DNA from: Bacteroides sp. An322
GTDB lineage: Bacteria > Bacteroidota > Bacteroidia > Bacteroidales > Bacteroidaceae
DNA: 64,000 nucleotides
Direction of reading: 5' to 3'
Assembly (NCBI RefSeq): GCF_002161765.1
Contig: NZ_NFIN01000015.1
Location: forward strand, 1-64,000
Positions within the stretch are counted from its first letter, which is position 1. The number at the start of each line of letters is the position of its first letter. The translations under genes were made by a program, and so were the position numbers. Shown here piece after piece: positions 1-64,000 of the stretch. The notes below the pieces were generated by a model. It had not been told where the DNA came from. It saw only the letters and a program-made list of their open reading frames with translations, and ran no database searches.

Positions 1-10
1 ACCATCGATT

Positions 11-1012
11 ATGAATTCCTTGCTGAAACCGCAGAAGCTATGGTACAGATTGCATTCATCCAAATCATGCTTAACAGATTTATCGAATGAAATCAAAACA
101 GCTTCTAAGGTTACTGTACCTATCGACATCACTAAGCCAGCATTTGGAGATGTATTCGAAAAAGATGAAAATTGGGCTAATGATGTTTATGAAGCAAGAA
201 TTTACATCAAAGGTAATAATGCATACCTGAGATACATTGACGCATATAAAGTCAAGAGCGAATACCAAACTAAAGCTGATGCTTCTAAGCTTTACATTTC
301 ATTCAATGCTTTGGATGAATTTGGCAATTATCCTATCTTGTTCTATGGTGGAGCTCAAGAAATAGTTACAGATAATAAAACTGTTATGTTGACACCTATT
401 AGCAGTGACATCGTATTGAACGAACAAGAAGTTTACAATGATGATAAGGATGGATTAGAAGTAAGCTTGTTAGAAGACATGTATGCTTATTACAATGTAT
501 TTGATGGTGTAAGTGTTTCTACTGAAACTAAAAAAGCATTTGCTATCACATCCGAATCATTCAAGACTCAAGTTAAGACTGCTCTTGATGGTGTTACAGC
601 TGCAGTTTACCAGAATGGTAGTGTATTGAATAATGTAACAGTTGGTACAGATGGTATTATCGCCGCAGGTACACTCAAAGATAATAAACCAAATAATGGT
701 TTCTTCTTCACTTTGGGCGATAAATACTTCTCTGTATGCAAGAACAACTTGGATGGAGGTAATGTTTATGACAAGTTGGATATCTACACATTGTATGTAC
801 CTGCTTGGGCAGCCATGAACACTCCGGCAATTACTTTCAATAACAATAATGTTCAAGTTAAGTTTGAAGGAACTAATGGAGAAACTGTCACTACCACTGG
901 TGATGACATAACATTTAAACCTACTGCAGAATCTTCTACATTGAGAATTACTTTCGAAGATGCTACAGGTATGAAGTATGTACGTGATATCAAAGTACAG
1001 AAAGTTCAATAA
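11..1012 (+). CDS. C-terminal part of a secreted/surface protein (5' end outside window, probable frameshift)
   Basis: Reading from the ATG at 11 gives 333 residues, but this ATG has only 10 bases of window upstream and is probably not the true start. From about residue 30 the protein is acidic and rich in Asn, Asp, Thr and aromatic residues, with alternating hydrophobic beta-strand patterns and almost no Cys, as in Bacteroides surface (S-layer-like) proteins. Residues 1-28 look wrong (basic, with Cys, Trp and His), while frame 1 from base 1 reads a plausible helix (AETAEAMVQIAFIQIML) and stops at the TGA at 88-90. The simplest reading is a gene running in from the left with a frame change near 60-90, either a real mutation or an assembly error. 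I do not recognise the family with certainty. The gene ends at a strong terminator whose stem is the same as that of the surface lipoprotein gene at 46917-49625, which hints at a related gene. Confidence 0.6.
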   Translation: MNSLLKPQKLWYRLHSSKSCLTDLSNEIKTASKVTVPIDITKPAFGDVFEKDENWANDVYEARIYIKGNNAYLRYIDAYKVKSEYQTKADASKLYISFNALDEFGNYPILFYGGAQEIVTDNKTVMLTPISSDIVLNEQEVYNDDKDGLEVSLLEDMYAYYNVFDGVSVSTETKKAFAITSESFKTQVKTALDGVTAAVYQNGSVLNNVTVGTDGIIAAGTLKDNKPNNGFFFTLGDKYFSVCKNNLDGGNVYDKLDIYTLYVPAWAAMNTPAITFNNNNVQVKFEGTNGETVTTTGDDITFKPTAESSTLRITFEDATGMKYVRDIKVQKVQ

Positions 1013-1031
1013 GCAATAGAACTATCTAAAT

Positions 1032-1062
1032 AAAAAAGCGGCTCGATTGAGCCGCTTTTTTT
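1032..1062 (+). terminator. Rho-independent terminator
   Basis: An 8-bp perfect stem, AGCGGCTC / GAGCCGCT (1037-1044 and 1049-1056), has a 4-base loop, A6 before it and T7 after it. It lies 20 bases after the stop of the surface protein gene. Confidence 0.9.
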
Positions 1063-1106
1063 ATGCCTATACACCACTCACGCCTTGCCTTTCAAGAAAA
1101 AAACAT

Positions 1107-1115
1107 TATCTTTGC
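1107..1115 (+). promoter_or_regulatory. Bacteroidota -7 element for the Rpn-family gene
   Basis: TATCTTTGC matches the Bacteroides TAnnTTTG consensus and lies 38 bases before the ATG at 1154. Between them is an AT-rich stretch (TTATTCATTATTAACTATTC) resembling one arm of the family G repeat seen at 19.2 kb. Confidence 0.6.
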
Positions 1116-1153
1116 AGAAACCCGTTATTCATTATTAACTATTCACTACCGAC

Positions 1154-2089
1154 ATGAGCGAACTGCAAGACCGATATATCCGATTCGACTGGGCTATCAA
1201 GCGATTGCTCCGGCAAAAGGCGAATTTTGATGTCTTGGAAGGCTTCCTAACCGTATTCTTGGGCGAGCCTATCCGCATCATCGAAATCCTGGAAAGCGAA
1301 GGAAACCAGGAGACCGTTGACGATAAATTCAACCGGGTAGACATCAAGGCACGGAACAGCAAGGACGAGATTATCATCATCGAAGTGCAGAACACGCGCG
1401 AGCTTTACTATCTGGAGCGTATTCTCTACGGCGTGGCAAAAGCCATTACCGAACACATCTCGCTGGGTGATTCCTACCGCGAAGTAAAGAAAATCTATTC
1501 CATCAGCATCCTCTATTTCGACATCGGGAAGGGAAACGATTACCTCTATCACGGGCAGAACCGCTTCATCGGCGTGCATACCCACGACGAGCTTCAGGTG
1601 AACGTGAAAGAGCGCAATGCCTTCGTAACCCGTACCTCTGCCTCTATTTTCCCCGAATACATCCTGATTCGGGTCAATGAGTTCAACAGTGTAGCCGTCA
1701 CTCCTTTGGAAGAATGGATGCGCTACCTGAAGGAAGGCATCATCAGCCAAAACACAACCGCTCCCGGACTAAGCCAGGCACGCGAGAAACTGCGTTATTA
1801 CTCCATGTCGAAAGCCGAACAGCACGCCTATTTTGAGCACCTGAATGCTATCATGATACAGAACGATGTGCTGACCTCTGCCAAAGAAGAAGGGTTGCAG
1901 GAAGGGATTCAACAGGGAATTCAGCAAGGCATTCAACAAGGCATTCAGCAAGGACGAGAAATAGGACGCGAAGAAGGCATACAGGAAGAGCGCATAAAAA
2001 CTGCCGCTAACTTGAAGAAACTAGGGATAGAAGCATCGCTTATCGCACAAGCCACCGGGCTCTCCCAGGAAGAGATAGAGAATCTTTGA
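1154..2089 (+). CDS. Rpn-family PD-(D/E)XK nuclease / putative transposase
   Basis: A 311-residue protein of the Rpn/YhgA-like family (recombination-promoting nuclease; PDDEXK_2 type), which cuts DNA and is found in many dispersed copies in Bacteroides. The active-site pattern is visible: D63 in RVDIKA, then E77 and Q79 in IIIIEVQN after two beta strands. The N-terminal FDWAIKRLL is typical of the family. Residues ~245-285 form a charged helix containing four near-exact IQQG repeats, followed by GREIGREEGIQEE. The C-terminal tail (LIAQATGLSQEEI) resembles the family's short HTH-like end. It is a complete ORF with its own promoter at 1107. Despite the name it carries no terminal inverted repeats or DDE domain, so it is not annotated as an insertion sequence. 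The biological role is not established for most homologues. Confidence 0.85.
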   Translation: MSELQDRYIRFDWAIKRLLRQKANFDVLEGFLTVFLGEPIRIIEILESEGNQETVDDKFNRVDIKARNSKDEIIIIEVQNTRELYYLERILYGVAKAITEHISLGDSYREVKKIYSISILYFDIGKGNDYLYHGQNRFIGVHTHDELQVNVKERNAFVTRTSASIFPEYILIRVNEFNSVAVTPLEEWMRYLKEGIISQNTTAPGLSQAREKLRYYSMSKAEQHAYFEHLNAIMIQNDVLTSAKEEGLQEGIQQGIQQGIQQGIQQGREIGREEGIQEERIKTAANLKKLGIEASLIAQATGLSQEEIENL

Positions 2090-2137
2090 TTCACGTTGTT
2101 TTTATCCTGCCAATCCGGTACTTGGCTACTGACAAAA

Positions 2138-2212
2138 ATGCATACGGCTGCATCAGCCAATTCATACGGGTGTATCGGCTTACGAAGCAGGCTTCGTTGG
2201 CTCATGAAGCTA
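2138..2212. repeat. Family E palindromic repeat (CGAAGCAGGCTTCG type)
   Basis: Contains ACGAAGCAGGCTTCGT, a near-perfect palindrome, flanked by GGCTGCATCAGCC and ATCGGCTTACG. The same words recur at 45740-45815 and 57491-57516. It lies between the Rpn gene and the outer-membrane protein gene, downstream of a stop codon. Confidence 0.6.
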
Positions 2213-2288
2213 TATACGTTTAAATGAAAGAGCCGTATGTAAAAACGATATTTATGCGCAAATACTTGTAATACACAAATCAAATGCA

Positions 2289-2297
2289 TATATTTGT
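2289..2297 (+). promoter_or_regulatory. -7 element for the outer-membrane barrel gene
   Basis: TATATTTGT fits TAnnTTTG and is 29 bases before the ATG at 2327. No clear Shine-Dalgarno sequence follows, as is usual in this phylum. Confidence 0.55.
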
Positions 2298-2326
2298 CTG
2301 ACTAAACTAAAAAAACTTGTTGTTAT

Positions 2327-2935
2327 ATGAAAAAGATTTTATCCATTCTCATGGTCATAGCTTGTCTAGGAATAGCTATACCAGCTCAGGCACAATTGAA
2401 ATTTGGATTGAAAGGCGGTCTGAATATTACTAGCCTTTCCTTCTCAGGAGACATGTTTAAAGGAGACAACCGCACGGGGTTCTTTATCGGTCCAATGGCG
2501 GAATTTACGATTCCGGTAGTGGGATTGGGACTTGACGTGGCAGCCCTCTATAATCAGGCAAAAGGGAAAGCAAATTATTATGGCGAAGATATAATCTCCC
2601 AAAACGAGACATTGAAAAGCATTGAAGTGCCGGTAAACTTGAAATGGACATTCGGCATGGGAAGCACATTAGGGGCATATATTGCTGCCGGACCTCAATT
2701 CGGTTTTAATGTAGGAAGCGGATTGTTTAATATCGGTAAGGAAACATTCGACATGAAGAAATCTTATACTACGTTCAATGTCGGGGCAGGTGTGAAACTC
2801 GTCCAGCATCTCCAAGTCGGATTGAACTATAACTTCAGCATTAATAAAATGGCGAAAGCCCATATTGATGATTACGAAGGTTCCGTTAATATGAAAAAGA
2901 ATACATGGCAAGTATCACTGGCATACCTGTTTTAA
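2327..2935 (+). CDS. Small outer-membrane beta-barrel protein (porin-family, PF13568-like)
   Basis: A 202-residue protein with a signal peptide (residues 1-22, hydrophobic core then AQA before the mature QLKFGLKGG). The mature part alternates short amphipathic strands with Gly-rich turns (LKFGLKGGLNITSLSF, LGAYIAAGPQFGFNVG, TFNVGAGVKLVQHLQVGLNY) and ends in the aromatic strand WQVSLAYLF, the usual C-terminal signal for BAM-dependent insertion. This is the pattern of the 'outer membrane protein beta-barrel domain' family, abundant in Bacteroidota, with about eight strands expected at this length. Substrate and role are unknown. It stands alone, with its own promoter at 2289 and a long inverted repeat after the stop. 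Confidence 0.85.
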   Translation: MKKILSILMVIACLGIAIPAQAQLKFGLKGGLNITSLSFSGDMFKGDNRTGFFIGPMAEFTIPVVGLGLDVAALYNQAKGKANYYGEDIISQNETLKSIEVPVNLKWTFGMGSTLGAYIAAGPQFGFNVGSGLFNIGKETFDMKKSYTTFNVGAGVKLVQHLQVGLNYNFSINKMAKAHIDDYEGSVNMKKNTWQVSLAYLF

Positions 2936-2941
2936 ATGTAG

Positions 2942-3016
2942 AATGAAGCATTAAGAATGAAGAACGAAGAGGCTGTCTCAAAATAGAAGTAGCCTCTTCA
3001 TTCTTAATGCTTCATT
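2942..3016. repeat. Long inverted repeat between convergent genes (family D core)
   Basis: The arms AATGAAGCATTAAGAAT and GAAGAGGCT are mirrored on the right as AGCCTCTTC and ATTCTTAATGCTTCATT. The left arm has 7 extra bases between its two blocks. The loop contains GTCTCAAAATAGAA, the signature word of family D found also at 28106, 46021 and (variant) 54144. Its position between two converging genes would let the hairpin act as a two-way terminator, though it has no long T-run. Confidence 0.75.
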
Positions 3017-3024
3017 TATCTTAA

Positions 3025-4002
3025 TCAGTCGCAAGGATAAACCACCCCCCATGCCTTGCGGAGGGTATCCATCTGTCTCATCAGACGGAGGGTTTCAGCG
3101 TGTGGCATATAAGGAGATTCCAGCCAACCTTTCTCCAAAGCCTCGATAGATGCATATACTTGATATTCATATCCAGTAATGCATTGCGGAGCACGGTATA
3201 CCGCAACGATATTATAATTATCGTCAATGACTCTTACCGATTGCGGGCAATTGATGTTTTCCACAATCAGTTGCCCTTTATCGCCAGAGATAACTCCCAT
3301 TCGGTCGCTCTTGGCATAGATGCTTGATTGGAGCGATGCCATTTTCCCGTCTTTATAAAATAAGGTAATGTTTTCTTGCGCATCTACCCCTGTATCTGTT
3401 AACTGGCAAGCCGATTCCATTCGTTCTACCTCTGTCCCGAAAGCCATAGCGGCAAAATTAAGTGCATATACGCCTAAGTCGAGCAATGCGCCTCCTGCCA
3501 ATTCCGGGCGAAGGATGCGTTCTTTATACGAGCAAGGATAACTAAGATTTGCCGAAAGCGTATGAGGCGTGCCGATGATACCGCTCTTTATCAATTCTTG
3601 TATTTTGAACGAAAGCGGCATATACCGTGTCCAAATGGCTTCGGTGATGAAAACGCCTTTCTCTTTGGCATAATTCAATAACTCTTCCGCCTCGCGTGCA
3701 TTGGCAGTAAATGCCTTTTCACACAAAACGGGTTTCCCTTTCTCGATGCACATCCGTGCATGGGCATAATGATGCGAATGCGGTGTTGCGATATAGACCA
3801 AATCCACTTCAGGGTCATCCGCAAGCTCTTCATACGAACCGTATGCCTTTTCAAATTGCCACTCGCGGGCAAATTGCTCCGCTTTTTCTTTGCTTCGGGA
3901 AGCTATGGCATAACGTGCCACGCCTTTCATACCTCCTAACGTGATTGCCATTTTCCTGGCAATCCATCCGCCACCGATAATACCGATATTGTATGTCTTC
4001 AT
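3025..4002 (-). CDS. Gfo/Idh/MocA-family NAD(P)-dependent oxidoreductase
   Basis: A 325-residue cytoplasmic dehydrogenase acting on sugars or sugar derivatives. The start at 4002 is chosen over the longer reading from 4122 because it begins directly with the Rossmann strand MKTYNIGIIGGGWIARKM (GxGxxG-like GIIGGG). The motif CEKAFTANAREAEEL holds the family's catalytic-site lysine (EKP position, here EKA), and PHSHHYAHARMCIEKGKPV is the typical NAD-fold strand-turn. The C-terminal domain carries GGALLDLGVYALNFA, characteristic of the trans-1,2-dihydrobenzene-1,2-diol dehydrogenase-like branch. Substrate cannot be told from sequence. It is transcribed away from priA, with a -7 element at 4022-4030, and no operon partner is visible. 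Confidence 0.9.
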   Translation of the reverse strand: MKTYNIGIIGGGWIARKMAITLGGMKGVARYAIASRSKEKAEQFAREWQFEKAYGSYEELADDPEVDLVYIATPHSHHYAHARMCIEKGKPVLCEKAFTANAREAEELLNYAKEKGVFITEAIWTRYMPLSFKIQELIKSGIIGTPHTLSANLSYPCSYKERILRPELAGGALLDLGVYALNFAAMAFGTEVERMESACQLTDTGVDAQENITLFYKDGKMASLQSSIYAKSDRMGVISGDKGQLIVENINCPQSVRVIDDNYNIVAVYRAPQCITGYEYQVYASIEALEKGWLESPYMPHAETLRLMRQMDTLRKAWGVVYPCD

Positions 4003-4021
4003 ATTGGATAAATGTTTATGT

Positions 4022-4081
4022 GCAAAACTATAAAAGTTTCTCAAATATTCTGTCAAGATGCACGGGTTTTTGTAACTTTGC
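4022..4081. promoter_or_regulatory. Divergent promoter region for the oxidoreductase and priA
   Basis: On the minus strand, TAGTTTTGC (4022-4030) is a TAnnTTTG match 20 bases before the oxidoreductase ATG. On the plus strand, TAACTTTGC (4073-4081) ends only 3 bases before the priA ATG at 4085. If that element is used, the priA transcript would start at or next to its first codon. Confidence 0.65.
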
Positions 4082-4084
4082 AGC

Positions 4085-6547
4085 ATGAAAAAGTTTGCAG
4101 ATGTCATAGTGCCTTTGCCCATTCCCGGACAATATACGTATGCTGTTCCTTTAGAACTGGAAGAGAAGGTTTGTGCTGGTATCCGGGTTATTGTTCCTTT
4201 TGGGAAGAAAAAGTATTACACGGCTATCGTGACCCGTGTGCACGAGGATGCCCCTGCCGGCTATGACACGAAAGAACTTATGGAAATCCTTGACAAGAAG
4301 CCCATTCTGCTGAAACGGCAATATGATTTTTGGCAATGGATAGCCGATTATTATCTCTGTACGTTGGGCGATGTCTATAAAGCGGCATTGCCTTCGGGCA
4401 TGAAGTTGGAGAGCGAAACCCTTGTGGTTGTTAATCCTGATTACGAGGCAGAATCTCCCTTAACGGAAAAAGAACAGCTCGTATTGGATACGCTAAGCCG
4501 GGACACCGGATTGTGCATCAATCAACTGGAGAAAATAACGGGCATTAAAAATCTGTTGCCGGTCATCAATAAGTTGTTGGAACGGGAAGCTATCTATATA
4601 AAGGAGGAATTAAAACGGAATTACAAGCCCCGTACTGAAGTTTTTATACGTCTTGCAGAAACAATAAAAAGTGAAACCGACCTGCATCAGTTGTTCGACA
4701 CATTAAACCGTGCGCCTAAGCAATTGGCGGCTCTGATGAAATACGTAGAACTTTCGGGGTGGGTACGTCCCGGATGTTTCTTGAAAGAAGTATCGCGTAA
4801 AACTTTACTTCAAAAAGCGAATATAACCTCTTCTATCCTATCGGGACTGGTAGAGAAACATATTCTTGAACTTTATCATCAAGAAGTCGGAAGGCTGGCA
4901 AAAGGGACAATAGACACAATGCCTCTCAATCCGTTAAGCGATGCACAACAAAAGGCATACGATGAAATCGTGCAGGCATTTGCTTCAAAACCGGTCTGCC
5001 TCTTGCATGGAGTGACATCCAGCGGGAAAACGGAATTATACATTCATTTGATTGAACAAGCTATCCGGGCTGGGAAGCAAGTGCTGTATTTATTACCCGA
5101 AATCGCTTTGACTACTCAAATCACCGAACGTCTCCGCCGGGTGTTTGGCAATCGGCTGGGCATTTACCATTCGAAGTTCCCTGATGCCGAACGGGTGGAG
5201 ATTTGGCAAAAGCAATTATCCGAAGACGATTATGACGTGATTTTAGGCGTACGTTCTTCGGTATTTCTTCCTTTCCGTCGGCTAGGACTGGTTATTGTGG
5301 ACGAAGAACACGAGAATACTTATAAGCAACAAGAGCCCGCACCCCGTTATCATGCACGTAATGCAGCATTGGTTTTGGCATCCATATTTGGGGCTAAAAC
5401 GCTTTTAGGAACAGCTACGCCCAGCATCGAGACCTATTATAACGCCATTCATGGGAAATACGGTTTTGTACAATTAACCGAACGGCACCGGCAAATCCAG
5501 TTGCCTGAAATTGAAGTAGTTGACATCAAGGAATTGGCTCGCAAGAAGCGGATGACCGCTCAATTCTCTCCGTTACTTTTGCAAAAGATAAGGGAGGCAT
5601 TGGAACAAAAGGAGCAAGTCATTCTTTTTCAAAACCGGAGAGGTTTTGCCCCAATGATTGAATGCCGCACCTGCGGTTGGGTACCGAAATGCAAGAATTG
5701 TGACGTAAGTCTGACCTATCATAAAGAATTGAACCAATTGACTTGCCACTATTGCGGCTATACAGAACCCGTTCCCACATCTTGTCCGGCATGTGGAGGT
5801 ACGGAATTGGTAAGCCGGGGATTCGGAACCGAAAAAGTAGAGGATAGCATCAAAGAGCTTTTCCCCGAAGCCCGGATTGCCCGTATGGACTTAGACACGA
5901 CCCGCACCCGCACGGCATACGAGAAAATCATTTCCGACTTTGAAGAAGGGGAAACCGATATTCTGATTGGGACACAAATGGTTTCGAAAGGATTGGATTT
6001 CGATAGAGTCAGCGTAGTGGGCATCCTCAATGCCGATTCGATGTTGAACTATCCCGATTTCCGTTCTTACGAACGTGCTTTTCAATTGATGGCGCAAGTG
6101 GCAGGACGTGCGGGGCGGAAAGAAAAACGCGGGCTGGTTATATTACAGACCAAACAACCCGACTTGCCTTTGATACATGAAGTAGTTACGAATGATTATG
6201 CCCGCATGTTCCAAGAACAGACAGAAGAACGGAGCCTGTTCCGTTATCCGCCTTTTTACCGATTGATTTATGTGTATCTCAAACATCGGAAGCAGGAAGT
6301 CCTCGACCAAGCGGCAGATCTCATGGCAAATGTCTTGCGTCAAGGTTTGGGAGAAAGGGTTTTAGGGCCAGACCAACCTCCAATAGCCCGTATTCAGACG
6401 CTGTTTATCAAGAAGATAGTAGTAAAAGTGGAACAGCAAGCTTCTCTTTCGAAAGTGCGTGCCTACCTGCGTCAGGTGCAGCGCATGATTGTAGAAGACG
6501 AACGTTTCCGCTCCTTAATAGTATATTATGATGTAGATCCAATGTAA
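4085..6547 (+). CDS. priA: Primosomal protein N' (replication restart helicase PriA)
   Basis: An 820-residue superfamily-2 DNA helicase that recognises stalled forks and reloads the replisome. The N-terminal 3'-DNA-binding domain starts MKKFADVIVPLPIPGQYTYA, matching family N-termini and supporting this ATG. Walker A GVTSSGKT is at ~309-316, the DEEH box at ~405 and GTATPS at ~440. The two zinc sites are eight cysteines at ~527-572 (CRTCGWVPKCKNC, CHYCGY, CPACGG). The helicase C-terminal motifs QMVSKGLDF and QVAGRAGR follow. All key residues are present and length is normal for Bacteroidota. The next gene starts 3 bases after the stop, so priA, the PHP gene and probably the phosphatase gene are cotranscribed. 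Confidence 0.98.
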   Translation: MKKFADVIVPLPIPGQYTYAVPLELEEKVCAGIRVIVPFGKKKYYTAIVTRVHEDAPAGYDTKELMEILDKKPILLKRQYDFWQWIADYYLCTLGDVYKAALPSGMKLESETLVVVNPDYEAESPLTEKEQLVLDTLSRDTGLCINQLEKITGIKNLLPVINKLLEREAIYIKEELKRNYKPRTEVFIRLAETIKSETDLHQLFDTLNRAPKQLAALMKYVELSGWVRPGCFLKEVSRKTLLQKANITSSILSGLVEKHILELYHQEVGRLAKGTIDTMPLNPLSDAQQKAYDEIVQAFASKPVCLLHGVTSSGKTELYIHLIEQAIRAGKQVLYLLPEIALTTQITERLRRVFGNRLGIYHSKFPDAERVEIWQKQLSEDDYDVILGVRSSVFLPFRRLGLVIVDEEHENTYKQQEPAPRYHARNAALVLASIFGAKTLLGTATPSIETYYNAIHGKYGFVQLTERHRQIQLPEIEVVDIKELARKKRMTAQFSPLLLQKIREALEQKEQVILFQNRRGFAPMIECRTCGWVPKCKNCDVSLTYHKELNQLTCHYCGYTEPVPTSCPACGGTELVSRGFGTEKVEDSIKELFPEARIARMDLDTTRTRTAYEKIISDFEEGETDILIGTQMVSKGLDFDRVSVVGILNADSMLNYPDFRSYERAFQLMAQVAGRAGRKEKRGLVILQTKQPDLPLIHEVVTNDYARMFQEQTEERSLFRYPPFYRLIYVYLKHRKQEVLDQAADLMANVLRQGLGERVLGPDQPPIARIQTLFIKKIVVKVEQQASLSKVRAYLRQVQRMIVEDERFRSLIVYYDVDPM

Positions 6548-6549
6548 TT

Positions 6550-7260
6550 ATGAACATAGAATTAGACGTACATACCCATACGGTAGCCAGTGGCCATGCA
6601 TTCAGCACGTTGCAGGAAATGGTAAAAGCGGCTTCCGAAAAAGGATTGAAATTATTAGGCATAACTGAACATGCCCCCAGTATTCCAGGCTCATGCAACC
6701 CGATTTATTTCCGTAATTTGTATGTAGTCCCACGCCGGATGTACGGTGTAGACTTGTTATTGGGTGCGGAAATCAATATCCTCGATTGTGAAGGGAATAT
6801 TGACATGGATGAGTTTTACCTGAACCTGCTCGATTTGCGCATTGCAGGCATTCATGCGTTATGCTACAAAGGAGGAACACCCGAAGAGAATACTCACGGC
6901 ATGATTCAGGCTATTTCGAATCCGTATATCCACATCATCAGCCATCCGGGTGACGGTACCGCAAAGTTGCATTTCGAACCTATCGTATTAGCGGCAAAAG
7001 AACATCATACATTATTGGAAATAAACAATTCTTCGCTTCGTCCTTGCCGGCACAAAGTAGAAGCAAGAGGCAATAATCTGGAAATTCTCCGCCTCTGCAA
7101 GCAATACGAAGTGCCTGTCATCTTAGGAAGCGACGCGCATATCTCGTTCGATATCGCTACCTACGATTATGCCCTTCAGCTTGTTGCTGAAACCGAGTTT
7201 CCTGAAGCATTGATTATGAACAATAGTGTAGAGAAATTTAAAGCATATTTGAATCTATAG
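6550..7260 (+). CDS. PHP-domain phosphoesterase (YcdX-like)
   Basis: A 236-residue PHP-fold metal-dependent hydrolase. Metal ligands are visible as HTHT (residues 8-11, after ELDV), H in ITEHAPSIPG, the HALCYKG and SHPGDG segments, and SDAHISFD near the C terminus. The closest named relatives are E. coli YcdX-type phosphatases, which use a trinuclear zinc site. The natural substrate is not known. It starts 3 bases after priA, and a tyrosine phosphatase gene follows 14 bases later. Confidence 0.88.
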   Translation: MNIELDVHTHTVASGHAFSTLQEMVKAASEKGLKLLGITEHAPSIPGSCNPIYFRNLYVVPRRMYGVDLLLGAEINILDCEGNIDMDEFYLNLLDLRIAGIHALCYKGGTPEENTHGMIQAISNPYIHIISHPGDGTAKLHFEPIVLAAKEHHTLLEINNSSLRPCRHKVEARGNNLEILRLCKQYEVPVILGSDAHISFDIATYDYALQLVAETEFPEALIMNNSVEKFKAYLNL

Positions 7261-7274
7261 AAGTTAATAAAAAC

Positions 7275-7739
7275 ATGAAACGAATCCTTTTTGTCTGTTT
7301 AGGAAATATTTGCCGTTCTGCAGCTGCAGAAGAAATCATGCGTACTTACCTGAAACGTGCCGGATTGGAAAAAGAAATAGAAGTCGATTCGGCAGGTATC
7401 AGCAGTTATCACGAAGGAGAGCTTGCCGATTCTCGGATGCGGATGCATGCCTCCCGGAGAAATTATCACATTACGCATCGTTCGCGTCCTGTGCGTACCG
7501 AAGATTTTTATGATTTCGACCTTATTTTGGGTATGGATGATGCCAATATTGATGCTTTGCATGAAAAAGCCCCCGACATTGAATCGGAAAAGAAAATCGG
7601 AAGGATGACGGATTATTGTCAAACGAAAGTAACCGACTACGTACCTGACCCCTATTATGGAGGTGCACAGGGCTTCGAAAATGTGCTTGATATTTTAGAA
7701 GACGCTTGCAATGGATTATTGCAGGCATATAGTCGTTAA
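7275..7739 (+). CDS. Low-molecular-weight protein tyrosine phosphatase
   Basis: A 154-residue cytoplasmic phosphatase. The P-loop CLGNICRS (C8-x5-R14) follows the first strand MKRILFV, and the general-acid loop DPYYGG is near residue 127. Family members dephosphorylate tyrosine kinases of capsule synthesis or other phosphoproteins. No BY-kinase or capsule locus is next to it here, so the partner is unknown. One family-typical Pro after the P-loop (SPMAE) is replaced by AAAEE. It is probably cotranscribed with the two genes before it. Confidence 0.92.
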   Translation: MKRILFVCLGNICRSAAAEEIMRTYLKRAGLEKEIEVDSAGISSYHEGELADSRMRMHASRRNYHITHRSRPVRTEDFYDFDLILGMDDANIDALHEKAPDIESEKKIGRMTDYCQTKVTDYVPDPYYGGAQGFENVLDILEDACNGLLQAYSR

Positions 7740-7746
7740 TACAGGT

Positions 7747-8823
7747 TTACTTTTCTACGATGCACCATACCGGATAATGGTCGGAGGCTCGGATGCTGCG
7801 GTCTACCTTGCACTCTAAGACACGGAAGGCGGGACTGGTAAAGATGTGGTCGATTCGGAAATACAGGTGGTTCTGATTGTAGGTAAATCCCGGACCTGCG
7901 CCTGCTTCTACAAACGCGTCATTCAATCCTTTGCCGATTACACGATGGGCATACGATATGGGCGAATCGTTGAAGTCGCCGCATACTAACATGTATTTTG
8001 CCTGATTCTTCCGGATAGTTTGCGCTACAGAATCGGCTTGCGGGGCACGAAGGGCTGCCGCATCTGCTAATTTGCGCAACAGGTGTTTCCCTTCCGTTTT
8101 TACATCCGTTTCTTGCGGGGACTTGAGCATTTCATTGTAAACCTTCTTATCGTATGCATCCAGTTTGTTTGATTCCAAGTGGTTATTGATTACTACGATT
8201 GTGTCTTGTCCGATTTTTATCCGATAGAGAATGCTTCTATTGTATAGGCTGGGATAATTGATTTCTTTTTCTTCCAAAATGGGATAACGGGAATAACATG
8301 CCAATGCATCTCCTCCTTTAATTCGTGTGGATGAATGATAAGGATAAGCGGATAGAGCCTGGTTAATCTCTTTTTGGGAGGCGTGAATGCCCGGAATAAA
8401 TTCTTGCAAGCAAATAATGTCGGCTTCACACCGGCTCAGGTAAGTCAGGATAGCGTTGTTTCCTTCTTCCTTCTCCTCTCCCGGCGCAATTCCCTGCGTG
8501 TTGTATGTCAAAAATTTAAGCGTTTGGCTTCCTGCGGTTTGCTCTTTTATCGAGCCAAGCGGGAAATAAGTCCATAGGCTATTCCATCCCAATGCGAACA
8601 CCGCTAAGGGGAATAATGCTCCCCATGGTTTCAGGCAAAGCCAGATAAGGCAGAAGCTTAGGTTTAACGCTATAAAAATAGGCATAAACAGCCCTGCACA
8701 TGCTCCTACCGGATGTTCGGTTGGAGAGATGTATGGGCTATAGGCACATATTAGAAAGCCTATAGCCACTAAACTATTCAATAAGAATACAAGTGTTTGT
8801 ATAAAATGTCTGACTAATTTCAT
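7747..8823 (-). CDS. Endonuclease/exonuclease/phosphatase (EEP) family protein with N-terminal membrane segments
   Basis: A 358-residue protein. Residues 1-95 contain about three hydrophobic helices (FIQTLVFLLNSLVAIGFLIC, FMPIFIALNLSFCLIWLCL, ALFPLAVFALGW). The rest is a complete EEP fold: FLTYNTQG, ICLQEF (metal-binding Glu), NNHLES, VCGDFNDSP (Asp/Asn) and SDHYPVW (terminal Asp-His pair). Relatives hydrolyse phosphodiester or phospholipid bonds, so a membrane-anchored phosphodiesterase is likely, with substrate unknown. The start codon overlaps the stop of the upstream rhomboid by 4 bases (ATGA), making it the last gene of the dapB-lepB operon. Confidence 0.88.
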   Translation of the reverse strand: MKLVRHFIQTLVFLLNSLVAIGFLICAYSPYISPTEHPVGACAGLFMPIFIALNLSFCLIWLCLKPWGALFPLAVFALGWNSLWTYFPLGSIKEQTAGSQTLKFLTYNTQGIAPGEEKEEGNNAILTYLSRCEADIICLQEFIPGIHASQKEINQALSAYPYHSSTRIKGGDALACYSRYPILEEKEINYPSLYNRSILYRIKIGQDTIVVINNHLESNKLDAYDKKVYNEMLKSPQETDVKTEGKHLLRKLADAAALRAPQADSVAQTIRKNQAKYMLVCGDFNDSPISYAHRVIGKGLNDAFVEAGAGPGFTYNQNHLYFRIDHIFTSPAFRVLECKVDRSIRASDHYPVWCIVEK

Positions 8824-9716
8824 TGTTTACTTGCATCAAACAGACTTTTCTTTTCTTCTTCGGTCAGGCTTCCATATCCCGACTTGCGAAGCTTATCTAA
8901 GATTCGGTCTATCTCGTCCGACCGCTCTTTCTTACGGGCATTAAACTCATAATCCTTTTGTTTGTCACCATAATGAACTTTCATTTTCGGTTTCTTAGAT
9001 GCGGGTTTCCATCTGCCCGAACAGAAATCTAAGGCAACGTTAATCCATTTGGTCAAGTCGTGTCCTTTCACCAGTCCGGAGGCAAACCACCAACCTGCCA
9101 ATGCGCCTCCCAAGTGTGCCAAGTGCCCTCCGGCATTGTCTGCCGTTACAAACAGCAAGTCGAGTACAACCATAAAGAGTGCCACATACTTGAGGCGCAC
9201 AGTCCCGATGAACATGAATTGTACCGGATAATTCGGTTCACGCACGGCTGTAGCCACTACAATCGCCAATACCGAAGCCGATGCTCCAAGCAGATAGGAA
9301 GAATAAACCGCATCCTCGAAATAAGGGAAGAGGTTGTAAGCAACCATGTATAAGGCAGCTCCTGCAATGCCTCCCAAGAGATACAAGCCACGCAGGTGTT
9401 TGGCAGAGAAGAAGTTCAGGAACAGGCGTCCGAACCAATAGAGCCAGAGCATGTTGAACAAAATATGCAGGATGCCCGCATGCATGAACATGTAGGTTAT
9501 CAATGTCCAAGGCTGGGTGATGAACTGCATGAACGAAGCCGGAAACATCAGATAGTTCATCCAATGTCCGCTATCCATTTTAAATAAGACCAGGAAAAGA
9601 TTGACCAATGCTACTACAAGGAATATACCGGCATTGATGTAAATCAGTTGGGTGACAATGTCTCCCCGTCTGAATCCTTCCCTCAGGTTAGTAGTAAATC
9701 TGTTGTCCGCCGCCAT
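8820..9716 (-). CDS. Rhomboid-family intramembrane serine protease (second of a tandem pair)
   Basis: A 298-residue polytopic membrane protease. The HxxxN motif in HAGILHILFN (~79-88), the nucleophile S146 in GASASVLA and the partner H201 in GGHLAHLGGALAG are all present, so it should be active. After the last membrane helix a cytoplasmic tail of about 80 residues is rich in Lys, Glu and Arg. Cleavage of membrane-embedded segments is the family reaction; the substrate is unknown. Its start lies inside the end of the upstream rhomboid gene (29-base overlap), implying translational coupling. Confidence 0.92.
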   Translation of the reverse strand: MAADNRFTTNLREGFRRGDIVTQLIYINAGIFLVVALVNLFLVLFKMDSGHWMNYLMFPASFMQFITQPWTLITYMFMHAGILHILFNMLWLYWFGRLFLNFFSAKHLRGLYLLGGIAGAALYMVAYNLFPYFEDAVYSSYLLGASASVLAIVVATAVREPNYPVQFMFIGTVRLKYVALFMVVLDLLFVTADNAGGHLAHLGGALAGWWFASGLVKGHDLTKWINVALDFCSGRWKPASKKPKMKVHYGDKQKDYEFNARKKERSDEIDRILDKLRKSGYGSLTEEEKKSLFDASKQ

Positions 9717-10356
9717 TTTTCTTCCTCCAATAAATGATTAATATAAGTCCGAAAAGCATACCGCCCAAGTGAGCGAAATGTGCGATGCCGTCTCCTCCGG
9801 TAATGCCCAACACCAATTCGAGTACGGCGTATCCGATTACGAAATACTTGGCTTTGATAGGCATGGGGAGCGGGAAGATAAACATCTCGCTATTAGGGAA
9901 CAGCATACCGAATGCCAACAGAATGGCATATACCGCGCCCGATGCTCCGACCGTGGTCAGCAGGTTCAGGTATTCATCCATAGAAATGATGCTGATTCCG
10001 GTATTGACCCGTTCGTATTGCGAAAGGTTCACTACATAGTCCACCCATTGCACGCCTTCTTGAATCAATCCCGCACCGATTCCGCAAAGGATGTAATAGA
10101 AGAGGAAACGCTTCGGTCCCCACACCATTTCCAATGTACGCCCGAACATCCATACGGCAAACATATTGAAGAAAATATGTTGGAAGTTGGCGTGCATAAA
10201 CATATACGTAATGAGTTGTGCCGGATTGAAGTCGGACGCAAGGAAGAAATGCAGTCCCAGCATGTCGTTCAAGTCGACTCCATACCGTCGGGCAACCATT
10301 GCGCCCAAAAAGCAAAGCACATTGATAATTAATAGATTCTTTGTTACTGTAGGCAT
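9688..10356 (-). CDS. Rhomboid-family intramembrane serine protease (first of a tandem pair)
   Basis: A 222-residue membrane protease with six predicted helices. HANFQHIFFN (55-64), S139 in GASGAVYAI and H196 in AHFAHLGGML give a full Ser-His dyad and oxyanion site. It lacks the long cytoplasmic tail of the second copy. It follows the WbqC gene in the dapB operon (43 bases between) and overlaps the next rhomboid gene by 29 bases. Two different rhomboids side by side recur in Bacteroides genomes. Substrates are unknown. Confidence 0.93.
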   Translation of the reverse strand: MPTVTKNLLIINVLCFLGAMVARRYGVDLNDMLGLHFFLASDFNPAQLITYMFMHANFQHIFFNMFAVWMFGRTLEMVWGPKRFLFYYILCGIGAGLIQEGVQWVDYVVNLSQYERVNTGISIISMDEYLNLLTTVGASGAVYAILLAFGMLFPNSEMFIFPLPMPIKAKYFVIGYAVLELVLGITGGDGIAHFAHLGGMLFGLILIIYWRKKNGGGQQIYY

Positions 10357-10399
10357 ATTGTCTTTAGTTCTTAAGTTTATAAGTTCAATTCTTCATTTT

Positions 10400-11044
10400 T
10401 CATACTTCATTTCCAAAGCTTTCCCGAAGCACAATCAGGCTTTCCGGTCCCATATTGAATAACAAATCTACGATGCTCAGGTTCGGTATGAAACCGTTTT
10501 GTGCGTCAAATACCTGATAATAGGGTTGGGGCACAAACTGAGGGTCATACTCTGCATACGGCTTTTTCGGATGAATCCGCTCGCGGAAGTCTTCTATGTT
10601 TTCCGGTTCCGCATCATAATCATCGGTAGGCATCATGCAGGGTTGTAAGTCGATTTGTTCACATACCCAACGGCACAATTCCATATTGAAATCATACAAG
10701 AATTCATATTTCCGCTCGAAGAAAGCATGAAACTCATCCGCATAATAATCGAAAAACGGGCTATGCTTATAGCCTGCTACAAATGCGTTCCAATGCACGT
10801 GCCGCCAATTCCCATGGTCGGAGATACGCACGTCTTTCATCAAGCATTTCAAATCCTCGCTCTTTTCGGTCGGTATGGTCAATGCCAAGGGTCCGGAAGC
10901 CGAAGCAATCACACATCGGTTCCGGTAGGTCTGTTTCATATAATGGTCGAACCGCTCTACATAGATTTTATCATACGCATATAGTTTCGTATAATATTCT
11001 ACCGGTGCCAAATAGGCTGAGCTTAGTATTATTTCTTTCTCCAT
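10400..11044 (-). CDS. WbqC-family protein
   Basis: A 214-residue soluble protein beginning MEKEIILSSAYLAPVEYY, the characteristic WbqC (PF08889) N-terminus, followed by YKQTYRNRC-like and HWNAFVAGYKHSPFFDYYADEF segments shared by the family. WbqC-like proteins are linked to O-antigen or glycan biosynthesis in some bacteria, but the reaction is not established. In this phylum it sits next to signal peptidase genes, as here, with 4 bases separating it from the upstream lepB paralogue. Confidence 0.85.
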   Translation of the reverse strand: MEKEIILSSAYLAPVEYYTKLYAYDKIYVERFDHYMKQTYRNRCVIASASGPLALTIPTEKSEDLKCLMKDVRISDHGNWRHVHWNAFVAGYKHSPFFDYYADEFHAFFERKYEFLYDFNMELCRWVCEQIDLQPCMMPTDDYDAEPENIEDFRERIHPKKPYAEYDPQFVPQPYYQVFDAQNGFIPNLSIVDLLFNMGPESLIVLRESFGNEV

Positions 11045-11048
11045 AAAT

Positions 11049-11960
11049 TTATTCTACACGTTGCAAAAAGCGTCCCTTACGGGTGGTAAACCAAATGCGC
11101 CAGGCTTTACCTATGATATATTCTTCGGGCACGAAGCCGAACAAACGGGAATCGGATAAGTTGACCGGGTCATTCGATGCCATCCAATAATAATTCTTCG
11201 TGAATGTGTACGAACGTACCGGCTTGCCTTCTATCCATAGCGTATCTCCTTTTACCGTTGCCTGCTTGCCTTCGTGTGCCATGATTGTATTGCATAACAA
11301 GACTGCATTCCAAGGATAAACCGTTACGGGGACATCCTTGCGCGGCACTACAAACGGATGTACTTCATCGGCAAGTTTGGCGTTCAGAGGCATGAACGTT
11401 ATCTTTTTGCCTGCCTTTTGTGAAACCAAATACCATTCATAGCGGCTAAAGCTTCGGATAAAATCACCGTCTTCCGTATATCCTACCAACGGATTATCAC
11501 GAATGTCTACTTCATCTAAAATAGCCTGTACCGCATCTTCCTGAGAAGCCGGATAAACATACAAAGCCTTGTTGTCGGGACTCCATACCTCGTTTCCGGT
11601 ATCTATCAACTCCTTATTTAATAATAAGGTGTCGCCCGCCGTACCGATGCACCGGCTTATGAACACTTCCCTCCCTTCTATCCGTTTGCTTGGATTGGCT
11701 GGGTTCGGGTCGTTGAATAACACGATGTCGCCTTCTTTTATATCACAAGAGCCGAGGCGGTGATATCCGAAAACCGACGGGAAAGGCATACGCAAACCGT
11801 AGCTCCACTTGTTTATCAATACCCCTTCGCCCTGATAAAGCGTATTCTCCATTCCGGAAGAAGGGATAAAACACGATGTCACAAGAAAAGCTTTCACTAA
11901 GATAACCGCCAGAATGCATCCGGCAGCCCCTTTTAGTACGGTTTTCCAGTTTGCATGCAT
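11049..11960 (-). CDS. Signal peptidase I paralogue, apparently lacking the catalytic dyad
   Basis: A 303-residue S26-fold protein with one N-terminal membrane helix (~10-28). The overall layout matches LepB: IPSSGMENTL (box B), GEGVLINKWSYG (box C), VFISRCIGTAGDTL (box D) and SNDPVNLSDSR (box E). However, the nucleophile position of the canonical PSGSM motif is Gly36 here (PSSGM, with the Ser shifted one place). The general-base Lys of box D (KR in the neighbour) is Ser102, and GDNR of box E is SNDP. Unless S35 and an unexpected base substitute, it should not cleave signal peptides by the usual Ser-Lys mechanism. It lies 4 bases after the intact lepB in the same operon, suggesting a partner or regulatory role. 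Many automatic annotations would simply call it lepB. Confidence 0.85.
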   Translation of the reverse strand: MHANWKTVLKGAAGCILAVILVKAFLVTSCFIPSSGMENTLYQGEGVLINKWSYGLRMPFPSVFGYHRLGSCDIKEGDIVLFNDPNPANPSKRIEGREVFISRCIGTAGDTLLLNKELIDTGNEVWSPDNKALYVYPASQEDAVQAILDEVDIRDNPLVGYTEDGDFIRSFSRYEWYLVSQKAGKKITFMPLNAKLADEVHPFVVPRKDVPVTVYPWNAVLLCNTIMAHEGKQATVKGDTLWIEGKPVRSYTFTKNYYWMASNDPVNLSDSRLFGFVPEEYIIGKAWRIWFTTRKGRFLQRVE

Positions 11961-11964
11961 TTAT

Positions 11965-13389
11965 TTACTTTATCGTATCCACAAACTTAAACAAGCGGTT
12001 CCAACGGACTTTTCCGTCCAGCCAATCGCGGTCTTGGTCTAAAGATAACCAGATGAATATCGGTTTTCCTACGATATGGTCTTCGGGCACGAATCCCCAA
12101 AAACGGGAATCGGCGGAATTGTGACGGTTATCACCCATCATCCAATAATAATCCATCTTAAATGTATAGCGGGTGGTTTCTTGTCCGTTAATATAAATTT
12201 TTCCGTCTTTCACATCGATGCTATTCCCCTCGTATGCGTGAATCGGGCGTTCGTACATCGGGAGGTTATCGAGTGTCAGGTCGATAGTCTCGCCTTTCTT
12301 CGGAATCCAGATAGGGCCGTAATTGTCCAATGTCCAGCCCGTGACCTTATTCACCGGATAAAGTCCGTCCACCGGTTCATCGGGCATATTCTCAATGGAA
12401 ACCACAATGTCTTTCCGAGCCAATAAAGCCGCTTTCGCCTTTTCGGTCAAAGGAAGGTTATAGACCGACTCTTCCGCATAATACATCATCCGGTCTTCCT
12501 GGCTGATGCCTAATTCGTGGCACAAGTCATCGGGAAGCATGCCTTTGGTGTGTACGATATACCGGTATTGCACGTTATCCGGTTCCTTGTTCGGCTTCCC
12601 GTCTAAGTAAACGATGCGGTTTTTGATTTCCAAAGTCTGTCCGGGCAAGCCCACACACCGTTTCACATAGTTCTCCCGCCGGTCCACCGGGCGTGCGATG
12701 ACCTTTCCATATAGTTGCGGGTTCTCATTTATATATTTGCGTCCGGCTGCGTAATAGTATTCAAAGACTTGTCTTTGCTGCTCCAATGTCAAACGGGACA
12801 TATCGACCGGTTGAGACAATTGTTTGCCCGCGTCATAGCTCATGCGGTACAAGTCATCGGCTGGTATAGCCGTAGCTACACTATCTCCAGCCGGGAAGTT
12901 AAACACTACAATGTCATTGAGTTGTACGGTTCCCAATCCGCTTACACGCTTATAGTCCCATTGAATCCACTCCAAGTAAGACTTGCAATTGAATACCGGA
13001 AGCGTATGTTGGGTGAGCGGCATGTGAAGGGGAGTTTGCGGGATGCGTGCCCCGTAGCTCATCTTACTTACAAACAAATAATCGCCTACCAATAATGATT
13101 TTTCTAAGGATGAAGAAGGAATCACATAGTTTTGGAAGAAGTAGAGATTGACAAAGTAGACCGCTACCAAAGCGAATACAATGGCATCCACCCAACCCAT
13201 AACGGTCAGTACGGTCTTGTTTTTCGACTTTTTCCACCACGTCCATGGAATCTTCTTCGTGATATAGGCATCAAAAATAAACGGAATGACGATAATGCCC
13301 AGCCAGCTCTTCAACCAGATGAGGAACGCTATATAGAATAGGAGGACAATACCGAACTTAATCCATTGCCTGCGCGACGCTTGTATCAT
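11965..13389 (-). CDS. lepB: Signal peptidase I (intact, extended form)
   Basis: A 474-residue membrane peptidase that removes signal peptides after Sec or Tat export. Membrane helices at ~13-40 and ~66-85 precede box B IPSSSLEKSLL (nucleophile S94). The general base is K243 in NYVKRCVGLPGQ, and box E is MMGDNRHNSADSR. The distance between the catalytic Ser and Lys is much longer than in E. coli LepB because of an insert of about 90 residues (~118-235), and the periplasmic domain II is also enlarged; both are usual in Bacteroidota. It lies 9 bases downstream of dapB. The signal peptides of several proteins in this window would be its substrates. Confidence 0.96.
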   Translation of the reverse strand: MIQASRRQWIKFGIVLLFYIAFLIWLKSWLGIIVIPFIFDAYITKKIPWTWWKKSKNKTVLTVMGWVDAIVFALVAVYFVNLYFFQNYVIPSSSLEKSLLVGDYLFVSKMSYGARIPQTPLHMPLTQHTLPVFNCKSYLEWIQWDYKRVSGLGTVQLNDIVVFNFPAGDSVATAIPADDLYRMSYDAGKQLSQPVDMSRLTLEQQRQVFEYYYAAGRKYINENPQLYGKVIARPVDRRENYVKRCVGLPGQTLEIKNRIVYLDGKPNKEPDNVQYRYIVHTKGMLPDDLCHELGISQEDRMMYYAEESVYNLPLTEKAKAALLARKDIVVSIENMPDEPVDGLYPVNKVTGWTLDNYGPIWIPKKGETIDLTLDNLPMYERPIHAYEGNSIDVKDGKIYINGQETTRYTFKMDYYWMMGDNRHNSADSRFWGFVPEDHIVGKPIFIWLSLDQDRDWLDGKVRWNRLFKFVDTIK

Positions 13390-13398
13390 AAGCCTGTA

Positions 13399-14154
13399 TT
13401 AAAATTGAAATAAATCGTTCATACCTAAAAAGCCTTTGTGCGTAGCCGTATATTCAGCGGCTAATACGGCTCCCAAAGCAAACCCTTTCCGGTTCTTGGC
13501 ATCGTGTGTAATGATAATCGAATCGGCTTCCGACTCGTACCGGATGGTATGGATGCCCGGCACTTCATCCCGTCGGATGGCACTTACGGGCAATTCATTC
13601 GGAGCACATTCCGTAGTGCCGCTCACCGTACCGTCGGGTGCGGTCAGTGTTCCCATTACCCATTTATCTTTCCGGTCCAAGTTCTCAAGGATGCCTTCAG
13701 CCAATGTGATAGCCGTTCCGCTGGGTGCGTCCAACTTATGAATATGATGAGTCTCCACCATCGATACATCATAATTGGGGAAGTTGTTCATAATCTTTGC
13801 CAAATACTTATTGACCGCCGAGAAGACGGCTACACCCAAACTGAAATTGGAAGACCAGAACAAGGTTTTTCCTTCTTCTTTGCACAAGCGGCGCATCTCC
13901 TCGCCATGCTCGCCTATCCAGCCTGTACTGCCCGACACAACCTTTACCCCTTGCTTGAACGCGTCCAAGCAATTGCCGTATGCCACCGAAGGAGCCGTAA
14001 ACTCAATGGCGACATCTGCCGAGCGGAATGCGTCTGAATCCATGTCCTGACGATTGTCTACATCGATGATGCTTACTATCTCATGTCCGCGGGAAAGAGC
14101 TATCTTTTCAATCTCTTTACCCATCTTTCCATATCCGATTAATGCTATTTTCAT
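13399..14154 (-). CDS. dapB: 4-hydroxy-tetrahydrodipicolinate reductase
   Basis: A 251-residue cytoplasmic enzyme of the diaminopimelate/lysine pathway. It reduces the product of DapA with NAD(P)H, supplying meso-DAP for peptidoglycan. The start at 14154 (MKIALIGYGKMGKEI, Rossmann motif) is preferred over the upstream extension to 14211, which adds residues with no family match. The substrate-binding and catalytic segments ETHHIHKLDAPSGTA and SSNFSLGVAVF are intact. It is the first gene of a seven-gene operon running to the EEP hydrolase, with a -7 element 23 bases upstream. Confidence 0.97.
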   Translation of the reverse strand: MKIALIGYGKMGKEIEKIALSRGHEIVSIIDVDNRQDMDSDAFRSADVAIEFTAPSVAYGNCLDAFKQGVKVVSGSTGWIGEHGEEMRRLCKEEGKTLFWSSNFSLGVAVFSAVNKYLAKIMNNFPNYDVSMVETHHIHKLDAPSGTAITLAEGILENLDRKDKWVMGTLTAPDGTVSGTTECAPNELPVSAIRRDEVPGIHTIRYESEADSIIITHDAKNRKGFALGAVLAAEYTATHKGFLGMNDLFQF

Positions 14155-14176
14155 AATTAACTTATTTATTTTCTGC

Positions 14177-14185
14177 ACAAAGATA
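14177..14185 (-). promoter_or_regulatory. -7 element of the dapB operon
   Basis: On the minus strand TATCTTTGT matches TAnnTTTG and is 22 bases before the dapB start codon. The divergent DUF2851 gene shares this intergenic space, but I see no matching plus-strand element. Confidence 0.65.
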
Positions 14186-14237
14186 GGAAATTTCGTTATT
14201 ACTAATGACATTTATCCAACATTTACACCTCATTAAC

Positions 14238-15512
14238 ATGGAACAACTTTTGCATTACGTGTGGAAACACAAGCTTTTTGCCCTCAAACCCCAGCAAACC
14301 ACCGATGGGAAAGCGGTAGAAATTATTGACCCGGGATTGCAAAACATCCATGCGGGACCGGACTTTTTCAACGCTAAAATCAAGATAGACGGAGTGTTAT
14401 GGGTAGGGAATGTGGAGATACACCAACAAGCTTCCGACTGGTTCAAGCATAATCATCACCAAGACCCAGCATACGATTCGGTCATCCTCCATGTCGCTTC
14501 TCAAATCGACGCGGCTCCTGCCCGCACCAATGGAGAGCCTATCCCCCAAATGGAATTGCGCTATCCGTCTTACCTTGCATCCAATTACGAACGGCTTCTT
14601 CGGGAAGACCGCTATCCGGCATGCCATGAATTAATCCCCCAATTATCCCCGTTCTTTTTACATAGCTGGCTTTCCAGTCTTCAAATCGAACGGTTCGAGG
14701 CAAAGGCCGGACAAATCCTGCAACGCTTAGAAGCCTGCAACCGCGATTGGGAAAACGCTTTCTTCATTACCTTGGCACGTAATTTCGGGTTCGGAGTCAA
14801 TGCCGATACGTTCGAGTTGTGGGCAAAATCCGTTCCTTTAGGAGCGGTTAACAAGCACAGGGACAACTTGTTTCAGATAGAAGCTATCTTTTTCGGCCAA
14901 GCCGGGCTTTTGGAAGAGCTTCCCGTTGACGCTTATACCGAAAGCATGATGAAAGAATACAAATACCTGAGGCATAAGTTTGAACTCACCCCTTCTTCCG
15001 AGTGCCATTGGCGTTTTCTCCGGATGCGTCCGGGAAATTTCCCGCATATCCGTATCGCCCAACTGGCATGCCTCTATCATCGGTCCCAGGGCTTACTCTC
15101 CCAACTAATGGAAATGGAAACCTTGAAACAAGCGCGAGACCTCTTGCGGGGAGGCACTTCCGAATACTGGCTGACCCATTATACGTTTGGCGAAATTTCT
15201 CCTTCGCATCCGAAGACATTAAGCAACAGTTCCATCGACCTGCTGATTATCAATACCGTGATACCTTTCTTATATGCATACGGAAAGCATAAGGCAAACG
15301 AAATCCTCTGCATGCGTGCCGGGCAATTCTTGGAAGAACTGAAGCCGGAAAACAATAATATTATCCGGATGTGGCAAGAGTGCGGGGTGAAAGCTTCGCA
15401 TGCCGGAGATAGTCAAGCCTTAATTCAACTTAAAAAAAACTATTGTGATTTGAAAAAATGCTTATATTGCCGCATCGGATATGAATACTTAAAAAAGAAC
15501 CGGAACGTATGA
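14238..15512 (+). CDS. DUF2851 family protein
   Basis: A 424-residue soluble protein of a family restricted largely to Bacteroidota and of unknown function. MEQLLHYVWKHKLF at 14238 is the usual family start; the upstream ATG at 14205 would add 11 unlikely residues and overlap the dapB control region. Family-typical segments are IIDPGLQNIHAGPDFFNAKI, WVGNVEIHQQASDW, RPGNFPHIRIAQLA and a Cys-containing C terminus (CDLKKCLYCRIGYEYL). The GPDFxNAxI...GxVEIH block looks like a nuclease-type core, but this is inference. It overlaps the thioesterase gene by 4 bases, and dprA follows. Confidence 0.9.
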   Translation: MEQLLHYVWKHKLFALKPQQTTDGKAVEIIDPGLQNIHAGPDFFNAKIKIDGVLWVGNVEIHQQASDWFKHNHHQDPAYDSVILHVASQIDAAPARTNGEPIPQMELRYPSYLASNYERLLREDRYPACHELIPQLSPFFLHSWLSSLQIERFEAKAGQILQRLEACNRDWENAFFITLARNFGFGVNADTFELWAKSVPLGAVNKHRDNLFQIEAIFFGQAGLLEELPVDAYTESMMKEYKYLRHKFELTPSSECHWRFLRMRPGNFPHIRIAQLACLYHRSQGLLSQLMEMETLKQARDLLRGGTSEYWLTHYTFGEISPSHPKTLSNSSIDLLIINTVIPFLYAYGKHKANEILCMRAGQFLEELKPENNNIIRMWQECGVKASHAGDSQALIQLKKNYCDLKKCLYCRIGYEYLKKNRNV

Positions 15513-15913
15513 ATTACATTTATGAACTGAAAATGAAGGTGCGCGATTATGAATGCGACCTGCAAGGCATTGTGAACAACGCGAATTACCAGCACTATAT
15601 CGAACATACCCGGCATGAATTCCTGCTCTCTACAGGCATCAGCTTCGCCAAGCTTCATGCAGACGGTATCGACCCTGTAGTGGCACGGCTCACCATGGCT
15701 TTCAAGACTCCCTTGAAAAGCGGAGACGAATTTGTATCGAAACTCTACCTGAAGAAAGAAGGAATCAAGTATGTTTTCTATCAAGACATCTTCCGTTTGC
15801 CCGACATGAAAATCGTGATTAAATCGACGGTAGAGACGGTTTGCCTCATTGGCGGACGGTTGAGCGATAGCGAATTATTCAATCAACTCTTTGCACCCTA
15901 TCTGACGGAATGA
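15509..15913 (+). CDS. Acyl-CoA thioesterase, hotdog fold (YbgC/FcbC-like)
   Basis: A 134-residue protein with the 4-hydroxybenzoyl-CoA thioesterase signature VRDYECDLQGIVNNANYQHY, containing the catalytic-type Asp, then the helix IEHTRHEFL. It probably hydrolyses acyl-CoA in the cytoplasm; the chain preference is unknown. Start and stop overlap both neighbours by 4 bases, so it is translated as part of the DUF2851-thioesterase-dprA operon. Confidence 0.9.
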   Translation: MNYIYELKMKVRDYECDLQGIVNNANYQHYIEHTRHEFLLSTGISFAKLHADGIDPVVARLTMAFKTPLKSGDEFVSKLYLKKEGIKYVFYQDIFRLPDMKIVIKSTVETVCLIGGRLSDSELFNQLFAPYLTE

Positions 15914-17022
15914 ACACCAGCGAAACACTTTACCGGTTAGCCCTGACCCAATTGCCCGGCATCGGAATCAACCATGCGCACACTCTTTTGCAAGCCGCCG
16001 GAAGCGCTACGGTGCTCTTCGAACACCGGAAAGAACTCCCGGACATCTTGCCCGACATGCCCGCCCGGCTCGTCCAAGCGTTCGACCATCCGGAGATACT
16101 CCGCCGGTGCGAGGCAGAACTTTCCTTTGCCGAAAAGAACCGGATAGCTTGCCTTACGGAAGAAGACGAAGCATATCCTTCCCGCTTAAGGGAATGCAGC
16201 GACGCTCCGCTTGTCCTTTTCTATCAAGGTACGGCAGACCTGAACCGGCGCCACATCATCAGCATGGTCGGCACACGCAATGCCACCGATTATGGAAAGG
16301 ACCTGTGCCTTCGTTTCATCCGGGATTTGAAAGAATCGCTTCCCGATGCCATTATCGTAAGCGGACTGGCGTATGGCATTGATATCCATGCGCACCGCGC
16401 CGCTTTGCAATGCGGATTGGACACCATTGGTGTATTGGCTCACGGACTGGACCGGATTTATCCTTTCGTACACCGGAATACCGCTTCGGAAATGACTTCG
16501 CACGGAGGGTTGCTAACCGAATTCATGAGCGGGACCAATCCGGACAGGCAGAACTTTGTGAAACGGAACCGCATCGTTGCAGGGATAAGCGACGCTACGG
16601 TTGTGGTAGAATCGGCGAAGAAAGGAGGCTCGCTCATTACGGCGGAGATAGCGGAGGGGTATCATCGGGATTGCTTCGCTTTCCCCGGCAGGATTGGAGA
16701 CGCGTTTTCAGAAGGATGCAATCATTTGATTAGCGCCAACCGTGCCGTTTTGCTTCAAAGCGCGGACGAATTGGTAAAAGCCATGAATTGGGATTGCCCG
16801 AAGGAGATTCCCCAAGCCATCCAGCGCCAACTCTTCCCGGAAATGAATCCGGAAGAATCGCGTATCGTACAAATCTTGCGGAAATATCCCGAAGGCATCC
16901 AGGTGAACAGCCTCGTGGTAGAGAGCAACATCGCCATCACCAGCATGACCGGCATTCTCTTCGAACTGGAACTGAAAGGAGTGGTCAAGAGCCTTGCCGG
17001 GGGCATGTACCGGCTGGTATAG
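15910..17022 (+). CDS. dprA: DNA-processing protein DprA
   Basis: A 370-residue single-stranded-DNA-binding protein that loads RecA during natural transformation. It is also widely conserved in non-competent species. An N-terminal helix-hairpin-helix-like region (LTQLPGIGINHAHTLL) precedes the Rossmann-like core: SMVGTRNATDYGKDL, VSGLAYGIDIHAHRAAL, TVVVESAKKGGSLITA and the GRIGD loop. A C-terminal winged-helix-like domain (RIVQILRKYPEGIQVNSLVV) completes the usual three-part layout. It is the last gene of the operon, and the minus-strand S41 gene converges on it. Confidence 0.96.
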   Translation: MNTSETLYRLALTQLPGIGINHAHTLLQAAGSATVLFEHRKELPDILPDMPARLVQAFDHPEILRRCEAELSFAEKNRIACLTEEDEAYPSRLRECSDAPLVLFYQGTADLNRRHIISMVGTRNATDYGKDLCLRFIRDLKESLPDAIIVSGLAYGIDIHAHRAALQCGLDTIGVLAHGLDRIYPFVHRNTASEMTSHGGLLTEFMSGTNPDRQNFVKRNRIVAGISDATVVVESAKKGGSLITAEIAEGYHRDCFAFPGRIGDAFSEGCNHLISANRAVLLQSADELVKAMNWDCPKEIPQAIQRQLFPEMNPEESRIVQILRKYPEGIQVNSLVVESNIAITSMTGILFELELKGVVKSLAGGMYRLV

Positions 17023-17111
17023 ATGCGGAAAGAAGATTCGGGAGGCAGTTTATGGGAAAATAAAACTAACTTTGGACGCTCCGCAAGCCGCATCCGTGCC
17101 GAACTGGGGAT

Positions 17112-18698
17112 TTAATTGCGCTCCGGGAATTTCAGTCCGGGTTGCTCCAATAGCTCTACCGCTTTGTTTACAGTGTCACTCATGCGGTTGATGACTTGGA
17201 AATATTCGTTCATATCCCAAAGGTCACGGGCGATGAGCGCTTTCAGTTGGGCTTTGATTAGAGGCAGAGCCAGTTGGTATTCTTCTTCCTTATAGACGGC
17301 TCCTAAGGACTTGCCTAACGTTTTCAGGTCGTCCAACATGGCTGGAGTAATCTCGAACTCTTTATCAAAATGTTGGAAATCCTTGTATCGCGCCAACCAT
17401 TCTGCCCGATGTACATCCACTAATTTCAGGTTTTGTTGCACTATCGCGCCTTTATCTCGCAAGGCAAGGTAATAATCGGTGTACATCGTGGTATCTACCG
17501 GGACAAAATAATCGGGCATAATCCCGCCTCCTCCGTAAATGGTACGGCCTAAACGTAAGGTTTTATACTTCAGTGAATCAGGGAAATGAATGCTGTCCGC
17601 ACTTAACATTTCACCTCGGTTATAGCGGTCTATCAAATCATGGTTATATTCTTCAATGCTTTCGTAGGGCTTTTGGATGCATCGTCCTGACGGGGTATAA
17701 TAGCGGGCTACGGTCAACCGAATCATGGAGCCGTCCGGCAAGTCAATCGGACGCTGCACCAATCCTTTTCCGAACGAGCGTCTTCCTACCACCAATCCTC
17801 TGTCCCAATCTTGAACCGCTCCGGTTACAATTTCGCTGGCTGAGGCTGAAAACTCGTCTACCAATACAACCAAGCGTCCTTCTCGAAAGTCTCCATTCCC
17901 TTCAGCCTCAAATTCGGCACGCGGATTCCGGCGTCCTTCGGTATATACGATTAATTCATTATTGCCCAAGAATTGGTTTGCCAATTCGATGGCTGCATTC
18001 AGATAGCCTCCTCCGTTGCCTTGCAGGTCAAGAATCAAATCTTTCATGCCTGCCTTTTGCAAACGGTGTAAAGCGTCTGCAAATTCTTTTCCCGTGGTGG
18101 CGGCAAAACGGTTGATACGGATATAGCCGATATGCTTATTCACCATATACGAAGCGTCGAGGCTATATACCGGAATCTTATCCCGTGTAATGGTAAACGG
18201 AAGCAAGTCGGATACGCCTCTGCGTTGCACTTTTACATTTACTTTGGTGCCTCGCTTGCCGCGTAAACGCCGCATCACGTCTTCCGTGCTCATCTTTACT
18301 CCGGCTATTACGGTGTCGTTCACTTCTATAATGCGGTCTCCAGCCAAAATCCCGACCTTTTCCGAAGGTCCTCCCGATACGGGCTGGATAACGAATAACG
18401 TATCTGTAGCCATATTAAACTGAATGCCGATGCCATCGAAATTGCCCTGCAAAGGCTCGTTTAAAGCCTTTACTTCTTCAGGGTCGGAATAGGTGGAATG
18501 CGGGTCAAGTTCTTTCAACATGCTGATGATAGCGTCTTCCACTAATTTATTTTCGTTTACTTCGTCTACGTAAAGGTTGGCAATGGCAAACTCAGCCAAT
18601 TGCAATTTGCGGGAAGGGGAATTTAAAAGCTTGTTGTTTTGTGCTTGAAGCGAAAGTGCAAAAAGCATACAACTCAATGTAGTCAAGATATATTTCAT
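17112..18698 (-). CDS. S41-family C-terminal processing peptidase
   Basis: A 528-residue periplasmic protease with a signal peptide (residues 1-19, ending LQAQ). A short N-terminal domain is followed by a PDZ domain (~85-170, VIQPVSGGPSEKVGILAGD). The tail-specific protease core has the nucleophile Ser in DEFSASASEIVTGA and the base Lys in RRSFGKGLVQ. DLQGNGGGYLNAAIELA is the substrate-binding strand. Family members trim or degrade exported proteins. It follows coaD by 12 bases and shares the parE-coaD transcript order common in Bacteroides. Confidence 0.94.
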   Translation of the reverse strand: MKYILTTLSCMLFALSLQAQNNKLLNSPSRKLQLAEFAIANLYVDEVNENKLVEDAIISMLKELDPHSTYSDPEEVKALNEPLQGNFDGIGIQFNMATDTLFVIQPVSGGPSEKVGILAGDRIIEVNDTVIAGVKMSTEDVMRRLRGKRGTKVNVKVQRRGVSDLLPFTITRDKIPVYSLDASYMVNKHIGYIRINRFAATTGKEFADALHRLQKAGMKDLILDLQGNGGGYLNAAIELANQFLGNNELIVYTEGRRNPRAEFEAEGNGDFREGRLVVLVDEFSASASEIVTGAVQDWDRGLVVGRRSFGKGLVQRPIDLPDGSMIRLTVARYYTPSGRCIQKPYESIEEYNHDLIDRYNRGEMLSADSIHFPDSLKYKTLRLGRTIYGGGGIMPDYFVPVDTTMYTDYYLALRDKGAIVQQNLKLVDVHRAEWLARYKDFQHFDKEFEITPAMLDDLKTLGKSLGAVYKEEEYQLALPLIKAQLKALIARDLWDMNEYFQVINRMSDTVNKAVELLEQPGLKFPERN

Positions 18699-18710
18699 AT
18701 AAATGAAGAA

Positions 18711-19169
18711 TTATATATTAATGTCTAAGTCGGCAGGCAGGAATGTGCTTACATCCTTGCCATACGACAACAATTCACGGACTATGGTAGAGCTGATGGA
18801 AGTCAGTTCCGGTTCGGTAAAGAGCAGGATAGTTTCTACTCCCGCTAATTTGCGATTAATATCGGCTATCGTTTCTTCGTATTCAAAATCGTGTACCGTG
18901 CGGATGCCTCGGATTATGAATTGGGCTTCCCGCATGCGTGCAAAGTCTACCGTCAATCCGTCGTATGCTTCTACCCGGATGCGGGGATTGTCCGCATAAA
19001 GCTTTTCAATCATCCGCACGCGTTTTTCGGTCGGGAACCACGTATGTTTCTTTTCATTTACGCCGATACCGATAATGATTTCATCCATAAAAGTCAAGGC
19101 ACGTTCCACAACCGAATAATGCCCGATAGTAAAGGGGTCGAATGTCCCCGGAAATATTGCTCTTTTCAT
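18711..19169 (-). CDS. coaD: Phosphopantetheine adenylyltransferase
   Basis: A 152-residue cytoplasmic enzyme that joins ATP and 4'-phosphopantetheine to make dephospho-CoA, the penultimate step of CoA synthesis. The nucleotidyl-transferase signature [10 protein letters not shown] (TxGH) is at residues 8-17 and [10 protein letters not shown] near residue 128. [12 protein letters not shown] is the pantetheine-binding segment. Length and motifs are normal. It is encoded between parE and the S41 peptidase; a family G inverted repeat separates it from parE. Confidence 0.97.
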
Positions 19170-19173
19170 GAGT

Positions 19174-19256
19174 TAATAATTAACAATGAATAGTGAATAG
19201 TGAACGGTTAACAGCCATCGGAAATAACTATTAACTATTCACTCTTCACTATTAAC
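19174..19256. repeat. Family G inverted repeat between parE and coaD
   Basis: The left part (AATGAATAGTGAATAGTG) is mirrored by TATTCACTCTTCACTATTAA on the right, with outer GTTAATAATTAAC-like ends. The right end overlaps the last bases of parE. A half copy (TTATTCATTATTAACTATTC) is at 1124-1143. It lies in the middle of a predicted operon and could reduce read-through from parE to coaD. Confidence 0.6.
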
Positions 19257-21183
19257 TGATTAAGTCTTCTTCTACTACCAAATTATTGATAATGAAGTTT
19301 TGACGCTCCATTGTATTCTTGCCCATATAGAACTCCAGCAATTCGCCTACGGCATCGGTCTTGCGCAGGGAAACCTGCTCCAGGCGCATGTCTTTACCGA
19401 TAAAGTTCCGGAATTCATCTGGGGATATTTCTCCTAATCCTTTGAATCGGGTGATTTCTGGATTCGGGCTTAATTTCTCGATTGCAGCCAGCCGTTCTTC
19501 TTCCGAATAACAATAAATCGTTTCGTATACTCCCTTCTTCCGGTTACGCACACGGAAGAGAGGGGTCTGCAAGATATATACGTGACCCTTTTTAATTAAA
19601 TCCGGGAAGAACTGGAGAAAGAAGGTTATCATCAGCAAGCGGATATGCATTCCGTCCACATCAGCATCGGTGGCTACTATTACCTTATTATACCGGAGTC
19701 CGTCCAGTCCGTCTTCAATATTCAATGCCGCTTGAAGGAGATTGAATTCCTCGTTTTCATATACTACTTTTTTGGTCAAGCCAAACGAGTTCAAGGGTTT
19801 TCCGCGCAAGCTGAATACCGCTTGTGTATTTACATCGCGGCTCTTCGTAATGGAACCGCTTGCCGAATCTCCCTCGGTGATGAAGATAGAGCTTTCCAGA
19901 CGTGGGTCGTTTTCTTCGTCTTTCTTTGAGGTTTTTTGGTCGTTCAAATGAATGCGGCAATCACGCAACTTGCGGTTGTGCAAATTGGCTTTCTTCGCTC
20001 TTTCCCGGGCAATCTTGGTTACACCTGCGATTGCCTTGCGTTCTTTTTCCGATTCTTGAATCTTCTGCAACATGATATCTGCCACATCCGAATGTTTGTG
20101 CAAATAATTATCGACATTCTCCTTAATGAAATCGCCTACGAATTTGTTGACACTCACTCCCGACAAGGGGTATGGATTACCGTCTGAATCTTTCTCCGGC
20201 GCCATCACCAACGACCCTAATTTAATCTTGGTTTGGCTCTCGAAGGTCGGTTCGATAACATTAATGGCAATAGCCGCCACTAATCCGTTGCGGATGTCTT
20301 GGTATTCAAGGTTTTTCCCATAAAACTCCTTAATCGTACGGGCAATGTGTTCCTTGAAAGCGCTTTGATGCGTACCTCCTTGTGTGGTATGCTGCCCGTT
20401 GACAAACGAATAATATTCTTCGCCATATTGTGCCGTATGGGTAAAAGCGATTTCAATGTCCTCGCCTTTCAGATGCACAATCGGATACAATCCCGGAGCG
20501 GTCATATTGTCGTTCAATAAGTCCTCCAGTCCGTTGCGGCTGATAATCCGTTTCCCGTTATAGTAAATAGCCAGCCCGGTGTTGAGGTACGTATAGTTGC
20601 GGAGCATGGTCTCGATGAACTCCGGGCGGAAGTGATAATTCAAAAACAAGGTATTGTCCGGTTCGAAGAAAATAAACGTACCGTTTTCTTCATTAGTCGA
20701 AGTGGTTGTATCGCTTATCAGGTTTCCCCGTTCGAAGATAGCTTCGCGCATCTGCCCGTCACGCACACTCCGTGCGATAAAGCGGGTGCTTAACGCATTC
20801 ACAGCTTTGGCACCGACTCCGTTCAGACCGACACTTTTCTTAAAAGCTTTTGTGTCGTATTTTCCTCCGGTATTCAACATGGAAACCGCGTCAACCAAGC
20901 TTCCCAACGGAATGCCTCGCCCATAATCGCGGACCGAAACACGTAAATCATCTTCCAATTGGATGTCGATACGTTTGCCTGCTCCCATCTTGAATTCATC
21001 GATACTATTGTCTATCACTTCTTTCATCAAGACATAGATACCGTCTTCAACTTGAGAGCCGTCTCCTAAACGTCCGATATACATACCCGGACGAGTACGC
21101 ACATGCTCCATATCGCTCAAATGGCGAATATTTTCTTCCGTATAAGAAACGGCAGGTTGTATCAGTTCGTTTTCTTCTTCCAT
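19252..21183 (-). CDS. parE: DNA topoisomerase IV subunit B
   Basis: A 643-residue ATPase subunit of topoisomerase IV, which decatenates daughter chromosomes. The GHKL ATPase domain shows [21 protein letters not shown] and [11 protein letters not shown]. The TOPRIM domain shows [11 protein letters not shown] and the metal-binding [33 protein letters not shown] favours ParE over GyrB, whose Bacteroidota form carries a different sequence here. No parC is in the window. A GNAT-like gene lies 25 bases upstream on the same strand. Confidence 0.95.
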
Positions 21184-21208
21184 GCTTTTTTTGTTTTTAG
21201 CTTATATC

Positions 21209-22339
21209 TTACAACATTTTCTTATAAGCCCGGCGGCGTTTGTGCTGTACCGATTCGAATGCACTCCATTGCGACTGGACTTTCTTATTCAATTCCAATT
21301 CAGGATTGCTTTCACCATATTTAAATCCCATTTGCTGGTAAACGGGAACCAAATCGTAGAACAATAAGGCATTGACTCCCTTGCTTTGATATTCGGGTTT
21401 CACACCCACAAGCAATAAGTCGAGCACTTTCGGTTTTTTGAAGAAAAGTGCTTTCAACAAATGATACCAGCCGAAAGGCAGCATCTTTCCTTCTGCTTTT
21501 TGCAATGCTTCGGAAAGTGAAGGCATCGAAATTCCTACCGCTATCAGTTCGCTGTTCTCGTCTTCCACTAATGACACCATGCGCAGGTCGATGAGCGGAA
21601 GGTACATCTTAATATATTGGTTAATCTGTCTTTGGGTCATTTTCGAATAGCCGTAAAGCGGAGCGTATGCTTCGTTAATCAAGTCGAAAATCTTCTGACC
21701 GTAATTTTTCGTCTTTATCTCTTTCCGTTTCAATTTCTTTATTCTCAGCTTATACTTCTGGAGAATGATTTCCGAGATACGTACAAACTTCTCGGGCAAT
21801 TTATCGGGCACTGTCAATTTAAACTCCACCCAATCGGCTTCTTTTTCAAAGCCTAACTTCTCCAGGTGTTGCGGATAATACGGGAAATTATAAATGGTAG
21901 ACATGGTACTTAGCTGGTCGAACCCTTCTATCAGCATGCCTTCCGCATCCATGTCTGTAAATCCTAACGGTCCTACCATCGCTTCCATTCCCCGTTCTTT
22001 TCCCCAACGGGCTACGGTATCAAGCAAGGCTTCTGAGACTTCGATGTCATCAATGAAATCAATCCATCCGAAACGGACTTCTTTCTTGTTCCACGTCTCG
22101 TTAGCACGCTTGTTGATAATTGCCGCTACACGTCCTACTACCTTATTATTATTATAAGCAAGAAAATAATCAGCCTCGCAGAATTCGAATGCCGCATTTC
22201 TTTTGGGGCTAAACGTCCCTAACATATCATCGTACAAATCAGGTACGGAATAGGGATTCCCTTTGTATAACTCGTAATTGAAACGGATAAAGGTCTTCAG
22301 CTCCTTTTTTGAGCTTACTTTCTTAATGATAATGGCCAT
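21209..22339 (-). CDS. GNAT-fold protein conserved in Bacteroidota
   Basis: A 376-residue soluble protein. The N-terminal half carries a conserved stretch, YNNNKVVGRVAAIIN ... VRFGWIDFIDD ... GPLGFTDMDAEGMLIEGFD. The C-terminal half has an acetyltransferase-like signature (LLLVGVKPEYQSKGVNALLFY) with the acyl-CoA pyrophosphate loop residues QxKG. The substrate is unknown. In Bacteroides this gene is typically annotated only as hypothetical or N-acetyltransferase. It precedes parE in the same direction and has a degenerate -7 element (TATCTTTAC on the minus strand, 22368-22376) about 30 bases upstream. Confidence 0.8.
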   Translation of the reverse strand: MAIIIKKVSSKKELKTFIRFNYELYKGNPYSVPDLYDDMLGTFSPKRNAAFEFCEADYFLAYNNNKVVGRVAAIINKRANETWNKKEVRFGWIDFIDDIEVSEALLDTVARWGKERGMEAMVGPLGFTDMDAEGMLIEGFDQLSTMSTIYNFPYYPQHLEKLGFEKEADWVEFKLTVPDKLPEKFVRISEIILQKYKLRIKKLKRKEIKTKNYGQKIFDLINEAYAPLYGYSKMTQRQINQYIKMYLPLIDLRMVSLVEDENSELIAVGISMPSLSEALQKAEGKMLPFGWYHLLKALFFKKPKVLDLLLVGVKPEYQSKGVNALLFYDLVPVYQQMGFKYGESNPELELNKKVQSQWSAFESVQHKRRRAYKKML

Positions 22340-22367
22340 CTGTTCGTTAAAGTATGTATTTCAGGGC

Positions 22368-22376
22368 GTAAAGATA
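22368..22376 (-). promoter_or_regulatory. Candidate -7 element upstream of the GNAT-parE-coaD-S41 cluster
   Basis: Minus-strand TATCTTTAC differs from TAnnTTTG at the last consensus base and lies 29 bases before the start codon at 22339. Confidence 0.4.
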
Positions 22377-22506
22377 CAAATTTTTTATCTGAAAACGTAT
22401 AAGTACTATCTATTTTTCCTTAATTATAAGGCGAATAAGGAGCTATTGTTTACGCAGAAAAAGAAAAAAGCACTTGCGATTTCTCGTAAGTGCTTGATTT
22501 TCTTCG

Positions 22507-22580
22507 TGGACCAGCCAGGGCTTGAACCTGGGACCTCCAGATTATGAGTCTGTTGCTCTAACCAACTGAGCTACAAGTCC
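22507..22580 (-). tRNA. tRNA-Met (anticodon CAT)
   Basis: The reverse complement folds as a 74-base tRNA. The acceptor is GGACTTG with CTGGTCC (one U-U mismatch), the D arm GCTCAGTTGGTTAGAGC, and the anticodon loop CTCATAA. The T arm is CCAGGTTCAAGCCCTGG and the discriminator is A. CCA is not encoded. The D arm resembles elongator tRNA-Met; a lysidine-modified tRNA-Ile with the same CAT anticodon cannot be fully excluded from sequence alone. Confidence 0.9.
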
Positions 22581-22703
22581 TACACAAAAAGTATTCCTTA
22601 AAAACTGAGCGCAAAGGTAATGGTTTATAGTGAGACTTGCAATAGTTGAGCATATTTTTTCGAAAAAAAAACTAATCTTTATCCGTTCTTACAATATATG
22701 TTG

Positions 22704-22712
22704 TATTTTTGC
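22704..22712 (+). promoter_or_regulatory. -7 element for the Ca2+-ATPase gene
   Basis: TATTTTTGC fits TAnnTTTG and lies 30 bases before the ATG at 22743. Confidence 0.6.
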
Positions 22713-22742
22713 GGCACTAAAATTAACTAATAAACAGGCATT

Positions 22743-25388
22743 ATGTCACAAAAAGCAAATGAACCCCACTTGACCGGACTTACCGATCAGGAAGTTCTCT
22801 CCAGCCGCGAGAAATACGGAGTCAACCTGCTTACTCCCCCTAAGCGGCCTTCTATGTGGAAACTCTATTTAGAAAAATTTCAAGACCCTGTTATCCGGGT
22901 ATTGCTGGTAGCGGCGGTATTTTCGTTAATCATTTCCATTATTGAGAATGAATATGCCGAAACCATTGGTATTTTCTTCGCTATCTTCTTGGCTACGGGC
23001 ATCGGATTCTATTTCGAATATGACGCGAACAAGAAGTTCGACCTTCTGAATGCGGTGGGCGAAGAGACGCCGGTTACTGTTATCCGGAACGGGAAAGTGC
23101 ACGAGATTCCCCGCAAAGATGTCGTGGTAGGCGATATTGTTATTCTGAATACAGGCGAAGAAGTGCCAGCCGACGGTACCTTGCTGGAAGCCGTATCGCT
23201 TCAGGTGAATGAATCGAGCTTGACCGGAGAATTGATGGTGAACAAGACAACGGTGGAAGCCGACTTTGACGAGGAAGCCACCTATCCTTCGAACAGCGTG
23301 ATGCGCGGCACGACCATTACCGACGGTCACGGCATGATGCGGGTAGAGCGCGTGGGCGATGCTACCGAAATCGGGAAAGTAGCTCGTCAGGCTACGGAGC
23401 AAAGCCAAGAGCAGACTCCGCTGAACATCCAGTTGACCAAACTTGCCGACCTTATCGGGAAAGTCGGGTTTACGATTGCTGCCCTTACCTTTATTATATT
23501 TACATCAAAAGACTTGTATGCCTATTTACAGGTGAATACGGTGAGCGACTGGCATCAGTGGCTCGATATCGCCCGCATCGTATTGAAATACTTCATGATG
23601 GCGGTTACCTTGATTGTCGTGGCGGTGCCCGAAGGTCTGCCGATGAGTGTCACGCTCAGCTTGGCGTTGAATATGCGCCGGATGCTGAAGACCAACAATC
23701 TGGTGCGCAAGATGCACGCTTGCGAAACCATGGGTGCCATAACCGTTATCTGCACGGATAAGACGGGAACCCTGACCCAAAACCTGATGCAGGTATATGA
23801 CGCTCAACTGGACGAAAAACAAGCCGACTTGATAGCTGAAGGCATTGCAGCCAATTCGACCGCTTTCCTCGAAGAGAAAGCCGAAGGCGAGAAGCCGTCG
23901 GGAGTAGGCAATCCTACTGAGGTGGCATTGCTGCTTTGGCTCAACGGCAAAGGGAAAGATTATGAATCGCTGCGTGCAGGCGCCAAAGTGGTGAACCAGT
24001 TGACGTTCTCTACCGAACGGAAATACATGGCAACGTTAGTTGATTCGCCTATCCAAGGCAAACGTGTGCTTTACATCAAAGGCGCTCCCGAAATCGTAAT
24101 GGGCAAGTGCAACCTGACTTCGGAACAGATAGCAAAGAATAACGAACAGCTTTTGGCTTATCAGAACAAGGCGATGCGTACCTTGGGGCTGGCTTATAAG
24201 ATTGTCCCCGAAGGGGCTTCTACCGATTGCGCCGAACTGGTGAACGAAGGCGGGCTGACCTTCTCAGGCATCTTCGCTATCAGCGACCCGATACGTCCCG
24301 ATGTGCCCGATGCGGTGAAGAAATGCCAGTCGGCAGGCATCAGCGTGAAGATTGTCACCGGAGACACGCCGGGAACAGCTACCGAGATTGCCCGCCAGAT
24401 TGGTTTATGGAAGCCCGAAGACACCGAGCGCAACCGCATTACGGGCGTAGAGTTTGCCGCATTGAGCGACGAAGAAGCCCTTGACCGTGTGCTCGACTTG
24501 AAAGTGATGAGCCGTGCACGCCCGATGGATAAGCAACGCCTGGTGCAGCTGTTGCAGCAGAAAGGGGCTGTAGTAGCCGTGACGGGCGACGGAACGAACG
24601 ATGCGCCCGCCTTGAATCACGCGCAAGTAGGTCTGTCGATGGGTACAGGAACCTCGGTGGCGAAAGAGGCAAGCGACATTACTTTGCTCGACGACTCCTT
24701 CCACAGCATTGCCACCGCCGTGATGTGGGGACGCTCTTTGTATAAGAATATCCAACGCTTTATCGTGTTCCAGCTGACTATCAACGTCGTGGCGTTGTTG
24801 AGCGTACTGTTAGGCGCGTTCTTCGGCACGTCGTTGCCATTGACCGTGACACAGATGCTTTGGGTGAACCTGATTATGGATACCTTCGCCGCAATGGCAT
24901 TGGCGTCTATCTCGCCCAGCATGGACGTGATGAACGAAAAGCCGCGCAAGCGCACCGACTTTATCATCACTCCGGCGATGCGCAACAATATCTTCGGAGT
25001 CGGTTTGGGCTTCTTGGTGATACTGATGGGAATGCTGGCTTGCTTCAAGCACCTGCCGGGCGGACTGTTGCCCAACGGCGAAATGAGCGTGCATTACCTT
25101 ACGGTCTTCTTCACGGTATTCGTGATGCTCCAGTTCTGGAACCTGTTTAATGCCAGCGTATTCGGCACCAACCATTCCATTTTCAAGGACGCCAGCCATG
25201 CCCTCGGCATGTTGAGTGTGGCATTGATTATCTTGGTCGGACAATTCATCATTGTCACCTTCGGAGGCAAAGTGTTCCGCACCGAGCCGCTTCCGCTCAT
25301 GGAATGGCTTTACATCATCGGCGGCACTTCGTTCGTGTTGTGGATAGGTGAAATCTGGCGCGGAGTCAAACGTTTGGCTAAAAAGTAA
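22743..25388 (+). CDS. Calcium-translocating P-type ATPase, PMCA type
   Basis: An 881-residue P-type (P2B-like) cation pump of the inner membrane. An N-terminal cation-transporter domain starts LTGLTDQEVLSSREKYGVN. NESSLTGE marks the actuator domain, DKTGTLT the phosphorylated Asp, KGAPEIV the nucleotide-binding domain and TGDGTNDAPAL the hinge. The ion site motif VPEGLPMSVTLSLA in helix 4 is the Ca2+-ATPase form, with an acidic residue and PEGLP. About ten membrane helices are present, the last four in the C-terminal domain. It most likely exports Ca2+. ribF starts 4 bases after the stop, so the two are probably cotranscribed. Confidence 0.95.
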   Translation: MSQKANEPHLTGLTDQEVLSSREKYGVNLLTPPKRPSMWKLYLEKFQDPVIRVLLVAAVFSLIISIIENEYAETIGIFFAIFLATGIGFYFEYDANKKFDLLNAVGEETPVTVIRNGKVHEIPRKDVVVGDIVILNTGEEVPADGTLLEAVSLQVNESSLTGELMVNKTTVEADFDEEATYPSNSVMRGTTITDGHGMMRVERVGDATEIGKVARQATEQSQEQTPLNIQLTKLADLIGKVGFTIAALTFIIFTSKDLYAYLQVNTVSDWHQWLDIARIVLKYFMMAVTLIVVAVPEGLPMSVTLSLALNMRRMLKTNNLVRKMHACETMGAITVICTDKTGTLTQNLMQVYDAQLDEKQADLIAEGIAANSTAFLEEKAEGEKPSGVGNPTEVALLLWLNGKGKDYESLRAGAKVVNQLTFSTERKYMATLVDSPIQGKRVLYIKGAPEIVMGKCNLTSEQIAKNNEQLLAYQNKAMRTLGLAYKIVPEGASTDCAELVNEGGLTFSGIFAISDPIRPDVPDAVKKCQSAGISVKIVTGDTPGTATEIARQIGLWKPEDTERNRITGVEFAALSDEEALDRVLDLKVMSRARPMDKQRLVQLLQQKGAVVAVTGDGTNDAPALNHAQVGLSMGTGTSVAKEASDITLLDDSFHSIATAVMWGRSLYKNIQRFIVFQLTINVVALLSVLLGAFFGTSLPLTVTQMLWVNLIMDTFAAMALASISPSMDVMNEKPRKRTDFIITPAMRNNIFGVGLGFLVILMGMLACFKHLPGGLLPNGEMSVHYLTVFFTVFVMLQFWNLFNASVFGTNHSIFKDASHALGMLSVALIILVGQFIIVTFGGKVFRTEPLPLMEWLYIIGGTSFVLWIGEIWRGVKRLAKK

Positions 25389-25392
25389 TCCG

Positions 25393-26316
25393 ATGAGATT
25401 CATTACAGAGGAAAGCCGGTTGCCGTTGCTCCCTTGCGTGGCGACTATCGGATGCTTCGACGGCGTACACCGCGGGCACCGCTACCTGATAGAGCAGGTG
25501 CGCCGTGAAGCCCGGGCAAGAGGATTGCAGAGCACACTGATTACTTTCCCTGTTCATCCCCGGCAGGTGATGCAAAGCGATTATCGTCCGCAATGGCTCA
25601 CTTGCCTTCCCCAGAAAAAAGATTTGTTACAGCAAGAGGATGCAGACTATTGCATCCTTTTGCCGTTTACGCACGAACTGTCGCTGCTCTCGGCACGGCA
25701 GTTCATGGAGTTGCTGCATGTCCGCTTCAACGTGCAGGCATTGGTTATCGGCTACGACCACCGCTTCGGGCACAACCGGAGCGAAGGTTTCGACGACTAT
25801 TGCCGCTACGGGAAAGAGTTGGGCATCGAAGTCATTCACGCCCAAGCGTTGGTAGAGAATGGCGTTTCTATCAGTTCGTCGCTGATTCGGAACTTGCTGA
25901 AACAGGGCGATGCGGCGCGCGCCAACCGCTATTTGGGCTATCGCTATTACCTGGACGGGAAGGTGGTGAGCGGCTATCAGGTGGGGCGCAAGTTAGGATT
26001 CCCCACGGCGAATCTCCAGCCCTCGTGCACGGATAAGTTAGTCCCGAAAGAAGGGGTCTATGCCGTTTATGCCTACGCCGAAGGCAAGCGTTACGCCGGA
26101 ATGCTGAACATCGGTCATCGCCCTACGGTAGACAACGGCACCGAGCGCAGCATCGAGGTGCACATCATCGGTTTCGAGGGCAACTTGTACCAGCATTCCC
26201 TCCGTGTAGAGTTCGTGCAATACCTCCGCCCGGAGCAGAAGTTCGAGGGCATCGAAGCCCTGATTTCCCAATTGCAGCGGGACAAGGAAGCAATCGTCCA
26301 TTTGCTTGGCAGATAG
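25393..26316 (+). CDS. ribF: Bifunctional riboflavin kinase / FAD synthetase
   Basis: A 307-residue cytoplasmic enzyme making FMN and then FAD from riboflavin. The ATG at 25393 is used because MRFITEE leads directly into the FAD synthetase core (VATIGCFDGVHRGHRYL, with the nucleotidyl-transferase GxFDGVHxGH motif); the earlier GTG at 25348 lies inside the ATPase gene. ISSSLIRNLLKQGDAARANRYLG ends the adenylyltransferase half. The kinase half has GRKLGFPTANL and NIGHRPTV. No FMN riboswitch is visible upstream. Confidence 0.96.
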   Translation: MRFITEESRLPLLPCVATIGCFDGVHRGHRYLIEQVRREARARGLQSTLITFPVHPRQVMQSDYRPQWLTCLPQKKDLLQQEDADYCILLPFTHELSLLSARQFMELLHVRFNVQALVIGYDHRFGHNRSEGFDDYCRYGKELGIEVIHAQALVENGVSISSSLIRNLLKQGDAARANRYLGYRYYLDGKVVSGYQVGRKLGFPTANLQPSCTDKLVPKEGVYAVYAYAEGKRYAGMLNIGHRPTVDNGTERSIEVHIIGFEGNLYQHSLRVEFVQYLRPEQKFEGIEALISQLQRDKEAIVHLLGR

Positions 26317-26365
26317 ACTTTCACCACAGAGGGAATAAATAAAGTAAATGTCCGCAAAATGCCAA

Positions 26366-26445
26366 TGTAGGGGCGTATCGCATACGCCCGAAAACATCCA
26401 CGTGGAGAAGCGGGTGCATTCGGACGTATGCGATACGCCCCTACA
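26366..26445. repeat. Family A palindromic element, copy 1
   Basis: An 80-bp element. TGTAGGGGCGTATCGCATAC starts the left arm, and the mirrored right arm ends in GATACGCCCCTACA. Between them lies a spacer with AACATCCACGTGG and GGTGCATTCG. Copies or variants occur at 27504, 32046, 39760 and 40761, with half copies at 45961 and 46796. It lies between converging genes (ribF and a DUF6261-like gene). Confidence 0.9.
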
Positions 26446-26453
26446 TTTCATTT

Positions 26454-27218
26454 CTATAATTCTTCATTTTCCGTAGGCTCCGGTTCCGGCACATCCGGCC
26501 CTTCGCTTCCGTTAGTGCTGCCCGATACGCTTGCCAGCGAGCCTACCAAGCCGTTCATCTTGTCGATGAAAGCGTTCAGCTCTTCGGTGGGCTGCACAAT
26601 GGCGTAGGCGTTCACCGTCTGTGCGATTTCCTGGTAGAGGCGGTTCGCTTCGGCTACGGCGTCGGCTGAACTGATGCTCTTTTGGCTGACCATTGCGCTC
26701 ACCTCGTCGTTGCGGGCGTCGAAAGCCTCCTCGAAGGTGGCGTTCGCCTCGCGCAGGGCTTCCACCTCTTTGGTCAATCCCAGCGTGGTGACGGCAGCGG
26801 CGTTTTCCGGCTCGGCAAGCATTGCCAGCATCCCGCGGATTTCGGCGGTTTCCTTGTTGTATTCATGGTTGCCGATGCCCCGGTAGGGCGACATCTGCTG
26901 GTAGAGCAGCTGGGCGGCTGTGCGGCACTCGTCCACAGCCGAGTGGGTGTATGCGTTGATAACCAGACTGATAGTTCCCGTGGCGTTGTCGCGCAGCTTG
27001 TCCGCCTCGCGCATCTGCGGCGTGCTGACGAAAGCCCGCTTGCGGTTGACAATAGACGCCAGCAGGCTGGCGACGTCGGTGTATGCCGGCGCTTTGTCGT
27101 CGATGTGGAGGGCGGCGGGAGTCGCCTCGTTGATGTATTTCACTGCGGTGGTATGGAAGTTGCTGCATGCGCCGATAGTCATTTGCGTCATGCCGAAAGA
27201 TTGGATTTGTTTTGCCAT
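26454..27218 (-). CDS. DUF6261-like family protein
   Basis: A 254-residue soluble protein of predicted all-alpha content, with no signal peptide. It starts MAKQIQSFGMTQMTIGACS and ends in an acidic, Pro-rich tail (GPDVPEPEPTENEEL). Helical stretches such as EVEALREANATFEEAFDARN may form coiled coils. I associate it with the Bacteroidales DUF6261 family, whose function is unknown; this family call rests on recall and is uncertain. It is flanked by repeats on both sides. Codons are GC-rich compared with the accessory genes further right. Confidence 0.7.
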   Translation of the reverse strand: MAKQIQSFGMTQMTIGACSNFHTTAVKYINEATPAALHIDDKAPAYTDVASLLASIVNRKRAFVSTPQMREADKLRDNATGTISLVINAYTHSAVDECRTAAQLLYQQMSPYRGIGNHEYNKETAEIRGMLAMLAEPENAAAVTTLGLTKEVEALREANATFEEAFDARNDEVSAMVSQKSISSADAVAEANRLYQEIAQTVNAYAIVQPTEELNAFIDKMNGLVGSLASVSGSTNGSEGPDVPEPEPTENEEL

Positions 27219-27300
27219 AATGATATGTTTTTTGAAAGTTATATTGTTCTACTTGTAGAGTCGGAAGACTCGGCAGGGGCGGTGAAACCGTCCAATGATG

Positions 27301-27465
27301 CGTAACCGCTGGTGAGCGAAGCGAACCTGCGGATGGCAGATGCGCTCAAGAACAGGGCTTCGAAGAAGTCCAATCGCACTGCCGAAACGTTATTCGACTT
27401 CTTCGAAGCCGATAAGTAAGTAGTGCTCTCACTCCGCAGGTTCGCTTCGCTCACCAGCGGTTACG
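27301..27465. repeat. Nested inverted repeat with perfect 33-bp outer arms
   Basis: The outer arms are 27301-27333 and 27433-27465, perfectly complementary over 33 bases (left arm begins CGTAACCGCTGGTGAGCG). The inner arms GGCTTCGAAGAAGTC (27356-27370) and GACTTCTTCGAAGCC (27396-27410) are perfect over 15 bases. The whole unit could fold into a cruciform or a long RNA hairpin. Confidence 0.9.
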
Positions 27466-27503
27466 TATCGTTGAGCCTCTTCAAGGCTCTGTTTCTTTGA
27501 GTT

Positions 27504-27583
27504 TGTAGGGGCGTATCGCATACGCCCTGAAAACATCCACGCGGAGAAGCGGGTGCATTCGGGCGTATGCGATACGCCCCTAC
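27504..27583. repeat. Family A palindromic element, copy 2
   Basis: Nearly identical to the copy at 26366: TGTAGGGGCGTATCGCATAC on the left, CGATACGCCCCTAC on the right, and the spacer words AACATCCACGCGG and GGTGCATTCG. Confidence 0.9.
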
Positions 27584-27718
27584 GGCTTTATGCTTTTCCC
27601 GCACCCCTTGTTTCTCCCGAAAAAGGGCTTGCCGGACATGAATCGCGTGCGATTTGCCACTTCCGAGGGCTTGGCAGGCGTGAATCGCGTCATTGAGCCT
27701 CTTCAAGGCTCTCTTGCG

Positions 27719-28084
27719 TCACACACCTAATACGATGTTTGCATCGATGCTTAATTTCCGGCTCATCTCACGGGCTACTTTCAGTGTGGGTTCGCATTTC
27801 CCGGAGATGTAATCGCTCAGACGTGAAGGGCTGACTCCAATCAATTTCGCCAATGACTTCTGGTTCAGCCCCATTTCGTACATACGGAGTTTGAGGATGT
27901 CGACAAGCGTAGGTTCTCCCAATGCGAAATGCTCTTCCGAGTAGTCGGCAACGAGGTTGGAAAGCAATTCCAATTCGATGCTGTTGGGGTCGTCGAGAGG
28001 TGTCTCGTCCGTAACCAGCGGAAGAAGTTCCTCGACTCTTTTTACAGCCCAATCGTATTGGGCTTTTGTTTCTATCTTTGTCAT
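27719..28084 (-). CDS. HigA-like antitoxin / Xre-family regulator without a visible toxin
   Basis: A 121-residue protein. The C-terminal half (~58-115) is a helix-turn-helix (MGLNQKSLAKLIGVSPSRLS followed by DYISGKCEPTLKVAREMSRK). The N-terminal half (ELLSNLVADYSEEHFALGEP) matches the HigA antitoxin layout seen in Bacteroides. Such proteins bind a HigB-type mRNA interferase and repress their own operon. No toxin ORF is present on either side: upstream there is only a family D repeat and then GH97, downstream only repeats. It is therefore an orphan antitoxin or a stand-alone regulator. Confidence 0.82.
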   Translation of the reverse strand: MTKIETKAQYDWAVKRVEELLPLVTDETPLDDPNSIELELLSNLVADYSEEHFALGEPTLVDILKLRMYEMGLNQKSLAKLIGVSPSRLSDYISGKCEPTLKVAREMSRKLSIDANIVLGV

Positions 28085-28105
28085 AATTTTAAATTAAAAA
28101 AGAGG

Positions 28106-28175
28106 GTGTCTCAAAATAGAAACAGGATGACATTGCTTTTTGATACTCAATTTTCATTTTGAGACAGCCTGTTTC
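28106..28175. repeat. Family D inverted repeat
   Basis: The arms GTCTCAAAAT (28108-28117) / ATTTTGAGAC (28156-28165) and AACAGG / CCTGTT flank a short centre with GGATGACATTGC. It fills the space between the GH97 stop and the HigA-like start on the minus strand. Confidence 0.8.
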
Positions 28176-28192
28176 CGTGTTCTATTTTCTAA

Positions 28193-30301
28193 TTACAGTT
28201 CCTTGATGCTGATTGCTACGCCGCCGCTGGGTGCAAGGCGTTGCTTCAGCACGGTTTTGCTTGAGACTTTCTTGGTGGAGATGACGTAATCTTGCGGATT
28301 GGTACGCCAGTCTGCTTTCTTGCCATCGGCATAGATGGTGGCTTCGTATTTCTTGCCTTCGGGCAGGAAGCTGAGGTCGATGACAGCTTCGCGTGCGTTT
28401 TCGTCGGTGATGCCGCCGATGTACCACTCGTTCTTGCCTTTTGCCTTGCGGGCTATGGTGATGTAGTCGCCCGGTTCGGCTTCTAAAATGTAAGTATTAT
28501 CCCAGTCTACCGCCACGTCTTTGATGAACTGGAAAGCGTCGAGGTGCTTCTCGTAGCTTTGATAGAGGTCGGCAGCCATTTGGAGCGGGCTGTACATCGT
28601 GACGTAGAGGGCAAGCTGCTTCACTAACGTGGTGCTCAGTTTCGCCTGATTCGAGCCGTATTGCGAAAGGTCGCCTTCGAAGATGCCCGGCGTATAGTCC
28701 ATCGGACCTCCCATCAGGCGGGTAAAGGGCAGGATAGTGGTATGGTCGGGACGGTTTCCTTTGAAGGATTCGAACTCGGTGCCGCGTGCCGATTCTTGCG
28801 CAATCCAGTTAGGATAGGTGCGGCACATACCGGTGGGGCGAACGGCTTCGTGCGAGTTGACCATAATCTTATATTGTGCAGCCGTTTCCGCCACGCGGTT
28901 GTAGTGGTTCACCATCCATTGTCCGTCGTGGTGCTCGCTGCGCGGGATGATTCCTCCTACGTAGCCCGTCTTCACGGCATCGTATCCGTATTTCTTCATA
29001 AAGCGGAAGGCATCGTGCATCTGGCGTTCGTAGTCGGCTACCGATGAGGTGGTTTCGTGGTGCATGATGATTTTCACGCCCTTCTCTTTGGCATAGCGTT
29101 GCAGTTCTGCCACATCAAAGTCGGGGTAAGGCTTGTCGAAGTCGTAGATGAATTCCTTGCTGTAGGCATAATTGTCTTCCCAGCCTTCGTTCCAGCCTTC
29201 TACCAATACGGCGTCGAATCCGTGTTTCGAGGCGAAGTCGATGTATTCTTTCACGTGTGCCGTGTTGGCTCCGTGATGTCCGTTCGGTTTCAGTTTGGTA
29301 TAGTCTGTTTTACCGATGACGATGTCTTGCGTGTCGGTATATGCCCATGTCGAGCCTTGTCCTGTGAAGTATTCCCACCATACGCCGACATATTTCGTAG
29401 GATGAATCCACGAAGTGTCCGCCAATTTGCAAGGTTCGTTCAGGTTCAGTATCAGATTGGATGCCAAGATGTCGCGGGCATCATCGCTTACTACGATAGT
29501 ACGCCACGGCGTAGTGCTTCCCGTCTGCACGTATGCTTTTGTGCCGTTGCGGTCGGGAGTCAGGTGGGTGCTGAGTACAAATCCCTTGTCGTCCAAGTTC
29601 AGTTGTATGGCAGGATAGTTCACCAAAGCAGCTTCGTGGATGTTGATGTACAGTCCGTCATCCGATTTCAGCATCAGAGGGGTCTGCACGGCAAGATTGG
29701 GAGTAGCGGAACGAATGGCGAGCGGTTCTTGACGCACACTGTCTATCAGGCTTGCCACTTCCGAAAGTTTCGAAGTCGTGGTAGGGTATTCGTTTGTATC
29801 ATAGTCGCCCGGAAGCCAGAAGGCTTTGTGATCGCCCGTCAGGCGGAATTCGGTTTCTTCTTCGTTTACCGTGAAGTGACGCAGTTCTTTCTGTACCGGA
29901 AATTCGTAGCGGAAGCCCAATCCGTCATCGAACAGGCGGAAGCGTAAGTTCAGTAGCCATCCGGTTCCGTTTTGCTTCATTGCCACAAACAGTTCGTTGT
30001 GGTGGTCACGGATTTCATTGTATTGACCCCATACAGGTTTCCAAGTCGTGTTGCTTTCCGAAGTCTGCGTGTCGGTGATTGTGAAATTCCGGTCGAATTG
30101 ATAATCAGGGCGTACGCTGAATCCCAATTTACTCTCTTTGATAACCTCTTTCCCTTTGTATTGCAGGGAATAGACCGGTGTACCTTCTGCCGAAAGGCGG
30201 AATTGCAAAGTCAGGTTTCCGTCCGGCGATTTCAGTGTCTGTGCAAACATTGTTCCTGCCCAAGCAAGCAGAAACAGGCAAATGATACTTAATCGTTTCA
30301 T
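28193..30301 (-). CDS. Glycoside hydrolase family 97 (SusB-like alpha-glucosidase)
   Basis: A 702-residue exported enzyme with a signal peptide ending TMFAQ at residue 21. The N-terminal beta-sandwich (SPDGNLTLQFRL, YKGKEVIKES) precedes the catalytic (beta/alpha)8 barrel (VGVWWEYFTGQGSTWAYTDT, VLVEGWNEGWE, KIIMHHETTSS, NSHEAVRPTG, ARGTEFE). The Glu residues in HHETTSS, NSHEAVRP and GTEFE match the inverting, Ca2+-dependent SusB subgroup rather than the retaining alpha-galactosidase subgroup. It should act on alpha-glucosides in the periplasm. SusC/SusD partners are absent next to it, so it is a solitary GH97 gene. Confidence 0.93.
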   Translation of the reverse strand: MKRLSIICLFLLAWAGTMFAQTLKSPDGNLTLQFRLSAEGTPVYSLQYKGKEVIKESKLGFSVRPDYQFDRNFTITDTQTSESNTTWKPVWGQYNEIRDHHNELFVAMKQNGTGWLLNLRFRLFDDGLGFRYEFPVQKELRHFTVNEEETEFRLTGDHKAFWLPGDYDTNEYPTTTSKLSEVASLIDSVRQEPLAIRSATPNLAVQTPLMLKSDDGLYINIHEAALVNYPAIQLNLDDKGFVLSTHLTPDRNGTKAYVQTGSTTPWRTIVVSDDARDILASNLILNLNEPCKLADTSWIHPTKYVGVWWEYFTGQGSTWAYTDTQDIVIGKTDYTKLKPNGHHGANTAHVKEYIDFASKHGFDAVLVEGWNEGWEDNYAYSKEFIYDFDKPYPDFDVAELQRYAKEKGVKIIMHHETTSSVADYERQMHDAFRFMKKYGYDAVKTGYVGGIIPRSEHHDGQWMVNHYNRVAETAAQYKIMVNSHEAVRPTGMCRTYPNWIAQESARGTEFESFKGNRPDHTTILPFTRLMGGPMDYTPGIFEGDLSQYGSNQAKLSTTLVKQLALYVTMYSPLQMAADLYQSYEKHLDAFQFIKDVAVDWDNTYILEAEPGDYITIARKAKGKNEWYIGGITDENAREAVIDLSFLPEGKKYEATIYADGKKADWRTNPQDYVISTKKVSSKTVLKQRLAPSGGVAISIKEL

Positions 30302-30363
30302 AGAATGGTATGTTTTTAGGTAAAGATTTACTCCTTATTAGTTTGTATGGTGTTTCTATTTTG

Positions 30364-30445
30364 AAACGCAGATTTTCGCAGATTCACGCAGATTGAATTA
30401 ATTATTTAAATTATAATTTGCGTGAATCTGCGGAAATCTGCGTTT
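30364..30445. repeat. Family B inverted repeat (CGCAGATT type), copy 1
   Basis: The 27-base arms (30364-30390 and 30419-30445) match at 26 of 27 positions; the left arm begins AAACGCAGATTTTCGCAG. The AT-rich loop is AATTAATTATTTAAATTA-like. It occupies part of the 429-bp gap between divergent GH97 and the DUF3836-like gene; the remainder of that gap is AT-rich and holds the regulatory sites at 30592-30671. Confidence 0.9.
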
Positions 30446-30591
30446 TTTTCATCACATCAATTGTGTGCTATAAACGCGTTTCTTTATATAAAAAACAACT
30501 GAAAACGCCAATACACTTAGGCGCAAAAGAAGAAAATATATGCTCTTTTACCCCTTCTATAAGCTCGTATAGCCGCATTTCATTAAAAAAT

Positions 30592-30606
30592 TATCGTTTT
30601 TCGATA
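30592..30606. promoter_or_regulatory. Palindromic operator, upstream copy
   Basis: TATCGTTTTTCGATA is an inverted repeat with 5-base arms (TATCG/CGATA) around a T5 centre. It lies about 18 bases upstream of the -33 element (TTTG at 30624-30627). A reverse-complement copy is at 30657. Confidence 0.75.
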
Positions 30607-30646
30607 AATTTTTCTCGAAAACCTTTGGTAGTATAAAAATAATGCC

Positions 30647-30655
30647 TACATTTGC
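30647..30655 (+). promoter_or_regulatory. Promoter of the DUF3836-CPBP-DUF2975 unit
   Basis: TACATTTGC (TAnnTTTG) lies with TTTG at 30624-30627 nineteen bases upstream, matching the Bacteroides -33/-7 spacing. The leader to the ATG at 30731 is about 70 bases. Confidence 0.75.
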
Positions 30656-30656
30656 A

Positions 30657-30671
30657 TATCGAAAAACGATA
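30657..30671. promoter_or_regulatory. Palindromic operator over the transcription start
   Basis: TATCGAAAAACGATA is the exact reverse complement of the site at 30592-30606. It begins 1 base after the -7 element, so a bound protein would cover the start point. A half-site TATCGA follows at 30678. The two centres are 65 bp apart, about six helical turns, which would suit looping or cooperative binding. Confidence 0.75.
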
Positions 30672-30730
30672 AATAATTATCGAAATAGAGAACAAAACCA
30701 GATTAATAAAAACATTAAAGACATACGATT

Positions 30731-31147
30731 ATGAAAAAGACATTTGTTATGAAAGCCATTGCCGCTATCTTTGCAACTACGATGATGAGTTTCACAACCG
30801 CTGCTGAAGCCAGTGCTCAAAACACCTTTGTTTACGGACAAGACGGAAACACGATGACTGTTTCTACCCTGAATGCCGACGGGCTTTCGATTACTCCGAA
30901 GCTGAAATACGAATACCAGTATGACGCCAATGGCAATCTTTTGGAAAAGAAGGCTTACCGCTGGAACAAGGACAACCGTTCATGGCAACCCGCTTACCTG
31001 CTGAATTACCTTCCGGGCGACGGCATTTATATGATTGACTATGCCGAATACGACAAGGCTTCGGGCGCGTTTACGCAAAACATCCAGACCAGCATCTATT
31101 ACCAGCAAGCCGAAAGCGACCTGTTATTAACCGAAGTTCAGAGATAA
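30731..31147 (+). CDS. Small secreted protein, DUF3836-like
   Basis: A 138-residue protein with a signal peptide of about 30 residues (KAIAAIFATTMMSFTTAAEASAQ split by its cleavage region near residue 30). The mature part contains KLKYEYQYDANGNLLEKKAY, a YD-repeat-like hairpin, then WNKDNRSWQPAYLL and a run of strands. This matches my memory of DUF3836, a small Bacteroides-restricted family without known function. It is the first gene behind the operator-flanked promoter. The CPBP protease gene starts 46 bases later with a strong Shine-Dalgarno sequence, so the two are likely cotranscribed. Confidence 0.72.
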   Translation: MKKTFVMKAIAAIFATTMMSFTTAAEASAQNTFVYGQDGNTMTVSTLNADGLSITPKLKYEYQYDANGNLLEKKAYRWNKDNRSWQPAYLLNYLPGDGIYMIDYAEYDKASGAFTQNIQTSIYYQQAESDLLLTEVQR

Positions 31148-31193
31148 TCCACTTGATTCATTCACCTAATTATTATATAAAGGAGATACTATT

Positions 31194-32036
31194 ATGGGAC
31201 GTGTTATTAAACTTTTTATCTATTACCTGCTTTACACATTCGCTTTCTCCGGTATCTTTGCCGGAGGCTATATGATAGCCAACCACACACTGGAGTTCCC
31301 CCAATCCGATCCGGAAGTGTTCCAGCTCACCATGTGGGCGCAAGTACTCTCTACCATGGCGGTAGGTGCCCATTTGTTGGTTTGGAAATATGTAAAACGT
31401 GACCAATTATCTTTAAGCTTCCCCAATACGGCTAAGGTGTTGCTTGTCTCGGTTATCCTTATCGTAGGCATGGGGTTTTGGACAAATTATCTGACCGAAC
31501 TGACCGGATTGCCCAATACGATGGAAGAATTCTTTGCCCAAGCGATGAATAACCCGTTAGGCATCATCTCCATAGTAATAATGGCACCCATTGTAGAAGA
31601 ACTGCTGTTCCGCGGAGGAATGCAAGGGCACTTAATGCGTAAATGGAAGAATCCCGCATGGGCGATTTTGGCATCTGCCCTCATCTTCGGTCTCGTACAC
31701 GGTAATCCCGTACAGATGTTTTTCGCTTCCATTTTGGGATTGGTACTCGGCTGGGTATATTACCGCACGGGCAGCCTTCTTCCGGGTATATTGATGCACT
31801 TTATCAACAACGGTATGTCGGTGTTGCTTTTCCACCTCTCAGGCGGAAAAGACGAGACTATGACCGAAGCCTTGGGTACGACCGGAGCTATCAGCCTTGC
31901 TATCGTAGGCGTGGTATTGACCGTTTGGAGCATCTGGTACATCAAGACCCGCCTGATTCCGAATCAGATAGTATGGAAAGAAACACCCGCTCCGGTAGAA
32001 GAAGTGATTGTTTCAGAGGATAAAGAACAAGCATAA
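31194..32036 (+). CDS. CPBP-family intramembrane glutamic endopeptidase (CAAX protease-like)
   Basis: A 280-residue membrane protein with about seven to eight helices. The ABI/CPBP motifs are intact: EELLFRGGMQGHL (paired Glu and Arg), FGLVHGN (metal-binding His) and MHFINNGMS. Family members cleave prenylated or peptide substrates within the membrane, and in bacteria some act in bacteriocin maturation or immunity. The substrate here is unknown. It begins after AAAGGAGA (31178-31186), one of the few good ribosome-binding sites in the window. A family A repeat follows its stop, before the first DUF2975 gene. Confidence 0.92.
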   Translation: MGRVIKLFIYYLLYTFAFSGIFAGGYMIANHTLEFPQSDPEVFQLTMWAQVLSTMAVGAHLLVWKYVKRDQLSLSFPNTAKVLLVSVILIVGMGFWTNYLTELTGLPNTMEEFFAQAMNNPLGIISIVIMAPIVEELLFRGGMQGHLMRKWKNPAWAILASALIFGLVHGNPVQMFFASILGLVLGWVYYRTGSLLPGILMHFINNGMSVLLFHLSGGKDETMTEALGTTGAISLAIVGVVLTVWSIWYIKTRLIPNQIVWKETPAPVEEVIVSEDKEQA

Positions 32037-32045
32037 TTAACCAAC

Positions 32046-32116
32046 TGTAGGGGCGTGGTTTGTCCGCCCGTATGCATCTACGTAGATGTTTTGGGCGGGC
32101 AAACCCCGCCCCTACA
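32046..32116. repeat. Family A element, variant copy inside the putative operon
   Basis: A 71-bp variant whose arms read TGTAGGGGCGTGGTTTGTCC on the left and GGGCAAACCCCGCCCCTACA on the right. The centre is ATCTACGTAGAT, itself palindromic. It lies between the CPBP gene and the first DUF2975 gene and could form a transcript hairpin there. Confidence 0.85.
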
Positions 32117-32137
32117 AAAAATAGATTATATTCATTT

Positions 32138-32752
32138 ATGAAAACAGTACGCATTTTAGGGATTATCGTGATAGTGGCACTGATAGGGAACTTTATCAAA
32201 GATGCCATACCCGGATTCATAGACGGGTGGAACGATGCCGAAGCCGATTCTCAATTGGTTTTGCCTGCCGATTTCAATTCTGTATCCTTATCGGTAGAAG
32301 GTTATAAAGAAGGGATGTCTGATAGTCTGTTCAATCAGGCTATGCAGGCGAATGTTCCCTGCGAGGTGAACGGAGTAAGCACCTACGTGAAACATAATTC
32401 ATGGGTGCACGCCATGGGATTTGTTATCTTTCCTGTTACATTGCTCGTCTTTTATGGGATTTATTGCCTGATACGCCTGCTGGTAGCGGTGGGCAGGGGC
32501 GAGATTCTGATTCGGAAAAATATCCGCCGTTTGCGTTTCTTCATTTATCCGATAATGGCGTTTTCCGCCTTGTTCGAATTACAGAGTTATATCCTTTACC
32601 GGGCAGCCATGAACGAGTTGGTATCTTCCGATTACGCGTTCGATGAGTTCCATTTGAAATATTCGTGGACTTTCATGTTAGTGATTGCCCTCTTGACCGA
32701 GATTTTCGCCCAAGCGGTCCGCATTAAGGAAGAGAACGATTTAACCATATAA
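32138..32752 (+). CDS. DUF2975 membrane protein, copy 1
   Basis: A 204-residue inner-membrane protein with four predicted helices (~5-22, ~88-112, ~128-147, ~172-192) and a roughly 65-residue extracytoplasmic loop after the first. The start at 32138 (MKTVRILGII) is preferred; upstream in-frame codons lie within the family A repeat. GRGEILIRKNIRRLRFF is the conserved DUF2975 loop, and the protein ends RIKEENDLTI, a tail shared with the two other copies. DUF2975 proteins (YoaS-like) usually sit beside a YozG-type HTH regulator, as in this cluster. Function is unknown. Confidence 0.88.
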   Translation: MKTVRILGIIVIVALIGNFIKDAIPGFIDGWNDAEADSQLVLPADFNSVSLSVEGYKEGMSDSLFNQAMQANVPCEVNGVSTYVKHNSWVHAMGFVIFPVTLLVFYGIYCLIRLLVAVGRGEILIRKNIRRLRFFIYPIMAFSALFELQSYILYRAAMNELVSSDYAFDEFHLKYSWTFMLVIALLTEIFAQAVRIKEENDLTI

Positions 32753-32771
32753 TAATCAATCATTGCATTTT

Positions 32772-33422
32772 ATGAAAAAGAGACTGAACCTTATTTGCTT
32801 AGGAGTTGTCATCTCCATTCTTATTTCCATGTCTTTAGTCTTTAATATGTTTTATTATGGCTTCAAAGCAGGAGTCGATGCATACGAACAAGGGAAAGCG
32901 GGTGTGGAAAAGCTTGACGTGACCTATAAACTGATTGGCACAATGCCGACCGATGTTATCACCAACGAAACCACTACAGCCATTAATACGAAAGACGGTT
33001 CTTCGGTTTCTATTCTTCCATTCATCAGCATGATAGGGATTCCGAATGAAAAAGCCGGTGCCACCGACTCTATATTCCTTTCTTTATTGGACTGGGTAGT
33101 GACAATATGCCTCATTTATGCCATAGTCCAGTTTGCCAAGATGATTCGGAATATTCACCGAAACATCATCTTCGATTGGGCGAACGTGAAACGCTTGCGC
33201 CGCTTGGGAATATCGCTTATCCTTAGCTTCTGTTGTTCAACGGCAATAATCGCCATTAACAATTACTTGGTTTCTCAAGTAATCAGCTTGAAAGACAGTT
33301 CTTTCTCTATCTCCTTCCAGCTTTCCGACCCGACACTGCTTATTGGCTTCACCGCTTTGCTGTTTGCCGAAATATTTGCAATCGGTTTGAAGATGAAAGA
33401 AGAGAATGATTTAACCATATAA
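32772..33422 (+). CDS. DUF2975 membrane protein, copy 2
   Basis: A 216-residue paralogue of the preceding gene: four helices, a longer extracytoplasmic loop (~25-95), the loop motif NIIFDWANVKRLRRLGISL and the tail KMKEENDLTI. ATG 32772 (MKKRLNLICLG) is chosen over a TTG 9 bases upstream. It lies 19 bases after copy 1, and its stop overlaps the start of the small membrane protein gene that follows, so coupled translation is likely. Confidence 0.87.
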   Translation: MKKRLNLICLGVVISILISMSLVFNMFYYGFKAGVDAYEQGKAGVEKLDVTYKLIGTMPTDVITNETTTAINTKDGSSVSILPFISMIGIPNEKAGATDSIFLSLLDWVVTICLIYAIVQFAKMIRNIHRNIIFDWANVKRLRRLGISLILSFCCSTAIIAINNYLVSQVISLKDSSFSISFQLSDPTLLIGFTALLFAEIFAIGLKMKEENDLTI

Positions 33423-33667
33423 TGCATGAGATTATGAATGTAAAGAAACTGAAATCCGCAATAGGAATTGTTGTCACTTGGGCGCTTTCCTTTATGCTTA
33501 TGGCAGGCTTTTATATACAATGTATCTTCTTGCCCTTTTTTCGGGGGACGGAGTATCAAGTATGGGGCATCCTGCTGGTAATCCCTTGGCTATACGCCAT
33601 ACAATATCTTTATTATAAACTAATCAAGCGTTATACCAAGTGGTGGGACGTTTGGAAAGAGAAATAA
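33422..33667 (+). CDS. Small two-helix membrane protein, copy 1
   Basis: An 81-residue protein with two hydrophobic helices (~13-35 and ~45-66) and a basic C terminus (YYKLIKRYTKWWDVWKEK). The ATG overlaps the stop codon of the DUF2975 gene by one base; a second ATG at 33434 is a possible alternative start. The 78-residue protein at 34310 has the same layout and the same YTKWW end, so each is paired with a DUF2975 gene. No known family is recognised. Confidence 0.75.
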   Translation: MHEIMNVKKLKSAIGIVVTWALSFMLMAGFYIQCIFLPFFRGTEYQVWGILLVIPWLYAIQYLYYKLIKRYTKWWDVWKEK

Positions 33668-33689
33668 GGACAGGCTTTTGATGCGAATG

Positions 33690-33760
33690 CGTTAAACGGT
33701 TCTATCCGTTGATGAATATAATTGCGAAGGCGGTACGATTAGTAATCGTTCCAACGGAGC
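33690..33760. repeat. Nested small inverted repeats within the DUF2975 cluster
   Basis: AACGG-TTCTAT-CCGTT is followed by ACGATTAGTAATCGT (33735-33749). TCCGTTG and CAACGGA form outer complementary words. It lies in the 176-bp gap before DUF2975 copy 3. No TAnnTTTG element is visible in that gap. Confidence 0.55.
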
Positions 33761-33843
33761 AGATAAATGTGAGGGCGTAATCAAAGTAGTGTAACATGAC
33801 AAATAAATTCATTCATATCAAACATTTAAAGACTTAGGAACTT

Positions 33844-34296
33844 ATGACAACAAAACCCGATAAACAATTGGTGCAATATAGCGAAGCATTGATGGTGCTT
33901 TCTATTTTTAGTGCAACGTTTTTTGGTATATCGAACCTTTTCCCTATCTGCTACGAGTTAGGAAAAGACGCAAGCGATACATTCATCTGGTTTGCCCTGG
34001 TGCAGGGCATAAAGGCATACGCAATGTTTTTCATCGCCGTCCTGACCTACTTTTTGGCACGCAATGTCCGCAAAGGTATTGTCTTTAGCCCGATTAACCA
34101 ACGTATTCTGTTTGCCATTGGAGGCTCAACCGTCATTTCCGGCGCGATTATTAATGCCATTATTAACTGTTCCTCCCTTGAGATGCCGACTGATACCAGT
34201 TTGTTGCTTATCATCATCGGATTGTTCATCGTTCTTGTTTCGTTGATGTTCAAGATTGGCATCCGAATGCAGGAGGAACAAGACTTAACCGTATAA
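33844..34296 (+). CDS. DUF2975 membrane protein, copy 3 (short)
   Basis: A 150-residue protein with four helices but without the large extracytoplasmic loop of copies 1 and 2. The conserved loop reads ARNVRKGIVFSPINQRIL, and the tail is RMQEEQDLTV, corresponding to KEENDLTI in the others. It lacks a signal peptide. A second small membrane protein gene follows after 13 bases and then the HTH gene, giving the classical DUF2975-YozG order. Confidence 0.87.
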   Translation: MTTKPDKQLVQYSEALMVLSIFSATFFGISNLFPICYELGKDASDTFIWFALVQGIKAYAMFFIAVLTYFLARNVRKGIVFSPINQRILFAIGGSTVISGAIINAIINCSSLEMPTDTSLLLIIIGLFIVLVSLMFKIGIRMQEEQDLTV

Positions 34297-34309
34297 ACCC
34301 TATACGCCT

Positions 34310-34546
34310 ATGAAACCGAAAAGCAACTATACCCGAGTGATGGCAGGATTCTACATCTTCCTGTGTCTCATTGCCTCGCTGATTCTTGGCGAAATCATTT
34401 ATTTTGTAGCGATAGTCCCCTTGATATCCAATCATATTTGGCTCCCGTTCATCAATATCATTTGGATTTATATTGTCGCTGTGATTTATTATAAACTAAC
34501 CCGCCGTTATACCAAATGGTGGAAAAAACTGGAAAACAAACAATAA
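34310..34546 (+). CDS. Small two-helix membrane protein, copy 2
   Basis: A 78-residue protein with hydrophobic helices at ~11-35 and ~43-60 and the basic end YYKLTRRYTKWWKKLENKQ, closely matching the 81-residue protein at 33422. It lies between DUF2975 copy 3 and the HTH regulator gene, which starts 5 bases after its stop. Function is unknown. Tandem duplication of a DUF2975/small-protein pair is the simplest origin. Confidence 0.75.
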   Translation: MKPKSNYTRVMAGFYIFLCLIASLILGEIIYFVAIVPLISNHIWLPFINIIWIYIVAVIYYKLTRRYTKWWKKLENKQ

Positions 34547-34551
34547 CGCTT

Positions 34552-34764
34552 ATGCCGATTATAGTAAACCTTGACGTGATGATGGCGAAACGGAAAGTTT
34601 CGTTAGGAGAGCTTGCAGAGCGGGTGGACCTTACTCCGGCAAACCTTTCCATCCTGAAAACAGGAAAAGCCAAAGCGGTGCGCTTCTCTACCTTGGAAGC
34701 GATCTGCAAGGAACTGGATTGCCAGCCCGGCGACATACTGGAATACCAGGCGGAAGAAGAGTGA
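34552..34764 (+). CDS. YozG-like Xre/HTH_26 transcriptional regulator
   Basis: A 70-residue one-domain DNA-binding protein, MPIIVNLDVMMAKRKVSLGE onward. The helix-turn-helix is SLGELAERVDLTPANLSILK, and the closing motif ICKELDCQPGDILEY is diagnostic of the Cro/C1-type HTH_26 family. ATG 34552 is used; the longer reading from 34516 runs into the preceding gene. Such regulators are the standard partner of DUF2975 genes. It is the obvious candidate to bind the TATCGnnnnnCGATA palindromes at the front of the cluster, but this is inference. Confidence 0.9.
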   Translation: MPIIVNLDVMMAKRKVSLGELAERVDLTPANLSILKTGKAKAVRFSTLEAICKELDCQPGDILEYQAEEE

Positions 34765-34773
34765 TTTTATATT

Positions 34774-34901
34774 GAACGCAGAGACACAAAGACGCGGAGG
34801 AATAAAGAGAGAGAAAGCAAAGGTCACAGAGCCAAACGCCACTCTCTGGATTCTTTGCTCTCTCAAAAAATAAAACTCTGCGCTTTTGCGTCTCTGCGTT
34901 T
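34774..34901. repeat. Family C inverted repeat, copy 1
   Basis: GAACGCAGAGACACAAAGAC on the left and TTTTGCGTCTCTGCGTTT on the right, with an inner AGAGAGAAAGCAAAG / CTTTGCTCTCT pair. A similar 129-bp copy is at 38436-38564. It lies between the HTH gene and the helicase promoter and may terminate the DUF2975 transcript. Confidence 0.85.
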
Positions 34902-34931
34902 AATTATATTGTTTATATCGTTAATTCTCTG

Positions 34932-34940
34932 TATCTTTGC
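34932..34940 (+). promoter_or_regulatory. -7 element of the DEAD-box helicase gene
   Basis: TATCTTTGC (TAnnTTTG) lies 24 bases before the ATG at 34965. Confidence 0.7.
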
Positions 34941-34964
34941 AGCCGAATTAGACATTATAGATAA

Positions 34965-36821
34965 ATGAAGACATTTGAAGAACTTGGCGTAGCCCCTGAA
35001 ATACGCAAAGCGATTGAAGAAATGGGATATGAGAATCCCATGCCGGTACAAGAAGAAGTGATTCCTTACCTGTTGGGAAACGGGAATGATGTAGTGGCTC
35101 TGGCACAGACCGGAACCGGAAAAACAGCTGCATTTGGCTTGCCGCTGATACAGAAAATTGACGTAAGTAACCGCGTGCCGCAAGCATTGATTCTTTGCCC
35201 TACGCGCGAACTTTGCTTGCAGATAGCAGGTGACCTGAATGATTATTCGAAGTATATCACCGACTTGAAGATAATACCCGTTTATGGAGGTTCGTCCATC
35301 GAGAGCCAAATCAAAAGCTTGAAGAAGGGCGTACATATCATTGTCGCTACTCCGGGACGCCTTATCGACCTTATCGAGAGAAAAGTAGCGAAGCTGGAAA
35401 CCATCCGTGACGTAGTGATGGATGAAGCAGACGAAATGCTGAACATGGGCTTTACCGATAGCATCAATGCTATTTTGGAGAAAGTGCCAGCCGACCGCAA
35501 TACTTTGATGTTCTCGGCTACGATGAGCCCGGAAATCTCCCGTATTGCTAAGACTTATCTTCACGATGCGAAGGAAATTACCATCGGTACGAAGAATGAA
35601 GGTACGAAGAACGTGCACCATGTGGCATACATTGTACATGCTAAAGACAAATACTTGGCGTTGAAACGTGTCGTTGACTTCTACCCGATGATTTACGGCA
35701 TTATCTTCTGCCGCACCCGTTTGGAAACGCAGGAAATTGCCGACAAGCTGATACAAGACGGATACAATGCAGATTCGTTGCACGGTGAATTGAGTCAGGC
35801 GCAACGTGACTTGGTGATGCAGAAGTTCCGCCAGCGTCATTTGCAATTGTTAGTAGCAACGGACGTGGCTGCCCGCGGACTGGATGTGAACGACCTGACT
35901 CATGTCATCAACTACGGTTTGCCCGATGATACTGAAAGCTATACGCACCGGAGCGGACGTACAGGACGTGCAGGAAAGACCGGTATCTCTATCGCTATCA
36001 TGAACTTGCGCGAGAAAGGCAAGATGAAGCAAATCGAGCGCATCCTCAATAAGAAATTCAGCATCGAAACTTTGCCTACCGGACAAGCTATCTGCGAACA
36101 ACAATTAATCAAGTTGGTAGACGACATCGAGAAGGTAAAGGTAGACGAAGAGGAAATCGAAGCATTCTTGCCGGGCATTTACCGCAAATTGGAATGGCTG
36201 AGCAAGGAAGACTTGATTAAGCGTGTCGTATCGATGGAGTTCAACCGCTTCTTGGATTATTACAAGAACGCGCCGGAAATAGACCAGCCCAGTTCGAACG
36301 AAAAAGGGAAAGAAAAGAAAGAAAAGAAGAAAGGGGAGCGTCCCGAACGCCGGGAACGTTCGCGTACAGCCGAGAAGGGATATACCCGCCTTTTCATCAA
36401 CTTAGGAAAGACCGACGGTTTCTTCCCCAATCAAGTGATTGAGCTTATCAACCGCAACTTGAAGAAAGAGCGTATCGAAGTAGGACGTATCGACTTGATG
36501 CAGAACTTCTCGTTCTTCGAAGTTATCGAAGCACAGGCTCCGAAAGTTGTTAAAGCACTGAATAAGGCGACTTACAACGGACGGAAAGTTGTAGTGGAAG
36601 TAGCTGCGGAAAACGAAGGAAAGAGTGATAAGGGCGGAAAGAAGCGTGTAAAAGAGACTAAAAAGTCGAAGTCGCGCAGAGAAGAGCCCGAATACGAAAT
36701 AGCACGCAAATCGAAACGTAAAGACGACTGGAAGCAATTCTTCCAACATGAAAATGATTTCTCTGGACCTGATTTCGGCGAAGAAGCCGGCTGGGGGAAA
36801 AAGAAGAAGAAACGGAAATAG
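34965..36821 (+). CDS. DEAD-box ATP-dependent RNA helicase with DbpA-type RNA-binding domain
   Basis: A 618-residue helicase of the DeaD/CsdA group, involved in ribosome assembly or mRNA structure remodelling. The Q motif region (FEELGVAPEIRKAIEEMGY) is followed by AQTGTGKT (motif I), PTREL, DEADEML (motif II, ~154), SATMSPE (III), ARGLDVNDLTHV and HRSGRTGRAGKTG (VI). A DbpA RNA-binding domain (YTRLFINLGKTDGFFPNQV, ~470-545) and a Lys/Arg-rich tail of about 60 residues ending KKKKKRK follow. It is a single-gene unit with its own promoter. Confidence 0.95.
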   Translation: MKTFEELGVAPEIRKAIEEMGYENPMPVQEEVIPYLLGNGNDVVALAQTGTGKTAAFGLPLIQKIDVSNRVPQALILCPTRELCLQIAGDLNDYSKYITDLKIIPVYGGSSIESQIKSLKKGVHIIVATPGRLIDLIERKVAKLETIRDVVMDEADEMLNMGFTDSINAILEKVPADRNTLMFSATMSPEISRIAKTYLHDAKEITIGTKNEGTKNVHHVAYIVHAKDKYLALKRVVDFYPMIYGIIFCRTRLETQEIADKLIQDGYNADSLHGELSQAQRDLVMQKFRQRHLQLLVATDVAARGLDVNDLTHVINYGLPDDTESYTHRSGRTGRAGKTGISIAIMNLREKGKMKQIERILNKKFSIETLPTGQAICEQQLIKLVDDIEKVKVDEEEIEAFLPGIYRKLEWLSKEDLIKRVVSMEFNRFLDYYKNAPEIDQPSSNEKGKEKKEKKKGERPERRERSRTAEKGYTRLFINLGKTDGFFPNQVIELINRNLKKERIEVGRIDLMQNFSFFEVIEAQAPKVVKALNKATYNGRKVVVEVAAENEGKSDKGGKKRVKETKKSKSRREEPEYEIARKSKRKDDWKQFFQHENDFSGPDFGEEAGWGKKKKKRK

Positions 36822-36843
36822 TTAACGAGCTAATTAGTATAAG

Positions 36844-36925
36844 GAAACGCAGATTCGCGCAGATTTACGCAGATTTAATTTATAATTAAGAATAATCTGA
36901 GAAAATCTGCGCGAATCTGCGTTTC
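36844..36925. repeat. Family B inverted repeat, copy 2
   Basis: GAAACGCAGATTCGCGCAG... on the left is mirrored by CTGCGCGAATCTGCGTTTC on the right (arms of about 23 bases). It lies between the converging helicase and flippase genes, where it may stop transcription from both sides. Confidence 0.9.
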
Positions 36926-36951
36926 TTCATGATAGTATTAGTTACACACTA

Positions 36952-38418
36952 TTACCTATTCACTCTCAAAAGGTCTTTCTTCAGGATATATCCGGCGAAG
37001 CATAGTATTAATAAGGTATTGAACGCCAAGCGTCCGAATACATTCGCAATGCTTACTTCTTCGGCGATGATATACAATATGGCGGCAAAGACCAAATAAA
37101 TTGCCATGTCTTTCAACGGATAAGCCACGGGATATTTCTTCTGCCCTATAATATAAGAAAGGAGGGTAATCAGTCCGTATCCGGCAACCGATGCCCATGC
37201 GGAAGCTACATAACCATATTGAGGGACTAACCAAATATTCAACACTAAGATAACAACGCATCCGATAATCGAGAAATATGCGCCCCATTTCGTCTCATCG
37301 GTCAGCTTATACCAAAACGAAAGGTTGAAATAGATGCCTTTGAAGATTTCCGCCCCCATTACGATAGCCACTACACCCAGCCCTTCCCAATAATCGGGAG
37401 CAATCAAATAACGCAGTATATCCATATAGAACATCACGGCAAGGAAAGCCAAGAGCGAGAAAATGAAGAAGTATTTCATTGCCTTGGCATACATCTCCCG
37501 GTTATCGCCTTCTTTGTTCTTGCCGAATACAAAAGGCTCGTAGGCATAGCGGAAGGCTTGGGTAAACATCGCCATGACCATAGCCACTTTACTCGTCGCG
37601 CTATAGATACCTAATTGCACCAATCCCTCTTGCCGGTCTTCGAACAAGAACGGATAAATCATCTTGTCTACCGTTTGGTTCAGGATGCCTACCAAGCCGA
37701 ATATCAGGATAGGGAACGAATAACTCACCATTTGCTTCATCAACGGACGGTCTAAGCGATAGGAAAATCCTCTTAGTTCGGGAATGAAGAAAAACATCTG
37801 TACCGCCGACATGATGAGGTTCGACACGAAGATGTAGCCTACTAAATAATCGGGACGATAGAACCAATCGATTGCTTCGGGTGACACCTTATATATATAA
37901 GGGCACAGCAAAAGGAAGAAAAGGTTTAACACGATATTGCCGATGATATTGAATAGCTTGATAGCCGCAAATTTCATCGGTTTCTTCTGATAGCGCAAAT
38001 AAGCGAAAGGGATGCATTGGAACGAATCGAGTGCCACCACAATCACCATCATGGCGATATAGTCGGGGTGGTCGGGATATTCCAGAAATGTGGATAACGG
38101 ATGGATGAACGCCAAGCAAAGCGTCACAAACAACAAAGACAATCCGCCCACAAACAATAATGCGTTGGCATATACATGCTTCGGGTCGGCATCGGTCTTA
38201 TTGGCAAAGCGGAAGAATCCCGTTTCCATACCGAAAGTCAGCAATACCAATATCAATGCCGTATAAGCATATACATTCGATACCACTCCATAACCGCCCG
38301 ATGCCGCCGGGATGACCGCCGTATAAAGTGGTACTAACAAATAATTCAAAAATCTGCCCACGATACTGCTCAATCCATAGATAGCGGTATCTTTAGCCAA
38401 TGATTTCAGTCCAGCCAT
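36952..38418 (-). CDS. Polysaccharide/oligosaccharide flippase (MOP superfamily)
   Basis: A 488-residue inner-membrane protein with about 12-14 helices. The N-terminal MAGLKSLAKDTAIYGLSSIV and the conserved FGMETGFFRFANK segment are typical of Bacteroidota polysaccharide biosynthesis (RfbX/Wzx-like) transporters, which flip lipid-linked glycans. The substrate is unknown. It is encoded downstream of ruvB on the same strand, separated by a family C repeat; the pairing with ruvB recurs in Bacteroides. A link with cell-envelope glycan synthesis is inferred from family only. Confidence 0.9.
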   Translation of the reverse strand: MAGLKSLAKDTAIYGLSSIVGRFLNYLLVPLYTAVIPAASGGYGVVSNVYAYTALILVLLTFGMETGFFRFANKTDADPKHVYANALLFVGGLSLLFVTLCLAFIHPLSTFLEYPDHPDYIAMMVIVVALDSFQCIPFAYLRYQKKPMKFAAIKLFNIIGNIVLNLFFLLLCPYIYKVSPEAIDWFYRPDYLVGYIFVSNLIMSAVQMFFFIPELRGFSYRLDRPLMKQMVSYSFPILIFGLVGILNQTVDKMIYPFLFEDRQEGLVQLGIYSATSKVAMVMAMFTQAFRYAYEPFVFGKNKEGDNREMYAKAMKYFFIFSLLAFLAVMFYMDILRYLIAPDYWEGLGVVAIVMGAEIFKGIYFNLSFWYKLTDETKWGAYFSIIGCVVILVLNIWLVPQYGYVASAWASVAGYGLITLLSYIIGQKKYPVAYPLKDMAIYLVFAAILYIIAEEVSIANVFGRLAFNTLLILCFAGYILKKDLLRVNR

Positions 38419-38435
38419 AAGTCTTATTATAATAA

Positions 38436-38564
38436 AACGCAGAGACGCAAAAGCGCAAAGTCTTTAGTTGAGAGAAAGCAAAGGACACGGAGGGGCAAGC
38501 ATAAAGCCTCTGTGTGCTTTGCCTCTTCTAAAAATAATTCTCTGCGCTTCTGCGTCTCTGCGTT
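38436..38564. repeat. Family C inverted repeat, copy 2
   Basis: AACGCAGAGACGCAAAAGCG on the left and CGCTTCTGCGTCTCTGCGTT on the right, with the same inner AGAGAAAGCAAAG / CTTTGCCTCT pair as the copy at 34774. It lies between ruvB and the flippase gene. Confidence 0.9.
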
Positions 38565-38578
38565 CGGTAAATTCTAAG

Positions 38579-39604
38579 TTAATCGAATAATGTTTTTTGT
38601 TCACTCCACTGGCTTCTGCCCAAATGCTGATAAGCCAGTTCGGTTACTTCCCTTCCGCGGGGCGTACGTTTTAAGAAACCTTCCTTGATGAGGAATGGCT
38701 CGTACACTTCTTCTATTGTGCCGGGGTCTTCTCCCAATGCCGTGGCAATCGTGGTCAAGCCCACCGGACCGCCTTTGAACTTGTCGATAATCGTACAAAG
38801 CAACTTATTGTCTATCTGGTCCAGTCCGTAACGGTCGATGTTCAATGCCTCTAAGGCAAACTTGGCTATCTTCAAGTCGATGCGTCCCGAGCCTTTCACT
38901 TGTGCAAAGTCGCGCACCCGGCGGAGCAAGGCATTGGCGATACGGGGCGTTCCTCGGCTTCGCGAAGCAATCTCACCTGCCGCTTCCTTATCGCAGGGCA
39001 CGCCTAAGATACGGGCTGAGCGCAGGATGATATTGGTCAATATAGCGTCCTCGTAATACTCCAAATGCAGGTTGATGCCAAATCGTGCCCGCAACGGAGC
39101 GGTCAGCAAGCCGCTTCGGGTGGTAGCTCCTACCAATGTGAACGGGTTTAAGTCGAGCTGGATGCTCCGAGCCGAAGGTCCTTTGTCTATCATGATATCG
39201 ATGCGGTAATCTTCCATTGCCGAGTACAGATATTCTTCCACCACCGGACTCAGGCGGTGTATTTCATCGATAAACAAGACATCGTTCGGCTCCAGACTGG
39301 TCAAGACTCCAGCCAAGTCACCGGGTTTATCCAATACCGGACCTGAAGTAACACGGAATCCCACTCCTAATTCGTTGGCAATGATGTTGCTCAACGTGGT
39401 CTTTCCCAATCCGGGAGGGCCGTGAAGCAACACATGGTCGAGTGCTTCGGCACGAAGCCTTGCCGCTTTAACAAAAATGCGCAGATTATCCACTACCTTC
39501 TCTTGCCCGCTGAAGTCTTCAAACTGGAGCGGACGCAGGGCGTTTTCGAAGTCCCGCTCCTTTCCGGTAGGCTTATAATCGCGTATGTCGAACTGTTCTT
39601 CCAT
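38579..39604 (-). CDS. ruvB: Holliday junction branch migration helicase RuvB
   Basis: A 341-residue AAA+ motor that works with RuvA and RuvC to resolve recombination intermediates. Walker [11 protein letters not shown], Walker [12 protein letters not shown], sensor 1 GATTRSGLL and the C-terminal winged helix ([20 protein letters not shown]) are intact. The start at 39604 ([12 protein letters not shown]) is chosen; the ATG at 39628 gives 8 extra residues and lies on the promoter element. No ruvA or ruvC is in the window. Confidence 0.98.
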
Positions 39605-39624
39605 AATTTCTTTCTGAATCTCTT

Positions 39625-39633
39625 GCAAAGGTA
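39625..39633 (-). promoter_or_regulatory. -7 element of ruvB
   Basis: Minus-strand TACCTTTGC matches TAnnTTTG and lies 20 bases before the start codon at 39604. This also argues against the upstream ATG at 39628. Confidence 0.7.
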
Positions 39634-39667
39634 ATGAATAATCTGAGTTATTTTAGTACTTTTGTTG

Positions 39668-39702
39668 AATAAAACACAGAGACACGGAGGCACAGAGCTT
39701 TT
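39668..39702. repeat. Family C half copy
   Basis: ACACAGAGACACGGAGGCAC resembles one arm of the family C elements; the mirrored arm is missing. The 290-bp gap between ruvB and the EFR1 gene contains this, the family A element at 39760 and no gene. Confidence 0.55.
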
Positions 39703-39759
39703 AAAAGAGTAGAGATGCGGCATTAAATAAGATGAATGCCCGCATTTCATTAATTAACT

Positions 39760-39840
39760 TGTAGGGGCGTATCGCATACGCCCGAATGCGCACACTTATC
39801 CACGTGGATGTTTTCAGGGCGTATACAATACGCCCCTACA
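39760..39840. repeat. Family A palindromic element, copy 4
   Basis: TGTAGGGGCGTATCGCATAC on the left, ATACGCCCCTACA on the right, and the spacer word CCACGTGGATGTTTT. One arm carries GTATACAATAC instead of GTATGCGATAC. Confidence 0.9.
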
Positions 39841-39894
39841 TTGACTCTTTACGGAAATTCTCTGTGTTCGATATAAATTAAGAATACAGAAGAT

Positions 39895-40677
39895 ATGGCT
39901 ACATTTCAAACCACACACATCGTTTACTTCTCGCCCACCCATACATCGGAGAAGATAGCCCGTGCCATTGGTGAAGGCATCGGTATGGAGCGACGTATCG
40001 AGACCGACCTGACCTTAGACGAAGGGACTTCGCCTATCGAAATCAAAGATTCGCTTACCATACTTGCCGCGCCCGTATATGGCGGGCGGGTGGCTCCTAT
40101 CGCTTTGCAACGCATGAAACGCTTGAAAGGGACGAATGCTCCGGTTATATTGGTTGCGGTTTACGGGAACCGCGATTATGAAGACGCTTTGGTGGAATTG
40201 CGTGATACGGCTATCGGATTGGGTTTCTCGCCTTTATCCGCGGGAGCTTTCATCGGCGAGCATAGCTATAGCACGCCTCTTTTGCCCGTGGCGATGGGCA
40301 GGCCCGATGAGGCTGACCTCGGCATTGCCCGAGAGTTCGGAAAAGAAAGTTTATCGAAGTTGGAGCGAACAAATCTCCCTATTCCGGCGTTTTATGTCAA
40401 GGGGAATGTCCCGTACAAACCGTTGATGAGCGGGAAGCCTTCGGCGCCGGTATGCACCGGAAATTGCTTCGGATGCGGAGAGTGCGTCGAGGTATGTCCC
40501 ACACATGCTATTTATATAAATAAGGAGGGCGTCATCGAGACCGATATAAACCGTTGCATCCGTTGTTGCGCTTGTGTGAAGGCTTGCCCGAACGGGGCAC
40601 GCATCTACGATAACCCGTTTGCGGCTTTCTTGCACGAGAACTTCAGCGCAAGGCGTGAACCGGAATTGTTCCTATAA
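39895..40677 (+). CDS. EFR1-family ferrodoxin (flavodoxin-like domain plus two [4Fe-4S] clusters)
   Basis: A 260-residue cytoplasmic electron-transfer protein. The N-terminal half has a flavodoxin fold (HIVYFSPTHTSEKIARAIG for phosphate binding, APVYGGRVAP for the flavin loop). The C-terminal third holds two ferredoxin motifs, CFGCGECVEVCP and CIRCCACVKACP, with all eight cysteines. 'EFR1' proteins are a recognised but biochemically uncharacterised anaerobe family. It stands alone, flanked by family A elements on both sides. Confidence 0.92.
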   Translation: MATFQTTHIVYFSPTHTSEKIARAIGEGIGMERRIETDLTLDEGTSPIEIKDSLTILAAPVYGGRVAPIALQRMKRLKGTNAPVILVAVYGNRDYEDALVELRDTAIGLGFSPLSAGAFIGEHSYSTPLLPVAMGRPDEADLGIAREFGKESLSKLERTNLPIPAFYVKGNVPYKPLMSGKPSAPVCTGNCFGCGECVEVCPTHAIYINKEGVIETDINRCIRCCACVKACPNGARIYDNPFAAFLHENFSARREPELFL

Positions 40678-40760
40678 GCAAAGGCTGAGGCATATACTTG
40701 CAACGGTCAACTCAGATAGATGGATTGCCCGTTGCAGATAGTTGCATTAATGAAATATCT

Positions 40761-40841
40761 TGTAGGGGCGTATTGCATACGCCCGAAAACATCCACTTGA
40801 ATCCAATTGGTGCATTTGGGCGTATGCGATACGCCCCTACA
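40761..40841. repeat. Family A palindromic element, copy 5
   Basis: TGTAGGGGCGTATTGCATAC on the left and GCGATACGCCCCTACA on the right; the spacer has AACATCCACTTG and GGTGCATTTGG. It lies in the 222-bp gap before mnmA. Confidence 0.9.
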
Positions 40842-40899
40842 AGTTAATTGATGAAATGCGGACATCATTATTCATTTCAATTGACTATAAAATAGAAAT

Positions 40900-42039
40900 A
40901 TGACAAAAGACAAACGAGTATTGGTGGGGATGAGCGGGGGAATAGATAGCTCTGCCGCCTGCATCATGTTGCAAGAACAAGGATATGAAGTGGTAGGCGT
41001 GACCATGCGCACCTGGGATATCCCTTCACATTTTTCTTCTCCTGAACAGGAACAGCCCGACGAGATAGTGGAAGCGCAAGCCGTAGCTGCCCGCCTCGGT
41101 ATCGAGCACCATGTAGCCGATGTGCGTGAAGAGTTCCGGAAAGTCATCGTGCAATACTTTATCGATGAATACATGTGCGGTCGTACCCCGAATCCGTGTG
41201 TGATGTGCAATCCGCTTTTCAAGGAACGTATCTTGTGCGAATGGGCAGACCGTACCGGATGCCAATGGATAGCCACGGGGCATTATTGCCAAATTGAGAA
41301 GCGGAACGGGCATTGCTACATCGTGACCGGGGATGATGAGACGAAAGACCAATCGTATTTCCTATGGAAACTTCCGCAAGAGATTTTGGAACGGATGTTG
41401 CTTCCGCTGGGCGGGATGACCAAAGAAACCGTCCGCGAATACCTTGCCCAAAAAGGATTTGAGGCGAAAGCCAAAGGAGGGGAAAGCATGGAAATCTGTT
41501 TCATAGACAAGGATTACCGGGATTTCCTGCGCGAACATTGCCCCGACATAGACGAGCGTATCGGTCCGGGATGGTTTGTGGATAGCAAAGGATTGAAGTT
41601 AGGGCAACACAAAGGATTCGCCTATTATACCATCGGGCAACGGAAAGGATTAGGCATCGCTTTGGGAGAACCGGCATACGTGTTGAAAATCAATCCTGAA
41701 AAGAATACGGTGATGTTGGGGAATGCCGACCAGTTGAAGACTGAATACATGTTGGTAGAACCTCCCGTGGCTCCTGATATCGAAGAACTCTTGACCTGTC
41801 CGGATCTTTCGGTGCGCATCCGATACCGAAGCCGTCCGATTCCTTGCCAGGTCCTTCAATTGCCGGATAACGGCTACTTGCTGGTGAAGTTTGCTACGGA
41901 GGCTTCTGCTATCACCCCCGGGCAATCGGCGGTATTTTATGACGGGAATCGCGTATTGGGCGGAGGCTTTATCGCTTCCCAGCAGGGAATAAGGAAAATA
42001 AGTGCGGAACATGCATCGTATTTTGATAAGAAATGCTGA
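40900..42039 (+). CDS. mnmA: tRNA-specific 2-thiouridylase MnmA
   Basis: A 379-residue enzyme that makes 2-thiouridine at wobble U34 of tRNA-Lys, -Glu and -Gln. The ATP-pyrophosphatase P-loop [12 protein letters not shown] is at residues 8-19. The catalytic cysteines lie in [13 protein letters not shown] and in [23 protein letters not shown] and [11 protein letters not shown] are family-conserved. Bacteroides genomes often carry two mnmA copies; only one is seen here. The PP-loop and both Cys are intact. Confidence 0.96.
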
Positions 42040-42151
42040 CAAAAATGTGAACAAACCGCAAGTTTGAATTGTTCTGTTCATAACATATTAAAAAAATAAT
42101 AAATAAAAAACTATCAAAAAAGAAACAAGCTATCTGTTTTTTTTATACCTT

Positions 42152-42160
42152 TACCTTTGG
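42152..42160 (+). promoter_or_regulatory. -7 element of the OmpA-like gene
   Basis: TACCTTTGG (TAnnTTTG) follows a T8 tract and an A-rich stretch (42090-42130) that could act as an UP-like element. The ATG is 36 bases downstream. Confidence 0.65.
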
Positions 42161-42196
42161 TAAGCAATATCTATATAACACAAAAATAAAAAGATT

Positions 42197-43309
42197 ATGA
42201 AACTAAGAAGAAATCTTACCGCACTCGTACTTGGATTAAGCACGATTGCAGCGTTTGCCCAGACTGACGGCAACACCGAGACACGCCAGATTAAAGAAGA
42301 AGGCAAGACCGTATTTAACCCGCACTGGTTTATGCAAGTACAAGCTGGTGCTTCGCATACTGTGGGAGAAGCTAAATTCGGAGACCTGATTTCTCCAGCC
42401 GCTGCATTGAACGTAGGTTACCAATTCACTCCGTTGTGGGGATTGCGTGCCGGTCTGAGTGGCTGGGAAGCTAAGGGTGCATGGGTAAGCCCCCAAACTA
42501 TTTACAAGTACAATTACTTGCAGGGGAATGTAGATGCTACACTTAACTTAAGCAACTTGTTCTGCGGTTACAATCCGACCCGTTTCTTCAATGGATACCT
42601 GTTCGGTGGTATCGGTGTCAACGGAGGATTCAACAACGATGAAGCTGTAGCTATTAACGATGCCGGACATCGGTTGGAATACTTATGGCGCGATAGCAAA
42701 GTGAATGTCGTAGGCCGTTTTGGTTTGGGCACTAACTTACGCATCAGCGACCATGTGTTCTTCAACCTTGAAGTAAATGCCAATGTCATGTCAGACAAGT
42801 ATAACTCAAAGAAAGCAGGCAATGCTGACTGGCAATTTAATGCTTTGGCTGGATTTACCTTCAAGTTCGGAAAAACTTACACAAAGACCGAACCGGTTTA
42901 CTATGAACCTGCTCCCGCTCCTGCTCCGGCACCTGTCGTAGAAGAAAAGAAAGAAGAACCGGCTCCCGCTCCAGAACCTGTAAAGGTACAACCGATGAAG
43001 CAGAACATCTTCTTCCTCATCAATTCTTCTGAAATCCGTTCTTCTGAACAAAGCAAAGTCAATGACCTTATCGCTTACCTGAAGGAACATACTGACGCTA
43101 AAGTTTCTCTGACCGGATATGCAGACAAGAATACCGGAAATGCACGTATTAACAAGAAATTGTCGCAAGAACGTGCCGAAGCTGTTGCTGAAGCTCTGAA
43201 AGCACAAGGCATTGCTGCCGACCGTATTACGGTAGACTATAAGGGCGATACTGTACAGCCGTTTAGTGTAATCGAAGAAAACCGTGTTACGGTTTGTATA
43301 GCTGAATAA
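42197..43309 (+). CDS. OmpA-family outer-membrane protein
   Basis: A 370-residue protein with a signal peptide (1-21, ending AAFAQ). It has an N-terminal beta-barrel of about 200 residues (VQAGASHTVGEAKF, ALNVGYQFTPLWGLRAGLSG, GVNGGFN). A Pro-Ala-Glu hinge at ~235-268 (APAPAPAPVVEEKKEEPAP) and a peptidoglycan-binding OmpA domain follow (FFLINSSEIRSSEQSKVND, LTGYADKNTGNARIN, LSQERAEAVAEAL). It probably anchors the outer membrane to the wall and is likely highly expressed, judging by its promoter, codon choice and strong terminator. OmpA domains have LxxGxADxxG; here LTGYADKNTG, intact. Confidence 0.95.
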   Translation: MKLRRNLTALVLGLSTIAAFAQTDGNTETRQIKEEGKTVFNPHWFMQVQAGASHTVGEAKFGDLISPAAALNVGYQFTPLWGLRAGLSGWEAKGAWVSPQTIYKYNYLQGNVDATLNLSNLFCGYNPTRFFNGYLFGGIGVNGGFNNDEAVAINDAGHRLEYLWRDSKVNVVGRFGLGTNLRISDHVFFNLEVNANVMSDKYNSKKAGNADWQFNALAGFTFKFGKTYTKTEPVYYEPAPAPAPAPVVEEKKEEPAPAPEPVKVQPMKQNIFFLINSSEIRSSEQSKVNDLIAYLKEHTDAKVSLTGYADKNTGNARINKKLSQERAEAVAEALKAQGIAADRITVDYKGDTVQPFSVIEENRVTVCIAE

Positions 43310-43330
43310 GCGATTGCTCTTTCTATAACC

Positions 43331-43392
43331 AAACTGTATCCTGAAAGATTTCATGCGTCAAGGCTGTATCTTTCAGGATACAGTTTTTTTTA
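43331..43392 (+). terminator. Strong terminator of the OmpA-like gene
   Basis: Perfect 19-bp arms (43331-43349 and 43368-43386, AAACTGTATCCTGAAAGAT on the left) with an 18-base loop and a T8 tract. It ends only 12 bases before the recombinase start codon. Confidence 0.92.
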
Positions 43393-43403
43393 TATGTAAA
43401 CTT

Positions 43404-44564
43404 ATGGGAATCAAGTTATCGAAAAGGAAATTGAAGAAAGGGCGTTTCTCGCTCTATTTAGATTGCAACCTCGAAGGCAAGCGTTTTAAGGAAAGTCTGG
43501 GCATCACCTTAGAACCGCCTACATGCAAAGAGGCAAGGCAAGCCAATTGCGTAAAATGGCAATTGGCTAAACTTCTACGCGCACGGCGTGAAATTGATTA
43601 TTTGCATACCCATTACTGGTCGAAACTGCCTCCGCTTTTTCAGGTATCCAATGCACAAAGGCACTCCGATGAAGAAACCGAAACACTTGCAAATCCCAAT
43701 GAGCCGATTGATTTGCAGGAACCGGATTCACTTGATTTTTTCCTGGTCGCAGCAAGCTATCAGAATATATATCATCGGAAAGATTTCCGGATGGTGCAAG
43801 CGGTTTTTGCTTATCTGAAACAATTTCATGCTTCACCTTTACCGATAAGAGACATTACACGCAGTTTTTGTACCGATTTCTTTTGCTTCTTGCAAGATAA
43901 GCTGCATGGCAATACTCCGGTCAATTATTTTAAGAAATTCAAGATGTGCCTGGAATATTGTGTAGAAGAAAACCTGCTGCCCGCTAATCCAGCCAGAGGC
44001 ATCCGCCTGAGCCAATATAACGACGTGACCAAAGAAATCCTTTCAACCAAAGAACTCATTAAACTGACCCTTACGCCTTGCCGGAATCCGGAAGTCAAAC
44101 GGGCTTTCCTGTTTTCTTGCCAAAGCGGATTGCGCTGGTGTGACGTGCAAGATTTATGTTACAAGAACATTGATTTTGCACAAAGGCATCTCACCTTGGT
44201 GCAGAAAAAAGTAGCCGGGCATTCTCAAAAGTCGGTTTTACACCTACACTTAAACGAAAATGCCATACGCCTGTTGCAAGAATCACACGGCGCGCCCGAT
44301 GACCCTGTATTCAGACTCCCTTCCCATTCATACAGCCTGCGGCTTATTAATGAATGGACTGCCCATGCAGGCCTGCGCAAGCATATTTCGTTCCATTGTG
44401 CACGGCATACGTTCATTACTTCCATCATGGCACGGGGAGCAAGTATCAAAACAGCCGCCTCTTTAGCAGGACATTCCAGCACACGGCATACTGAAAAATA
44501 CATACATATCATTGATAAACAAAAACAACAGGCTGTAGACAGTCTTCCGCCTCTTCCACTTTGA
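43404..44564 (+). CDS. Tyrosine-type site-specific recombinase
   Basis: A 386-residue integrase-fold protein. ATG 43404 (MGIKLSKRKLKKGRFSLYL) is preferred; the reading from 43353 begins within the terminator hairpin. An N-terminal arm-binding beta sheet (FSLYLDCNLEGKRFKESLG), a SAM-like core-binding domain (~100-215) and the catalytic domain follow. The active residues are R244 (SGLRWCDV), a beta-hairpin Lys (LVQKKVAGHSQK), H331 and R334 (HCARHTF), H357 (AGHSS) and Y366 (TEKYIHI), all intact. No att duplication, prophage or conjugative genes surround it, so it may act on invertible DNA in the genome as Bacteroides phase-variation recombinases do. Between the ompA terminator and its ATG no promoter element fits. 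Confidence 0.93.
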   Translation: MGIKLSKRKLKKGRFSLYLDCNLEGKRFKESLGITLEPPTCKEARQANCVKWQLAKLLRARREIDYLHTHYWSKLPPLFQVSNAQRHSDEETETLANPNEPIDLQEPDSLDFFLVAASYQNIYHRKDFRMVQAVFAYLKQFHASPLPIRDITRSFCTDFFCFLQDKLHGNTPVNYFKKFKMCLEYCVEENLLPANPARGIRLSQYNDVTKEILSTKELIKLTLTPCRNPEVKRAFLFSCQSGLRWCDVQDLCYKNIDFAQRHLTLVQKKVAGHSQKSVLHLHLNENAIRLLQESHGAPDDPVFRLPSHSYSLRLINEWTAHAGLRKHISFHCARHTFITSIMARGASIKTAASLAGHSSTRHTEKYIHIIDKQKQQAVDSLPPLPL

Positions 44565-44619
44565 AACAAAAAAAATAAAAATTTACAGCTAAATTGATAA
44601 GAAATCAATCCTTTTTATA

Positions 44620-44628
44620 TACATTTGC
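44620..44628 (+). promoter_or_regulatory. -7 element upstream of the unknown gene at 44660
   Basis: TACATTTGC (TAnnTTTG) lies 31 bases before the ATG at 44660. Confidence 0.65.
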
Positions 44629-44659
44629 GCAATTAAATTAACAAACTTAATTTGAGTTT

Positions 44660-45091
44660 ATGAACGAACTGAAAGTTAGCCTAAAAAGAATAGCCGAAGA
44701 CGGCTTTACACGCAACGACGAAATATTGGCTGATGCATCGAAAGCATTGGTTCCGCAAATGGGTTTCGAGTTGCTTTCTGACATTAATAAGAACTTGCTT
44801 ACCATTGTGGCACATGTTGGGTTTGTAACTCCTGCCAAAGAAGTGGCAGCAGCCTTGCGTTTCCGCTTCACGCTCGAAGTAGACAGCTTGAGCAAATTGG
44901 AACATACAACGAATCCGCAAAAAGGGACACATCAATATAAATTCCCGAACGGATTCATCGAAGCGATACTGACCGATGTATATGCTACAGCCCGTATCCT
45001 CATGGCGCAAAAGTTGGCAGGTACCCGCTTGGAAAATGCTTATTTGCCCTTCGGAGGAGCAAGCAGCTTGATTCGTACAATGAAACGATAA
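44660..45091 (+). CDS. Conserved-looking hypothetical protein
   Basis: A 143-residue soluble protein with no signal peptide or membrane segment. I do not recognise the family. It reads like a compact, mainly helical fold (LKRIAEDGFTRNDEILADAS, KEVAAALRFRFTLEVDSLSK, FIEAILTDVYATARILMAQK) with a Gly-rich end (YLPFGGASSLIRTMKR). Codon use is normal, and it has its own -7 element, so it is probably expressed. The BRO-N pseudogene follows 13 bases later and may have been its operon partner. Confidence 0.75.
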   Translation: MNELKVSLKRIAEDGFTRNDEILADASKALVPQMGFELLSDINKNLLTIVAHVGFVTPAKEVAAALRFRFTLEVDSLSKLEHTTNPQKGTHQYKFPNGFIEAILTDVYATARILMAQKLAGTRLENAYLPFGGASSLIRTMKR

Positions 45092-45104
45092 AGAGCTGTC
45101 TGAT

Positions 45105-45548
45105 ATGACAAAACAAGAAGCCTTAAAACTTTTTGAGGACAAGAAAGTCCGCACTGTATGGGACGATGAACAAGAAAAATGGTATTTTTCTATTATTGAT
45201 GTAATAGCTATTCTTACTGATAGTCCAGATCCCAAACGATATTGGAGTGTATTAAAATCCCGTATCAAAAAAGAGGGGCATGAACCTACTACAATTTGTA
45301 GTACTTTGAAACTTCGTGCAGCCGACGGCAAAATGCGCTTAACAGATGTGGCTGATACCGAACAGCTTTTCCGGATTATCCAGTCTGTACCATCGCCCAA
45401 AGCCGAACCTTTCAAGCAATGGATGGCTCGTGTGGCATAGGTTGCACGTGAACAGCTTGAACAGCAATTAGGCCGTTCTGTCATATCATCGGCAAAAGCT
45501 AATGATTATTTGCTCCTTTCCGAAGAAAATATAGTTAATCAGAAATGA
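45105..45548 (+). pseudogene. BRO-N / DNA-damage-inducible D-like gene, internally deleted
   Basis: The first 111 codons encode a BRO family N-terminal domain (KVRTVWDDEQEKWYFSIIDV, DPKRYWSVLKSRIKKEG, TLKLRAADGKMRLTDVADTE, FKQWMARVA). They stop at a TAG (45438-45440) where homologues continue MARVAYERM. The same frame then reads VAREQLEQQLGRSVISSAKA to a TGA at 45546-45548, which resembles the C-terminal end of full-length members (about 270-300 residues). A deletion of the middle part, joining tail to head with an in-frame stop, explains both pieces. The truncated 111-residue product could still be made. Full-length relatives are phage-antirepressor-like proteins often found near restriction or toxin systems. 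Confidence 0.75.
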
Positions 45549-45564
45549 AATGCGAAAAACATTT

Positions 45565-45643
45565 GTCATGCTGAACGAAGTGAAGCATCTCGGATGCGTC
45601 CACGTGAATGTACACGAGATCCTTCACTTGCGTTCAGGATGAC
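45565..45643. repeat. Inverted repeat with GTCATCCTGAACG arms
   Basis: GTCATGCTGAACGAAGTGAA on the left is mirrored by TTCACTTGCGTTCAGGATGA on the right, with arms of about 28 bases and one 1-base offset. The same arm sequence (GTCATCCTGAACGTAGTGAA) is at 54172 inside the larger family D element there. Confidence 0.85.
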
Positions 45644-45739
45644 AATACATTGGAATATTTTCGCAAACCAATTTTGTTTTACTATAAATCGGAAGAAAAT
45701 TTGTAGCATTGTTTACCTGACAAATCAGGAGATAAAACG

Positions 45740-45815
45740 AAGCCTGCTTCATCGGCCAACGAAGCAGGCTTCGTTTGTTGATACATCCGGCTTCGTAAGC
45801 CGATGAAGCAAGGTT
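45740..45815. repeat. Family E repeat cluster
   Basis: CGAAGCCTGCTTCATCGGCC, then CGAAGCAGGCTTCG, then CTTCGTAAGCCGATGAAGC: three alternating inverted copies of one short word. Related copies are at 2138 and 57491. Confidence 0.75.
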
Positions 45816-45960
45816 CGTTTTTTGTATCTTCTCTAACGATATGATTCGCTCTTGTAATTTTGTTATTTATTTCATTATAATTTTATGAATAGATGCATGC
45901 TCTCTAATACGGCTCTTTCATTTAAAATGGTAAAATGGATGTCCGCTTTTGCTAAATACT

Positions 45961-46042
45961 TGTAGGGGCGGGGTTTGCCTGCCCGAATACGTCCACAAAT
46001 AAAGCGATTGATGTATTGAGACTGTCTCAAAATAGAAATAGG
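45961..46042. repeat. Half family A element and family D word
   Basis: TGTAGGGGCGGGGTTTGCCT starts a left arm of the family A variant at 32046, without a right arm. The D word GTCTCAAAATAGAAATAGGC follows at 46024. Confidence 0.6.
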
Positions 46043-46070
46043 CTTTCATTTGATATACCCTTTTGCTTAT

Positions 46071-46619
46071 TCAATAAATGTACACGCTCAATGCTTTCGC
46101 CAATTTGTATTGTTTCAGCCGCTCACGGACACATTCGGTGAAGAAGCGCAAAATACTGTTGTAACATTCCATTACGATTTTCCCATCCATGCTGAGCAAT
46201 ACGCTTTCGAATACGGGGGCATAAAGGCTTTCCTTTTTACCAAGCCAAAGGTATTCGTTACGTCTGTCCGATTGATAAATCTGATGTTGACGTTGGTTGG
46301 CAATATCTATCCACTCGTCAAATCCGTTGCTTTCACCGAGTATTTTCAGTATTTCAGTTGCGTAATCTTTTTCCCATCCGTCTACATACCGCATGGCATA
46401 AAAATCTTTTAAGAAAGGCAACCATTCCGCTTCTGCTACTTCCTTCTTGAGCGAATAGACAAATAGCTCCTCTGTCACTGATTGATTGTATAGTTCAGAA
46501 TCGAACAGATAAGAACCAAGCTCTTTTTCGATTTCCTCCCGACTTAAATCCGGTCCGCGATAAGCTTTACGAGAAACGGTGATTTTGGTGTTTAGCCCGA
46601 TAAATAAAAATTGTCCCAT
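46071..46619 (-). CDS. Hypothetical protein, family not recognised
   Basis: A 182-residue acidic, probably cytoplasmic protein without signal peptide. It starts MGQFLFIGLNTKITVSRKAY and is mostly helical, with Trp/Tyr-rich segments (AEWLPFLKDFYAMRYVDGWE, RRNEYLWLGKKESLYAPVFE). No catalytic motif is evident. It sits alone between repeat-rich spacers in the accessory patch behind the recombinase. Size and setting would suit an immunity or orphan accessory protein, but nothing in the sequence proves that. Confidence 0.7.
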   Translation of the reverse strand: MGQFLFIGLNTKITVSRKAYRGPDLSREEIEKELGSYLFDSELYNQSVTEELFVYSLKKEVAEAEWLPFLKDFYAMRYVDGWEKDYATEILKILGESNGFDEWIDIANQRQHQIYQSDRRNEYLWLGKKESLYAPVFESVLLSMDGKIVMECYNSILRFFTECVRERLKQYKLAKALSVYIY

Positions 46620-46795
46620 AAATCTTTCTTTTGTAAGTGGCTAATTAAAATGAGCAAATGAATACGAACTCATACTGTATAAGATATAGTTCTGTTTGCG
46701 AATATACGAAGAAAAAAAGGGAAAAGCAAAGTTTTCTGCCGTTTGTGATATCTTTTTTAAATGGATATATACTGTAAAAAATGAGATAAAGGCAG

Positions 46796-46846
46796 TGCCC
46801 CTGCCGAAAAATACCTACGTGGTTGTGGCAAACCTCGCCCCTGTAG
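46796..46846. repeat. Degenerate family A copy
   Basis: GCCCCTGCCGAAAAATACC and GGCAAACCTCGCCCCTGTAG recall the arms of the 32046 variant, with many changes. The rest of the 297-bp gap 46620-46916 is AT-rich and holds no gene. Confidence 0.45.
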
Positions 46847-46864
46847 CTTTTAATCTTATTCAAT

Positions 46865-46899
46865 AAAAAAAGCGGCTCGAAAGAGCCGCTTTTTTTATT
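46865..46899 (-). terminator. Terminator of the surface lipoprotein gene
   Basis: The stem AGCGGCTC / GAGCCGCT with loop GAAA has A-runs and T-runs on both sides, so it can work in either direction. The stem is identical to the terminator at 1032-1062. Confidence 0.9.
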
Positions 46900-46916
46900 T
46901 AGAGTATAATCAAGAA

Positions 46917-49625
46917 TTATTCATGATTGATTTTCATTGTGAAGGTCAATGCAGGAATTTCTTCAACATGACCAAAGTTATCTTTAATCTTCAAGATTAC
47001 TTTAGTTTCAATATCTTCTCCTACTTGTACTTGAGCACCTGTCGGAGTCAACTCCATTGCTGTCTTAGTAATAGAACCTTCTGTTGCTGCAACAAACTTA
47101 GCAGTGAAATATTCATTTTCAATTTCTTTGCCATTATTGTTAGTAATCAGAATGATTTCAGTAGTAGAAGCATTACTCAAAATATTAGCCCAAGTAGTCC
47201 AATCTGTGTCAGTCGCATCAAATGGATCAACAGCACCCTTATACGGACTAATAGCCTTAATCACATTTTCAAATGCAGTGACTGTACCATTAGCAGCTTT
47301 AGTTACTTTACCCTTAATGATGTTAGTTTCACGATAGTAAACTACAGGAGTTTCAGACCATTGATAAGTGCAATCTACCGGCCAGCAACCAAACTTGATA
47401 CTGAAATCTGTTGCCCACTCTACTTTATAATCATAAGCATCATCAATTACACCGTGACCTTCCGGTATAAAGGCAATCTGACCATAATTGTATTCAACTG
47501 TAGCAGCGTATGTCTTACCATCATTAATTACACCAGTATTAATATTCAAAATACTAGCTGTTGATGCATCACCCTTGTTAACTCCCGGATTATAAACGCC
47601 CTTGCTGCTATTGGTAATACCATCAATGCTCAGAATATAATCTGCATCCCAATTATTAAATGCTTGTTTCAACAGATATTCACCAGTAGCAGGCGTACCC
47701 TTAGGTTCAGGATAAACAGTCATTACACCGTTTACAATGCCATTAGTCTTAGCACTGAAGTCTGCAGGAACTGCAGTAGGCAATTTCTTAGTTACCTGAA
47801 TTGTGTTGGTACCCAAATAAGTTCCGGACTCATCATAGAACTTAATTGCACCAGTGTAAGTCTTATCTTCACGCATCATTTGGAGGTTCAACGTACCTAC
47901 AAATTCAGCATATGCAACCTCTTTTTGATTGCCTGCAAGTGTATTCTTGTCTGCCTTATAAAGCTTCAAGAAGTCATTGCCATTTACATTTAATTCACTC
48001 CAGTTAGAAGAAAGGATTCCATAACCTGATGACTTGAATACGCTTGGAGCATGTACTCCATCTGCATGAGCTGTTTCACCAGCTACCAAATCAACATGAT
48101 AATAATGAGCATTTGCAGGAATAGTGAATGCTTGTTTTTCACCTGTATTTACTACATATGCAGCAGGAGCATTAACATACGAAGTCGGAGTTACAGTGTA
48201 TGCAGCAGTAACAGTTGCAGCTTCACCAGCTTTCACCCAAATGGTATTTTCTTCGATAAAGCCTCGATAGTCAATAGTAACTAATTTCAAAGGTACCGGA
48301 ATACCAGCTTCACCATTTACAGTAATAGAATGAGTCAATTCTTCACCTTTTATAACTGTATCTACACCGCTGAATGTTAAAGTCTTTAATGCAGCTTTGT
48401 CTGTTGTAGATAATGTAGAATTATTATAATCTACCGTAACATAGCTTGCCATTACACGACCACCTTTAGACAAGTCCGATGCAACATTGATAGTAAACGG
48501 TGCACCTGCTTCTACAGGGAAACATTTTTCGTAACCTGAGGCAGCATCTCCACCATCTTTCCATGTTTCAATTGCTTTATTAAGAGCAGCTGCAGCCGCA
48601 TCAGATTGAATTGTTGATTTCTTTTCAATATCTTCTGCTTTTTGTTCAGCTTGTACATGTAAAGTTACATCGTATGCAGAAGTAACGCTTCTGTCTTTTT
48701 CTGCATCTGTAACAGCTAATGCATAAGCTATATAGTCATGACCTTTACCATCACACCATGTTGGGTCAGACGCATGACCTGCATCACTACTGCTTAATAC
48801 CAACTTATCAAATGATTCGAAATCAACATCTTCTTTCAACTGAACACCAACTAAGCGCAAGCCTGTGTTTTGAGTTGCGCGTGAAGCAATGATATCACCA
48901 CTCCATTGTGATGAAGTTATATTTACATATTCATTCAGATTTACGCCATTACCATTCACCAATGATAACATATCATTAGAAATAACAGCATTTGCCGGAT
49001 TAATATTAACCAGCATATAATCTGTTACCGTATTAACATCACCCTTTGCTAAAGAGAAAGCACCAGTTAATCCTTCTCCAAAAGTATAAGATGTTGCTGT
49101 TTTCCCATTTGGCAAAGTAATTACATCAATGCGCGCATAATTTACATCCAAATTCGGATCATATTGTGCAGGAGCATCATCATCTTTCACTTGGAATGAA
49201 ATCTCTGTAACCATGCCCAAAGAATAACCAGTCAGTTCTTCTACCTGAGCCAACAACTCTTCCATTTCTGTGCGGAATTCAGCGATTTGGCTATCCAATG
49301 CATTCTGGATTTCTTCCTTCATGGCATCGATATCACCCAAAACTTCTTCCAAGTCAGCGATTCTGCCTTCCAGTTCAGCAATCTTGTCAGCATCGCCTGC
49401 AGCGTTTGCTTTTTCAAGAGCCTCTTCAGCAGTAGCTTTGGCATCATTCACTGCAGTTTGCATTTGGTCTAATTTGGCTTGCATGTCATCTTTTGTAGCC
49501 AGACCATCAATCTGAGACTGCAGATTGCTGATGTCATCATCATAGTCTTTACAAGAGGTAAAAGTTCCTGCCGAAGCGAACAAAAGCGCTCCGAACAGCA
49601 GTGCACTTAAATACTTTTTTCTCAT
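46917..49625 (-). CDS. Large surface-exposed lipoprotein, S-layer-like
   Basis: A 902-residue protein. The signal peptide (LSALLFGALLFASAGTFTSC) has lipid-attachment C25, followed by KDYDDDI, an acidic run of the kind that sends lipoproteins to the cell surface in Bacteroidota. Residues ~30-135 are a long heptad-rich coiled coil (LQSQIDGLATKDDMQAKLDQ, AEEALEKANAAGDADKIAEL). The rest is Thr/Asn/Gly-rich beta structure with Ig-like spacing. This layout matches B. thetaiotaomicron S-layer proteins of the BT1927 type, known from the literature to be phase-variable. Strongly biased codons suggest high expression. It is monocistronic, with a long leader upstream and a strong terminator. Confidence 0.82.
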   Translation of the reverse strand: MRKKYLSALLFGALLFASAGTFTSCKDYDDDISNLQSQIDGLATKDDMQAKLDQMQTAVNDAKATAEEALEKANAAGDADKIAELEGRIADLEEVLGDIDAMKEEIQNALDSQIAEFRTEMEELLAQVEELTGYSLGMVTEISFQVKDDDAPAQYDPNLDVNYARIDVITLPNGKTATSYTFGEGLTGAFSLAKGDVNTVTDYMLVNINPANAVISNDMLSLVNGNGVNLNEYVNITSSQWSGDIIASRATQNTGLRLVGVQLKEDVDFESFDKLVLSSSDAGHASDPTWCDGKGHDYIAYALAVTDAEKDRSVTSAYDVTLHVQAEQKAEDIEKKSTIQSDAAAAALNKAIETWKDGGDAASGYEKCFPVEAGAPFTINVASDLSKGGRVMASYVTVDYNNSTLSTTDKAALKTLTFSGVDTVIKGEELTHSITVNGEAGIPVPLKLVTIDYRGFIEENTIWVKAGEAATVTAAYTVTPTSYVNAPAAYVVNTGEKQAFTIPANAHYYHVDLVAGETAHADGVHAPSVFKSSGYGILSSNWSELNVNGNDFLKLYKADKNTLAGNQKEVAYAEFVGTLNLQMMREDKTYTGAIKFYDESGTYLGTNTIQVTKKLPTAVPADFSAKTNGIVNGVMTVYPEPKGTPATGEYLLKQAFNNWDADYILSIDGITNSSKGVYNPGVNKGDASTASILNINTGVINDGKTYAATVEYNYGQIAFIPEGHGVIDDAYDYKVEWATDFSIKFGCWPVDCTYQWSETPVVYYRETNIIKGKVTKAANGTVTAFENVIKAISPYKGAVDPFDATDTDWTTWANILSNASTTEIILITNNNGKEIENEYFTAKFVAATEGSITKTAMELTPTGAQVQVGEDIETKVILKIKDNFGHVEEIPALTFTMKINHE

Positions 49626-50111
49626 AACAAAATAAATTTAATTTATAAATTAAAAAACTCAAATCGTTCTAACTCAAGTCGTTACACGACCGCCACGTCC
49701 CTTCGCCCCTTCCCGTGTTTTCTCACGTCAGTAGCCGCGCCGAAAACTGAACTATATATAAATAAGGAGTTGAAAAAGAACGATTTAAATTGCAGGGTTG
49801 AAAGAGTTCGTGTGTATGTGTGTGAAAAATGTGCCGGTTTTTGTAGTCCAAAACCTGACGAAAAGGCTGGAATATGTTGCTTGTCATGCCATTAACTTTG
49901 TAAAGAATGAGTGAAATGAGGTGCCAAAATGAAAAATTAAAGTAGAATAAAAGGAGTTTTTAAGGCTGATTGTCTTATAAAATTTGGTTTTTTGCATCAG
50001 AAAACTGAAATATTTAAAAAGCTTTCAACATGTAAACGAAAAAAGAACTATATTTGCAACCTTGAAATAAACGCATATTAATTATAAGGTAAATAATAAA
50101 TTAAAAGTAAC
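49626..50111. other. 486-bp divergent control region with inverted repeats
   Basis: It separates the minus-strand surface lipoprotein gene from secDF. AAATCGTTCT (49661-49670) and its complement AGAACGATTT (49777-49786) face each other across 106 bp. Beyond the perfect 10 bases, similarity continues to about 16 of 20. Between them lies a C-rich stretch with small hairpins (GTCGTTACACGAC, CGTGTTTTCTCACG). I find no minus-strand TAnnTTTG element here, so the lipoprotein promoter is undefined. The secDF promoter is at 50049. No gene is supported. Confidence 0.6.
50049..50057 (+). promoter_or_regulatory. -7 element of secDF
   Basis: TATATTTGC (TAnnTTTG) lies 54 bases before the ATG at 50112. Confidence 0.65.
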
Positions 50112-53105
50112 ATGCAAAACAAAGGATTCGTAAAGGTTTTTGCGATATTACTGACACTGGTCTGCGTGTTCTATCTTTCGTTTTCATTCGTGACCCGCTA
50201 TCACATGAACAAGGCGGCAGAAGACCCGAAAGGAGAAGCACACTATCTTGACTCTGTGATGAACAAGAAAGTCTGGTGGGGCAGTTATACGCTGAAAAAA
50301 TGTCGTGAGATGGAAATCGGTTTGGGATTGGACTTGAAGGGCGGTATGAACGTCATCCTTGAAGTATCTGTTCCGGATGTAGTGAAGGCTCTTGCTGATA
50401 ATAAGCCTGATGAAGCTTTCAACAAGGCAGTAGCAGAAGCAGCCAAACAACAAGTGACTAGCCAAGAAGATTTCATCACCCTTTTTGTGAGAGAGTATAA
50501 GAAACTGGTTCCAGACGGAAAATTGGCAGAGTTGTTTGCCACCCAGCAGTTGAAGGAAAAAGTGAACACACGCAGCACGGATGCCGAAGTAGAACGGGCA
50601 TTGCGTGAAGAAGTGAAAGCTGCAATCGACAATTCTTATAATGTATTGCGTACGCGTATTGACCGCTTTGGTGTGGTTCAGCCGAATATTCAGCCGCTGG
50701 AAGGTACCATGGGGCGTATTATGGTGGAACTTCCGGGTATCAAAGAACCTGAACGTGTGAGAAACCTGTTGCAAGGTTCTGCAAATCTGGAGTTTTGGGA
50801 AACATACGAGGCTAAAGACATTGTTCCTATATTGGTATCGGCTGATGAGCGTGCCCGTGTAGCTATGAATTTGGCTTCTGATACGGTGAAAGTGGAAGAG
50901 GCTGTAGCTGAAACAGAAGAAGCTGAAGCTGTATCTTCGAAAGACAGTTTGGCAGCTGTATTAAAAGGTGAAACTGTTGACAACAGTGCTGCCAACTTGG
51001 AACAACTGAAGAAAGAACATCCGCTATTGGCTGTGTTCCAGCTTAATCAGAGCGGAGTAGGAGCGATTGTAGGTTATGCAGACTACAAAGATACGGCATC
51101 AATCAATTCGATATTAAATATGAAGGAAGTGAAGAACATTCTCCCGCGTGATTTGAAATTGATGTGGGGGGTGAAAGCTTCTGAAATGGATAAGACAGGA
51201 CATATTTTCGAATTGTATGCTATTCAAGTGACTGAACGCAATGGACGTGCACCGCTGGAAGGTGACGTAGTAACGGATGCAAGAGATTCTTACGACCAGT
51301 TCAACAAGCCTTGCGTAACGATGTCGATGAACACAGACGGTTCTCGCCGTTGGGCTGCATTGACCAAGAAGAATATCGGAAAAGAAATTGCTATCGTATT
51401 GGACGGCTATGTATACAGTGCTCCACGTGTAAATACGGAAATTACAGGCGGTAATTCAGAAATTACCGGTAACTTTACTCCGGAAGTGACCAAAGACTTG
51501 GCTAACGTATTGAAATCAGGTAAGATGCCGGCTCCTGCCCGTATCGTACAGGAAGACATCGTAGGTCCGTCGTTGGGACAACAATCTATCAACCAAGGTT
51601 TGATTTCATTCGTTGTGGCATTGATTGCCTTGATGGCTTACCTCTGCTTGATGTACGGATTCGTTCCGGGTATGGTGGCTAATACTGCATTGGTGCTGAA
51701 CTTCTTCTTTACGATGGGTATTATGTCTTCGTTCCAGGCTGCTCTTACGTTGTCGGGTATTGCCGGTATCGTATTGTCATTGGCTATGGCGGTCGATGCG
51801 AACGTGTTGATTCATGAACGTACGAAGGAAGAGTTGAAAGCCGGAAAGAATATGAAAGAAGCTATTTCGGCTGGTTATTCGGGTGCATTCTCGGCTATCT
51901 TCGACTCGAACTTGACTTCTATCATTACCGGTGTCATCTTGTTCTATTTCGGAACCGGACCTATCCGCGGTTTCGCTACGACCTTGATTATCGGTATCAT
52001 CTGTTCGTTCTTTACAGCGGTTTATATGACCCGTCTGATTTACGAACACTTCTTGTCAAAAGGCAAATTGCGTAACTTGACATTCTCGACCAGCATTTCG
52101 AAGAACCTGTTCCAGAATGCGCACTATAACTTTATGGGTACCACCAAGCGTTCGTTTACCATTTGGGGTACTATCATCGTAATATGCATCATTTCATTTG
52201 CCGTACGTGGCTTGTCACAGAGTATTGACTTTACCGGTGGACGTAACTTTGTGGTGCAGTTTGATAAGGTGGTACAACCTGAAACGGTACGTGACCTGTT
52301 GGAAAACAGTGTAGAAGACGCTAATATTCAAGCAATCGCTTTGGGTACAGACGGTCACCGCATCCGTGTAAGCACCAATTACCGCATTGAAGAAGACGGT
52401 GCTCATGTAGATACGGAAATCGAAGGCATCTTGTACGAAGCGTTCAAGGAAGGCAATTTGATTCCTGAAGGTTTGACATTGGCACAATTCATCGACCGTG
52501 ATAATACCGAAGGCTGCTCTATCATCAGTTCGCAGAAGGTAGGTCCGAGTATGGCAGACGATATGCGTACCTCTGCTATTTGGGCAGTCGTATTTGCCGT
52601 TATCGCTATCGGTCTGTATATCTTAATCCGGTTCTATAACATCGCGTTCAGTTTGGGTGCTACAGTGGCGTTGGCTATCGATGCCTTCTTGGTTGTGGGT
52701 GCTTATTCATTGTGCTATGGCTGGATGCCGTTCTCGTTGGAAGTCGACCAAACCTTTATCGGTGCCGTATTGACCGTTATCGGTTATTCTATCAACGATA
52801 AGGTGGTTATCTTCGACCGTGTGCGTGAGTTTACGCATTTGTATCCGAACCGCAACCGTACCCAGTTGTTCAATGACGCCTTGAATACTACGTTGGCTCG
52901 TACGTTGAATACCGGTCAGAGTACGTTGATTGTATTGCTTATCATCTTCTTCTTAGGCGGTGACAGTATCCGTAGCTTCTCATTTGCAATGATTCTGGGT
53001 GTTGTAATCGGAACATTCTCTTCATTGTTTGTAGCGGCTCCGGTAGCTTATCTGGCTTTGGGAGGTAAGAAAGATCAGAAAGAAGTGAAAGCTGCAAAAG
53101 CTTAA
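50112..53105 (+). CDS. secDF: Protein translocase subunit SecDF (fusion)
   Basis: A 997-residue inner-membrane protein that uses the proton-motive force to pull secreted proteins through SecYEG. The SecD half (~1-640) has LGLDLKGGMNVILEV, the periplasmic P1 domain and six helices with AVDANVLIHERTKEEL. The SecF half (~650-980) has SIDFTGGRNFVVQF, YSINDKVVIFDRVRE and LNTGQSTLIVLLIIFFLGG. The fused form is normal for Bacteroidota. An acidic, low-complexity insert (EEAVAETEEAEAVSSKDSLA) lies in P1. Codon bias suggests high expression. Confidence 0.97.
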   Translation: MQNKGFVKVFAILLTLVCVFYLSFSFVTRYHMNKAAEDPKGEAHYLDSVMNKKVWWGSYTLKKCREMEIGLGLDLKGGMNVILEVSVPDVVKALADNKPDEAFNKAVAEAAKQQVTSQEDFITLFVREYKKLVPDGKLAELFATQQLKEKVNTRSTDAEVERALREEVKAAIDNSYNVLRTRIDRFGVVQPNIQPLEGTMGRIMVELPGIKEPERVRNLLQGSANLEFWETYEAKDIVPILVSADERARVAMNLASDTVKVEEAVAETEEAEAVSSKDSLAAVLKGETVDNSAANLEQLKKEHPLLAVFQLNQSGVGAIVGYADYKDTASINSILNMKEVKNILPRDLKLMWGVKASEMDKTGHIFELYAIQVTERNGRAPLEGDVVTDARDSYDQFNKPCVTMSMNTDGSRRWAALTKKNIGKEIAIVLDGYVYSAPRVNTEITGGNSEITGNFTPEVTKDLANVLKSGKMPAPARIVQEDIVGPSLGQQSINQGLISFVVALIALMAYLCLMYGFVPGMVANTALVLNFFFTMGIMSSFQAALTLSGIAGIVLSLAMAVDANVLIHERTKEELKAGKNMKEAISAGYSGAFSAIFDSNLTSIITGVILFYFGTGPIRGFATTLIIGIICSFFTAVYMTRLIYEHFLSKGKLRNLTFSTSISKNLFQNAHYNFMGTTKRSFTIWGTIIVICIISFAVRGLSQSIDFTGGRNFVVQFDKVVQPETVRDLLENSVEDANIQAIALGTDGHRIRVSTNYRIEEDGAHVDTEIEGILYEAFKEGNLIPEGLTLAQFIDRDNTEGCSIISSQKVGPSMADDMRTSAIWAVVFAVIAIGLYILIRFYNIAFSLGATVALAIDAFLVVGAYSLCYGWMPFSLEVDQTFIGAVLTVIGYSINDKVVIFDRVREFTHLYPNRNRTQLFNDALNTTLARTLNTGQSTLIVLLIIFFLGGDSIRSFSFAMILGVVIGTFSSLFVAAPVAYLALGGKKDQKEVKAAKA

Positions 53106-53117
53106 ACCGATATATCA

Positions 53118-53192
53118 TTTACCACAGAGGGCACAGAGAAACACAGAGGAAAACTAAAAAACTCTGTGTGCCTCTGTGCCCTTTGTGGTAAA
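53118..53192. repeat. Family C inverted repeat (CACAGAG type)
   Basis: TTTACCACAGAGGGCACAGA on the left and CTGTGCCCTTTGTGGTAAA on the right: arms of 21 bases with one mismatch, plus inner ACACAGAG / CTCTGTGT. It lies directly after secDF and could end its transcript. Confidence 0.9.
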
Positions 53193-53263
53193 TGCTTTTT
53201 CATATATAAACGCACTGAGGTGACATTAGGTGCATTTCTGTATAATTCTAGAAATTCAAAAGT

Positions 53264-53596
53264 ATGTACACTGTTATTAAACGCATGGAAATATCAGCTT
53301 CGCATAGTCTGATGCTTCCTTATCCCAGTAAGTGTGAAAATCTGCATGGTCACAATTGGATTATTACCGTATATTGCCGTAGCAAGGAGTTGAATGAGGC
53401 AGGTATGGTAGTTGATTTCTCACAAATTAAAGAAGTGGTAAAAGGTCAGCTAGACCATCGCCACTTGAACGATGTATTGCCGTTCAATCCCACGGCAGAG
53501 AATATGGCCCGTTGGGTATGTGAACAAGTGCCTCATTGTTTTAAGGTAGAAGTTAGAGAATCGGAAGGGAATACGGTGATTTATGAGAAAGATTAA
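53264..53596 (+). CDS. queD: 6-carboxy-5,6,7,8-tetrahydropterin synthase
   Basis: A 110-residue enzyme of queuosine/7-deazaguanine synthesis that converts dihydroneopterin triphosphate to carboxytetrahydropterin. The zinc ligands are His in SASHSL and the HGHNW pair, and the catalytic Cys is in PYPSKCENLHGHNW. The substrate-binding Glu lies in VEVRESEGN. All are intact. The queE gene begins inside its 3' end (14-base overlap), so the two are co-translated. queC and the rest of the pathway are elsewhere. Confidence 0.95.
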   Translation: MYTVIKRMEISASHSLMLPYPSKCENLHGHNWIITVYCRSKELNEAGMVVDFSQIKEVVKGQLDHRHLNDVLPFNPTAENMARWVCEQVPHCFKVEVRESEGNTVIYEKD

Positions 53597-54128
53597 CGAA
53601 ATATTCTATAGCCTGCAGGGAGAAGGGGCACATACAGGAACTCCCGCAGTCTTTGTACGTTTTTCCGGTTGTAATTTGAAGTGTGATTTCTGTGATACTT
53701 TGCATGAATCGGGCATAGAAATGACTGATGAAGCTATCATAGACGAAGTGTGTAAATATCCTTGCCGGATGGTTATCCTGACAGGTGGCGAACCGGGATT
53801 GTGGATAGACGATGCGCTCGTTGACGCTTTGCATAAAGCCGGTAAATATGTTGCCATAGAAACGAACGGCACACAAGTCTTGCCTGAGGCGATAGACTGG
53901 GTAACCTGTTCACCCAAGGAAGGCACTACGCTTCGCATAAAGCATGTAGACGAAGTGAAAGTGGTTTATCTCGGTCAGGATGTTTCTCCTTATTTATTAA
54001 TAGAGGCAAAAGAACATTTCCTTCAACCTTGTTCGTGTCAGAATACAGAAGAAGTAATTGCTTATATTAAAGAGCATTCACAGTGGCGGTTAAGCCTTCA
54101 GACACATAAACTGATAAACATCGATTGA
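53583..54128 (+). CDS. queE: 7-carboxy-7-deazaguanine synthase
   Basis: A 181-residue radical-SAM enzyme that contracts the ring of carboxytetrahydropterin to 7-carboxy-7-deazaguanine. The start MRKINEIFYSLQGEG is the typical substrate loop. CNLKCDFCD is the CxxxCxxC [4Fe-4S] motif, and ILTGGEPGLW holds the SAM-binding GGEP. A short C-terminal region (ITLLIEAKEHF-like to SLQTHKLINID) matches the family end. It is directly coupled to queD. Confidence 0.95.
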   Translation: MRKINEIFYSLQGEGAHTGTPAVFVRFSGCNLKCDFCDTLHESGIEMTDEAIIDEVCKYPCRMVILTGGEPGLWIDDALVDALHKAGKYVAIETNGTQVLPEAIDWVTCSPKEGTTLRIKHVDEVKVVYLGQDVSPYLLIEAKEHFLQPCSCQNTEEVIAYIKEHSQWRLSLQTHKLINID

Positions 54129-54134
54129 TTTACG

Positions 54135-54287
54135 ATGAGGGTGTATCAAAATAAAATTCAGCTTTCATTTTGTCATCCTGAACGTAGTGAAGGATCTCGA
54201 AAACACAAGCTGATGTACAAGATTCTTCGCTATGCTCAGAATGACATTACTTTTTGATAGGCAATTCTCATTTTGAGACACCCTCAT
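54135..54287. repeat. Large family D composite inverted repeat
   Basis: The outer arms ATGAGGGTGTATCAAAAT (54135-54152) and ATTTTGAGACACCCTCAT (54270-54287) match at 17 of 18. Inside are GTCATCCTGAACGTAGTGAA and TCAGAATGAC, a second inverted pair related to the element at 45565. It lies between queE and tRNA-Arg. Confidence 0.85.
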
Positions 54288-54299
54288 GGTAAATGAAAG

Positions 54300-54371
54300 T
54301 ACCTCGGAGGGGAATCGAACCCCTATTTAACGTTTAGGAAACGCTTGTTCTATCCGTTGAACTACCAAGGC
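54300..54371 (-). tRNA. tRNA-Arg (anticodon CCT)
   Basis: The reverse complement folds as a 72-base tRNA. The acceptor is GCCTTGG with CCGAGGT, the D arm GTTCAACGGATAGAAC, and the anticodon loop TCCTAAA in stem GCGTT/AACGT. The T arm is AGGGGTTCGATTCCCCT and the discriminator is A. CCA is not encoded. It reads AGG codons. Confidence 0.95.
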
Positions 54372-54535
54372 GCGTGTGCAAAAGTACTGCTTTTTTGGAT
54401 AATTCCCATATTTTTGTTTAGAAAAATAGTAAATAACCTGACTTTTGGCAATAAAAGTGTTATTTTATTTTGATTTTTAAAGGAAGTTCACCAATTTTGC
54501 GGGGTTGAATATGAGAACTTTTTAAAAAATAGAAT

Positions 54536-56389
54536 ATGGCAAAAGAAATGGTAGTCAAGGAGCTGAATGATGTGGTTGTCCGTTTCTCTGGAGATTCGGG
54601 CGACGGTATGCAGCTTGCCGGAAATATGTTTTCTAATATTTCGGCAACAGAAGGAAATGATATCAGTACATTCCCGGATTATCCGGCTGACATCCGTGCT
54701 CCGCAAGGTACGTTAACCGGAGTATCAGGTTTTCAAGTGCATATTGGCTCGGGTAAAGTTTATACTCCGGGTGATAAATGCGATGTGTTGGTTGCGATGA
54801 ATCCGGCAGCACTGAAAACGCAGTATAAGTTCTGTAAGCCTCAATCGGTTATTATTATTGATACAGACTCGTTCACCAAACGTGATTTGGAAAAAGCGCA
54901 ATTCCAGTTGGAGAACCCGTTCTCGGAATTGGGCATTAAGAATGAAGTAGTGGAAGCAGCTATTACCACCATGTGTAAGGAAAGCCTGAAGGATAGCGGA
55001 TTGGATAATAAATCCATTATGCGTACCAAGAACATGTTTGCATTGGGATTGGTTTGCTGGTTGTTCCACCGCGATATCAAAGTAGGTGAGAAGCTGCTTC
55101 GTGAGAAATTTGCCAAGAAACCTGAAATTGCCGAAGCCAATGTCAAGGTTTTGTATGACGGTTTCCATTTCGGCGAGAATACCCATGCTTCGATTTCCAC
55201 CAGCTATACGGTGCCGAGCAAGCAACAAAAAGAAAAAGGCCGTTACATGGATATTAACGGAAATAAGGCGACTGCATACGGTCTGATGGCTGCTGCCGAA
55301 AAGGCTGGATTGCAACTTTATTTGGGTTCTTATCCCATTACGCCCGCTACGGATATCTTGCATGAACTGGCAAAACATAAATCATTGGGTGTGAAGACCG
55401 TGCAATGTGAAGACGAGATTGCCGGATGTTCTTCTGCTGTAGGAGCGGCTTTTGCCGGTGCATTGGCGGTTACTACAACTTCCGGACCGGGTATCTGCCT
55501 GAAGAGTGAAGCCATGAACTTAGCTGTAATTACCGAACTTCCGTTGGTGATTGTAGATGTGCAGCGCGGCGGTCCTTCTACCGGTTTGCCTACCAAGTCG
55601 GAACAGACCGATTTGCTTCAGGTTTTGTTTGGAAGAAACGGTGAAAGCCCGATGCCGGTCATTGCGGCTAATTCGCCTACCGACTGCTTTGATGCAGCTT
55701 ATATGGCTTGTAAGATAGCTTTGGAACACATGACTCCGGTGGTATTGCTTACCGATGCGTACATCGCAAATGGTTCTGCTGCATGGCATTTGCCCGACTT
55801 GAATCAATATCCGGAAATCTGTCCGCCTTACGTGAAGCCTGAAATGGCTGGTTCATGGACTCCGTTCCAACGCGACCCGAACTCATTGGTACGTTATTGG
55901 GCTGTACCGGGTACAAAAGGATTTATGCACCGCATTGGCGGATTGGAAAAGAGCAGCGAGACCGGAGCTATTTCTACAGACCCCGAAAACCATAACCTGA
56001 TGACACAATTGCGTGCCGAGAAAGTGGCTCGAATCGCTTCATGTATTCCCGATTTGGAAGTGGAAGGATGCGAAGACGCAGATTTGCTGATTGTCGGTTT
56101 CGGAGGTACATACGGACATTTGCATTCGGCTATGGATGTTCTGAACGACCAAGGCAAAAAGGTGGCATTGGCACATTTCAAATACCTGAATCCGCTGCCC
56201 AAGAATACGGCAGAAGTGCTTCGCCGGTACAAGAAAGTAGTTGTAGCCGAACAAAATATGGGACAACTTGCCGGTTATTTGCGTATGAAAGTAGAAGGTG
56301 TTCACCTTTATCAGTTCAATCAGGTAAAAGGTCAGCCTTTTGTTGTGAAAGAACTGGCAGAAGCTTTTAACCGTATTTTAAATGCATAA
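54536..56389 (+). CDS. korA: 2-oxoglutarate (2-oxoacid):ferredoxin oxidoreductase, alpha subunit with fused gamma domain
   Basis: A 617-residue subunit of an anaerobic 2-oxoacid oxidoreductase, which oxidises 2-oxoglutarate (or makes it in the reductive direction) with CoA and ferredoxin. The N-terminal gamma domain (~10-185) starts VVRFSGDSGDGMQLAGNMF. The alpha domain has GSYPITPATDILHELAKH, CEDEIAGCSSAVGAAFAGAL and TSGPGICLKSEAMNLA. A C-terminal domain (LLIVGFGGTYGHLHSAMDVL) follows. The beta subunit follows after a 22-base gap. A weak -7 element (CAATTTTGC, 54491-54499) lies upstream. Confidence 0.94.
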   Translation: MAKEMVVKELNDVVVRFSGDSGDGMQLAGNMFSNISATEGNDISTFPDYPADIRAPQGTLTGVSGFQVHIGSGKVYTPGDKCDVLVAMNPAALKTQYKFCKPQSVIIIDTDSFTKRDLEKAQFQLENPFSELGIKNEVVEAAITTMCKESLKDSGLDNKSIMRTKNMFALGLVCWLFHRDIKVGEKLLREKFAKKPEIAEANVKVLYDGFHFGENTHASISTSYTVPSKQQKEKGRYMDINGNKATAYGLMAAAEKAGLQLYLGSYPITPATDILHELAKHKSLGVKTVQCEDEIAGCSSAVGAAFAGALAVTTTSGPGICLKSEAMNLAVITELPLVIVDVQRGGPSTGLPTKSEQTDLLQVLFGRNGESPMPVIAANSPTDCFDAAYMACKIALEHMTPVVLLTDAYIANGSAAWHLPDLNQYPEICPPYVKPEMAGSWTPFQRDPNSLVRYWAVPGTKGFMHRIGGLEKSSETGAISTDPENHNLMTQLRAEKVARIASCIPDLEVEGCEDADLLIVGFGGTYGHLHSAMDVLNDQGKKVALAHFKYLNPLPKNTAEVLRRYKKVVVAEQNMGQLAGYLRMKVEGVHLYQFNQVKGQPFVVKELAEAFNRILNA

Positions 56390-56411
56390 TATTAAATAGG
56401 AGGAATCAATC

Positions 56412-57422
56412 ATGAGCGAAACAAAATATACAGCAGCCGATTATAAAGCAGGCCAGCCGCGCTGGTGTCCCGGATGTGGCGACCATGCTTTCTTGAATTC
56501 ATTCCATAAAGCGCTTGCCGAATTGGGCGTGCCGCCCCATGAAATAGCCGTTATTTCCGGTATCGGATGTTCATCGCGCTTACCTTATTATATGAATACG
56601 TATGGCATGCATACTATTCATGGACGTGCGGCAGCTATAGCTACCGGTGCTAAGGTGGCTAATCCGAACTTGACTATCTGGCAGATATCAGGAGACGGAG
56701 ACGGGCTTGCCATTGGTGGAAATCATTTTATCCATGCCATCCGGCGTAATGTAGATATCAACATCGTATTGTTGAACAACCGCATCTATGGCTTGACCAA
56801 AGGGCAGTACTCGCCTACTTCGGCACGCGGATTTGTCAGCAAATCATCGCCTTACGGTACGGTGGAAGACCCGTTCCGTCCGGCAGAGCTTTGTTTCGGA
56901 GCACGCGGACGCTTCTTTGCCCGTTGTGCGGCGGTAGACGGAGGTCCGTCTGTAGAAGTTCTGAAAGCTGCGGCACATCACAAAGGCACTTCGGTGATTG
57001 AAGTATTGCAGAACTGTGTTATCTTCAACGACGGTACACACAATGCCGTGGCTAAGAAAGAAGACCGCGAACGCAATGCCATTTATTTAGAGCATGGAAA
57101 ACCGATGCTGTTCGGACCGAATCACGAATTTGGCTTGATGCAGGAAGGCTTCGGACTGAAAGTGGTGAAATTGGGCGAGAATGGCATCAGCGAGAAAGAT
57201 ATTTTGGTGCATGACGCGCATTGCGAGGACAATACATTGCAATTGAAGTTGGCTTTGATGGAAGGTCCGGATTTCCCGATAGCTTTAGGTGTGATTCGTG
57301 ACGTAGAAGCTCCTACGTATGATGAAGCCGTAGCAGAACAAATCGAAGAAGTATCGGCAAAGAAAAAGTATCACAATTTTGCCGAATTGCTTGACACGAA
57401 CGATACATGGGAAATTAAGTAA
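56412..57422 (+). CDS. korB: 2-oxoglutarate (2-oxoacid):ferredoxin oxidoreductase, beta subunit
   Basis: A 336-residue thiamine-diphosphate-binding subunit. WCPGCGDHAFLNSF is the family N-terminal Cys motif for the [4Fe-4S] cluster, IGCSSRLPYYM follows, and the TPP/Mg2+ site is SGDGDGLAIGGNHFIHAIRR ... LLNNRIYGLTKGQYSPTS. It starts after a perfect AGGAGG (56398-56403), unusual in this phylum. It forms the active complex with the alpha/gamma subunit just upstream. A separate ferredoxin-like delta subunit is not seen in the window. Confidence 0.95.
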   Translation: MSETKYTAADYKAGQPRWCPGCGDHAFLNSFHKALAELGVPPHEIAVISGIGCSSRLPYYMNTYGMHTIHGRAAAIATGAKVANPNLTIWQISGDGDGLAIGGNHFIHAIRRNVDINIVLLNNRIYGLTKGQYSPTSARGFVSKSSPYGTVEDPFRPAELCFGARGRFFARCAAVDGGPSVEVLKAAAHHKGTSVIEVLQNCVIFNDGTHNAVAKKEDRERNAIYLEHGKPMLFGPNHEFGLMQEGFGLKVVKLGENGISEKDILVHDAHCEDNTLQLKLALMEGPDFPIALGVIRDVEAPTYDEAVAEQIEEVSAKKKYHNFAELLDTNDTWEIK

Positions 57423-57446
57423 TACAGCATTCAATCCCCTTATTTT

Positions 57447-57484
57447 ACGCACCTATATCCATCGGCTTACGGATATAGGTGCGT
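57447..57484. terminator. Hairpin between convergent korB and upp
   Basis: Perfect 14-bp arms ACGCACCTATATCC / GGATATAGGTGCGT with a 10-base loop. It lacks a T-run of terminator length, so termination is probable but not certain. A family E word follows at 57491 (GAAGCAGGCTTCGTAAGGCG). Confidence 0.65.
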
Positions 57485-57528
57485 TGCTTTATGAAGCAGG
57501 CTTCGTAAGGCGATGCACCCTAATGCGT

Positions 57529-58182
57529 TTATTCTTTCTCTCCATAGCATAAATCACCCGCGTCTCCCAGCCCCGGCACGATATACGAATGGGCGTTCAG
57601 TTCCGGGTCGATTGTCCCGCACCATAAGCTGGTCTTTTCCTCGGGGAAAACCTTTTGAATATGCTCTACAGCCTGGCGGCTGGCTATCACCGAAGCGATG
57701 TGGATATGAGCGGGAGTCCCTTTGGTCAGCAAAGCTTCGTAAGCATATTCCATAGATGCCCCTGTAGCAAGCATCGTGTCGGTAAGTATCAGTGTCTTGC
57801 CGTTCAGGTTCGGCGAAGCGATGTATTCGATATGGATGTCGAAATGGTCTTCATCGAAATACTTACGGTAAGCCGATACAAAGGCATTTTCGGCACGGTC
57901 GAAATAATTGATGAATCCTCTGTGGAGCGGAAGTCCGGCACGCAAGATGGTCGCGATAACCGGACGTACGGCTGGAACATTTTCAATCGCATGGGCTAAA
58001 GGGGTTTGTATCTCTTTTGCCGTATATGGCAAATCCCGGCTGATTTCGTATGCCATAATCTCTCCAATACGCTCGATGTTGCGCCGGAAGCGCAAGCTAT
58101 CCTGTTGGATATTTACGTCACGCAATTCGGCAAGAAACTGGTTCAGAATGGTATTGCCGGTACTGAAATCTATAATTTTCAT
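57529..58182 (-). CDS. upp: Uracil phosphoribosyltransferase
   Basis: A 217-residue cytoplasmic enzyme of pyrimidine salvage: uracil + PRPP to UMP. The PRPP loop LTDTMLATGASMEYA and the uracil-binding tail YIVPGLGDAGDLCYG are intact, as is ILRAGLPLHRGF. The N-terminal MKIIDFSTGNTILNQFLAEL fits Bacteroidota Upp. It is monocistronic with a -7 element 24 bases upstream and converges with korB. Confidence 0.95.
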   Translation of the reverse strand: MKIIDFSTGNTILNQFLAELRDVNIQQDSLRFRRNIERIGEIMAYEISRDLPYTAKEIQTPLAHAIENVPAVRPVIATILRAGLPLHRGFINYFDRAENAFVSAYRKYFDEDHFDIHIEYIASPNLNGKTLILTDTMLATGASMEYAYEALLTKGTPAHIHIASVIASRQAVEHIQKVFPEEKTSLWCGTIDPELNAHSYIVPGLGDAGDLCYGEKE

Positions 58183-58206
58183 AATTGGTCCGTTTGATAA
58201 TTTCGG

Positions 58207-58215
58207 ACAAAGATA
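58207..58215 (-). promoter_or_regulatory. -7 element of upp
   Basis: Minus-strand TATCTTTGT (TAnnTTTG) lies 24 bases before the upp start codon. Confidence 0.65.
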
Positions 58216-58225
58216 AAAAGAAATT

Positions 58226-58308
58226 CACCACAGACGACACAGAGGTACACAGAGTTTTTATTTTTAACCTTTCATTCCTCTTTCATTCCTCTGTGTTCTC
58301 TGTGTTGA
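58226..58308. repeat. Family C inverted repeat (CACAGAG type)
   Basis: TCACCACAGACGACACAGAG on the left and CCTCTGTGTTCTCTGTGTTGA on the right, with the centre TTCATTCCTCTTTCATTCCT. It resembles the element after secDF but has more differences between the arms. Confidence 0.75.
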
Positions 58309-58427
58309 ACAAAACCTTTTGCAGAGGAATTGCAAACTCGAAGTGGCATATTTGTTATACAAGTATAAATCTTTATCAATTACGGAATTTTTTCGCTAAT
58401 TGCTTCTTTAGTTTAAAAAGAAAGCAC

Positions 58428-58436
58428 TATTTTTGT
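58428..58436 (+). promoter_or_regulatory. -7 element of pckA
   Basis: TATTTTTGT fits TAnnTTTG and lies 110 bases before the pckA ATG, leaving a long leader. Confidence 0.5.
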
Positions 58437-58546
58437 ATCGCGAAAAACAAGGCGGAGGTGTTAAAGAACATCTTTCAGACCTGTTAAGGATAACATCGCT
58501 AACAACAAAACATTTGATATAACAACCAAATTAAATCATTGGAACA

Positions 58547-60154
58547 ATGGCAAATTTAGATTTAAGCAAGTACGGTATTACCGACGTGAAGGAAATTCTC
58601 CACAACCCTTCTTATGAAGTATTGTTCGCTGAAGAGACTAAAGAAAGCCTCGAAGGCTATGAAAAAGGTCAGGTAACTGAACTGGGCGCTGTAAACGTAA
58701 TGACTGGTATCTACACAGGTCGTTCACCTAAAGACAAATTCTTCGTATACAATGAAGCAAGCAAGGACACTGTATGGTGGACTTCTGATGAATATAAGAA
58801 CGATAACAAACCGTGCTCGGAAGAAGCATGGGCAGACCTGAAAGCTAAAGCTGTTAAGCAGTTGAGCGGCAAACGTCTGTTCGTTATGGATACTTTCTGC
58901 GGTGCTAACCCTGCTACTCGCCTGAAAGTTCGTTTCATCATGGAAGTTGCTTGGCAAGCTCACTTCGTAAAGAACATGTTCATCCGTCCGACAGAAGAAG
59001 AATTGGCTAACTACGGTGAACCTGACTTCGTATCATTCAACGCTGCCAAGGCTAAAGTTGACAACTACAAAGAACTGGGTCTGAACTCAGAAACAGCTAC
59101 TGTATTCAACTTGAAGACTAACGAACAAGTTATCTTGAACACTTGGTACGGCGGTGAAATGAAGAAGGGTATCTTCTCAATCATGAACTACCTGAACCCG
59201 TTGCGTGGCATCGCTTCTATGCACTGCTCTGCTAACACCAACATGGAAGGTACTGACACTGCTATCTTCTTCGGTTTGTCTGGTACAGGTAAGACTACTT
59301 TGTCAACTGACCCGAAACGTCTGTTGATTGGTGATGACGAACACGGATGGGATGACGAAGGTGTATTCAACTACGAAGGTGGTTGCTACGCTAAGGTTAT
59401 CAACTTGGATAAAGAATCAGAACCGGATATCTACAACGCTATCAAACGTGACGCTTTGTTGGAAAACGTTACAGTTGACGCTGCTGGTAAGATTGACTTC
59501 GCTGATAAGAGCGTAACAGAAAACACTCGTGTTTCTTATCCTATTTACCACATCAACAACATCGTGAAACCGGTATCTAAAGGTCCTCACGCTCATCAAG
59601 TAATCTTCTTGTCTGCTGATGCATTCGGCGTATTGCCTCCGGTATCTATCTTGAGCGCAGACCAAGCTAAGTACTACTTCTTGTCTGGTTTCACCGCTAA
59701 GTTGGCTGGTACAGAACGTGGTATCACTGAACCGACTCCGACATTCTCAGCTTGCTTCGGTGCTGCATTCTTGAGCTTGCATCCGACTAAATACGCTGAA
59801 GAATTGGTTAAGAAGATGGAAAAAGTGGGTGCTAAGGCTTACTTGGTTAACACTGGTTGGAACGGTACCGGCAAGCGTATCTCTATCCGCGATACTCGTG
59901 GTATTATCGACGCTATCTTGGACGGTTCTATCGACAAGGCTCCGACTAAGACTATCCCGTACTTCGACTTCGTTGTTCCGACTGAATTGCCGGGCGTAGA
60001 TCCGAAGATTCTTGACCCGCGTGACACTTATGCTGAAGCTGCTCAGTGGGAGGAAAAAGCAAAAGACTTGGCTGGTCGTTTCATCAAGAACTTCGCTAAG
60101 TTCGAAGGAAACGAAGCTGGTAAGGCTTTGGTTGCTGCTGGTCCGAAATTGTAA
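58547..60154 (+). CDS. pckA: Phosphoenolpyruvate carboxykinase (ATP)
   Basis: A 535-residue cytoplasmic enzyme interconverting oxaloacetate and phosphoenolpyruvate. In gut Bacteroides it fixes CO2 from PEP during fermentation to succinate. The kinase-1a P-loop [11 protein letters not shown] is at ~244-254, kinase-2 [13 protein letters not shown] follows, and the substrate site TGRSPKDKF is near residue 60. [14 protein letters not shown] and the adenine-binding WNGTGKRI are intact. Codons are strongly biased to AAC, TTC, GCT and GTA, a mark of very high expression. It ends at a strong terminator. Confidence 0.98.
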
Positions 60155-60176
60155 TTCTGAATTACACGACTATAGG

Positions 60177-60212
60177 AAAAAGCGGTTCTCTGCGGAGAGC
60201 CGCTTTTTTTAT
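60177..60212 (+). terminator. Terminator of pckA
   Basis: The stem AAGCGGTTCTC / GAGAGCCGCTT (one G-U or mismatch) has loop TGCG, with A-rich DNA before and T8 after it. Confidence 0.9.
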
Positions 60213-60289
60213 TAAAAATGTTGCTATGGAATTTTGCAAAAAGAAAATACTTCTCTTTCTTTGTAGAAAGAATATAAATAGAAAGCTTG

Positions 60290-61216
60290 ATGCAAAGACA
60301 ATATTTGTTTAATACAGACTTTTCTTTTTCTGCACTCCCCAAAGAGAAAAGCAAAGAAAATTTATATTATAAGCATAAAAATGGCTCATTATGGCTGGAT
60401 GATTCTATTGAATGGCTTAAATCACTTCCTGCCAATAGTGTCAATATGATATTTGCTGACCCTCCTTATAATATAAAGAAAGCCTCATGGGACAGTTGGA
60501 GTTCAGAAAAACAATACATTGACTGGTCCTTATTATGGATAAAAGAAGCGGCTAGAATTTTATCGCCAGTAGGAACACTTTATATATGCGGATTTTCTGA
60601 AATAATTGCAGGTATCAAATATATGGCCATGCAATATTTTTATTCTTGTAAGTGGTTGATATGGCATTATAGAAACAAGGCTAACTTGGGAAACGATTGG
60701 GGACGTTCACATGAAACAATCCTTGCCCTACGGAAAAGTAAAAATTTTATCTTTAATGTGGATGATGTACGTATCCCTTACGGTGCGCATACACTTAAGT
60801 ATCCGGAACGTAATCAAGGTGATACAAGCCAATATTCCAAAGGACAAGCTAAAAAAAATGATTGGATTCCTAATCCGTTAGGAGCCAAGCCTAAAGATGT
60901 GATCGAAATACCAACGACTTGCAATGGTATGAAGGAAAAAACTCCTCATCCGACTCAAAAGCCTGAAGAATTGATTCGCAAATTGATATTAGCATCATCG
61001 AATGTAGGTGACATAGTATTAGATCCATTTTGCGGATCGGGTACAACACCTGTTTGTGCCGAACAGTTGCAGCGTAAATGGATAGCTTGCGATAAGGTGG
61101 AAGAATATTTGGGGTGGGCTAAAGATAGAATAGAAGCTGTGGATAAATCTATTTCTATTGAGGAATGGAAAGAATATGATTTAAATAATATGAAACGAAG
61201 GGTCTCCATACGATGA
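60290..61216 (+). CDS. Site-specific DNA methyltransferase, beta class (modification subunit)
   Basis: A 308-residue amino-methyltransferase (N6-adenine or N4-cytosine). Catalytic motif IV is NMIFADPPYN (DPPY 57-60), and the SAM-binding motif I is LDPFCGSGTT (245-251) near the C terminus. This IV-then-I order defines the beta class. HPTQKPEEL is also typical. ATG 60290 is used; the preceding TTG at 60287 is unlikely. The target sequence cannot be read from the protein. Its stop overlaps the start of the putative restriction gene (ATGA). The gene is visibly more AT-rich than pckA and pdxS on either side, suggesting acquisition by transfer. Confidence 0.92.
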   Translation: MQRQYLFNTDFSFSALPKEKSKENLYYKHKNGSLWLDDSIEWLKSLPANSVNMIFADPPYNIKKASWDSWSSEKQYIDWSLLWIKEAARILSPVGTLYICGFSEIIAGIKYMAMQYFYSCKWLIWHYRNKANLGNDWGRSHETILALRKSKNFIFNVDDVRIPYGAHTLKYPERNQGDTSQYSKGQAKKNDWIPNPLGAKPKDVIEIPTTCNGMKEKTPHPTQKPEELIRKLILASSNVGDIVLDPFCGSGTTPVCAEQLQRKWIACDKVEEYLGWAKDRIEAVDKSISIEEWKEYDLNNMKRRVSIR

Positions 61217-62139
61217 AACCAACTATATACATAGAAGATTTAGCACGAGATATTACAGATAACAAGACTTATAAGTCATTGAGCCAATATCTTGATTTGG
61301 CACATAGATATGCAGATTTTGTGGCAGAAGAAGGAAACATTCAAGTTATTCATTCGCAAACGCCCGAAGAACACCATTATGTTTTTTATCAATATCAGGA
61401 TGAATCCATTCATTACAAGATAACACGTCCCATTAATAGCCAAATGATGGTACCAGCATCATCGTTTGAACAAGAGGAAAAGATATTTCTTGAACTCCTG
61501 TCTGACTTGGATAAGATGAAAGAAGCGTCATCCGAAGAAAGAAAAGGTTTTAATAATATGGTATATACCATTCAGCAATCAATTGGTGCTACACTTGATT
61601 CCTTGAATACAAATGCAAATTCAGCAAGGAAAATAAATGGGAATATGTTTGAAAATCTAATCCGACTGTTATTTCAAAACTTGGGATTAGATGCGAGAAC
61701 TAATATCGCAACTTTAAAATTGAAAGACGAAAATAATCAAGTTGTACATACAATGAAATACCAGCAAGATCTTGTATTAAAACAAAACGGTCAATTGAAA
61801 CTGATCGGCGACATTAAGACCTCTTCTAAAGACCGATTTGATAAAGTTTTTATGGATGCTTATTTTTATAATAAAATTGCTGATGCCGCTATTCCCCATA
61901 TTGCTGTATTCTTAAATGATGTACAACGAAGCAAAACGAAAAAAAGAAATCAATACCGTACCTCCTCTACATTTTGTAAAGGCAGATTTATCGGATATTC
62001 CATAGGATTGGATGTTCTTTCGGGAGTGTATTATTGTGACAAGACCCGTAGTATGGAAGAAGAATCTTATTTACAAAGAAAAATTAAGACGTTAGACTGT
62101 TTGTATTGCGAAGACATATTCAAGTTTCTAAAGATATAA
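61213..62139 (+). CDS. Putative type II restriction endonuclease
   Basis: A 308-residue protein, overlapping the methyltransferase gene by 4 bases. A PD-(D/E)XK nuclease pattern is visible: E147 in [13 protein letters not shown]186 in [10 protein letters not shown], then D200-I-K202 in [13 protein letters not shown], in the right spacing for the catalytic strands. Residues 1-130 are a largely helical N-terminal domain that may recognise DNA or dimerise. No other family is suggested, and restriction enzymes diverge quickly, so the assignment relies on the motif plus its position behind a methyltransferase. It is AT-rich like its partner. Confidence 0.78.
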
Positions 62140-62180
62140 TAATCAATAAATTAAACACATCAATTAAAAGACTATTAGAA

Positions 62181-63056
62181 ATGAAAAATGAAAGGTATGA
62201 GCTGAACAAGAATTTGGCTCAAATGCTGAAAGGTGGTGTCATCATGGATGTGACGACTCCCGAACAGGCGAAAATTGCCGAACAGGCAGGTGCTGTAGCC
62301 GTTATGGCATTGGAACGCATTCCCGCTGATATCCGTGCAGCAGGAGGTGTGGCTCGTATGAGCGACCCGAAAATGATACGGGGCATTCAGGAAGCAGTAA
62401 GCATTCCGGTAATGGCAAAAGTGCGTATCGGTCATTTCGTTGAGGCACAGATATTGGAAGCCTTGGAAATCGATTACATTGATGAAAGTGAAGTATTGTC
62501 GCCGGCAGACGGTGTTTATCATATTGATAAGACTAAATTCAAAGTGCCTTTCGTCTGCGGTGCCAAGAATTTGGGCGAAGCTTTGCGCCGCATTGCCGAA
62601 GGCGCTTCGATGATTCGTACGAAAGGCGAACCGGGTACAGGCGATGTAATACAGGCTGTTACTCACATGCGGAGCATGATGCGTGACATCCGCCGTGTAC
62701 AGGCTTTGGCAGAAGATGAATTATACAACGAAGCCAAAGAACTGGAAGTACCGTTCGACTTGTTGCAATATGTGCATGAGAATGGCAAACTTCCTGTGGT
62801 AAATTTTGCCGCCGGAGGAGTAGCCACCCCTGCCGATGCCGCCTTGATGATGCAACTGGGTGCAGAAGGCGTATTTGTCGGTTCCGGTATTTTCAAATCG
62901 GGTAATCCAGAGAAACGGGCACGTGCCATTGTCAATGCCGTAACCAACTATAATGACGCAAAATTGCTGGCAGAGGTTTCCACCGATTTGGGTGAAGCCA
63001 TGGTAGGTATTAATGAAGATGAAATCACCTTGCTGATGGCAGAGAGAGGAAAATAA
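62181..63056 (+). CDS. pdxS: Pyridoxal 5'-phosphate synthase, PdxS subunit
   Basis: A 291-residue lyase barrel that builds PLP from ribose 5-phosphate, glyceraldehyde 3-phosphate and ammonia. The start is at ATG 62181 ([20 protein letters not shown]); the longer reading from 62106 lies inside the restriction gene. The Schiff-base lysines are in MDVTTPEQA-adjacent strands and [10 protein letters not shown], and [16 protein letters not shown] is the phosphate site. pdxT follows 12 bases later. Only 41 bases separate it from the restriction gene, with no clear promoter element between. Confidence 0.98.
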
Positions 63057-63068
63057 CCGGGAAAGGAT

Positions 63069-63635
63069 ATGCTGAAAATAGGTGTTTTGGCGCTGCAAGG
63101 AGCTTTCCTTGAGCACGAACAGATGTTGGACCACTTGGGCGTAGCACATTTTCAAATCCGCCAATTATCCGATTTGTCCTGCCCCATGGACGGGCTGATT
63201 ATACCAGGCGGAGAGAGTACGGCTATCGGCAAGCTTTTGAATAGCCTGGATATGATGTCTCCGCTTAGGGAGAAGGTGAAAGAAGGATTGCCCGTATTCG
63301 GTACATGTGCAGGTATGATTCTATTGGCAAATGAAATAGAAAATGACCCGAAGCGCTACTTGCAAGTGATGGACATCTGCGTGAAACGCAATGCATACGG
63401 CCGCCAGTTGGGCAGTTTCTTCACTCATGACCTGTTTGCCGAACAAGAAATACCCATGACTTTCATCCGTGCTCCTTATATAAATAAGGCAGGCGCGCAG
63501 GTGGAAATCTTGTCAACGGTAGACGGGCACATCGTAGCAGCACGTGAAAAGAACATGTTGGTCTGCTCGTTCCATCCCGAACTGACGGACGATACTACAG
63601 TACATGCTTATTTCATCGAGAAGATGGTAAAGTAG
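63069..63635 (+). CDS. pdxT: Pyridoxal 5'-phosphate synthase, glutaminase subunit PdxT
   Basis: A 188-residue class-I-like glutamine amidotransferase that supplies ammonia to PdxS. The nucleophile Cys is in FGTCAGMILLA, and the His-Glu pair is in CSFHPELTDD. The N-terminal KIGVLALQGAFLEHEQMLD and the PGGESTAIGKLL oxyanion loop are family hallmarks. It forms the PdxS12-PdxT12 complex with the gene before it. It ends the operon. Confidence 0.97.
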   Translation: MLKIGVLALQGAFLEHEQMLDHLGVAHFQIRQLSDLSCPMDGLIIPGGESTAIGKLLNSLDMMSPLREKVKEGLPVFGTCAGMILLANEIENDPKRYLQVMDICVKRNAYGRQLGSFFTHDLFAEQEIPMTFIRAPYINKAGAQVEILSTVDGHIVAAREKNMLVCSFHPELTDDTTVHAYFIEKMVK

Positions 63636-63734
63636 GAGGAAAGCCCAAAAGGGAATCAGATGCCAAGACCTTAGTTGTGCATAGGACATGACTATTGGCT
63701 TCTCACTTTCTCTAACTATTGTACTTAAACTGAT

Positions 63735-63770
63735 AAAGCGGACGTGCCAACCCGGCGCATCCGCTTTTTT
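63735..63770. terminator. Terminator between convergent pdxT and the SusD-like gene
   Basis: AAAGCGGACGTGCC and GGCGCATCCGCTTT form a stem with one mismatch and one G-U pair, with a 5-base loop and T6 following. A-rich DNA on the other side lets it work in both directions. The space 63636-63734 holds no gene. Confidence 0.85.
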
Positions 63771-63825
63771 ACTGACAAGTTAAAATATTAGAGAGAATTT
63801 AAAAAGACGGCTTGTCACTTCGTTA

Positions 63826-64000
63826 TTAGTTATTGTCCGCAACATCCCACCACACACGCGTTTCGAAGCTGTCTTCTCCTTGAGCTTGGATTGCAGCATT
63901 GTAATTATCCATATTAGTTCCGTAATCATCCGGATAATAGATACGCCGGTAAGGGATATGGGAGATGCTTGCCGATGGTCCCGGATAGATTTTCGGCACA
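63826..64000 (-). CDS. C-terminal end of a SusD/RagB-like outer-membrane lipoprotein (partial)
   Basis: An open minus-strand frame enters at the right edge and ends at a TAA (63826-63828), giving the last 57 residues. HIPYRRIYYPDDYGTNMDNY, AAIQAQGEDSFETRVWWD and the end VADNN match the typical close of SusD-like proteins (R-x-PY-x-x-x-YP, then N-x-A-x-x-x-QG-x-D and R-x-WWD). Such proteins are surface lids that hand glycans or peptides to a SusC TonB-dependent transporter. The rest, and any susC partner, lie beyond the window. Confidence 0.8.
   Translation of the reverse strand, partial: VPKIYPGPSASISHIPYRRIYYPDDYGTNMDNYNAAIQAQGEDSFETRVWWDVADNN

Follow-up and report, generated by a model that had tools for sequence, protein, structure and literature searches.

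The window (the whole 64,000-nucleotide stretch of Bacteroides sp. An322 contig NZ_NFIN01000015.1 that was analysed) contains an operon for membrane proteins, which closes with the gene of a small helix-turn-helix (HTH) protein and is preceded by a promoter with palindromes on both sides (Table 1). The locus is a member of the DUF2975-HTH (YozG-like) operons, in which DUF2975 (PF11188) is followed by an HTH_26 gene in one operon, and the palindrome TATYG-N5-CRATA is also present upstream; unlike other such operons, the version here also encodes DUF3836, a CPBP protease and further copies of DUF2975. The second DUF2975 protein has four long helices in its AlphaFold model, and the DUF2975 fold gives only weak matches, to TARP/claudin four-helix proteins. 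A role in anti-phage defence was considered and rejected, PADLOC giving no match of weight. Two repeats were also observed: a long inverted repeat of CGCAGATT units at 30365-30445, between a GH97 gene and the operon (33 copies of this type of motif in the genome vs 0 for a reversed control), and a palindromic GGGGCG...CGCCCC repeat at 32047-32117, between the CPBP protease gene and the first DUF2975 gene (33 genome matches), which is a dispersed repeat within the operon.

Table 1. Promoter elements, putative operators and operon genes (positions in the window)
Feature	Position	Strand	Basis or remark
O1, putative strong operator TATCGTTTTTCGATA	30592-30606		immediately 5' of -33 element; read directly, kept in relatives
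O1+21, putative degenerate operator TCTCGAAAACCTTTG; its edge is the -33 element	30613-30627		sequence; +21 enrichment in all groups
-33 element TTTG	30624-30627	+	sequence; sigma-ABfr consensus (PMC7366714)
-7 box TACATTTG	30647-30654	+	19-base spacer from TTTG; consensus match
O2, putative strong operator TATCGAAAAACGATA	30657-30671		over inferred transcription start
O2+21, putative degenerate operator TATCGAAATAGAGAA	30678-30692		sequence; +21 enrichment; near-perfect copy in locus L055
DUF3836 protein, first operon gene here	30731-31147	+	PF12930, 1.9e-28; missing in many relatives
CPBP/Rce1-like intramembrane protease	31194-32036	+	PF02517, 1.8e-26
DUF2975 membrane protein 1, C-terminus EENDLTI	32138-32752	+	PF11188, 2.6e-16
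DUF2975 membrane protein 2, C-terminus EENDLTI	32772-33422	+	PF11188, 1e-20
Small ORF, hydrophobic make-up, without family match	33422-33667	+	
DUF2975 membrane protein 3, C-terminus EEQDLTV	33844-34296	+	PF11188, 7.1e-9
Small ORF, hydrophobic make-up, without family match	34310-34546	+	
HTH_26 (Cro/CI-type) regulator, 70 aa, CylR2-like predicted fold	34552-34764	+	PF13443, 1.8e-23; model; orthologues

TTTG/TAnnTTTG is the consensus of Bacteroides (sigma-ABfr) promoters (PMC7366714). Direct reading confirms the initial annotation in placing a TTTG and TACATTTG promoter with 19-base spacing between two 15-bp palindromes that are reverse complements of each other, with start-to-start spacing of 65 bp. 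The upstream palindrome lies 5' of the -33 element, and since O2 starts 2 bases past the -7 box it covers the inferred start point, as had been claimed. The TATCGA half-site reported at 30678 is present and belongs to the degenerate operator O2+21. The mirror-image arrangement, described as a feature in its own right, did not hold up: the arms themselves are palindromic, so the relation resides only in the T5 vs A5 centre, and some relatives have AAAAA, AATTT or AAATT at the middle of O1. Orientation was therefore rejected as a signal and is regarded as incidental. Across the 3.43-Mb genome the pattern TATCGN5CGATA has 5 copies, and its backwards reading has 2; of the 5, only O1 and O2 have an A/T-only centre; at this density, two perfect copies 65 bp apart are not expected by chance. 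Within the window O1 and O2 are the only perfect operator matches, and sites with at most 2 mismatches are near the shuffled level (36 observed vs 29 expected from shuffling). A wider regulon in the same genome was looked for and rejected on the basis of one among the relaxed sites, C27:17749, whose centre is also all T; it is likely due to chance because it lies inside a 1474-codon ORF.

The initial annotation had named lack of conservation of the motif upstream of orthologous clusters as one result that would refute its proposal, and this check left the proposal standing. Among 80 loci with HTH orthologues in Bacteroidota and Bacillota, TATYG-N5-CRATA was found upstream (within 4 kb) in 72 and downstream in 3, while arm gaps other than 5 bases were found in 0-3 loci. 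As a control, 59 permuted palindromes gave a mean of 2.6 upstream sites; two of them score 36 because the Y wildcard makes them read part of TATTG/CAATA sites. Most of the same-genus loci fetched have a pair of perfect sites with a spacing of 65 or 66 bp, while the first gene after the promoter varies, and most loci outside Bacteroidaceae are without a second strong site. Variants of the palindrome precede DUF2975-HTH in Peribacillus, Priestia, Paraclostridium and Parabacteroides plasmid copies.

Of 251 genomes of the family, 59 have an A/T-centred operator pair, and the HTH gene is present in 57 of these vs 32 of the other 192 (Fisher p about 1e-30, with genomes treated as independent, which overstates significance; pairs with G/C-rich centres were excluded by eye). 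Of the two pair-bearing genomes without the gene, one has its pair close to a contig end and the other has a 42-bp pair. Nearly all pairs in 30 fetched stretches, and pairs of every spacing class, run into the HTH operon. O1 and O2 are thus very probably binding sites of a small DNA-binding protein, kept across two phyla, and on this comparative evidence the pairing of the HTH regulator with the operator appears close to certain, in keeping with the earlier suggestion that the HTH protein binds these sites. The motif strings, or a paper describing the motif, were not found in the literature; neither was a published function or operator for DUF2975-HTH operons, DUF2975 being mentioned only incidentally, in two papers.

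Several further occurrences were recorded. An IMG/VR contig classed as viral (L151, about 5440 and 6001) carries an HTH orthologue of 74% identity with TATTGACAAACGATA upstream. A second, partial HTH paralogue (51% identity) is found in the Bacteroides sp. An322 genome itself (G000:C35:12676-12804, L063), with no operator nearby. In a same-genus relative (L051, G001:C2), the -33 element is parted from the -7 element, and O1 from O2, by an insertion of ∼1.6 kb that carries a 428-aa transposase-like ORF.

The HTH gene is the last in the operon, as had been stated, and encodes 70 residues from ATG 34552, a start backed by homologues. The AlphaFold model (pLDDT 80.6, moderate confidence) shows a five-helix HTH protein with a small sheet formed from both termini (strands E3-5 and E63-65), which is the CylR2-like arrangement. 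The top Foldseek matches are CylR2 structures (2xiu, 1utx; TM 0.77-0.83), with VanU(G) lower. By sequence, phmmer against PDB gives VanU(G) as the best match (3tyr, E 4e-4) and CylR2 as a weak one; the NCBIfam VanU model gives E 3e-6 and 27.3 bits, far below its cut-off of 150.

Weaker copies of the operator accompany the strong sites at a fixed distance. A weight matrix built from 172 sites was scored at all offsets from strong sites and peaks exactly at -21 and +21, both in Bacteroidota single-site loci (z 4.5 and 4.4) and in Bacillota (6.7 and 4.5); the +21 offset, taken from O1 or O2, is likewise prominent in the doublet groups. Among the Bacillota loci, 11/17 at -21 and 8/17 at +21 match 7 of 10 arm letters, vs 0.26 on average and at most 2 at offsets elsewhere. 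The DNA around these degenerate sites is A/T-rich, and Bacteroidota also give scores at +24 and +27, two offsets that overlap the -7 box; in Bacillota no other offset comes near the ±21 score. L055 has a near-perfect O2+21 copy (TATCGAAAAACGAGA), and the -35 box sequence TTGACA of Clostridia falls within the +21 copy. For many Bacteroidota, the -33 TTG may itself be supplied by the strong site, through its TATTG arm.

Start-to-start spacings of the promoter pairs fall at 31-35, 41-43, 54-56, 65-66 and 75-77 bp, with 57-64 and 67-74 empty; two Clostridia have a spacing of 21, and a single spacing of 90 is associated with a short spacer duplication. The best period is ∼11.0 bp (R 0.86 when each genus contributes one value, a level reached in 0 of 20,000 uniform draws; p = 0.02 from class centres only), statistics that are overstated in that they take genera as independent. 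The whole-turn spacing proposed from the single promoter is thus borne out in relatives. The spacings are quantised because each site stands at steps of about one turn from the -33 and -7 elements: O2 starts 10-11 or 21 bp from the start of the -7 box in all scored cases but one, and the end of the -33 TTG is 5, 24-26 or 34-37 bp from the start of O1, regardless of the other site. Where there is a single strong site, the distance from its start to the start of a downstream -7 box is 24, 44-46, 55 or 65 bp; otherwise the box starts 10-11 bp before the site does. Since single sites keep the same steps to the -7 box, the register is to the promoter.

The initial annotation interpreted the two palindromes as sites for a dimeric repressor with looping, in which the dimers bound at O1 and O2 would touch across the promoter and enclose a DNA loop of about six turns. 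Its operator component stands. Pairs of strong sites at 54-56, 65-66 or 75-77 bp, in one-turn steps with the intermediate spacings empty, are what a loop would favor, and 65/11 is close to six turns; however, looping alone does not predict a register to the promoter, and it is not specifically supported, because the register to the -7 box is the same in promoters that have a single strong site. In addition, 1-bp changes in spacing go with the -33/-7 spacer or the TTG position, without compensation, the 70-aa protein has no separate tetramerisation domain, and the second strong site is missing from most loci outside Bacteroidaceae. The ±21 bp neighbours of strong sites fit side-by-side cooperative binding equally well or better. 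Looping as the explanation of the arrangement is therefore unlikely; dimers bound cooperatively along one face are the likelier arrangement, and both may act.

Our preferred reading, which we consider probable, is that O1 and O2 are operators of the CylR2-like regulator of the same operon, acting by cooperative same-face autorepression that DUF2975 probably relieves. In this scheme, an HTH dimer would bind TATYG-N5-CRATA, and further dimers, positioned on the same DNA face, would cooperatively occupy the weaker copies at 21 bp. Protein would thereby line the promoter, with O1+21 placing it on the -33 element and O2 and O2+21 placing it on the start point, and its own operon would be switched off. 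Autorepression is likely from the positions of the sites, since those over the -33, -35 or start are at places blocking RNA polymerase. An HTH protein acting as an activator, or as a λ CI-like dual regulator that contacts RNA polymerase from O1 while O2 serves as a brake at high level, would account for the phasing of sites to the promoter, and some loci, including those of the Alistipes type, have a strong site only upstream of the -33, where an activator could also sit. This is improbable, as O2 covers the start point in the window and a single site covers the -33 in many Bacteroidota. Even less probable is that the palindromes bind another regulator and are linked to the HTH gene by neighbourhood only: HTH conservation is unusually high (about 75-94% identity over Bacteroidota and Bacillota) while other genes vary, the operator pairs track HTH presence genome by genome, and in locus L183, which has no DUF2975, the pair lies immediately 5' of the HTH gene itself. 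Chance palindromes in A/T-rich intergenic DNA, or a transcript-level hairpin, can be dismissed, since chance is refuted by the conservation of the sites, and O1, being upstream of the start point, cannot pair with O2 in the mRNA.

Relief of autorepression in the preferred reading is assigned to the membrane proteins. In 72/77 loci, the HTH gene is preceded, at no more than 1.5 kb, by a gene whose product ends in an ENDLTI-type tail, and the C-terminal tail, carried by all three copies in the window, is the best conserved part of the DUF2975 alignment. At least one DUF2975 protein would probably remove the repressor via this EENDLTI tail, presumably on the cytosolic side, in response to a signal that may be an envelope disturbance; release would then raise the levels of DUF2975 proteins, the CPBP protease and the regulator itself. 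We regard DUF2975 antagonism of the repressor as a reasoned proposal, evenly balanced, and a few loci (L143, L183) that pair the HTH protein with flotillin-like genes, not DUF2975, count against the preferred reading. In these loci, HTH and operator adjoin flotillin/SPFH genes (L183:6524-9152, L143:4624-5988), which suggests a wider role in membrane maintenance.

Among known systems, CylR2 of the Enterococcus faecalis cytolysin operon is a repressor that is reported to leave its operator on a membrane-received signal, being displaced via the membrane protein CylR1 (PMC5454873). The locus resembles CylR2/CylR1 in having a gene for a 66-70 aa HTH protein, here a putative repressor, encoded with a candidate membrane partner, and in CylR2 being the top structural match of the HTH model. 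It differs in that identity is only 26-27%, the proposed partner is DUF2975, cytolysin-type genes are missing (DUF2975, CPBP, DUF3836 and small ORFs are found instead), and several operators are placed at helical steps and spread over two phyla. VanU(G), the regulator of the vanG operon, is the closest PDB protein by sequence, but the HTH protein falls below the family cut-off and its operon is without van genes. In SdpR/SdpI of Bacillus subtilis, a membrane protein captures the autorepressor encoded in its operon; SdpR belongs to the ArsR type, and the likeness is to the general scheme only (autorepressor and membrane partner).

This analysis shows that motif and regulator are paired, that strong sites have neighbours at 21 bp, that site placement keeps a helical register and that the tail is conserved. 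New here are the degenerate copies at 21 bp, the quantised O1-O2 spacings and the EENDLTI-tailed DUF2975 before the HTH gene. More tentatively, the locus may represent a widespread membrane-coupled autorepressor with a tandem 21-bp operator lattice on the RNA polymerase face, whose promoters in two phyla evolve by whole helical turns only and whose release occurs via the seven-residue DUF2975 tail. The quantisation by helical turns emerged solely from comparing natural promoters and is an unusual case of a phasing rule recorded in nature. As a contact between membrane protein and repressor, the conserved EENDLTI tail is a short candidate. Membrane-protein operons in gut Bacteroidota and in Bacillota thus gain an operator code, a named regulator and a candidate partner, and the operator rule predicts how many unstudied operons are switched.
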